Shown here: positions 1 through 32,510 of the stretch, piece by piece
Position numbering within the stretch: position 1 is the first letter of the stretch
Layout of the letters: each line of letters starts with the position of its first letter
From: Pseudomonadota bacterium
Lineage (GTDB): Bacteria > Pseudomonadota > Gammaproteobacteria > Burkholderiales > Burkholderiaceae_C
Direction of reading: 5' to 3'
Length of the DNA: 32,510 nucleotides
Assembly (NCBI GenBank): GCA_023460715.1
Contig: JAEWPH010000138.1
Coordinates: 1 to 32,510 of the forward strand
The notes under the pieces: model-generated
Told to the model about the DNA's origin: nothing
Databases searched by the model: none
What the model saw: only the letters and a program-made list of their open reading frames with translations
Made by a program: the position numbers and the translations under genes

Positions 1-227
1 GGCTCGGGCGGTGGCGGCGGGGCGACCTCGCGCGGCGCGGCCTGCTGGGGCACGGCGGACCACAGCTCGGCCTCCACGGCCGGTTGGTCCGCGCTGCTCT
101 TCCAGTTGACGCCCCAGGTCAGCGCGCCGATGAGCGCCACGTGCACGAGCACCGCGAGGGCCACGGCGCGCATGCGGCCGGGAGGGCGGGGCGGGGCAAG
201 CTGGTCGCGGTCGTTGGTGGCGTGCAT
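1..227 (-). CDS. tolA: TolA, N-terminal part (cut by window edge)
   Basis: The first 75 codons of a TolA-like protein are present; the rest lies beyond position 1. The start MHATNDRDQL is followed by a basic stretch and one membrane helix (about residues 20-40, RAVALAVLVHVALIGALTW), then a proline/alanine-rich segment (QQAAPREVAPPPPPE). This is the architecture of TolA and TonB-like proteins: an inner-membrane anchor followed by a long periplasmic domain that contacts TolB/Pal. Identity rests mainly on position, 41 nt downstream of tolR in the usual tolQ-tolR-tolA order. A TonB-like protein is the alternative. No strong Shine-Dalgarno sequence precedes the ATG at 227. Confidence 0.85.
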   Translation of the reverse strand, partial: MHATNDRDQLAPPRPPGRMRAVALAVLVHVALIGALTWGVNWKSSADQPAVEAELWSAVPQQAAPREVAPPPPPE

Positions 228-268
228 GCGTTGGGAAAGAAGCAAAAAACGGGGCAGCCGCCGGGCGG

Positions 269-694
269 TCAGCTGCCCGACTTGACGGACAGGCCGACGC
301 GCTGGACGCCGGCCTTTTGCAGGGCGTCCATGGCTTTCACCACGGACTCATAGCTCACGGCCTTGTCGGCCGTGATGAGCACGGGCGTGCCTTCGGGCTG
401 CGTGGTCTGCCAGGAGCGCGCTGCGGCGCCCAGGCTGTCCAGGGTGACGGTGCGCTCGTTGCCATCCGTCTTGAGCTGCAGGCTGCCGTCGCGCTGGACG
501 ATCACCTGACCAAAGGTCTTGGGCGCCTTGACGCCCTTGCCCACGGAAGGAACGTTGATGCTGCTCGGCGTGAGCATGGGCGCAGTCACCATGAAGATGA
601 TCAGCAGCACCAGCATCACGTCGATGAACGGCACCATGTTGATTTCGTTCATCGAACGGCGGCGGCTGCCGCCACGGGAGGCCATTGCAGGCAT
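269..694 (-). CDS. tolR: TolR, ExbD/TolR-family membrane subunit
   Basis: TolR is the ExbD-type partner of TolQ in the proton-driven Tol-Pal machine that constricts and stabilises the outer membrane during division. The 141-residue protein has a short basic cytoplasmic N-terminus (SRGGSRRRSMNEINMVPFID), one membrane helix (about residues 20-42) and a periplasmic domain. Asp25 in VPFIDVMLVLL corresponds to the proton-carrying aspartate of the family. The length matches E. coli TolR (142 residues). The chosen ATG at 694 has GGAGAG about 7 nt upstream; a second ATG three codons in is possible. The gene lies 17 nt after tolQ and is very probably co-transcribed with it. Confidence 0.96.
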   Translation of the reverse strand: MPAMASRGGSRRRSMNEINMVPFIDVMLVLLIIFMVTAPMLTPSSINVPSVGKGVKAPKTFGQVIVQRDGSLQLKTDGNERTVTLDSLGAAARSWQTTQPEGTPVLITADKAVSYESVVKAMDALQKAGVQRVGLSVKSGS

Positions 695-711
695 ATCAGC
701 TCTCCGTTACG

Positions 712-1413
712 TCAATGGCCCGAGGGCGAGCCGGGCTGCGAGCCCAGATTGCGCTGGAGGATGTTGGAGAACTCTTCGATGAAGGTTTCCTGGTGCGTGG
801 CCACCCGGTCGATGTCACGGGCGAAGCGGTTGTACGCGATCACGGCCGGGATGGCGGCGAACAGGCCGATGGCGGTCGCCACCAGCGCCTCGGCGATGCC
901 GGGGGCCACCGTGGCCAGCGTGACCTGTTCCATGCCGGCGAAACCGGTGAAGGCGTGCATGATCCCCCACACCGTGCCAAACAGGCCCACGTAGGGCGAG
1001 ACCGAGGCGACGGAACCCAGGAAGGACAGGCTGGACTCGATCACGTCCATCTCGCGCTGGAAGCTCGCGCGCATGGCGCGGCGGGCGCCGTCCAGCAGCG
1101 TGCCGGGGTCGGAGATGCGGCGCTCGCGCAGTTTCTGGTATTCGCGCATGCCGCTGGCGAAGATGCGTTCCATCGGGCCGGCGTTCTTGGCGTTCTGCAC
1201 GGCGCCGGCGTACAGGTCATTGAGGCTGTTGCCCGACCAGAAGTCGCGCTCGAAGTCTTCGTTGAGCGAGCGCACGCGCTTGAGCGCGAACAGCTTGCGG
1301 AAGATGGCGGCCCAGCTCGCTATCGAGACACCGATGAGCAGCAGCATGACCAACTGGACGACCCAGCTGGCGTTCAGCACCAAGCTGACGATGGACATGT
1401 CTTGGGAATTCAT
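712..1413 (-). CDS. tolQ: TolQ, ExbB/TolQ-family proton channel subunit
   Basis: TolQ forms the multimeric inner-membrane proton channel that works with TolR to energise TolA. The 233-residue product has a first membrane helix at about 13-35, a cytoplasmic loop, and two more helices at about 130-155 and 170-193. The family signature GLFGTVWGIMHAF starts at residue 143, and conserved threonines Thr147 and Thr180 face the pore in the family. The open frame reaches back to 1506, but the start at 1413 (MNSQDMSIVS) fits the family. Its ATG overlaps the ybgC stop codon as ATGA, which implies translational coupling. tolR follows after 17 nt. Confidence 0.96.
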   Translation of the reverse strand: MNSQDMSIVSLVLNASWVVQLVMLLLIGVSIASWAAIFRKLFALKRVRSLNEDFERDFWSGNSLNDLYAGAVQNAKNAGPMERIFASGMREYQKLRERRISDPGTLLDGARRAMRASFQREMDVIESSLSFLGSVASVSPYVGLFGTVWGIMHAFTGFAGMEQVTLATVAPGIAEALVATAIGLFAAIPAVIAYNRFARDIDRVATHQETFIEEFSNILQRNLGSQPGSPSGH

Positions 1414-1832
1414 GGTCTTGAGAGAGTTTCCAGAAGGGTGCCCGGAATGCGCGCGGGACGCAGGGTGGAGGCATCCACCCATCCGATGCGGATCGTGCCT
1501 TCGCACAGCAGCACAGGGCTAGATTCAGTCATTTGCTCTGGTTTCAGGAGCGCTTGCTGGCGTATTGTCATGGAAGCCCGACCGGCTTCCTGTAGGTCGG
1601 CGGTAACAATCAGTGTGTCATCCAGGCGCGCCGGACGGTGGTAGCGCAGCTGCGCGTCGGTTACGACAAACATGCCGCCCGTGAGTTCCCGCAGGGACTG
1701 CTGGCCCACGCCCAGCGAGCGCAGCCACTCGGTGCGCGCGCGCTCGAAGAATCGGAGGTAGTTGGCGTAGAACACGATGCCGCCGGCATCGGTGTCCTCC
1801 CAGTAGATGCGTACCGGCCAGTGGAATGCCAT
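1410..1832 (-). CDS. ybgC: YbgC, tol-pal-associated acyl-CoA thioesterase
   Basis: This is a 140-residue single hot-dog-fold protein of the 4HBT family. The N-terminal signature RIYWEDTDAGGIVFYANYL carries the catalytic Asp15 of the D-T-D-x-x-G motif, followed by the family's FFERARTEW segment. E. coli and Helicobacter YbgC hydrolyse acyl-CoA (or acyl-ACP) thioesters and are linked to phospholipid metabolism at the envelope. It sits first in the classic ybgC-tolQ-tolR-tolA order: it begins 19 nt after the aminotransferase stop, and its TGA overlaps the tolQ ATG by 4 nt. The true substrate cannot be told from sequence. Confidence 0.94.
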   Translation of the reverse strand: MAFHWPVRIYWEDTDAGGIVFYANYLRFFERARTEWLRSLGVGQQSLRELTGGMFVVTDAQLRYHRPARLDDTLIVTADLQEAGRASMTIRQQALLKPEQMTESSPVLLCEGTIRIGWVDASTLRPARIPGTLLETLSRP

Positions 1833-1851
1833 GGTGTTGCCGTGCCCGCCT

Positions 1852-3036
1852 TCAGCCGATGTGCGTGCGCAGCCGCGCCACGGCTTCCTGCAGCTGCTCC
1901 ATGGAGTTGGCCGTGGAAAACCGCACGAAGCGCTGCGTGTCTGCCGTGCCGAAGTCGCGGCCGGGCGTGATCGCCAGGTGGGCGCGCTGCATGAGCGCGA
2001 AGGCGAAGTCCCAGCTGCCTTCCACGCCCAGCCGCTGTGCGGCCTGCGTGCAGTCGGCCCAGGCGTAGAACGCCCCGTCGGGCATCACCGGCACGGTCAG
2101 GCCCAGCGATTGCAGCGCGGGGATGAAGAAGTCGCGGCGGGCCTTGAACTCCGCGCGGCGGCGTTCGAACTCGGCGATGCTTTCGGCTTCGAAGCAGGCG
2201 AGCGCGGCATGCTGCGCGATGGTCGAGGCGCAGATGAACAGGTTCTGCGCCAGACGCTCCACCACAGGAACCATGGCCTCGGGCACCACCATCCAGCCCA
2301 GGCGCCAGCCCGTCATGTTGAAGTACTTGCTGAAGCTGTTGATGCTGATGACGTTATCGTCGATGGCCAGGGCGGTCTGGCTGAACGCGTCGTCGTAGGA
2401 CAGGCCCAGGTAGATCTCGTCAACCAGCGTGATGCCGCCGCGTGCCTGTACCACGCCGTGGATGCGGCGCAGTTCCTCGGGGGCGATGGACGTGCCCGTG
2501 GGGTTGGAGGGCGACGCCAACAGCACCCCGCGTGTCCTGGCGCCCCAGGCCGCCTCGACCTTGGCGGCGCTGAGCTGGAAGCGCTCCTCGGCGGTGGTCG
2601 GGATCAGCACCGCCCGGCCTTCTGCAGCGCTCACGAAGTGGCGGTTGCAGGGGTAGCTCGGGTCGGGCATGAGGATCTCGTCGCCGGACTCGATCAGTGC
2701 CAGACAGGCCAGCTGCAGCGCCGCCGAGGCCCCGGCCGTGACCACGATGCGCCGCGCCGGCACGTCGACGCCGAAGCGCTGGGCGTACCAGCCGCTGATG
2801 CGCTCGCGCAGGGCTTCCAGACCCAGGGCGTTGGTGTACTGCGTGGCGCCGGCGCGCACGGCGCGGTCGGCGGATTCCTGTACCAGCGGGGGTGCGGTGA
2901 AGTCGGGCTCGCCGATGTTCAGGAAGATCATCGGGTCGCGCGTGCCGGCCACGTTGCGCGCCAGGGCCTGGGCGGCCTTGGCCACCTCCATCACATAGAA
3001 CGGTTCGATGCGCTCGGCGCGTGTGGAGAACTTCAT
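1852..3036 (-). CDS. Pyridoxal-phosphate class I/II aminotransferase
   Basis: This is a fold-type I PLP aminotransferase of 394 residues. Visible landmarks are NIGEPDFTAPP (40-50), the SPSNPTG motif (175-181), D206-E207-x-Y209 contacting the cofactor ring, the Schiff-base lysine K237 in SINSFSKYFNMTGWRLGW, and the substrate-carboxylate arginine R372 in RFVRFSTANS. It transfers an amino group between an amino acid and a 2-oxo acid in the cytoplasm. The closest types are aspartate/alanine/aromatic aminotransferases, and the donor cannot be assigned. The open frame reaches back to 3255, but the start at 3036 (MKFSTRAERIEP) agrees with the family. It lies 109 nt after nusB and 19 nt before ybgC. 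Confidence 0.93.
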   Translation of the reverse strand: MKFSTRAERIEPFYVMEVAKAAQALARNVAGTRDPMIFLNIGEPDFTAPPLVQESADRAVRAGATQYTNALGLEALRERISGWYAQRFGVDVPARRIVVTAGASAALQLACLALIESGDEILMPDPSYPCNRHFVSAAEGRAVLIPTTAEERFQLSAAKVEAAWGARTRGVLLASPSNPTGTSIAPEELRRIHGVVQARGGITLVDEIYLGLSYDDAFSQTALAIDDNVISINSFSKYFNMTGWRLGWMVVPEAMVPVVERLAQNLFICASTIAQHAALACFEAESIAEFERRRAEFKARRDFFIPALQSLGLTVPVMPDGAFYAWADCTQAAQRLGVEGSWDFAFALMQRAHLAITPGRDFGTADTQRFVRFSTANSMEQLQEAVARLRTHIG

Positions 3037-3145
3037 GGGCAGGTGTTTCCGGCGGGCGAAGCGCCGGTAATGCAGGGAGGGCGGGACGGGAGGGATGCGC
3101 GAGGCACGCTGCCGGCGATGGGGTGCACGCGGCAGCAGGCCCTTG

Positions 3146-3688
3146 TCAGTTCCCCGGCGCGGCGGGTACTGCCTGGCTCTTGTCTGCCGCGACTTCCGCC
3201 GCACGCAGCTGGGGCGCCAGGCCGTTGAGCACGCCGTTGACGTACTTGTGGCCATCCGTGCCGCCGAATTCCTTGGCCAGCTCGATGCATTCGTTGATCA
3301 CCACGCGCCAGGGCACGTCCAGGCAGTGCTGGAACTCGTACACGCCGATCCACATGGCGGCGTGCTCGATGGGCGAGATCTCGGCCATCTTGCGGTCCAG
3401 CTTCGGTGCGATCAGCGCGTCCAGCGCTTCGGCGGTGTTGATGCAGCCGTGCAGCAACGCGTCGTAGTGGGCGGAGTCGGCCTTGTGGAAGCCCGCCAGG
3501 TCACGCGTGAAGGTGTCGATCGCCGTGGCCTCGTTGCGGGCCACCAGATGCTGGTACAGCGCCTGCAGGGCGAATTCGCGGGCCCGGCTGCGTGTGGACT
3601 TGGAGCCGGCCTTGCGGGCGCCGGTGCTGGTGACGCCGGTGCGTGACTGGCGCGGCGGGCGCTTGGCGCCGGGGGTCGAATCGCTCAC
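3146..3688 (-). CDS. nusB: NusB, transcription antitermination factor
   Basis: NusB binds boxA RNA together with NusE (ribosomal protein S10) and promotes antitermination of rRNA operons. The 180-residue protein shows the NusB core: the basic RNA-binding helix [14 protein letters not shown] (33-46), [15 protein letters not shown], and [26 protein letters not shown] near the C-terminus. It is longer than the usual ~140 residues because of a basic, low-complexity N-terminal tail of about 32 residues, common in Burkholderiales, and a short C-terminal extension. The start is GTG, overlapping the ribH stop as GTGA, so translation is probably coupled. ribH-nusB adjacency is widespread in bacteria. 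Confidence 0.96.
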
Positions 3689-4149
3689 GCCAGTTCCTCC
3701 AGCAGATGGGCCATTTCCACGGCCACGCGGGCAGCGTCCGCGCCCTTTTCAGTCTGGCGGGCGATGGCTTGCTCCATGTTCTCGGTGGTGATGATCGCGT
3801 TGGCGATGGGGATCTGGTAGTCGAGTGCCAGGCGCGTCACGCCGGCGCCGGATTCGTTGGCCACCAGCTCGAAGTGGTAGGTCTCGCCACGGATGATGCA
3901 GCCCAGGGCGATGAGCGCGTCGTATTCGTCACGCTCGGCCATGGCCTGCAGGGCCACGGGCACTTCGAGTGCGCCGGGCACCAGCACGTGGTGGATGTGC
4001 TTTTCCTGCACGCCGAGCGCGATCAGTTCCGCGCGGCAGGCTGCTGCCAGCGTGTTGGTGATGCTTTCGTTGAAGCGGGCCTGGACGATGCCGATGTGCA
4101 GCTTCTTGCCATCGAGCTTGTTCGCCGTTCCTTTGTCTGCGCCAAACAT
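3685..4149 (-). CDS. ribH: 6,7-dimethyl-8-ribityllumazine synthase
   Basis: RibH condenses 5-amino-6-ribitylaminouracil with 3,4-dihydroxy-2-butanone 4-phosphate, the penultimate step of riboflavin synthesis. The protein has 154 residues, the normal family length. Landmarks are ARFNES (24-29, aromatic Phe26 stacking on the substrate), VPGALEVP (57-64), [12 protein letters not shown] (83-94) with the general-acid histidine His92, and [15 protein letters not shown] good ribosome-binding site (AAGGA) precedes the ATG at 4149. The gene lies 69 nt after the DHBP synthase gene that makes its second substrate and overlaps nusB by 4 nt. Confidence 0.97.
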
Positions 4150-4218
4150 GGTGCTGTTCCTTCTTGTCGTTGCGTGCCCCTCGTGCCGGGAGGCGCCGGT
4201 TCGCGTGTGCGCCGGCGG

Positions 4219-5340
4219 TCAGGCCTTGGGGATGTATCCGGTGATTTCGAGGCCGTAGCCGGCCATGCTGGGCATGCGCCGCGGCTGGCCCATGAGCTGC
4301 ATCTTGGCCACGCCGCATTCGCGCAGGATCTGCGCGCCCACGCCATAGGTGCGCAGGTCCATGCGGCCTCGCTCGGGCGCGTGCGCGGAGCGGGCCTTGC
4401 CCTCGAACTGTTCGAGCAGCTGCTCGGCCGTCTCGCCGCAGTTCAGCAGCACGGCCACGCCGCGCCCCTGGCTGGCGATGTACTGCAGGCTGGTATCCAG
4501 GCCCCACGAGTGCATGGCGCGGTTCACTTCCAGCGCGTCCAGCACGGACAGCGGCTCATGCACGCGCACGGGCACGCTGTCGTCCGGACCCCACTCGCCC
4601 TTGACGAGCGCCAGGTGCACGGCCTGGCTGGGCTCGTCGCGGAAGGCGTGCGCGGTGAATTCGCCGAAGGCGGTGGGCAGCTGGCGCGTGCCGACCTTCT
4701 GCACCAGCGATTCGTGGCGGCTGCGGTATTCGATGAGGTCGGCGATGGTGCCGATCTTGAGGCCGTGCTCGGCCGCGAAGATCTGCAGGTCGGGCAGGCG
4801 GGCCATGGTGCCGTCGTCCTTCATCACCTCGCAGATCACGGAGGACGGGCTGCAGCCGGCCATGGCGGCCAGGTCGCAACCGGCTTCGGTGTGGCCGGCG
4901 CGCATGAGCACGCCGCCGTCCACGGCCTGCAGCGGGAAGATGTGGCCGGGCTGCACCAGGTCGGCCGCCACGGCATTCGGGGCGACGGCGGCCTGCACGG
5001 TGCGCGCGCGGTCGGCGGCCGAGATGCCGGTGGTCACGCCCGTCGCGGCTTCGATGGAGGCGGTGAACGCCGTGCCCATCTTGGTGCCGTTGCGCGCCAC
5101 CATGGGCGGCAGCTTGAGCAGTTCGCAGCGCTCGCGGGTGAGGGTCAGGCAGATCAGGCCGCGGCCGAAGCGGGCCATGAAGTTGATGGCTTCGGGCGTG
5201 ACGTGGTCGGAGGCGAGCACGAGGTCGCCTTCGTTCTCACGGTCTTCCTCATCCACCAGGATGACGATGCGCCCGGCGCGCATCTCGGCCACGATGTCTT
5301 CGACCGGCGAGATGGGGGCGGGACTGAGGGGGGAGTTCAT
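4219..5340 (-). CDS. ribB: 3,4-dihydroxy-2-butanone-4-phosphate synthase with degenerate RibA-like domain (RibBX type)
   Basis: Residues 1 to about 205 form an intact RibB domain: [11 protein letters not shown] (30-40) with the acidic metal/substrate residues, [30 protein letters not shown] (about 90-111) and [18 protein letters not shown]. It converts ribulose 5-phosphate to dihydroxybutanone phosphate plus formate. Residues 206-373 align to GTP cyclohydrolase II but lack its zinc ligands: where an active RibA has a C-x10-C-x-C cluster after VRVH, this protein reads [20 protein letters not shown]. The second half is therefore probably not a cyclohydrolase, matching the RibBX variant known in Proteobacteria. 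It lies directly upstream of ribH. The start at 5340 was chosen because the longer frame upstream has no family similarity. Confidence 0.93.
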
Positions 5341-5463
5341 GGGGCTGGGGCTTTCGGGTGGGCCGCCGGGCCGGGCGCAACGCGTGTCTCCGGAGGCGGC
5401 GGCGGGCTCCTGCTGGCGGAGCCGCTCCCAAAGAACAGGCGATGCGGCGGGGCCGCACGGTGC

Positions 5464-5480
5464 GGGAGCGCTGCGCTCCC
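5464..5480. repeat. Perfect inverted repeat in ribBX upstream region
   Basis: GGGAGCGC-T-GCGCTCCC is a perfect 8-bp stem with a one-base centre. It lies 124 nt upstream of the ribBX start and has no T-run on either side, so it is not a canonical terminator. It could be an intergenic REP-like palindrome or an operator. The 348-nt interval 5341-5688 holds this palindrome, the inverted-repeat element at 5495-5658 and a 6-bp stem (CGCCCT..AGGGCG, 5654-5671). I see no gene in it and no recognisable FMN-riboswitch core. Confidence 0.5.
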
Positions 5481-5494
5481 AGCGGGCGATTCTA

Positions 5495-5658
5495 AGGCAA
5501 CGCTGAACAAACTCCTCTCGCGCTGCGCATCTCTGCTGGGGGCGGTCTGCCACGTTGCCAACCCCCGCCATCGCGGCGGCTGGTGCCTTGGTTCGCGCCT
5601 TGCAGCCACATCCCCCGGCAGGGCGCGCCGCTTCGCGGTGACTTGTTCAGCGCCGCCC
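5495..5658. mobile_element. MITE-like element with terminal inverted repeats
   Basis: An 18-bp imperfect inverted repeat bounds a ~164-bp non-coding segment. The left end is 5495-5512 and the right end is 5641-5658. They share a perfect 10-bp core CGCTGAACAA (5501-5510, complement at 5643-5652), and the 5 mismatches of 18 are all transitions. No coding frame fits inside and no clear target-site duplication is visible. Size, terminal repeats and position between two genes fit a miniature element mobilised in trans by an insertion sequence, but the parent IS is not in this window and I could not identify it. It separates the ferredoxin gene from ribBX. Confidence 0.5.
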
Positions 5659-5688
5659 TCAGCGCAGGGCGCCCCGGCTTGGACAACG

Positions 5689-5985
5689 TCAAATGCCGGG
5701 CGCTTCAAGCTGCAGGTCGCTGGTCGGGTAGGCCACGCAGGGCAGGATGCAGCCCTCGGCCTTTTCCTCGGCGGAGAGGCCGGGCCATTCGATCTCGTAG
5801 CGCACGCTGCCATGGGCCAGCACGCCGATGCAGGTGCGGCAGGTGCCGTTGCGGCACGAGCTGGGCCAGTCGATGCCGCCTTGCTCCAGCGAATGCAGCA
5901 GCGACTGCTCGGGCCAGGCATCGCATTGGGTGCCGTCGTCGCCCACGCGGGCGATGAAGAAAGGGGGCAGGGGAGCGTCGGCCAT
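5689..5985 (-). CDS. Small 2Fe-2S ferredoxin-like protein
   Basis: The protein has 98 residues with the plant-type [2Fe-2S] spacing C44-x4-C49-x2-C52 (SCRNGTCRTC) and the distal ligand C83 in CILPCVAYP; C79 is an extra nearby cysteine. It should be a soluble one-electron carrier, comparable to the isolated ferredoxin domains of oxygenase reductases. No reductase or oxygenase gene is adjacent, so its partner is unknown. The start at 5985 (MADAPLPPFF) was preferred over an upstream ATG because the extra 46 residues are read through the AT-rich double-hairpin repeat and look non-coding. The ribosome-binding site is weak. Confidence 0.88.
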   Translation of the reverse strand: MADAPLPPFFIARVGDDGTQCDAWPEQSLLHSLEQGGIDWPSSCRNGTCRTCIGVLAHGSVRYEIEWPGLSAEEKAEGCILPCVAYPTSDLQLEAPGI

Positions 5986-6015
5986 GGACAGTGCGAGGTG
6001 TTGAGGGTGTTTTAT

Positions 6016-6063
6016 GGCTCTGGCGCTTATGGGATAAGCGCATAAAGCTATAAATAGTATAGC
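6016..6063 (+). repeat. Double-hairpin dispersed repeat, copy A
   Basis: Two adjacent stem-loops are present: GCGCTTAT-ggg-ATAAGCGC (6023-6041, perfect 8-bp stem) and GCTATA-aatag-TATAGC (6047-6063, perfect 6-bp stem), preceded by GGCTCT. The same two hairpins recur at 15900-15953 (opposite orientation) and 21709-21762 (same orientation). It lies just upstream of the ferredoxin start. On the minus strand it includes TATACT, so it may also supply a -10-like sequence. Confidence 0.75.
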
Positions 6064-6105
6064 ATTTGATCGATCGGCTGGCCGTGCAGGCGCTGCCCGC
6101 TCGTC

Positions 6106-6219
6106 TGCCTCATTTTTCAGCACTCCAGCGGCTTGCCTTATGAATCAAGGGCTTGCGGCCGCCATACAGCGGTTGTCAAAACTTATCCACATGATTGTCC
6201 AGCGCCGGCAGGGATAACC
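6106..6219 (+). repeat. 114-bp direct repeat, copy 1, with DnaA-box sequence
   Basis: This is the first of three gap-free aligned copies (the others start at 6241 and 6457). Shared blocks are TGCYT at the left end, CCTT..AATCAAGG (6136-6150), CATACAGCG (6163-6171), the 9-mer TTATCCACA (6183-6191, a perfect match to the consensus DnaA box), GATTGTCCAGCG, and GGGATAACC at the right end. The right-end GGATAA is complementary to the TTATCC core. Base composition is clearly lower in GC than in the neighbouring genes. The interval 5986-6583 contains this array and repeat copy A and no conventional gene. Confidence 0.85.
6140..6217 (+). CDS. Possible 25-residue amphipathic peptide in repeat copy 1
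   Basis: An ATG at 6140 opens a 25-codon frame ending at the TAA inside the repeat's GGGATAACC block. The peptide contains AAAIQRLSKLIHMIVQRR, in which hydrophobic residues fall at positions 9, 10, 13, 16, 17, 20 and 21, a regular amphipathic-helix pattern with a strongly cationic polar face. There is no convincing ribosome-binding site. The same reading frame is open in copies 2 and 3. Substitutions between copies do not concentrate at third codon positions, and codons such as ATA, AAT and ATT are unusual for this genome, so coding is only a possibility. Confidence 0.15.
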   Translation: MNQGLAAAIQRLSKLIHMIVQRRQG

Positions 6220-6240
6220 AAGGCACGGCGCAGGCCAGGG

Positions 6241-6354
6241 TGCTTAAAAAAACAGCACTATCACCGGATCCCTTGCAAATCAAGGACTTGGAATCCCCAT
6301 ACAGCGCTTGTCCTCAGTTATCCACACGATTGTCCAGCGATCGCAGGGATAACC
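6241..6354 (+). repeat. 114-bp direct repeat, copy 2, with DnaA-box sequence
   Basis: This is the second copy, 135 bp after copy 1. It carries CCTTG-CAAAT-CAAGG (a perfect inverted repeat at 6271-6285), CATACAGCG (6298-6306), TTATCCACA (6318-6326) and GGGATAACC (6346-6354). GTTATCC (6317-6323) and GGATAAC form a perfect 7-bp inverted pair around GATTGTCCAGCG. The peptide frame of copies 1 and 3 is open here to the TAA at 6350-6352. However, the ATG and AAGGAGG of copy 3 are replaced by GGA and AAAACAG, so this copy probably cannot be translated. Confidence 0.85.
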
Positions 6355-6456
6355 GAGGCCTCGCCGCACCCTGAATGCCTTGCTGAGGCTCTGACGCCGC
6401 GTTCGATGCCGCCCGTTTCCGAGTGCGCAAGGGTGGTTGTTCGTCCCATGCCCGTT

Positions 6457-6570
6457 TGCCTAAAAAGGAGGCAATACGACGATGGGCCTTGCAAATCAAC
6501 GACTTGCCGTGGTCATACAGCGGTTGTTCAGGGTTATCCACACGATTGTCCAGCGGATGCGGGCATAACT
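6457..6570 (+). repeat. 114-bp direct repeat, copy 3, with DnaA-box sequence
   Basis: This is the third copy, 216 bp after copy 2. CCTTGCAAATCAACG is at 6487-6501, CATACAGCG at 6514-6522, TTATCCACA at 6534-6542, and the right end reads GGGCATAACT. It is the copy with the best expression signals: AAGGAGG at 6465-6471 and an ATG at 6482. The spacings 135 and 216 bp are not whole multiples of a helical turn. Confidence 0.85.
6482..6568 (+). CDS. Possible 28-residue amphipathic peptide in repeat copy 3
   Basis: A perfect Shine-Dalgarno sequence, AAGGAGG at 6465-6471, stands 10 nt before an ATG that opens a 28-codon frame ending in TAA. The peptide begins MGLANQRLAVVIQRLF and continues RVIHTIVQRMRA. 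It is a cationic amphipathic helix resembling in general form small membrane-active peptides of type I toxin systems such as TisB. Repetition of a short peptide-encoding unit recalls the Ibs/Sib repeats of E. coli, but no sequence relationship is claimed. The frame could instead be accidental in a DNA-binding-site repeat. Confidence 0.25.
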   Translation: MGLANQRLAVVIQRLFRVIHTIVQRMRA

Positions 6571-6583
6571 GCGCCGCCGCCGT

Positions 6584-6865
6584 TCAATCCTCGACCTTGA
6601 CGCCTTTCCAGAAGGCCACGCGGCCGCGGATGTGCTCGGCGTCGGGCTTGGGGTCCGCGTAGGTCCAGGCCGCGTCCGCGTTCAGCTCGCCGTTGACCAG
6701 CAGCGACAGGTAGGTGGCCTGGCCCTTCCAGGCGCAGGAGGTCTTGTGGTTGCTGAACGTGAAGTGCTCGCGCCGCAGCGAAGCCTCAGGAAAGTAATGG
6801 TTGCCTTCAACGAGCACGGTGTCGTCGCTCTCGGCCAGGGTAGCGCCGTTCCAGGTGGCTTTCAT
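6584..6865 (-). CDS. DUF427 domain protein
   Basis: A 93-residue cytoplasmic protein matches the DUF427 family throughout: MKATWNGATLAESDDTVLVEG, NHYFPEASL, TSCAWKGQATYLSL, and the C-terminal RVAFWKGVKVED. Members are small single-domain proteins whose biochemical role is not established. The start at 6865 is supported by AGGAG about 8 nt upstream, and the longer upstream frame shows no family features. It is transcribed away from the short-chain dehydrogenase gene, leaving a 244-nt divergent intergenic region in which I recognise no certain promoter. Confidence 0.9.
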   Translation of the reverse strand: MKATWNGATLAESDDTVLVEGNHYFPEASLRREHFTFSNHKTSCAWKGQATYLSLLVNGELNADAAWTYADPKPDAEHIRGRVAFWKGVKVED

Positions 6866-7109
6866 TGGAACTCCTTTCTGGGAGGTGGGGAGGGGATGGA
6901 TGCCGCCGCCCATCATGCCCGGTCTGGGTGGCGCAGGCGTGACCTGTGTGGCGGGGGCCGCGCCGGCCGTGCGTCGCGCAGGATGCTGCGCGACACCCTG
7001 CGGCTGCCGTACAGTGGCGCGCGGAGTGGCACGGCGGGCCGCGCAGCCACTGCGGGCCGATACACCGCCTCCACTTACATCACAAATCACAACCCAGGAG
7101 ATCCAAGAC

Positions 7110-8033
7110 ATGTCCCTCGACTTCCAAGGCCGCGTGGCCATCGTGACCGGCGCCGGTGGCGGGCTGGGCCGCCAGCATGCGCTGGCGCTCGCGGCCCGCG
7201 GCGCGAAGGTGCTCGTGAACGATCTGGGCGGCACGGTCGACGGCAGCGGCGGTTCGGTGTCCGCCGCACAGGCCGTGGTGGACGAGATCCGCGCGGCCGG
7301 TGGGCAGGCGCTGGCCAACGGCGCGTCGGTCACCGACTTCGCCGCCGTGCAGGCGATGGTGGCGCAGGCCGTCGATGCCTGGGGCCGCGTGGACATCCTG
7401 GTGAACAACGCCGGCATCCTGCGCGACAAGTCGTTCGCCAAGATGGACATGGACGACTTCCGGCTGGTCGTGGACGTGCACCTGATGGGCGCCGCGCACT
7501 GCTGCAAGGCGGTGTGGGCCCGCATGGTGGAGCAGAAGTACGGCCGCATCGTCATGACGACCTCGTCGACAGGTCTGTACGGCAACTTCGGCCAGGCCAA
7601 CTACGGCGCGGCCAAGCTGGCGCAGGTGGGCCTGATGCAGACGCTGGCCATCGAAGGCGCCAAGCACGGCATCCACGTGAACGCCCTCGCACCCACGGCC
7701 GCCACGCGCATGACGGAAGGCCTCATGCCCGAGGACGTGCTGGCTGCTCTCAAACCCGAAGCGGTGGTGCCCGCGATGCTGGTGCTGGCGCACGAGACCG
7801 CGCCGACGCGCACCATCCTGTGCGCCGGGGCGGGCACCTTCGAAGCCGCGCACATCACGCTGACGCAGGGGGTGCACATCGGCGCGGGCGACGACGCCCC
7901 CGAGCAACTGGCCGCCCGCCTGGGCGAGGTGGTGGACCGCGCGGGCGATACGGTGCCGGCCAGCGGAGCGGCGCAGGGCACGAACGAGGTGGGCAAGGCG
8001 CTCGCTGCCCGCACGCCGCGCGCTATACCGTAA
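7110..8033 (+). CDS. Short-chain dehydrogenase, MFE-2-like 3-hydroxyacyl-CoA dehydrogenase type
   Basis: This is a 307-residue Rossmann-fold SDR. The cofactor motif TGAGGGLG (13-20) and NNAG (99-102) are present, and the catalytic residues are S152, Y165 and K169 in TSSTGLYGNFGQANYGAAK. The segment VLVNDLGGTVDGSGGS after the second strand and the YGNFGQANY loop are typical of the dehydrogenase part of peroxisomal multifunctional enzyme type 2. The likely reaction is therefore NAD-dependent oxidation of a 3-hydroxyacyl-CoA. It has a C-terminal extension of about 55 residues beyond a minimal FabG-type SDR. AGGAG lies 9 nt before the ATG. No other beta-oxidation gene is adjacent. Confidence 0.9.
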   Translation: MSLDFQGRVAIVTGAGGGLGRQHALALAARGAKVLVNDLGGTVDGSGGSVSAAQAVVDEIRAAGGQALANGASVTDFAAVQAMVAQAVDAWGRVDILVNNAGILRDKSFAKMDMDDFRLVVDVHLMGAAHCCKAVWARMVEQKYGRIVMTTSSTGLYGNFGQANYGAAKLAQVGLMQTLAIEGAKHGIHVNALAPTAATRMTEGLMPEDVLAALKPEAVVPAMLVLAHETAPTRTILCAGAGTFEAAHITLTQGVHIGAGDDAPEQLAARLGEVVDRAGDTVPASGAAQGTNEVGKALAARTPRAIP

Positions 8034-8104
8034 ACGGCACGGGCAGGCGCGCGGACGGCCAAAGTGCCCTGTGATCCGGCCAGCGCTTGACGGGGCGCCG
8101 GGCA

Positions 8105-8118
8105 GCCGGGCGCCCGGC
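8105..8118. repeat. 14-bp perfect palindrome after the SDR gene
   Basis: GCCGGGC-GCCCGGC lies between the SDR stop (8033) and gshA (8163), about 72 nt after the stop. It could fold in RNA and weakly terminate SDR transcription, but no T-run follows, so this is only a candidate. Confidence 0.3.
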
Positions 8119-8162
8119 GTGCTAAGTTCCGGCCCCACAAGAGATGGATCGGCAATAAACAC

Positions 8163-9698
8163 ATGAGCAAACTGCACGAGCGCATCCAAGCGCAGCCCCC
8201 CGAGCGCCTGGCCGGCATCCGCCGCGGCATCGAAAAGGAAGGCCTGCGCGTGCTGCCTGGCGGCGGGCTTGCGCTCACGCCGCATCCGCCGGCCCTGGGG
8301 TCCGCGCTGACGCATCCCCATATCACCACCGACTATTCGGAATCGCAGATCGAGCTGATCACCGGAGCCCACCGGAGCGTGCAGGCCAGCCTGGACGAGC
8401 TCACCGCCACGCACCAGTTCGTCTACCGCGTGCTCCAGCAGCAACAGCCCGGGGGCGAGATGCTCTGGGTGTCCAGCATGCCCTGCGGACTGCCCACCGA
8501 CGAGACCATTCCGCTGGCGCGCTACGGCGCATCCAACGTGGGCCGGGCCAAGAGCGTGTACCGCATGGGGCTGGGCCACCGCTACGGGCGGCGCATGCAG
8601 ACGATCTCGGGCGTGCACTACAACTGGTCGCTGCCCGGCGTGACGAGCGAGGAGTACTTCGCGCTGATCCGCAATTTCCGCCGGCAGGCCTTCGTGCTGC
8701 TGTATCTGTTTGGTGCCTCGCCGGCGCTGTGCCCCTGTTTCGTGGCCGGCCGCGAGCATGCGCTGCAGCCGCTCGGCACCGGCCAGCATGCGCTGTACCT
8801 GCCGCACGCCACCTCGCTGCGCATGGGGCGCCTGGGCTACCAGAGCGATGCGCAGGCGACGCTGGCCGTGAGCTACAACGGGCTGGAAGGCTACGCGCGC
8901 TCGCTGTACGAGGCGCTGACGCGGCCGTACCCGGCCTACGAAGCCGTCGGCGTGCTCAATCCGGGCGGCGAATACAACCAGCTGGGCACCAGCCTGCTGC
9001 AGATCGAGAACGAGTTCTACGGCACCATCCGCCCCAAGCGCACGGTGCGCAGCGGAGAGCGCCCGCTCGACGCCCTGCACGAGCGCGGCGTGGAGTACGT
9101 GGAGGTGCGTCTCATGGACCTCGACCCTTTCGCTTCCGTCGGCATCACCGCGCAGACGATGCGCCTCCTCGACGTCTTCCTGCTGCACTGCCTGCTGTCG
9201 GACAGCCCTCTGGACACGCCGCAGGAGATTGCCGAGCTCAAGCGCAACCAGCACCTGGCCGCCGAGCGCGGCCGCGAGCCTGGGCTGCGCCTGCAGCGGG
9301 GGGGCGAGAGCATTGTCCTGGCCGACTGGGCTGCCGAGGTGCTGGCCGAATGCGTGCCCCTGGCCGCCGCGCTGGACAAGGCCCAGGGCGGCGACGCCCA
9401 TGCAGCCGCACTGGAGCAGGCGAGGGCGCTCGTGGCTGCGCCCGAGCAGACGCCGTCGGCCCGCGTGCTGGCCGAACTGCAGGGCCGCCACGCCGACAGC
9501 TTCACCGCGTTCGCGCTGCACCGGGCCGAGGTCGCCCGGGACGATCTTCTGGCGCTGCCCTGGAGCGATGCCCAGCAGCGTCAGTTCGCGGCCTTGGCTG
9601 AGCAATCGCTGGCCGATCAGAAGGCCATCGAAGCGGCCGACTCCCTGCCGTTCGAGGCCTGGCGCCAGCAGTACATGGCCATCCGCCCCTTGGCTTGA
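8163..9698 (+). CDS. gshA: Glutamate-cysteine ligase (gamma-glutamylcysteine synthetase)
   Basis: GshA catalyses the ATP-dependent joining of glutamate and cysteine, the first and rate-limiting step of glutathione synthesis. The 511-residue length matches the proteobacterial type 1 family (E. coli 518). Conserved segments include RRGIEKEGLRV (20-30, acidic metal/ATP ligands), TTDYSESQIELIT (55-67), SSMPCGLP (104-111), ISGVHYNWSLP (148-158), and LDPFASVGI in the C-terminal half. gshB is not in the window. The ribosome-binding site is weak. A downstream hairpin separates it from the membrane protein gene. Confidence 0.95.
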   Translation: MSKLHERIQAQPPERLAGIRRGIEKEGLRVLPGGGLALTPHPPALGSALTHPHITTDYSESQIELITGAHRSVQASLDELTATHQFVYRVLQQQQPGGEMLWVSSMPCGLPTDETIPLARYGASNVGRAKSVYRMGLGHRYGRRMQTISGVHYNWSLPGVTSEEYFALIRNFRRQAFVLLYLFGASPALCPCFVAGREHALQPLGTGQHALYLPHATSLRMGRLGYQSDAQATLAVSYNGLEGYARSLYEALTRPYPAYEAVGVLNPGGEYNQLGTSLLQIENEFYGTIRPKRTVRSGERPLDALHERGVEYVEVRLMDLDPFASVGITAQTMRLLDVFLLHCLLSDSPLDTPQEIAELKRNQHLAAERGREPGLRLQRGGESIVLADWAAEVLAECVPLAAALDKAQGGDAHAAALEQARALVAAPEQTPSARVLAELQGRHADSFTAFALHRAEVARDDLLALPWSDAQQRQFAALAEQSLADQKAIEAADSLPFEAWRQQYMAIRPLA

Positions 9699-9722
9699 GC
9701 GGGGGGCGACGTGGCCAGGTGA

Positions 9723-9753
9723 TCAGGACCGTCGCGCAAGAAACCGGTCCTGA
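9723..9753 (+). terminator. Candidate stem-loop after gshA
   Basis: TCAGGACCG (9723-9731) and CGGTCCTGA (9745-9753) form a perfect 9-bp inverted repeat with a 13-nt loop, 25 nt after the gshA stop. No T-run follows, so it may be a Rho-dependent or attenuating structure rather than an intrinsic terminator. Confidence 0.35.
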
Positions 9754-9825
9754 GCCTGCGGCCTACGCAGTGCATCGCTGGTGCGCCGCTTGTGCCACCG
9801 GGGCCGCCATCGCACACTGCCTTCC

Positions 9826-12051
9826 GTGAATCCGTTGCCTCTTCGTTCCTCCGTGCGCAGCCGGCTGCGTGCCGCCATGCGCGTGGCGCTGAGCCACTAC
9901 GTCGCCAATGGCATCTCGGTGGCCGTCGGGCTGATGCTCATCTCTGCCCTGGTGCATGTGCTGTTCGGTGCCGCGGCCGCCTCGGCGGCGTCGGTGGGGG
10001 TGATCGTCACCGCGCCGCCGGACCTGCCGGGGCCGCGCCGCGGCAAATTCCTGCAGATGCTGCCGGCGCCGTTGCTGGGGCTGCCGCTGTTCCTGGGCGT
10101 GCAGTTGCTGCAGGACCAGCCGCTGGCCCTGGGAGCGCTGATCGTGCCGGCCACCTTCGTGTCCTTTCTGGCGATGGCTTGGGGCCGGCGCGGCATTCCG
10201 ATCGCGGTGGCGCTGATGTTCTCGGCCCTGTTCTCGATGGCAGTACCCGCGCACGAAGGGCCGGGCGCGCTCGACGCGTCCTTGCGCACCACAGGCTACT
10301 TCGGCCTGGGCGCAGGCCTGTACGTGCTGTACAGCGTGCTTGCCCATCTGGCGCTCAACGGGCGCTACCGCGTGCAGCTGGTGGCCGACGCGCTGCTGGC
10401 GCTGGCGGCGCTGATGCGCGTGCAGATGCGCCAGTTCGGCACCACGGGCCGCGGGGGCGATGGTGCCGCGGGCCGGCCGCTGACGGGGGAGCTGTTGAGC
10501 CGCCACGCGGCCCTGGCGGACCAGTTGCAGTCGGCGCGCGACGTGGTGCTGGAATCGCCCCGGACGCCGCGGCGCCAGCGGCTGGCCGGCATGCTGGTGC
10601 TGGTGCTGGAGATGCGCGACCACCTGCTGGCCTGCGAGCTCGACCTGGATACGCTGCAGGCCCACCCCGGGCAGGCTCCCGTGCTGCTGGGTCTGCAGGC
10701 GCTGCTGCGCGAGATGGCCCGTGATGTGGCGCGCCTGGCCGACGCCCTGCTGCTGGGCCGCACGCCGCAGCCGGTGCCCGATCGGCGCGCCCGGCTGGCC
10801 GAGCTGCGCTGGTCTGCCGATGCCGGCCTGCCACCGGCCCAGGGAAGCGGGCCTTCGCCGCAGTTGCTGGCCCGGGCACTGGCCGACCGCATGGGGCACA
10901 TCGGCGACGAACTGCAGCGGCTGGTGGCCCTGGCGCGCGGAACGGCCGAGCCCAACCTGGCCGTGGTGCGCGCCAACTGGCAGATGTTCGTGAGCCCCAC
11001 GGCCTGGTCGTGGCAGCCCTTCGCCGGCCTGTGGCGGTGGGATGCGCCGCCGCTGCGCCACGCGCTGCGGGCGTCCCTGGCCATCGGCACCGGCTATGCC
11101 GTGTCGCTCGCACTGCCCTGGGGCACCCATGCGTACTGGATCCTGCTGACCATCGTGGTGGTGCTGCGCGGCAGCCTGGCGCAGACGCTGGAGCGGCGCA
11201 ACGCCCGCGTGGCCGGCACGCTCCTGGGCTGCGTGCTGGCGCTGGGCGTGCTCTCCGCGCACTTTTCGCCGCTGGCGCTGATCGCCTGCCTGACGCTGGC
11301 CCAGGCCGTGGCGCATGGTTTTGCGGTGCGGCGTTACCTCGTCACCGCCGTGGCGGCCACGGTGCTGGGGCTGGTGCAGTCGCACATGCTGAACCACGGC
11401 GTGAGCACGACCTTCGCGCTGTTCGAGCGGATGGCCGATACGCTGATCGGCACGGGCATCGCCTGGGCGTGCAGCTATGTGCTCCCGTCGTGGGAGCGGT
11501 CGCAGATTCCGGCGCTGGTCGCCCGCACGGTGGCGGCCCAGGCGCGGCATGCGCGCGTGGCGCTGGCGCTGGGCCAGCTGCAGGCGGTGGACAACGCCCC
11601 TGAGCTGGCCTGGCGCCTGGCGCGGCGCGAGGCCTACGACAGCCTGTCCGCCCTGGTGCAGGCCACCGGCCGCTCGCTCAGGGAGCCCCGCGCGGTGCGG
11701 CCACCGGTCGCCACGCTGGAACGCCTGCAGGCCCATTGCTACCAGCTGCTGGCCCAGCTCACGGCGGTCAAGACCATGCTGCTGCTGCGCCGGGGGCGGC
11801 TGCAGCCCGAGCGGGTGGAGGGCCCGCTGGCGCACGCGGCCGAACGCATCGACGCCGTGCTCACCGGGGCCCACCCTGCGGCTCCGTTGGACGGTGACCG
11901 GCGGCGCGCCGTGGCGGCGGGGCCCGAGCCGCTGCCGGACCCGTTCGAGCACGATCTCCATCCGTGGCTGCTGCGCCGGCTGGCGCTGGCCGAGACGCTG
12001 GCGGCCGATCTGCGCGCCGACGCCGATGAGGTGCGCTGCCGATTCCTCTGA
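9826..12051 (+). CDS. FUSC-family inner-membrane protein (aromatic-acid exporter-like)
   Basis: The product has about 741 residues and duplicated architecture. An N-terminal set of about six membrane helices is followed by a cytoplasmic helical region. A second set begins near WRWDAPPLRHALRASLAIGTGYAVSLALPWGTH and includes ILLTIVVVLRGSLAQTLERRNARVAGTLLG, the classic FUSC (fusaric-acid-resistance-like) motif. A long C-terminal cytoplasmic domain follows. Relatives (YccS/YhfK, AaeB) are linked to export of aromatic carboxylates or remain uncharacterised. No membrane-fusion protein or outer-membrane factor is adjacent, which fits the stand-alone YccS-like type. The start is uncertain: GTG at 9826 was chosen, with GTG at 9781 and ATG at 9877 as alternatives. 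Confidence 0.85.
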   Translation: MNPLPLRSSVRSRLRAAMRVALSHYVANGISVAVGLMLISALVHVLFGAAAASAASVGVIVTAPPDLPGPRRGKFLQMLPAPLLGLPLFLGVQLLQDQPLALGALIVPATFVSFLAMAWGRRGIPIAVALMFSALFSMAVPAHEGPGALDASLRTTGYFGLGAGLYVLYSVLAHLALNGRYRVQLVADALLALAALMRVQMRQFGTTGRGGDGAAGRPLTGELLSRHAALADQLQSARDVVLESPRTPRRQRLAGMLVLVLEMRDHLLACELDLDTLQAHPGQAPVLLGLQALLREMARDVARLADALLLGRTPQPVPDRRARLAELRWSADAGLPPAQGSGPSPQLLARALADRMGHIGDELQRLVALARGTAEPNLAVVRANWQMFVSPTAWSWQPFAGLWRWDAPPLRHALRASLAIGTGYAVSLALPWGTHAYWILLTIVVVLRGSLAQTLERRNARVAGTLLGCVLALGVLSAHFSPLALIACLTLAQAVAHGFAVRRYLVTAVAATVLGLVQSHMLNHGVSTTFALFERMADTLIGTGIAWACSYVLPSWERSQIPALVARTVAAQARHARVALALGQLQAVDNAPELAWRLARREAYDSLSALVQATGRSLREPRAVRPPVATLERLQAHCYQLLAQLTAVKTMLLLRRGRLQPERVEGPLAHAAERIDAVLTGAHPAAPLDGDRRRAVAAGPEPLPDPFEHDLHPWLLRRLALAETLAADLRADADEVRCRFL

Positions 12052-12176
12052 ATCGGCGGGAGCCGGGGCCGGGTGGCACGGGGCGCCCGATCCCTCGGCC
12101 AAGTGGCGTGGGCCGTGCCCAATGCCCTCCCTGCATGGGCAGTGGGTGGTTATCGGCGAACCGCCCTGGCGCGCGT

Positions 12177-13487
12177 TCAGCGCTCCTTGCCCATCACCAT
12201 GTCGGGCAGCGCGGTGACGATCTCGGGGAAGGCGGTGATCAGCGCGATGCACACCACCAGGCACAGGAAGAACGGAATGGCGGCCTTGGCGATGAGGGTG
12301 CTGTCCTTGCCCGTCATGTTCTGCAGCACGAAGAGGTTGAAGCCGACCGGCGGCGTGACCTCGGCGATCTCGACCAGCAGCACGATGAAGATGCCGAACC
12401 AGATCAGGTCGAACCCGGCCTTCTGGATCATGGGCAGTACGACGGCGCTGGTCAGCACGATCATGCTGATGCCGTCCAGCGCCGTGCCGAGGATCAGGTA
12501 GACGATGGTCAGCACGCCGATGAGGGCGAAGGGCGACAGGTTCATGGCATTGACCCATTCCGCCAGTTCGCGCGGAATGCCGGTGAAGGCCATGGTCTTG
12601 GTCAGGAAGGCAGCGCCGGCCAGGATGAACATGATCATGCAGCTGGTGCGCGTGGTGCTCATCAGCCCTTCGCTGAAGTTCTTCCAGGTGAGCGACCGGC
12701 TCCACAGCGCCAGGCCCAGCGAGCCCACCACGCCGAAGGCCGCGCACTCGGTGGCCGTCGCGTAGCCGGCCACCAGCACCCACACGATGAAGACGATGAG
12801 CACCGCCACGGGAATCAGGTTGCCCGACTGGCGGATCTTCTGGGCGAACGTGGTGGGTGCGTCGGCCGGCGGGACCTTGTCCGGGTTGCGCAGGCTCCAC
12901 CAGCCGATGTAGCCGGAGAACAGCAGCATCAGCAGCAGGCCGGGCAGGAAGCCGGCCAGGAAGATGCGGATGATGGATGCGTCGGCCGCGACGGCGTACA
13001 CCACCATGGTGATCGACGGCGGAATCAGAATGCCCAGCGTGCCCGCCGTGGCCAGCGAGCCCAGCGCCATGCGCTCGTCGTAGCCGCGCTTGAGCAGTTC
13101 CGGCAGGGCCACCTTGCTGATGGTGGCGCAGGTGGCAGCCGAGGAGCCGGACACCGAGCCGAAGATGCCGCAGCCCAGGATGGTGGTGTGCATCAGCCGG
13201 CCGGGAATGCGGTTGAGCCAGGGGCGCAGGCCCTCGAACATCTCTTCGCTGAGCTTGGTGCGAAAGAGGATCTCCCCCATCCAGATGAACAGCGGGAGGG
13301 CGGCCAGCTCCCAGCTGGCGTTGCTCTCCCAGAAGGCCGAGAACAGGTTCTTGCCCGGTTGGGTCGAGGTGAAGAAGGCCTGGCCGACCCAGCCGCAGAT
13401 GGCCAGCGTCATGGCGATCCACACGCCGCCGGCCAGCAGCACGATCATCAGCAGCAACAGGATGCCGCCCACCATCAGGATATCCAT
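12177..13487 (-). CDS. dctM: TRAP transporter large permease (DctM)
   Basis: DctM is the ion-coupled transport subunit of a tripartite ATP-independent periplasmic transporter. The 436-residue length is typical, with about 12 to 13 hydrophobic segments. Family motifs are ALPLFIWMGEIL (about 63-74), GCGIFGSVSGSSAATCATI (about 105-123), and LATAGTLGILIPPSITMVVY (about 144-163). It is last in the dctP-dctQ-dctM order. A 145-nt gap to dctQ is larger than usual for this operon type and contains no recognisable gene. The convergent interval 12052-12176 towards the FUSC gene shows no clear terminator. Confidence 0.95.
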   Translation of the reverse strand: MDILMVGGILLLLMIVLLAGGVWIAMTLAICGWVGQAFFTSTQPGKNLFSAFWESNASWELAALPLFIWMGEILFRTKLSEEMFEGLRPWLNRIPGRLMHTTILGCGIFGSVSGSSAATCATISKVALPELLKRGYDERMALGSLATAGTLGILIPPSITMVVYAVAADASIIRIFLAGFLPGLLLMLLFSGYIGWWSLRNPDKVPPADAPTTFAQKIRQSGNLIPVAVLIVFIVWVLVAGYATATECAAFGVVGSLGLALWSRSLTWKNFSEGLMSTTRTSCMIMFILAGAAFLTKTMAFTGIPRELAEWVNAMNLSPFALIGVLTIVYLILGTALDGISMIVLTSAVVLPMIQKAGFDLIWFGIFIVLLVEIAEVTPPVGFNLFVLQNMTGKDSTLIAKAAIPFFLCLVVCIALITAFPEIVTALPDMVMGKER

Positions 13488-13633
13488 GGGGAACTTTCGA
13501 AGCCTAGGGAGAGGAGGGGATCAGGCGCAAGCTGCTCCGCAGTCCTGCCGTGCGGGTGCCGCAGTGGACAACGCATGGCCCGCGCGCTGCCGGGTGCGGG
13601 AGCGTGACAGACCGGGCCATGGGGGCGCCATGC

Positions 13634-14188
13634 TCAGATGTCGGAGGAGAAGTCTCCGCGTGCGTGCCGCTCCTCGACCTCGCGCACGAAGGTGGGCACG
13701 CCGCCGCGCAGCACGATGACGAATTCATCCACCACGGCCACCAGCAGCAGCACGGAGCCGATGGCGAAGCTCAGCTGCGGAATCCACATCGGCAGAGGCA
13801 GCAGCCCTTGGGCGATGTCGTTGAATTCCCAGCTCTCGTAGGTGAACAGGCACGCCGACCACGCCAGGTACGCCACCGCCACCGAGCCAATGGCCAGGCT
13901 CACCACCTCGAACTGCCGCCGTCGCCGCGGGGGCAGCTTCTCCAGCAGCAGGGTGACGCGCACGAAGTCACCGTGCTTGAAGGCGTGTGCCATGGCGAAG
14001 AAGGCAGCGGCGGCGCAGAACCACGCCACCACGTCGTTCAGCGCGCCGGTGCGCACGCCCATCTCGCGCAGCACGCTCTGGGCGATCATCAGCACGCAGA
14101 TGAGTGCGACGAACACGGCGCCCAGGGCGCCGGCGCCGAGATAGAGGCGGTCAAGAAAGCGGCGCATCGTCAGCGTCCGTCGCGTCAC
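13634..14188 (-). CDS. dctQ: TRAP transporter small permease (DctQ)
   Basis: This is the four-helix small membrane subunit of the TRAP transporter, 184 residues. Hydrophobic segments lie at about 16-38, 52-70, 92-115 and 135-160, and the family's second-helix region reads NDVVAWFCAAAAFFAMAHAFKHGDFVRVTLLLEKLP. GTG at 14188 overlaps the dctP stop as GTGA, suggesting translational coupling. ATG at 14167 (MRRFLDRLYLG) is the alternative start. It partners with DctM to form the membrane complex that receives solute from DctP. Confidence 0.92.
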   Translation of the reverse strand: MTRRTLTMRRFLDRLYLGAGALGAVFVALICVLMIAQSVLREMGVRTGALNDVVAWFCAAAAFFAMAHAFKHGDFVRVTLLLEKLPPRRRRQFEVVSLAIGSVAVAYLAWSACLFTYESWEFNDIAQGLLPLPMWIPQLSFAIGSVLLLVAVVDEFVIVLRGGVPTFVREVEERHARGDFSSDI

Positions 14189-15180
14189 TTGGCCGGCGCG
14201 GACTTGCGGTACGCGGCGACGATGGCCTCGCCGTCGGGGCCGGCCTTCTTGAGCCAGTCGGCCAGCATGATGTCGCCGACCTGGCGCATGTCCGCCACCA
14301 GCTTGGGCGAGGGCGGCAGGATCTTCATGCCCTTCTCGGTCAGGGCCTTCTTGTACCAGTCATTCTTCTCGGCGCTGACCTTCCAGCCGCGCGCCTCGGC
14401 CTCGGCCGCCGCCTTGAGCAGGCCGTCCTGCGCGGGCTTGTCGAGCGCGTCGAATGCCTTCTTGCTGACGATGACCGCGTTCTTGGGCAGCCAGGCCTGC
14501 GTGTCGTAGAAGTACTTGATGCTCTCGTAGAGCTTGCTGTCGTACCCGGTGGAGCCCGACGTCATCATCGACTCGACCACGCCGGTCGCCATGGCCTGGG
14601 ACAGTTCCGCGGCCTGGATGGTGACGGGTTGCGCGCCGATCAGTTCGGCGATCTTGGCCGTGGCGGGGCTGTAGGCGCGCCATTTGATGCCGCGCAGGTC
14701 GGCCACCGAGGCCAGTTCCTTCTTGGCGTAGATACCCTGCGGCGGCCAGGCCACGGTGTACAGCAGGCGCAGGCCCTGGGCATTGAGCAGCTTCTCCAGC
14801 ACGGGCTTCTGCGCGTCGTACAGGCGCTTGGAGTCCGCGTACGAGGTGGCAAGGAAGGGAATGCCGTCGGCGCCGAAGATGGGGTTCTCGTTCTCGAAGT
14901 TGGGCAGCAGGATTTCCCCCGCAGGCGCCTGGCCGCCCTGCACGGCGCGCTTGATCTCGTTGGCCTTGAACAGCGAGGCGTTGGCGTGCACGGTGATCTT
15001 GAGCTTGCCGCTGGTGGCCGCGTCCACGTCCTTGGCGAACTGCTGCAGGTTCTCGGTGTGGAAGTTGGTGATCGGGTAGGCGGACGCCAGGTCCCACTTG
15101 GTCTGGGCCATGGCCGAGGGCACGCCCAGGCTGCCGGCCAGACCGATGGCGAGCAGGGAGAGGGTTCTACGCTTCATCAT
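14185..15180 (-). CDS. dctP: TRAP transporter substrate-binding protein (DctP)
   Basis: This is a periplasmic solute-binding protein of 331 residues. A signal peptide is evident: MMKRR, a hydrophobic core, then PSAMA with cleavage after about residue 25. The DctP signature GIKWRAYSPATAKIAELIGA contains Arg168, the residue that binds the ligand carboxylate in most family members, so the cargo is probably an organic acid. The exact ligand cannot be read from sequence. The start at 15180 is backed by GGAG about 9 nt upstream, and the longer frame upstream is rejected. It is divergent from the MarR-like regulator gene across a 187-nt region with tandem operator-like motifs. Confidence 0.95.
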   Translation of the reverse strand: MMKRRTLSLLAIGLAGSLGVPSAMAQTKWDLASAYPITNFHTENLQQFAKDVDAATSGKLKITVHANASLFKANEIKRAVQGGQAPAGEILLPNFENENPIFGADGIPFLATSYADSKRLYDAQKPVLEKLLNAQGLRLLYTVAWPPQGIYAKKELASVADLRGIKWRAYSPATAKIAELIGAQPVTIQAAELSQAMATGVVESMMTSGSTGYDSKLYESIKYFYDTQAWLPKNAVIVSKKAFDALDKPAQDGLLKAAAEAEARGWKVSAEKNDWYKKALTEKGMKILPPSPKLVADMRQVGDIMLADWLKKAGPDGEAIVAAYRKSAPAK

Positions 15181-15270
15181 CTTGGGTACTCCACAGTGGT
15201 TGGGACGTTCGCTTCCGCGACGGACTGTAAGCCGGGGTGGGCCGGCACGGCCTAGGGGCTTTACCTGTGT

Positions 15271-15292
15271 GTCGACAAATCGCCGGCAAATC
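15271..15292. promoter_or_regulatory. Tandem 11-bp motif, likely regulator-binding site
   Basis: Two abutting 11-mers, GTCGACAAATC (15271-15281) and GCCGGCAAATC (15282-15292), fit one consensus GYCGRCAAATC and lie one helical turn apart. They sit in the divergent region between dctP and the MarR-like gene, just upstream of a strong -10-like TACAAT. Close variants occur in the other divergent region of this gene cluster (17850-17860 and, inverted, 17887-17897). Binding by the MarR-like protein is an inference. Confidence 0.5.
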
Positions 15293-15312
15293 ATCGGGGT
15301 GCTGCCTACAAT
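15284..15312 (+). promoter_or_regulatory. Candidate promoter of the MarR-like gene
   Basis: TACAAT at 15307-15312 matches five of six bases of the sigma-70 -10 consensus. The -35 region about 17 nt upstream is poor (CGGCAA/CCGGCA) and overlaps the second copy of the 11-bp motif. A regulator bound there would block or assist RNA polymerase, consistent with autoregulation. Predicted transcription would start about 48 nt before the ATG at 15368. Confidence 0.4.
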
Positions 15313-15367
15313 CAGTCGGCATGCACAAGCCATGCCAGCACCGTGTTCCAAGAAGGGGATTCCTGCC

Positions 15368-15898
15368 ATGAAGCCAGCCGCCCAACCCAAGCCCGGGCAT
15401 GCGCCCATCGTGTCGTCGGCGCATCTCGTGTCGGCCCACAGCGCGGAGATGAGCGAGTTCGAGTTCGGACTGATCGTGGCGGGCAATGCCTTCGAGCGCT
15501 GGATCGTGCACTGCATGGCGGCGGCGGGCCTGCGCGACCTGACGCCGCTGGACGTGATCGTGCTGCACCACGTCACGCACCGGGCGCGCGACAAGCGCCT
15601 GGCGGACATCTGCTTCATCATGAATGTGGAGGACACCCACGTGGTGAACTACTCGCTCAAGAAGCTGCTGTCGCTGGGTGTGGTGGCGTCGAGCAAGAAC
15701 GGCAAGGACGTGACCTATGCCGCCACCGAGGCCGGCAAGGCGTATGTGCAGCGTTACCGCGAGATCCGCGAGAGCTGCCTGATCGACGCGCTCAACGCCG
15801 ACGACGCGCTCAACCGCGACATCGGCGAACTGGCCCGGCTGCTGCGCGTGCTGTCGGGCATGTACGACCAGGCCGCCCGCGCGGCGGCCTCGTTGTAA
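15368..15898 (+). CDS. MarR-like winged-helix transcriptional regulator
   Basis: The protein has 176 residues with a winged-helix DNA-binding region at about 57-125 (LTPLDVIVLHHVTHRARDKRLADICFIMNV, then VVNYSLKKLLSLGVVAS and a GKDVTYAATEAGKAY wing). It resembles the predicted MarR-type regulators of COG5631. The ATG at 15368 follows AAGGGGA; an ATG at 15329 lacks such a site. It is divergent from dctP and convergent with the M14 peptidase gene, so it probably controls the TRAP transporter and perhaps the whole cluster up to 21695. Its ligand is unknown and might be the transported acid. Confidence 0.88.
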   Translation: MKPAAQPKPGHAPIVSSAHLVSAHSAEMSEFEFGLIVAGNAFERWIVHCMAAAGLRDLTPLDVIVLHHVTHRARDKRLADICFIMNVEDTHVVNYSLKKLLSLGVVASSKNGKDVTYAATEAGKAYVQRYREIRESCLIDALNADDALNRDIGELARLLRVLSGMYDQAARAAASL

Positions 15899-15899
15899 T

Positions 15900-15953
15900 G
15901 CTATTTATTTGATAGCTATATGCGCTTGATGGATAAGCGCTAGAGGCCGATTT
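15900..15953 (-). repeat. Double-hairpin dispersed repeat, copy B
   Basis: GCTAT-ttatttg-ATAGC (15900-15916) and GCGCTT-gatggat-AAGCGC (15922-15940) are followed by TAGAGGCCGATTTTTTC. It is in the opposite orientation to copies A and C. It begins 2 nt after the regulator's stop codon and fills the convergent spacer to the M14 gene. The GC-rich hairpin followed within 10 nt by a T6 run at 15951-15956 could terminate plus-strand transcription. Confidence 0.8.
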
Positions 15954-15987
15954 TTTCTTGAATGGTGCGGCCGCCCCGCGGCGCGGC

Positions 15988-17787
15988 TCAGAGTTGCTGG
16001 GGCCCGGCGACGATCTCCTGCCATGCCTGCTGCGCGGCCAGCACGGTCGCCTTCTGCACCGTATGGGCGAAGCGGAAGGGGTCGCCGTTGATGGTCTCGT
16101 CCGGAAATTCGGTGATGAGCGTGACGGGTGCGCCATCGGAGGTCTCCGACTGCAGGCAGGCCGTACCGTGCAGCACCTCGAAGGGGATGGGGCCGGCGTG
16201 CTGCGCGTACAGCGCCATCTGGCGCGCGTTGTATTCGGGCAGCCCGGGCACGCTGCGCAGCGCGGCGGTGACGGCCTGCAGCAGCGCGCGGCCCCGGTCC
16301 TGCCAGCCGGCGTGGCAGCGCAGGATGAGGAAGAAGCCCTTGGGCAGCATCCATTGCTCGAAGCCGCGCGGCACGTAGCCTGACAGCGGGCGCGTCCACT
16401 CGTGCGCCGGATAGCCGTGCAGGTTGATGTGCAGCTGCGCACCGGACAGGGCCAGTGCCTGCTCGCGCGCGGCGCGCTCGTACAGCGGCGCGCCTTCACG
16501 GTAGGCGATATCGTCGCCCAGAGCGCTGTAGCGCGCGGCGTGGTGCATGTGGTGCGGGTGCTGGGCGCCCAGCTCGCGGTGCAGGGCGTAGCCGTCGGGG
16601 TTCTCCAGCGGCAGCAGCGCGAAGTGCGCGCCCGGCCGCTGCGCCAGCAGGGCCTGCGCCGCGCGCAGTGCCCCCACCACGCCCGAGGTCTCGTTGGCAT
16701 GCTGCCCGCCGCTGATGAACACGGGCACGTCGCTGCCGGGGTGGTAGAGCCCCTGCACTGCACGGCCCTGGCGCGAGGTGGCGCCGAAGCGCTGGCCGGG
16801 CCACTGCGCCAGCGTGGCGGCCACCCGCTCCGGCGGGGGTGCCATGCCCATGGCCTCGAAGGGCTGACCGGCGGTGGTGTCGGTCCAGGCGCTCGCATCC
16901 TGGGCAGCGGTGTCGAAGGGCCGCAGCGCCATGCGCACCCGTGGTGCGCCCGTGGCCGGGCGGATATCGGGAACGGTCTGGCCCGGCTGCAGACGCCGGT
17001 CGCCGGTGGCGCGGCCGGAGTGCTGCTGGAACATCTCCAGCAGCGAGAAATACACGTCCTCGTGCAGCGCCTCGTAGCTGCTCATGACCTCGTCCACGCC
17101 CGGCAGCGCCTGTTCGAAGCCATGCAGGTCGATGCGGATGTCCAGCCGCTCGAAGTAGGGCTCCTGCTGCGGCCAGGGGTGGCGCCGCACGGTGTCGATC
17201 ACGTGGCCGAAGAGCGCCTCGAAGTCGGTGGTGACGGCCTCGTCGCGCAGCTCCCCGCCGCCCGGGCGGCGGCCCCCGCGCCGCCAGCCGGGGGGTGAGA
17301 CCTGCGGGGCGCCGATGGCGTCGGCGTGTGCGCGCAGGGGCACGAACACGCGGTGGCTTTGCACCGTGCCGTCGTCCATGGTCAGCGTGACGTCGTACCA
17401 GGGGCCGTCGCCGGGGCGCGTGTCGTCCCACCGCAGGGCGCCGGGACGCAGCAGAGCGGCCAGCGGATAGGCCTCGACCTGAAACCGCCGTGCTGCTCCG
17501 TGGATGGGCGCAGGGCAGCGGACGACGGCCTGCGCTACCCGCTCGGCCGCCACTTCTTCCAGGAAATAGTGCGCCAGCGGCTTGTAGGCGCACCGCAGCC
17601 GTGCGTGCACGCCCGCGGCGGCCAGGCGGCGTTCGGCGGCGCGGCGCTCTGCCACACCTTCGAACAGCCAGCCTTCGACATGCGCGTTGCGCCATGGCGC
17701 CTGGGCCCACTCGGACTCCCAGGCGGTGAGGGTGCGCTCCACCGTGGTGTCGAGGAGCAACGTGGAGGAAGCAGCGTGGTCGGTCAT
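15988..17787 (-). CDS. M14-family zinc carboxypeptidase-like protein
   Basis: The protein has 599 residues. The C-terminal half (about 335-599) is an M14 metallopeptidase domain with zinc ligands H363-x-x-E366 in SGGQHANETSG, H457 in INLHGYP, and the catalytic glutamate E560 in LITEFPDE. NPDGY (396-400) is also typical of the family. The N-terminal ~330 residues are unassigned and acidic-rich, with no signal peptide, so the protein is probably cytoplasmic. Such enzymes remove C-terminal residues or hydrolyse acyl-amino acids. Divergence from the hydantoinase-like gene suggests a joint pathway. The start at 17787 (MTDHAASSTL) was chosen; the longer frame runs into the intergenic hairpin. Confidence 0.86.
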   Translation of the reverse strand: MTDHAASSTLLLDTTVERTLTAWESEWAQAPWRNAHVEGWLFEGVAERRAAERRLAAAGVHARLRCAYKPLAHYFLEEVAAERVAQAVVRCPAPIHGAARRFQVEAYPLAALLRPGALRWDDTRPGDGPWYDVTLTMDDGTVQSHRVFVPLRAHADAIGAPQVSPPGWRRGGRRPGGGELRDEAVTTDFEALFGHVIDTVRRHPWPQQEPYFERLDIRIDLHGFEQALPGVDEVMSSYEALHEDVYFSLLEMFQQHSGRATGDRRLQPGQTVPDIRPATGAPRVRMALRPFDTAAQDASAWTDTTAGQPFEAMGMAPPPERVAATLAQWPGQRFGATSRQGRAVQGLYHPGSDVPVFISGGQHANETSGVVGALRAAQALLAQRPGAHFALLPLENPDGYALHRELGAQHPHHMHHAARYSALGDDIAYREGAPLYERAAREQALALSGAQLHINLHGYPAHEWTRPLSGYVPRGFEQWMLPKGFFLILRCHAGWQDRGRALLQAVTAALRSVPGLPEYNARQMALYAQHAGPIPFEVLHGTACLQSETSDGAPVTLITEFPDETINGDPFRFAHTVQKATVLAAQQAWQEIVAGPQQL

Positions 17788-17821
17788 GGCGCGTGGTGGG
17801 AGCGGGTGGGCCGATCGTAAA

Positions 17822-17854
17822 CAGGTGCCGTGCCACAGGCTGGCACGGTACCTG
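17822..17854. promoter_or_regulatory. Long inverted repeat in M14/hydantoinase divergent region
   Basis: CAGGTGCCGTGCCA (17822-17835) and TGGCACGGTACCTG (17841-17854) pair over 14 positions with one mismatch around a CAGGC loop. It lies 35 nt upstream of the M14 start and 133 nt upstream of the hydantoinase start, with no T-run. It could be a large dyad operator or a leader hairpin in the M14 transcript. Confidence 0.5.
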
Positions 17855-17897
17855 CAAATCGGCATCCATGTCATCATATCGATGACGATTTATCGGC
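17850..17897. promoter_or_regulatory. Dyad region with two GYCGRCAAATC variants
   Basis: A perfect inverted repeat GTCATC-ATATC-GATGAC (17870-17886) is flanked by ACCTGCAAATC on the left (17850-17860, 9 of 11 matches to GYCGRCAAATC) and, in inverted orientation, GATTTATCGGC on the right (17887-17897, 10 of 11). The consensus comes from the tandem pair in front of dctP. The arrangement suggests that the same regulator acts at both divergent promoter regions. Confidence 0.45.
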
Positions 17898-17987
17898 AAA
17901 AAGCATTTTTGTGTGCTCGGGTTCGGTGCAGGCTCATGCCGCCGAGCGGCCCCGCGCCGCACGCATACACACCGGGAGAAAACGGCA

Positions 17988-20900
17988 ATGGCGACCAAAC
18001 TCTGGCAGTTCTGGGTGGACCGCGGCGGCACCTTCACCGACATCGTGGGGCGCCGTCCGGACGGCAGCTTGGCGACGCACAAGCTGCTGTCCGAAAACCC
18101 CGGCCAGTACCGCGACGCTGCCGTGGCCGGCATCCGCCACCTGCTGGGCCTGCAGCCGGGCGAGCCGGTCACGCCGACCCAGGTGGAATGCGTGAAGATG
18201 GGCACCACCGTGGCCACCAATGCGCTGCTGGAACGCAAGGGCGAGCCTACGCTGCTGGTGACCACGCGGGGCTTTCGCGATGCATTGCGCATCGCCTACC
18301 AGAACCGCCCGCGGCTCTTTGATCGCCACATCGTGCTGCCGGAGCTGCTTTACAGCCGCGTGATCGAAGCCGTTGAACGCGTGGGGGCGCACGGCGACGT
18401 GATCGAGCCGCTGGACGAGGACCATCTCAAGGAACGCCTCTGGGCCGCCTACGATGCCGGCCTGCGCAGCGTGGCCATCGTCTTCATGCACGGCTACCGG
18501 TTCACCGCGCACGAGCAGCGCGCCGCTGCGCTGGCGCAGGCCGCCGGCTTCACGCAGATCAGCACTTCGCACGGCACCAGCCCGCTCATGAAGTTCATCA
18601 GCCGCGGCGACACCACCGTGGTGGATGCCTACCTGTCGCCCATCCTGCGGCGCTATGTGGAGCAGGTGGCTGCCGAGATGCCCGGCGTGCCGCTGTACTT
18701 CATGCAGTCGTCCGGCGGGTTGACGGACGCGCACCGCTTGCAGGGCAAGGACGCCATCCTGTCCGGGCCCGCCGGCGGCATCGTAGGCATGGCGCGCACG
18801 GCGGAGCTGGCTTTCGGCGGCGCCACGGAGGCCGTGGCGGGCCCAGAGGCAGGCCCCGGCCCGGTGCGAGTGATCGGCTTCGACATGGGGGGCACCTCCA
18901 CCGATGTGAGCCACTACGCGGGCGAGTTCGAGCGGGAATTCGAGACGCAGGTGGCCGGCGTGCGCATGCGCGCGCCGATGATGAGCATCCATACCGTGGC
19001 GGCCGGTGGCGGCTCCCTGCTGGGCTACGACGGTGCGCGCTTTCGCGTGGGGCCGGAGAGCGCGGGCGCGCACCCCGGTCCGGCCAGCTACCGCCGGGGC
19101 GGGCCGCTGGCGGTGACGGATGCCAACGTGCTGGTGGGCAAGATCCAGCCCGCCCATTTTCCCCGGGTGTTCGGCCCCAAGGCCGACGAGCCGCTGGACG
19201 ATGCCGTGGTGCGCGAGCGCTTCGCGGCCCTGGCCGCCGAGACGGGCCGCAGCGCCGAAGATGTGGCCCACGGCTTCATCCAGATCGCCGTGCAGCAGAT
19301 GGCGAATGCCATCAAGAAGATCTCGGTGGCGCGCGGCTACGACGTGACGCGGTACACGCTGCAGTGCTTTGGCGGCGCGGGCGGCCAGCACGCCTGCCTG
19401 GTGGCCGATGCGCTGGGCATGCAGCGCGTGTTCGTGCATCCGCTGGCGGGCGTGCTGTCGGCCTACGGCATGGGGCTGGCGGACCAGAGCGTGATCCGCG
19501 AGCAGTCGGTGGAGCAGCCTTTGGCGGAGCCGGCCCTGGCCGGTATCGCCGCCACGCTGGACCAGCTGGCCGACGCGGCGCAGGCCGCGCTGGCGCAGCA
19601 GCCTGCGGGCACCGGCCCCGTGCGCGTGAACCGCCGGGTGCATGTGCGCTACGAGGGCTCGGACGCCGCGCTGGTCGTGCCCTTCGGCGATCTGACCGCC
19701 ATCGTGGCGGGCTTCGAGGCCGCCTACCGGCAGCGCTTCGCCTTCCTGATGCCCGGAAAGGGGTTGGTGGCGGAGGCCGTTTCGGTCGAGGCCGTGGTGG
19801 CCGGCGAGGCGCCGGAGGAGGCCGTGCACCCGCTGCAGCCTGCGCGCGAGGCGCCGCGCCGCGGCACCGTGCGCATGTACACCGTGGGCGCCGACGGCGC
19901 ACCGGCCTGGCACGACGCGGCCCTGGTGGTGCGCGAGGACCTGCGCCCGGGCGACATCCTCGCCGGCCCGGCCATCATCGCCGAGAAGAACGCCACCACC
20001 ATCGTGGAGCCCGGCTGGGAGGCCGCGCTGACCGCGCTCGACCACCTGGTGCTGGAGCGGCGCATCCCGCGCGTGCTGCAGCACGCCGCCGGCACGGCCG
20101 TGGACCCGGTGCTGCTGGAGGTGTTCAACAACCTGTTCATGAACATCGCCGAGCAGATGGGCCTGCAGCTGCAGAACACGGCGCACTCCGTCAACATCAA
20201 GGAGCGGCTGGACTTCAGCTGCGCGCTGTTCGACGCCGAGGGCCATTTGATAGCCAACGCACCGCACATGCCGGTGCACCTGGGCTCGATGGGCGAGAGC
20301 ATCAAGACCGTGATCGCGCGCAACGCGGGCCGCATGCAGCCGGGCGATGTGTACGTGCTTAACGACCCCTACCACGGCGGCACCCACCTGCCGGACATCA
20401 CCGTCATCACGCCGGTCTACCTGGCCGACGAGGCCGCGCCCACCTTCTACGTGGGCAGCCGCGGACACCATGCTGACGTGGGCGGCATAACGCCCGGCTC
20501 CATGCCGCCGTTCTCCACGCACATCGCGGAAGAGGGCGTGCAGATCGACAACGTGAAGCTGGTCGAGCGCGGCGTGCTGCGCGAAGCCGAGATGCAGGCG
20601 CTGCTGGCCGGCGAAGCCGTGGATGGCCAGGAGGCCGCGCGCTACCCCAGCCGCAACCCGCAGCAGAACCTGGCCGATCTGAAGGCCCAGATCGCGGCCA
20701 ACGAAAAAGGCGTGCAGGAACTGCGACGCATGGTGCAGCAGTTCGGCTTGCCCGTGGTGCAGGCCTACATGCGCCATGTGCAGGACAACGCCGAAGAGTC
20801 GGTGCGCCGCGCCATCACGCGGCTGGCCGCGCGTCTGCAGGATGGCCGCTTCACGCTGCCGCTGGACAACGGCGCGCAGATCCAAGTGGCCGTGCGCATC

Positions 20901-21695
20901 GATGCGCAGCGGCGCAGCGCGGTGATCGACTTCACGGGCACCAGCGCGCAGCAGTCCAACAACTTCAACGCGCCCACGGCGGTCTGCATGGCGGCGGTGC
21001 TCTACGTATTCCGCTCGCTGGTCGATGACGACATTCCGCTCAACGCGGGCTGCCTCAAGCCCATCGAGGTCATCATTCCGCCGGGCTCCATGCTGAACCC
21101 GCACCCGCCGGCTTCGGTGGTGGCGGGCAATGTCGAGACCTCCACTTGCATCACCAACGCGCTGCTGGGCGCGCTGGGCGTGTCGGCGGCGAGCCAGTGC
21201 ACGATGAACAACTTCACCTTCGGCAACGACCGCTACCAATACTACGAGACCATCTCGGGCGGCAGCGGCGCGGGCGGGCTCTTCGACGAGACCGGCGGGC
21301 TGGTGGGCGGCTTTGCCGGCACGGGCGTGGTGCAGACGCACATGACCAACTCCCGCCTGACCGATCCCGAGGTGCTGGAGTTCCGCTTCCCCGTGCGGCT
21401 GGAAAGCTACGCGCTGCGGCCGGATTCGGGCGGCGCCGGCCGCTGGCCGGGCGGCCAGGGCGGGGTGCGCCGCATCCGGTTCCTGGAGCCCATGACGGCC
21501 AGCATTCTGTCGAACGGGCGCCAGCACGGCGCCTTCGGCATGGCGGGCGGGGCGCCGGGCCAGCCCGGCATCAACCGCGTGGTGCGGGTCGATGGCACGG
21601 TGGAGACGCTGGCCCACATCGGCCAGGCGCAGATGGCTGCGGGGGACGTGTTCGAGGTGCACACACCCGGCGGCGGCGGGTTCGGTAGCCGCTGA
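17988..21695 (+). CDS. Hydantoinase A/B fusion, 5-oxoprolinase-like
   Basis: This 1235-residue cytoplasmic protein joins a HyuA-type half (about 1-690) and a HyuB-type half (about 700-1235), the layout and size of eukaryotic and bacterial ATP-dependent 5-oxoprolinases. Motifs are [11 protein letters not shown] (10-20), [13 protein letters not shown] (71-83), the ATPase-like [12 protein letters not shown] (297-308), TVAAGGGSL (336-344), and in the second half [15 protein letters not shown] and a glycine-rich end [11 protein letters not shown]. The likely chemistry is ATP-driven opening of a lactam or cyclic imide such as 5-oxoproline, but hydantoin or other ring substrates are equally possible. 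GGAG precedes the ATG. It is divergent from the M14 gene. Confidence 0.9.
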
Positions 21696-21708
21696 GGCTT
21701 TTCAAGCC

Positions 21709-21762
21709 AAATCGGCCTGCAGCCCTTTATTTATAAGCGCCCATAGCTATAGAATATATAGC
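21709..21762 (+). repeat. Double-hairpin dispersed repeat, copy C
   Basis: AAATCGGCCT, then a decayed first hairpin retaining ATAAGCGC (21733-21740), then a perfect GCTATA-gaata-TATAGC stem-loop (21746-21762). It is in the same orientation as copy A and inverted relative to copy B. It lies in the 92-nt convergent spacer between the hydantoinase-like gene and mnhG, where it may act as a transcript end for either strand. Confidence 0.75.
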
Positions 21763-21787
21763 AATGGGCGTGGCTGCGGGCAAGGCT

Positions 21788-22159
21788 TCAGGAGTCGCGC
21801 TCATCGGCTGCGACGGTGCGGCTCAGGCTGGGCGGCACGTCCTTGCCGGCGCGCCGCGCGCGGAACAGAGCGGCGCGCATCAGGAAGATGTTGGTGACCG
21901 GCACGGTGATGGATACGAACAGCGCGATCATCAGCGCGTGCACCGCCAGCCCGTGGCCCTGCAGCGAGAAGTACAGCAGCGTGCCGTGCATGATGCTCCA
22001 GCACCCCATGGTGGCGATGATGGAGGGCGCGTGCACCCGCTCGAAGTAGGTCTTCAGCCGCAGCAGGCCGAGCGAGCCCAGCAAGGCAATGGCGGCGCCC
22101 AGCAGCACCAGGGCGGCGATGAGGGCCTCGGCCCACAGGGGCAGCGCGGGGTCGGTCAT
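21788..22159 (-). CDS. mnhG: Mrp-type cation/proton antiporter subunit G
   Basis: A 123-residue small membrane subunit with three hydrophobic helices (about 8-30, 42-65 and 70-95). The conserved segment is GLLRLKTYFERVHAPSIIATMGCWSI. It belongs to the multisubunit Na+(K+)/H+ antiporter and is needed for complex assembly in characterised systems. It is the last gene of the operon; its ATG overlaps the mnhF stop as ATGA. The C-terminal ~25 residues are basic and cytoplasmic. Confidence 0.93.
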   Translation of the reverse strand: MTDPALPLWAEALIAALVLLGAAIALLGSLGLLRLKTYFERVHAPSIIATMGCWSIMHGTLLYFSLQGHGLAVHALMIALFVSITVPVTNIFLMRAALFRARRAGKDVPPSLSRTVAADERDS

Positions 22160-22437
22160 TCGATCACCTCGCCGCGCAGCAGGAACTTGGCCATGGCCGT
22201 GGAGCTGGCGAAGCCCAGCAGGGCGATCAGCAGCGAGGCCTCGAAGTAGTTGGAGCTGCCGTAGTAGATGCCCAGCACCAGCATCAGCAGCATGCCGTTG
22301 AGGTACATGCAGTCCAGGGCCAGCACGCGGTCCTGCGCCGACGGGCCCTTGACCATGCGCACCAGGCAGCAGGCCATCGCCACGCCCAGCAGGAACAGGG
22401 CGGCGGGCAGCGCCCAGGAGAGGATGGGGCCGTTCAT
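22156..22437 (-). CDS. mnhF: Mrp-type cation/proton antiporter subunit F
   Basis: A 93-residue protein with three membrane helices, matching MrpF/PhaF length. The conserved segment RMVKGPSAQDRVLALDCMYLNGMLLMLVLGIYY includes the aspartate (D36) and arginine (R37) typical of the family. It is an accessory subunit of the hetero-oligomeric antiporter. Its start overlaps the mnhE stop (ATGA) and its stop overlaps the mnhG start, so it is embedded in a fully coupled translational chain. Confidence 0.93.
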   Translation of the reverse strand: MNGPILSWALPAALFLLGVAMACCLVRMVKGPSAQDRVLALDCMYLNGMLLMLVLGIYYGSSNYFEASLLIALLGFASSTAMAKFLLRGEVIE

Positions 22438-22925
22438 TCGAAGATCTCCATCAGGGGGCGTTCGTAGCAGCTCTGCACATGTTCGATGGTGGCCTGCGGG
22501 TCGTCCAGCTCCAGCACGTGCAGCAGCAGCACCGTGCGGTCGAGGGACAGCTCGGCCCAGGCCGTGCCCGGCGTGATGCACACGATCATGGCCAGTACAG
22601 CCAGCCCGTTGGGGTCGCGCATCTTCAGGGGAATGTGCACGAAGCCCGAGGGGTGGCGCCGGCTGGAGGGATGGATGAACAGCCGTGCCACCGCCAGGTT
22701 GGAGGCGATGGTGTCCTTCACCACGCGCAACGCCAGCCGCAGCACGGTGCCGGGCCGCCGGATGCGCACGGGCAGCGGGCGCAGGCCGCTGGTCAGTACC
22801 GGGATGACGATGGCCACCAGGCAGCCAAGCACCATCTGCCCCGCGCTCACCGAATGGTTGAGCAGCAGCCAGAGGATGAACAGCACCACCGACAGCAGCG
22901 GGGCAGGGAACAGGCGTCGGATCAT
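22434..22925 (-). CDS. mnhE: Mrp-type cation/proton antiporter subunit E
   Basis: A 163-residue subunit with two N-terminal membrane helices (LLSVVLFILWLLLNHSVSAGQMVLGCLVAIVIPVLTSGL) followed by a cytoplasmic domain. That domain contains VVKDTIASNLAVARLFIHP and ITPGTAWAELSLDRTVLLLHVLELDD, characteristic of MrpE/PhaE. It starts with an ATG overlapping the mnhD stop. A longer upstream frame exists, but it is the wrong frame of mnhD and was rejected. Confidence 0.93.
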   Translation of the reverse strand: MIRRLFPAPLLSVVLFILWLLLNHSVSAGQMVLGCLVAIVIPVLTSGLRPLPVRIRRPGTVLRLALRVVKDTIASNLAVARLFIHPSSRRHPSGFVHIPLKMRDPNGLAVLAMIVCITPGTAWAELSLDRTVLLLHVLELDDPQATIEHVQSCYERPLMEIFE

Positions 22926-24649
22926 GGGGTCGTTCCTCCCGGCGTCGTGGCCGCTGGCGATGGGCCCGCATGGGTGGGGCCGGGGCGGGGCACGGTGGAC
23001 ATGACGGCGTTGATGTACGTGCCCGGGGAGTGCAGGGCGTTGGCGGTAGCCAGGGTGAAGCGCATCACGGAATCGGCCTGCAGCGTGAGGGCGATGCAAC
23101 CGGCCAGCAGCACGGCCACGGGCAGGCCTTCGGCAATGCGCAGCCGCGGCGTGGGCCGGTCGTGCGCCGCCCAGAAGTGGCGCACCCCCACGCGGGTGAG
23201 CGCGATGAGCGCCAGCAGGCCGGTGGCGATCATCAGCGCCAGCAGCGTCCAGCCCGGCAGGCCCAGCTGGTGGCCCGCGGAGGAGCCGAGCCCCATGGGG
23301 TTGAGCAGGGCGGTCAGCATCGTGAACTTGCCCACGAAGCCCGACAGCGGCGGCAGCCCGGCGACCACCAGCGTGCACACCAGGAACGCCAGGCCGAGGA
23401 AGGCGGCCGCCGCGGGGATCACACGGCCGATCAGCACCACCTCGTCTTCGTCCAGGTTCAGGCCGGGGGTGGGGATGAGCTGGGCGTTGAGGAAGGGCGC
23501 GTCCTCGTCGTCCACGTCCAGCGAGGAACCATCGTTGCGCCAGCGGTCGATCAGGTCGGCCAGCAGGAACAGCGCGCTCACCGCCAGCGTGGAACTGGGC
23601 AGGTAGTACAGCAAGCCCGCCGTCAGCAGGTTCTGCCCGAAGCCCGCCGCTGCCAGCAGCGTTCCCGACGACAGCACCGCCGCGAAGCCCGCCAGATGGG
23701 TCAGCCGCTGGGAGCCCAGCATGCCGATGGCGCCGAAGGCCATGGTGAGCATGCCGCCGCCGATGAGCCACAGGCCCCCGAACAGGGCCGAGGGACCGGC
23801 CTCGCTGCTGAACATGAGCGTCCACAGGCGCAGCAGCGTGTACACGCCCACCTTGGTCATCAGTGCGAACAGGGCGCCGACCGGCGCCGTGGCTGCGCTG
23901 TAGGCCGGCACCAGCCAGAAGTTGAGCGGCCAGACGGCGGCCTTGATGAGGAAGGCCGTCGCCAGGATGCCGGCCGCTGCATGCAGCAAACCGCGGTCGG
24001 CGGCCGCCACCTGCGGAATGGCGCGCGCCAGGTCGGCCATGTTGAGCGTGCCGGTGATGCCGTACAGCATGGACGCGCCGATCAGGAACAGCGACGACGC
24101 GGCCAGGTTGATGGCGATGTAGTGCAGGCCGGCCTGGATGCGCGTGCGGCCCGAGCCGTGGAGCAGCAGGCCGTAGGAGGCCGCCAGCATGATCTCGAAG
24201 AACACGAACAGGTTGAACAGGTCCGCCGTCAGGAAGGCGCCCGCCAGGCCCATCAGCTGGAACTGGAACAGCGGGTGGTAATGCACCCCGGCCCGGTGCC
24301 AGCGCGTGGCCGAAAACACGATGGAGCACAGCGCCACGCCGCTCGTGAGCGCCAGCATCATGGCCGACAGCCGGTCCAGCGCCAGCACGATGCCGAAGGG
24401 CGCCGGCCAGTTCCCGGGCAGGTACACGCCCATGGTCAGCGTGCTGCCCGCCTGGTGCGACCAGCGCAGCAGGGCGATGGAGATCACCAGCCCCAGCAAG
24501 GTGGAAAGGATGTTGAGCCCGAGCTTGAGCCGCTGGCGCTCTTCGCGCAGCAGCAACATGAGCGCCGCCGTGAGCAGCGGCAGCGCGATGGGCGCCAGCA
24601 TCAGGTGCGGCATGAGGGCCGACGTGAGCGCACTGAACTGGCTCATCAT
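22922..24649 (-). CDS. mnhD: Mrp-type cation/proton antiporter subunit D
   Basis: This antiporter-like subunit, related to complex I NuoL/M/N, has 575 residues and about 14 membrane helices. Key charged residues seen in the family are present: E152 in LFVFFEIMLAASYGLLL, K236 in FLIKAAVWPLNFWL, and K266 in ALMTKVGVYTLLR. These form the proton path. The start ATG at 24649 follows AGGAG and overlaps the mnhC stop; a second ATG follows immediately. A variable loop rich in acidic residues (DVDDEDAPF) lies near residue 375. Confidence 0.95.
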   Translation of the reverse strand: MMSQFSALTSALMPHLMLAPIALPLLTAALMLLLREERQRLKLGLNILSTLLGLVISIALLRWSHQAGSTLTMGVYLPGNWPAPFGIVLALDRLSAMMLALTSGVALCSIVFSATRWHRAGVHYHPLFQFQLMGLAGAFLTADLFNLFVFFEIMLAASYGLLLHGSGRTRIQAGLHYIAINLAASSLFLIGASMLYGITGTLNMADLARAIPQVAAADRGLLHAAAGILATAFLIKAAVWPLNFWLVPAYSAATAPVGALFALMTKVGVYTLLRLWTLMFSSEAGPSALFGGLWLIGGGMLTMAFGAIGMLGSQRLTHLAGFAAVLSSGTLLAAAGFGQNLLTAGLLYYLPSSTLAVSALFLLADLIDRWRNDGSSLDVDDEDAPFLNAQLIPTPGLNLDEDEVVLIGRVIPAAAAFLGLAFLVCTLVVAGLPPLSGFVGKFTMLTALLNPMGLGSSAGHQLGLPGWTLLALMIATGLLALIALTRVGVRHFWAAHDRPTPRLRIAEGLPVAVLLAGCIALTLQADSVMRFTLATANALHSPGTYINAVMSTVPRPGPTHAGPSPAATTPGGTTP

Positions 24650-25011
24650 GGCATCTCCTGCACATCACGCGAATGGCTGCCGTCCACATGGTCGGTGCCC
24701 GAGATGCCGCGCGAAGCCAGCAGCACCACGAGGAACAGCGCCGTCATGGCGAACCCGATGACGATGGCCGTGAGGACCAGTGCCTGCGGCATGGGGTCGG
24801 CATAGTGCTGCAGGTCCTGCGGCACGCCGGGCACCAGCACCGGCTCCTTGTCGATGGCCAGGCCCAGCCGGCCCATGCTGAAGATGAACAGGTTGACGGC
24901 ATACGACAGCAGCGACAGGCCCATGATCACCTGGAAGGTCCGCGGGCGCAGCAACAGCCACACGCCCGAGCCGGTCAGGATGCCGATGGCGATGGTGAGG
25001 ACGATTTCCAT
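24646..25011 (-). CDS. mnhC: Mrp-type cation/proton antiporter subunit C
   Basis: A NuoK-like subunit of 121 residues with three membrane helices. Conserved features are GSGVWLLLRPRTFQVIMGLSLLSYAVNLFIF and DPMPQALVLTAIVIGFAMTAL, the MrpC/PhaC signature. Its ATG shares one base with the stop of mnhAB (TGATG), and AAGGAG lies upstream inside the mnhAB coding end. Its stop overlaps the mnhD start. Confidence 0.94.
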   Translation of the reverse strand: MEIVLTIAIGILTGSGVWLLLRPRTFQVIMGLSLLSYAVNLFIFSMGRLGLAIDKEPVLVPGVPQDLQHYADPMPQALVLTAIVIGFAMTALFLVVLLASRGISGTDHVDGSHSRDVQEMP

Positions 25012-27986
25012 CAGCGGGCTCCTTCCGGTGCGGCGCCGTCGGCTGCCTGTTGTGCTTCTTTGTCCTGGCGCTCGCGCTCTTCCTGGGCCTCCTCCATCAA
25101 GCGGGCGTGGTAGCGGTGGCCACGTACAGATTGGTGGGCGATGCCGGTGAGGATCAGCAGGGTCGAGCCGACGACGAGCGCGAACACGCCGATGTCGAAG
25201 AACAGCGCGCTGGCCACGTGGATCTCGCCGATGACCGGCAGGCTCAGGTGGGCCGTGTGGCTGGTGAGGAACGGGTAACCCAGCGCCACGGCACCCAGGC
25301 CCGTGCCCAGGGCGAACAGCAGACCGGTAGCGATCCAGCGCCGCGGATAGAGCGGCAGGTGCGCCTCGACCCATTCGGTGCCCGAAATGATGTACTGCAG
25401 CAGCAGGCCCACCGACAGCACCAGGCCGGCCACGAAGCCGCCGCCCGGCTGGTTGTGGCCGCGCATGAAGAGGTAGAACGACACCAGCGCGGCGAAGGGC
25501 AGCAGCAGGCGCACCAGCACGGCGGGCACCATCAGGTAGCCCACGGCCGTGTCCTTGGCGTTGCGCGGGTTCAGCAGGTCGGTCTGCAGGTCGGCTGGCA
25601 GGTAGCGCTGCTGCTCGGGCAAGTCCATGGTCTCGCGTGCGGGGCGGAAGCGGCGCAGCAGCGCATACACCGTGAGCGCCACGACGCCGAGCACGACGAT
25701 CTCGCCGAACGTGTCGAAGCCGCGGAAGTCCACCAGCACCACGTTCACGACGTTGGTGCCGCCGCCCTCGGTCAGCGCACGTTCCAGGAAGAAAGTGGAA
25801 GCGCTGTCGGCGAATGGCCGGCTCATCATCGCGAACGCGAGCCATGCCATGCCGCCGCCGGCCGCCACGGCGATCAGCAGGTCGCGCACGCGGCGCGCCT
25901 TGGCCACCGCGCCGTCCGAATCCATGCCGCGCAGGCGCTCGTCGCGCTTGGGCAGCCAGCGCAGGCCCAGCAGAATCAGCACGGTGGTGACGATTTCGAC
26001 CACCAGCTGCGTGAGCGCCAGATCAGGTGCGGAGAACCACAGAAAGGTAATGCAGGTGCACAGGCCCGCCCCGCCCATCAGGGTGAGCGCAGCCAGCCGG
26101 TGGTACTTGGCCTGCCAGGCGGCTCCTACGGCGCAGACCACCCCCAGCAGCCACAGCAGCACGAAGGCCGGCGACAGGGGCAGCGTGCCGCGGTCGCCCA
26201 GCTGCAGGCCCTGCGTCCACAGCGGCATGGTTCCGGCGGCCAGCGCGGCGATCACCAGCCACAGCATCTGCCACTGCAGACGGTGGGTGGAGAGCATGCG
26301 ACGGCCGCGCCGCCCGCTCTGCGTCAGCAGCGCCAGCGTGCCTTCGAAGACGCGGCGGCCGCTGATGCGGTACATCAGCGGCGGCGCATCGACCCGGCCA
26401 GCCGCTCTCTGCCAGCGCAGCAGCAGGTACAGGGCCGTGCCGCCCACCATGGCCACCAGGCTCATCAGAAAGGGCGTATTGAAGCCGTGCCACACGGCCA
26501 GGCTGAACTCGGGCAGCTCACCGCCGACCACCGGCAGGGCGGCCGCGTTGAGAAAGGCGCCGACGGACCACGCCGGCACGATGCCCACCACCAGACATGC
26601 CAGCACCAGCAGCTCCACGGGCACGCGCATCCAGTGGGGCGGCTCGTGCGGTTCATGCGGCAGATCGGTGGCCTCCGGGCCCCAGAACACATCGACGATG
26701 AACCGCAGCGAATAGGCCACGCTGAACATGCCGGCTACCGTGGCGGCGATGGGCAGGGCCGTGGCGACCAGGGGCGTCGCATCCAGGAAAACCGTCTCGG
26801 TGAAGAACATCTCCTTGGAGATGAAGCCGTTGAGCAGCGGCACGCCCGCCATCGATGCGCTGGCGACGGTGGCCAGCGTGGCGGTGACGGGCATCATCTT
26901 GCGCAGCCCGGACAGGCGCCGGATGTCCCGCGTGCCGCTTTCGTGGTCGATGATGCCCGCCGCCATGAACAGCGAGGCCTTGAAGGTCGCATGGTTCATG
27001 ATGTGGAAGACGGCGGCAACGGCGGCCAGCGGGCTGTTCAGGCCCAGCAGCAGCGTGATCAGACCCAGGTGGGAAATGGTCGAATACGCCAGCAGGCCCT
27101 TGAGGTCGTGCTGGAACATAGCGGCGTAGCCGCCGATGAGCAGGGTGCACACGCCGGCGCCGCCCACCAGCCAGAACCAGGCTTCGGTGCCGCCCAGGGC
27201 CGGCCAGAAGCGCGCCAGAAGGAACACCCCCGCCTTCACCATGGTGGCCGAGTGCAGGTAGGCGGACACCGGCGTGGGCGCGGCCATGGCGTTGGGCAGC
27301 CAGAAATGGAAAGGGAACTGCGCGCTCTTGGTCAGTGCGCCCAGCAGCACCAGCACCAGGGCCGTCAGGTAGAGCGGGTGGTCACGCAACTGCTGGGCGG
27401 CGTCGAGCACGCGGTCCAGGTCGTAGCTGCCCACGATGTGGCCGATGACCAGCATGCCGGCCAGCATGCACAGGCCACCGGTGCCGGTCACCGTCAGCGC
27501 CATGCGCGCGCCGCGGCGGGCGTCCTGGCGGTGGTGCCAGTAGCCGATCAGCAGGAACGAGAAGAGGCTGGTCAGCTCCCAGAAGAACGCCAGCTGGATG
27601 ATGTTGCCCGAGAGCACCACGCCGGTCATCGCGCCCATGAAGGCCAGCAGGAACGAGAAGAAGCGCGGCACCGGGTCGGCCGCGGACATGTAGTAGCGCG
27701 CGTACAGCACGACCAGCGAGCCGATGCCGAGCACCAGCATGCAGAACATCCAGGCGAAGCCATCCATGCGGATGACCAGATTCAGCCCCAGGGATGGCAG
27801 CCAGGCGATGTCCTGCCGCAGCACCTCGCCGGCAGCGATCTCCGGAAAGCACATCGCTACCTGCACCGTGCAGGCCACGGCGATCAGCCCTGCCAGCGTG
27901 GACTCGGTGTTGCGGGCGTTGGCCGGCAGCACGGCGGCTACCAGGCTGCCGAGGAAGGGCAGGAGGATGAGGAGTACGAGGGGCAT
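25011..27986 (-). CDS. mnhAB: Mrp-type cation/proton antiporter fused subunits A and B
   Basis: A 991-residue fusion in which MrpA (NuoL-like core plus NuoJ-like C-terminal part) continues directly into MrpB (about the last 180 residues, including FLFMRGHNQPGGGFVAGLVLSVGLLLQYII). Conserved proton-path residues are E137 in FFWELTSLFSFLL, K220 in TKSAQFPFHFWLP, and K251 in HSATMVKAGVFLLARFWP. It is the first and largest gene of the operon. The fused AB arrangement with genes C to G is the Pha/group 2 form, giving six genes for seven subunits. The start at 27986 has only a weak ribosome-binding site. Confidence 0.95.
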   Translation of the reverse strand: MPLVLLILLPFLGSLVAAVLPANARNTESTLAGLIAVACTVQVAMCFPEIAAGEVLRQDIAWLPSLGLNLVIRMDGFAWMFCMLVLGIGSLVVLYARYYMSAADPVPRFFSFLLAFMGAMTGVVLSGNIIQLAFFWELTSLFSFLLIGYWHHRQDARRGARMALTVTGTGGLCMLAGMLVIGHIVGSYDLDRVLDAAQQLRDHPLYLTALVLVLLGALTKSAQFPFHFWLPNAMAAPTPVSAYLHSATMVKAGVFLLARFWPALGGTEAWFWLVGGAGVCTLLIGGYAAMFQHDLKGLLAYSTISHLGLITLLLGLNSPLAAVAAVFHIMNHATFKASLFMAAGIIDHESGTRDIRRLSGLRKMMPVTATLATVASASMAGVPLLNGFISKEMFFTETVFLDATPLVATALPIAATVAGMFSVAYSLRFIVDVFWGPEATDLPHEPHEPPHWMRVPVELLVLACLVVGIVPAWSVGAFLNAAALPVVGGELPEFSLAVWHGFNTPFLMSLVAMVGGTALYLLLRWQRAAGRVDAPPLMYRISGRRVFEGTLALLTQSGRRGRRMLSTHRLQWQMLWLVIAALAAGTMPLWTQGLQLGDRGTLPLSPAFVLLWLLGVVCAVGAAWQAKYHRLAALTLMGGAGLCTCITFLWFSAPDLALTQLVVEIVTTVLILLGLRWLPKRDERLRGMDSDGAVAKARRVRDLLIAVAAGGGMAWLAFAMMSRPFADSASTFFLERALTEGGGTNVVNVVLVDFRGFDTFGEIVVLGVVALTVYALLRRFRPARETMDLPEQQRYLPADLQTDLLNPRNAKDTAVGYLMVPAVLVRLLLPFAALVSFYLFMRGHNQPGGGFVAGLVLSVGLLLQYIISGTEWVEAHLPLYPRRWIATGLLFALGTGLGAVALGYPFLTSHTAHLSLPVIGEIHVASALFFDIGVFALVVGSTLLILTGIAHQSVRGHRYHARLMEEAQEERERQDKEAQQAADGAAPEGAR

Positions 27987-28026
27987 GTGCGAAAGATTCT
28001 ACGGGCAAGCCCCCAACTGCCGCTAT

Positions 28027-28047
28027 GAAAACCCGAGCAGACTCGGG
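28027..28047 (-). terminator. Intrinsic terminator upstream of mnhAB
   Basis: On the minus strand a perfect CCCGAG-TCTG-CTCGGG stem-loop is followed by TTTT. It would end transcription arriving from the helix-hairpin-helix gene 286 nt upstream. That leaves about 40 nt for the mnhAB promoter, or makes the hairpin a leader attenuator if transcription starts further up. The rest of the 327-nt gap 27987-28313 shows no gene that I can support. Confidence 0.65.
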
Positions 28048-28249
28048 CCATTGGCCTTGGGCCGGCAGCAGAAAACATGCGATGAATGTCTGGCCGTTCT
28101 TCTGGGGTTTCCGCTCAGGGCCCCTCTACGCGTTTCCGGAGGGATGCTGCTTCAATCGCTCTAGCCCGCACCGGACGGGGCGCTACTGCGGCACAGGGTG
28201 CTCTGTTGACGCCGCGGGCAGGGCCACGGAGCAGGTTTCGGGGGGCAGC

Positions 28250-28265
28250 GCGGCAGGCCTGCCGC
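28250..28265. repeat. 16-bp perfect palindrome
   Basis: GCGGCAGG-CCTGCCGC is a perfect palindrome about 50 nt downstream of the helix-hairpin-helix gene's stop codon. There is no T-run. It may be a protein-binding dyad or an RNA 3' structure; no function can be assigned. Confidence 0.35.
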
Positions 28266-28313
28266 CGGTGCACGAAGCGCGGCTCCGCGTGGGCCGCAGC
28301 GCTCGTGCCCGAC

Positions 28314-28628
28314 CTAGCGGCTGGCAGGCTGGGCCGCGGCGCCAGCTGCTGCTGCCTGCGTGGTGTCGAAGCCTGCACCGTTCACCGTGAGCCCCTCGGC
28401 GGAAAACTTGCGGGCGGAGCCCGGACCCACGCCCTGGACCCGCGCGATCAGGTCTGCCCAGTCCTTGAAAGGCGCCTTCTTTCTCTCCGCCAGAATGCGG
28501 CCTGACAGCGACGGCCCGATGCCCTTGATGCCGTCCAGGTCGGCTTCCGAGGCTTTGTTGATGTCCACGGCTGCGAAGGCCGTGGCGGCCGCCAGCATGG
28601 CGATGAAGCCGAGCAAATTTTTCCACAT
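28314..28628 (-). CDS. Small exported helix-hairpin-helix (ComEA-like) protein
   Basis: A 104-residue protein with a signal peptide (MWKNLLGFIAMLAAATAFA, cleavage near residue 19). Two helix-hairpin-helix motifs follow, centred on GIKGIGPSLSGRIL (33-46) and VQGVGPGSARKF (64-75), with an alanine-rich tail. This is the fold of the DNA-binding part of ComEA, the periplasmic DNA receptor of natural transformation, although many small ComEA-like proteins are uncharacterised. A GAGGGG-type ribosome-binding site precedes the ATG at 28628, and a strong hairpin lies just upstream. It follows lapB by 141 nt and probably has its own regulation. Confidence 0.87.
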   Translation of the reverse strand: MWKNLLGFIAMLAAATAFAAVDINKASEADLDGIKGIGPSLSGRILAERKKAPFKDWADLIARVQGVGPGSARKFSAEGLTVNGAGFDTTQAAAAGAAAQPASR

Positions 28629-28642
28629 GACCCACCCCTCGT

Positions 28643-28668
28643 CTTGCGCAGCGATGGTGCTGCGCAAG
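28643..28668 (-). promoter_or_regulatory. Strong hairpin in the leader of the helix-hairpin-helix gene
   Basis: CTTGCGCAGC and GCTGCGCAAG form a perfect 10-bp inverted repeat with a 6-nt loop, ending 15 nt before the ATG at 28628 and next to the ribosome-binding site. There is no T-run, so it is not an intrinsic terminator for lapB. It could be a translational control structure or a dyad operator. Confidence 0.5.
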
Positions 28669-28769
28669 CCATGTTGGGTTGCCTTGCTGACGTGAAACTG
28701 ATCCGGGCCGGGCAAGGGCCTGGGCGCGCACCCCGCCACGGCAGGCAGCGGCAGGCCTTGAACAGGCTC

Positions 28770-29927
28770 TTACAGCTCTTCCACCCGGCGGGCAGGGTAG
28801 CTGTCCCAGGTCTGGCACCCAGGGCACTGCCAGAAATGCTGGCGCGCCTCGAAGCCGCAGGCCGCGCAGCGGTAGCGCGTCAACGGCTTGGCTGCTTGGT
28901 CCAGGGCGCGCTGGATCTGGGGATGGAACTGCTCGTGTTCGAGCTTTTCGCCAGCCAGCCATTTCGCGGCAGCAACGAGCGAGGGCTCCTTCTCCAGATG
29001 GCGCACATACCATTCGCGGCCCGGCGCGTCCGGCTGGCCCGAGGCGGCGTCCATCGCCACGATGCTTTCCAGCAGGTCGAGCGACGGGGCCTGGGCGTAG
29101 CGCTCCCGCAGCAGGTCGTACACCGCGTCGGTGCGCTGCGTGGCCTGGGCGGCTTCCACCAGCAGTGGCGCAGCCAGGGGCAGGGCGGCGGGCGCGGTTT
29201 GCTCCAGCCTGAGCAGCGTTTCCAGCGCTTCGGCCGGCTGGCCCATGCGCTGTTGCAGGCGGGCCAGTTCGATGTAGGCGCGCGGCGCTTGCGGCGCTGC
29301 CGCGATGGCCTCGCGCAGCTGCGCTTGCGCCGCGGGCAGGTCACCGTGTGCCGCCTGGGCCAGGGCCTGCTCGCACAGGTAGTGGGCCTGTCGGGTACTG
29401 AAGTCGCCCTGGTGTGAGCCGTGCATTTTGCCGGCGATGGCGGTCGCCTGGGGCCAGTCGCGTGAGCGCTCGTAGATGGCCAGCAACGCCAGCCGGGCCT
29501 GGCTCTCGAAAGGGCTGCCCTCCAGGCGCCGCAAGGCGTCTTCGGCCCGGTCGAGCAGTCCGGCTTTCAGGAAGTCGAGTGCCAGCGCATGCTGCGCGCG
29601 TTCGCGGTCGCTGCGGCCCAAGTCCCCGCGCGAAAGAAGGTGCTCGTGCACCCGCACGGCACGGTTGTATTCGCCCCGGCGCCGGAACAGGTTGCCGAGC
29701 GCAAAGTGCAGCTCCGACGTGTCGGGGTCGTTCTGCACGGCTTCGATGAAGGCGTCGATGGCCTGGTCCTGCTGCTCGTTGAGCAGGAAGTTCAGCCCCT
29801 TGAAATACGCCTTGGGCGCGCGCCGGTTTTCCTCGCGCAACTGGCGCAGGTCGAAGCGGGAGGCCAGCCACCCGAGGACGAAGGCCAGGGGCAGGCCCAG
29901 AAGGATCCAGCTGAGATCGAATTCCAT
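28770..29927 (-). CDS. lapB: LapB, lipopolysaccharide assembly TPR protein
   Basis: LapB (YciM) is an inner-membrane-anchored tetratricopeptide protein that delivers LpxC to the FtsH protease and so restrains LPS synthesis. The 385-residue product has one N-terminal membrane helix (about 6-22). TPR repeats begin with YFKGLNFLLNEQQDQAIDAFIEA. A C-terminal rubredoxin-like metal site is formed by C354-x2-C357 and C368-x2-C371 (CAACGF, CPGCQTW). Length and order match E. coli LapB (389 residues). It follows lapA by 14 nt and is probably in one transcript with it. An ftsH gene is not in the window. Confidence 0.95.
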   Translation of the reverse strand: MEFDLSWILLGLPLAFVLGWLASRFDLRQLREENRRAPKAYFKGLNFLLNEQQDQAIDAFIEAVQNDPDTSELHFALGNLFRRRGEYNRAVRVHEHLLSRGDLGRSDRERAQHALALDFLKAGLLDRAEDALRRLEGSPFESQARLALLAIYERSRDWPQATAIAGKMHGSHQGDFSTRQAHYLCEQALAQAAHGDLPAAQAQLREAIAAAPQAPRAYIELARLQQRMGQPAEALETLLRLEQTAPAALPLAAPLLVEAAQATQRTDAVYDLLRERYAQAPSLDLLESIVAMDAASGQPDAPGREWYVRHLEKEPSLVAAAKWLAGEKLEHEQFHPQIQRALDQAAKPLTRYRCAACGFEARQHFWQCPGCQTWDSYPARRVEEL

Positions 29928-29941
29928 GGAGCGCGGGCCGG

Positions 29942-30259
29942 TCAGGCCAGAGGGTCGGCGGGAGAGGCGGGGGAGGGGACGGCGGCGCGCAGGCCTGCGT
30001 CAGGCGGCGGGGCGTCCGTGGCGGGGGAGCCAGACTGTGCGCGGCGCGCGGCATTGCGGTGCTTCCACCAGCGCGGGACCATGCCCAGCACCCCGACGAT
30101 CAGGCCGGCCGCGAACGCCGTGAGCACCACCAGCACCAGCGGCGCGCTCCAGTGCGTGCCGAAGAAGAGGTGGACGGTGGCGTCTTGCTGGTTGTTCAGC
30201 GCGAAAGCGAAAAGCGTAAAAAAAATGGCTGCCTTGAGCAGCCACAGGAGGTATTTCAT
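29942..30259 (-). CDS. lapA: LapA-domain inner-membrane protein
   Basis: A 105-residue protein with two membrane helices (about 7-22 and 40-62) around the conserved loop FALNNQQDATVHLFFGTHWSAPLVLVV, the DUF1049/LapA signature. It is the usual partner of LapB in lipopolysaccharide assembly. The C-terminal 40 residues are proline/alanine-rich and probably disordered. GAGGAGA precedes the ATG at 30259. It lies 152 nt after ihfB, so a separate promoter is plausible, although I could not find a convincing -35/-10 pair. Confidence 0.92.
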   Translation of the reverse strand: MKYLLWLLKAAIFFTLFAFALNNQQDATVHLFFGTHWSAPLVLVVLTAFAAGLIVGVLGMVPRWWKHRNAARRAQSGSPATDAPPPDAGLRAAVPSPASPADPLA

Positions 30260-30411
30260 GCGTCTCCTCGGGTGGTGGGGAGATTCTAAGAGGAGTGCTG
30301 GCCGGTGGTCGCAAGCACTGTTGCCGTCCGGAGAGGCTAAGGTGTGCGAACGTTCAACTGTATGTCAAAAGTGGCCTCGGTGCAGGACTGATAAGCGCAG
30401 TTTGCTATTGT

Positions 30412-30729
30412 TTAAATATCGTTTTCTGGCCTGTCCTTCAACTGTGCGGTGCGGGCATCAACGGCCTCGCGCAGGGCCTTGCCCGGCTTGAAATGGGGCA
30501 CCCGCTTTTCCGGGATGGCCACGGCCTCGCCGCTGCGGGGATTGCGGCCCATGCGGGGCGGCCGCCGGTTGACCGAAAAGCTGCCGAAGCCTCGGATCTC
30601 GATGCGGTGTCCGCGCACCAGGGCGTCGCCGACAGCGTCCAGGATGGTCTTGACGGCGTACTCGGCGTCGCGCTGCGTGAGCTGGCTAAAGCGCGCGGCC
30701 AGTTCTTCGACGAGGTCAGATCGGGTCAT
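30412..30729 (-). CDS. ihfB: Integration host factor beta subunit
   Basis: A 105-residue HU/IHF-family DNA-bending protein. [14 protein letters not shown] at the N-terminus and the beta-arm sequence [24 protein letters not shown] (intercalating proline P64) mark it as IHF-beta, which pairs with IHF-alpha. It follows rpsA, as in E. coli. No Shine-Dalgarno sequence precedes the ATG (the 12 nt before it are pyrimidine-rich), and the intrinsic terminator of rpsA ends only 22 nt upstream. Expression must therefore come from read-through, or from a promoter inside rpsA combined with incomplete termination. Confidence 0.96.
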
Positions 30730-30751
30730 GGAAAGGAGCTGCGTGGTTCAC

Positions 30752-30781
30752 AAAAAGAGGCGGGCGCACAAGGCGCCCGCC
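30752..30781 (-). terminator. Intrinsic terminator of rpsA
   Basis: On the minus strand a perfect 9-bp stem GGCGGGCGC-CTTGT-GCGCCCGCC is followed by TCTTTTTG, a textbook Rho-independent terminator. It begins 41 nt after the rpsA stop codon and ends 22 nt before the ihfB start. Confidence 0.88.
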
Positions 30782-30822
30782 GTTGCCAGCCGGAGAGCCC
30801 GGCCGGCATGCCTTCGCTTGGC

Positions 30823-32508
30823 TTACTTGTCGGAGTTGTCCAGCTTGGCGCGCAGCAGGGCGCCCAGGCTGGTCGTGCCGGCGCTTTCGCGGGCCGACTG
30901 TTGCGACAGGGAAGCCATGGCGCCTTGCTCGTCCGCCATGTCCTTGGCCTTGATCGACAGCTGGATGTTGCGGGTCTTGCGATCCACGTTCACCACCACG
31001 GCCGTGACTTCGTCGCCTTCCTTCAGCACGTTGCGGGCATCTTCCACGCGGTCGCGGGAGATTTCCGAAGCGCGCAGGTAGCCTACGATGTCTTCGCCGA
31101 GGTCGATTTCAGCGCCACGGGCGTCCACGGTCTTGACCTTGCCGGTAACCGTCTGGCCCTTGTCGTTCACGGTCACGAACGTGGTGAACGGGTCGCCGTC
31201 GAGCTGCTTGATGCCCAGGGAGATGCGTTCGCGGTCCACGTCCACGGCCAGCACGATGGCTTCGACTTCCTGGCCCTTCTTGTAGTTGCGGACAGCGGCT
31301 TCACCAGCCTCGTTCCACGACAGGTCGGACAGGTGCACCAGGCCGTCGATGCCGGCAGCCAGGCCCACGAACACGCCGAAGTCGGTGATCGACTTGATCG
31401 GGCCCTTGACGCGGTCGCCGCGCTTGGTGTTCTGGGCGAACTCTTGCCAGGGGTTGGCCTTGCACTGCTTCATGCCCAGGCTGATGCGGCGCTTGTCTTC
31501 GTCGATCTCGAGGACCATGACTTCGACTTCGTCACCCAGCGACACGAGCTTGGAAGGAGCGATGTTCTTGTTCGTCCAGTCCATTTCGGACACGTGGACC
31601 AGGCCTTCGATGCCGGGTTCCAGTTCCACGAACGCGCCGTAGTCGGCAATGTTCGTGACCTTGCCGAACAGGCGGGTGCCCGAAGGATAGCGGCGCGAAA
31701 CGCCCATCCAGGGGTCGTCGCCCATTTGCTTCAGGCCCAGGGACACGCGGTTCTTTTCGGTGTCGAACTTCAGGATCTTGGCCGTGATTTCCTGGCCAGC
31801 CGTCACCACTTCCGAGGGATGACGCACGCGGCGCCATGCCATGTCGGTGATGTGCAGCAGGCCGTCGATGCCGCCCAGGTCCACGAACGCGCCGTATTCG
31901 GTGATGTTCTTGACCACGCCTTGAACGATGGAGCCTTCCTTCAGGGTTTCCATCAGCTTGGCGCGCTCTTCACCCATGGAGGCTTCCACCACAGCGCGGC
32001 GCGACAGCACCACGTTGTTGCGCTTGCGGTCCAGCTTGATGACCTTGAATTCCAGGGTCTTGTTTTCGTAGGGGGTCAGGTCCTTGATCGGACGCGTGTC
32101 GATCAGCGAACCGGGCAGGAAAGCGCGGATGCCGTTGACCAGCACCGTCAGGCCGCCCTTGACCTTGCCGCTGGTCGTGCCGGTGACGAATTCGCCGGAT
32201 TCCAGGGCCTTTTCCAGGGCCAGCCACGAAGCCAGGCGCTTGGCGGTGTCACGCGACAGGATGGTGTCGCCGTAACCGTTTTCGATCGAGCCGATGGCCA
32301 CGGAGACGAAATCGCCCACCTGGACTTCGACTTCGCCCTTGTCGTTCTTGAACTCTTCCAGGGGCACGTAGGCTTCGGACTTGAGGCCTGCGTTCACCAC
32401 GACGAAGTTGTGCTCGACGCGCACGACTTCAGCGGTGATGACTTCGCCTGGGCGCATTTCGGTGCGCGTCAACGACTCTTCAAAAAGGGCGGCAAAAGAT
32501 TCAGACAT
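30823..32508 (-). CDS. rpsA: 30S ribosomal protein S1
   Basis: S1 binds mRNA leaders and promotes translation initiation on the 30S subunit. The 561-residue protein has the six S1 domains of the proteobacterial type, at about 20-87, 105-171, 190-260, 277-348, 364-435 and 451-520. The motifs [22 protein letters not shown] (domain 3) and [23 protein letters not shown] (domain 4) are the best conserved. Length matches E. coli S1 (557). The complete frame is present: ATG at 32508 is two bases from the window edge, so its upstream region is not visible. It ends in a strong terminator and is followed by ihfB. Confidence 0.97.
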
Positions 32509-32510
32509 GT

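Follow-up and report, generated by a model that had tools for sequence, protein, structure and literature searches.

A tandem array of putative DARS2-like DnaA-control modules beside a ferredoxin gene in Burkholderiales

Background

What is known about the reactivation of DnaA by DARS comes mostly from E. coli. According to the papers cited here, DARS1 and DARS2 share an oppositely facing box I and equal spacing, and the working step is the head-to-head contact of the DnaA molecules at boxes I and II. In the account of PMC4245941, DARS2 has an IHF site and then a Fis site beyond box III; its relevant passages give the Fis consensus as GnnYAnnnnnTRnnC and place the DARS2 core and Fis in gamma-proteobacteria related to E. 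coli. The passages of PMC5835720 on these elements put DARS1 and DARS2 in promoter regions and count 52 similarly arranged box pairs in E. coli, two of which became DARS. A review (PMC10380432) mentions DARS-like sequences in many proteobacteria, citing Fujimitsu 2009. Our literature queries found no paper on DARS in the group studied here (one query was very broad, and PMC10218098 contains both words).

This work concerns a cluster of DnaA boxes in a stretch of 32,510 nucleotides, which we call the window (contig JAEWPH010000138.1 of assembly GCA_023460715.1). We believe that the cluster consists of compact DARS2-like modules for DnaA control, set in tandem, a reading that we would put at a probability of roughly 0.6. 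Our claim is that the array would work like DARS2. We do not claim it as a proven member of DARS, because in the window boxes I and II and the Fis-like site agree poorly with the E. coli consensus, and because most of the similarly arranged box pairs in E. coli are not DARS.

The repeat units

Three 114-nt copies, starting at 6106, 6241 and 6457, align without gaps between the genes for a 2Fe-2S ferredoxin and a DUF427 protein. The other two copies are 67% and 70% identical to copy 2 (141 nt compared). The exact box TTATCCACA occurs at 6183, 6318 and 6534 and nowhere else in the window, while exact copies in 300 Markov windows of like composition average 0.027 per window and never number more than 2. 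A preliminary description of this DNA had reported three ungapped repeats with a perfect box in each, and the alignment confirms it. That description also saw a TTGTCC-type near-match after each box, which starts 12 nt past the box start in all three copies and which we recognize as the second box of a DARS-type core. The inverted core that it noted at the ends of copies 1 and 2 (GGGATAACC) is the third box of the same core; copy 3 has GGCATAACT. The IHF and Fis-like sites were not named there. Read directly from the DNA, the order within the 114 nt is a Fis-like site, an exact IHF site and then four DnaA-type boxes, numbered here as in the E. coli DARS cores apart from the additional weak box A.

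5689..5991, minus strand: 2Fe-2S ferredoxin gene, conserved neighbour (Pfam Fer2; synteny); the array is upstream of it
6106..6219, plus strand: unit 1, 114 nt
6107..6121, plus strand: unit 1 Fis-like 15-mer, 2 mismatches to GnnYAnnnnnTRnnC (consensus as given in PMC4245941)
6143..6155, plus strand: unit 1 IHF site, exact WATCAANNNNTTR
6173..6181, plus strand: unit 1 weak box A, TTGTCAAAA
6183..6191, plus strand: unit 1 box III, TTATCCACA
6195..6203, plus strand: unit 1 box II, TTGTCCAGC, 3 mismatches to TTWTNCACA
6209..6217, minus strand: unit 1 inverted box I, TTATCCCTG, 3 mismatches
6241..6354, plus strand: unit 2, 114 nt
6242..6256, plus strand: unit 2 Fis-like 15-mer, 2 mismatches
6278..6290, plus strand: unit 2 IHF site, exact
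6308..6316, plus strand: unit 2 weak box A, TTGTCCTCA
6318..6326, plus strand: unit 2 box III, TTATCCACA
6330..6338, plus strand: unit 2 box II, TTGTCCAGC
6344..6352, minus strand: unit 2 inverted box I, TTATCCCTG
6457..6570, plus strand: unit 3, 114 nt
6458..6472, plus strand: unit 3 Fis-like 15-mer, 1 mismatch
6494..6506, plus strand: unit 3 IHF site, exact
6524..6532, plus strand: unit 3 weak box A, TTGTTCAGG
6534..6542, plus strand: unit 3 box III, TTATCCACA
6546..6554, plus strand: unit 3 box II, TTGTCCAGC
6560..6568, minus strand: unit 3 inverted box I, TTATGCCCG, 2 mismatches
6584..6868, minus strand: DUF427 gene, neighbour on the other side (Pfam PF04248; synteny)

An AT-rich hairpin lies just upstream, as the preliminary description said, but it belongs to a separate family of dispersed repeats. 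This family has at least 23 further places in G001, the genome nearest to the window, and they match about positions 5999-6066 of the window alone (40 of 202 candidates scored). We leave the hairpin out of the array as a dispersed repeat.

Conservation of the unit

Conservation was followed in 54 units, the window's three and 51 from relatives; the three near-identical copies of G001 had been dropped beforehand. Since these units were gathered with a profile of the window's own three copies, part of the agreement comes from how they were chosen, and it is with this limit that the exact TTATCCACA is found in 49 of 54, box II at gap 3 in 47 and the inverted box I at gap 17 in 49. The exact IHF consensus is present in 47 of the 54 units, including all three in the window, and the background rate of that consensus over 400 kb of G001 is 0.00000 per position to five decimals. 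The Fis consensus is exact in 20 of 54 units and in no unit of the window; all 54 retain the outermost G and C of this Fis-like site. Unit length is 114 nt in 53 units and 115 nt in one, the spacing between units is 135 bp in 17 of 33 intervals, and the sampled arrays of the window's group have 2-7 units each.

In alignment columns, the Fis-like 15-bp palindrome occupies 2-16, the IHF consensus 38-50, a CATACA motif 58-63, the weak box A 68-76, TTATCCACA 78-86, TTGTCCAGC 90-98 and the inverted TTATCCCTG 104-112. The mean share of the commonest base in a 32-row alignment is 0.99, 0.88 and 0.91 for the three core boxes and 0.89 for the IHF site, against 0.50-0.69 for the spacers. Conservation tracks the predicted binding sites. 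We consider it very likely, judging from the sequence, that the unit is a DnaA- and IHF-binding element under selection. The CATACA motif, which lies between the IHF site and box A (for example at 6163-6168 in the window), has a share of 0.90, equal in conservation to the IHF site.

Comparison with E. coli elements

We fetched the sequences of DARS2, DARS1, datA and oriC of E. coli K-12 and compared their geometry with that of the window units. The cores of DARS1 and DARS2 both consist of box I, 5 bp, an inverted box II, 3 bp and an inverted box III. Read on the opposite strand, the window units have the identical order, orientation and gaps (5 and 3 bp). By geometry score the three units rank first in the 32.5-kb window (5, 6 and 6; the next place scores 8), and a scan of the two strands over 400 kb of G001 has a single place with a score of 4 and nothing at 5-7. 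The same comparison finds the DARS geometry absent from datA and oriC of E. coli; the best score in datA is 6, and it is made by one strong and one weaker box. Box III of the window fits TTWTNCACA exactly and boxes I and II with 2-3 mismatches, where the E. coli DARS cores have 0-1. A model built from 32 units, R1, fails to detect DARS1 or DARS2 of E. coli even at E=1, so the likeness is one of geometry and not of overall sequence.

The preliminary description had named both datA and DARS as precedents for a cluster away from the origin. The part about a selected cluster is well supported, and between the two precedents we believe the box layout favours DARS. E. coli K-12 itself has a second place with DARS geometry beside the DARS2 core, upstream of mutH (L148:952), whose box I is TTATCCCAG, resembling the window's TTATCCCTG.

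Distribution among relatives

The region is 98% identical between the window and G001. In that genome the box pattern (at most 2 mismatches) and R1 each find this cluster alone. The outcome that would have counted against the preliminary description, dozens of randomly placed copies with badly kept boxes, is thus not what these searches show. Of 60 relatives searched at the nucleotide level, 21 gave matches, among them 16 of the 17 genomes of the window's genus. All 16 loci fetched from the genus have the ferredoxin gene and 14 have the DUF427 gene too. Among the best 80 of 556 ferredoxin relatives, units lie upstream of the ferredoxin gene at 42 named loci, and all 99 array hits at those loci have the same orientation. 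The other 38 of these 80 are without an upstream unit, a few of them having short upstream DNA; they include 8 cyanobacteria, Diaphorobacter nitroreducens and many Rhodoferax. The synteny with ferredoxin is shared across genera.

Counts of genomes with R1 are lower bounds, as 9-10 candidates were scored per genome. Matches were found in at least 196 of 399 genomes of the family, at least 49 of 399 of the order and at least 9 of 369 of the class; the seven of these outside the order are weak (E 1e-4 or worse). Many matches in other families extend only as far as the strong box. Among such diverged units, which come from about 40 genomes, 46 of 83 have an inverted box at gap 5, for the most part outside the region that R1 matched. 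Gap 17 is the next peak (13 of 83), and every other gap has at most 5. These figures come from 86 of 128 R1 hits, one of which has no recognisable box, and two of the 85 kept are cut off, leaving 83. Hits extending beyond model column 97, hits that stop well short of the strong box and duplicate listings were left out. An upstream box at gap 3 is present in 56 of 85, but it falls inside the span of the model and is weaker evidence for that reason. Two of the 46 loci in this set (L204 and L205) belong to the window's own genus. We read these results as two registers of one geometry, in which the strong box would be III in the window type and II in the wider type.

Runs of six R1 hits, some of them weak, occur in five genomes of one other family (L158, L159, L167, L183, L187). 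Genus g19 carries a second array, with up to four units, that is not beside the ferredoxin gene (L067, L122-L124); in three genomes its distance from dnaA is 0.16-0.31 of the half chromosome.

Chromosomal position and the DnaA machinery

The preliminary description held that the boxes stand far from dnaA, and their position bears this out. On 18 chromosome-scale contigs the ferredoxin-linked array lies at 0.59-0.91 of the distance from dnaA to the opposite pole (median 0.74). A further 23 places (E 1e-9 or better, with ferredoxin absent or unchecked nearby) range from 0.16 to 0.98. Sampled along G001, the GC skew has one change of sign around dnaA (1.43 Mb) and another between 3.51 and 3.72 Mb, and the array, at 3.92 Mb, is away from the origin-side switch; one stretch at 2.57 Mb has the contrary sign. 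We also considered a copy of oriC and rejected it. The dnaA regions of five genomes (seven stretches, L059-L065) hold at most one exact TTATCCACA each, so the oriC of these genomes was not recognised in them, and R1 has no match there up to E=1.

A second locus with DARS geometry lies upstream of priA (L084, L227, L217-L236). In G001, where PriA was identified, it is the place that scores 4 in the 400-kb scan, at about 1,888.9 kb and about 0.20 of the half chromosome from dnaA. All 17 genomes of the genus have a match to it, as do 23 of 40 relatives. The 20 loci examined have a box like ATATCAACA, a gap of 3 and then TTATCCACA; both of their strands carry IHF sites, and their geometry scores run from 4 to 8.

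Genes for Hda and for a Fis-family protein of 77 aa are present in G001, each above the NCBIfam cut-off. The gene adjoining fis there is presumably dusB. The window itself carries an IHF-beta gene above the NCBIfam cut-off (30412-30729), 24 kb from the array, and that the two share the window is probably coincidence. With these three genes present, a cycle of DnaA inactivation and reactivation is plausible.

Which explanation fits best

The array could simply titrate DnaA, its boxes soaking up the protein with the nucleotide state unchanged and IHF merely shaping the DNA. Several boxes per unit and 2-7 units per array are what such a sponge would have, but it leaves unexplained why one box is inverted and the gaps hold at 3 and 5 bp, and why an IHF site is conserved at a constant distance. 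In most cases, too, the array is far from dnaA, whereas the section of PMC12371093 on this point has the boxes gathered near the E. coli origin. We think titration unlikely. A datA-like element, in which a DnaA oligomer together with IHF would inactivate DnaA by promoting ATP hydrolysis, would share with datA, as the cited paper presents it, the combination of DnaA boxes and an IHF site. However, E. coli datA is without the inverted-box geometry, and a Fis-like site is a trait of DARS2 in the account of PMC4245941; we hold this alternative to be quite improbable. We give somewhat less credence still to a promoter of the ferredoxin gene controlled by DnaA and IHF. The upstream position and single orientation of the array at 42 of the 80 named loci (the best 80 of 556 relatives) would agree with it, as would the promoter setting of the E. 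coli elements according to PMC5835720, but the array stands anywhere between tens of bases and about 1.2 kb from the gene, and the same module occurs elsewhere without ferredoxin (for example L121-L124).

That the repeats have no function, being a relic, a coding repeat or a mobile element, seems to us very improbable. The three copies are in frame inside an ORF of 155 aa, which speaks for this reading. Against coding, stops interrupt every frame (in 10 to 32 of 32 units, depending on the frame), no three-base periodicity stands out, and the ORF has no Pfam match; we reject the coding repeat. An origin from a plasmid or phage is rejected as well, no match having been found in plasmid or phage collections (distant blastn, E 0.01). 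The preliminary description had raised a relic of a plasmid origin, which this result and the synteny common across genera do not support. Conservation that follows the binding sites also argues against a functionless repeat. A structured RNA was rejected too: Rfam on window positions 5400-7400 gave one match, below threshold and outside the array.

What separates DARS from datA, oriC and titration arrays is the head-to-head pair at fixed spacing, and for this reason we believe that no other single explanation fits as well as DARS-like reactivation. By analogy with E. coli, from which we take protein binding, ADP release and any effect on the timing of initiation, IHF, and probably Fis too, would put a bend in each unit and aid the assembly of DnaA on the three core boxes. 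The DnaA molecules on the oppositely facing boxes I and II would then make head-to-head contact and lose their ADP; departing as apo-DnaA, they would take up ATP. Since the locus is far from dnaA, the new copy of this supply of ATP-DnaA would arrive late in the replication round.

A broader idea is more doubtful than the reading of the array itself, and we offer it tentatively. Tandem DARS2-like arrays in Burkholderiales, through their copy number (2-7, and at least 6 in another family) and their late-replicating place, might form a tunable supply of ATP-DnaA, and the origin-proximal locus upstream of priA might be its partner, which would parallel the pair of DARS in E. coli. If our reading is true, a conserved, compact, multi-copy version in Burkholderiales would mean that the core geometry is old or has been repeatedly favoured. 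It would also provide a small modular DNA for studying how box spacing, IHF and Fis drive nucleotide exchange.

Comparison with known systems

The closest known system is DARS2, upstream of mutH. The likeness lies in the three-box core with equal orientation and gaps, and in the order of core, IHF site and Fis-like site. The window differs in having a compact 114-nt unit in tandem, beside a ferredoxin gene and with the extra box A. Its boxes I and II are weaker, and the IHF site is 27 bp from the core, compared with about 58 bp from box III to IBS1 in DARS2. DARS1, upstream of uvrB, has the same core geometry, and the strong box II of the wider register matches it. However, DARS1 has no need of IHF or Fis according to the paper cited for it, and the strong box of the window is III. 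The likeness to datA, as far as the cited paper describes it, is that of a DnaA-box cluster outside the origin with an IHF site. It differs from the window in being without the DARS geometry and, in the same account, in promoting ATP hydrolysis; in datA, boxes 2, 3 and 7 are arranged around a single IHF site.
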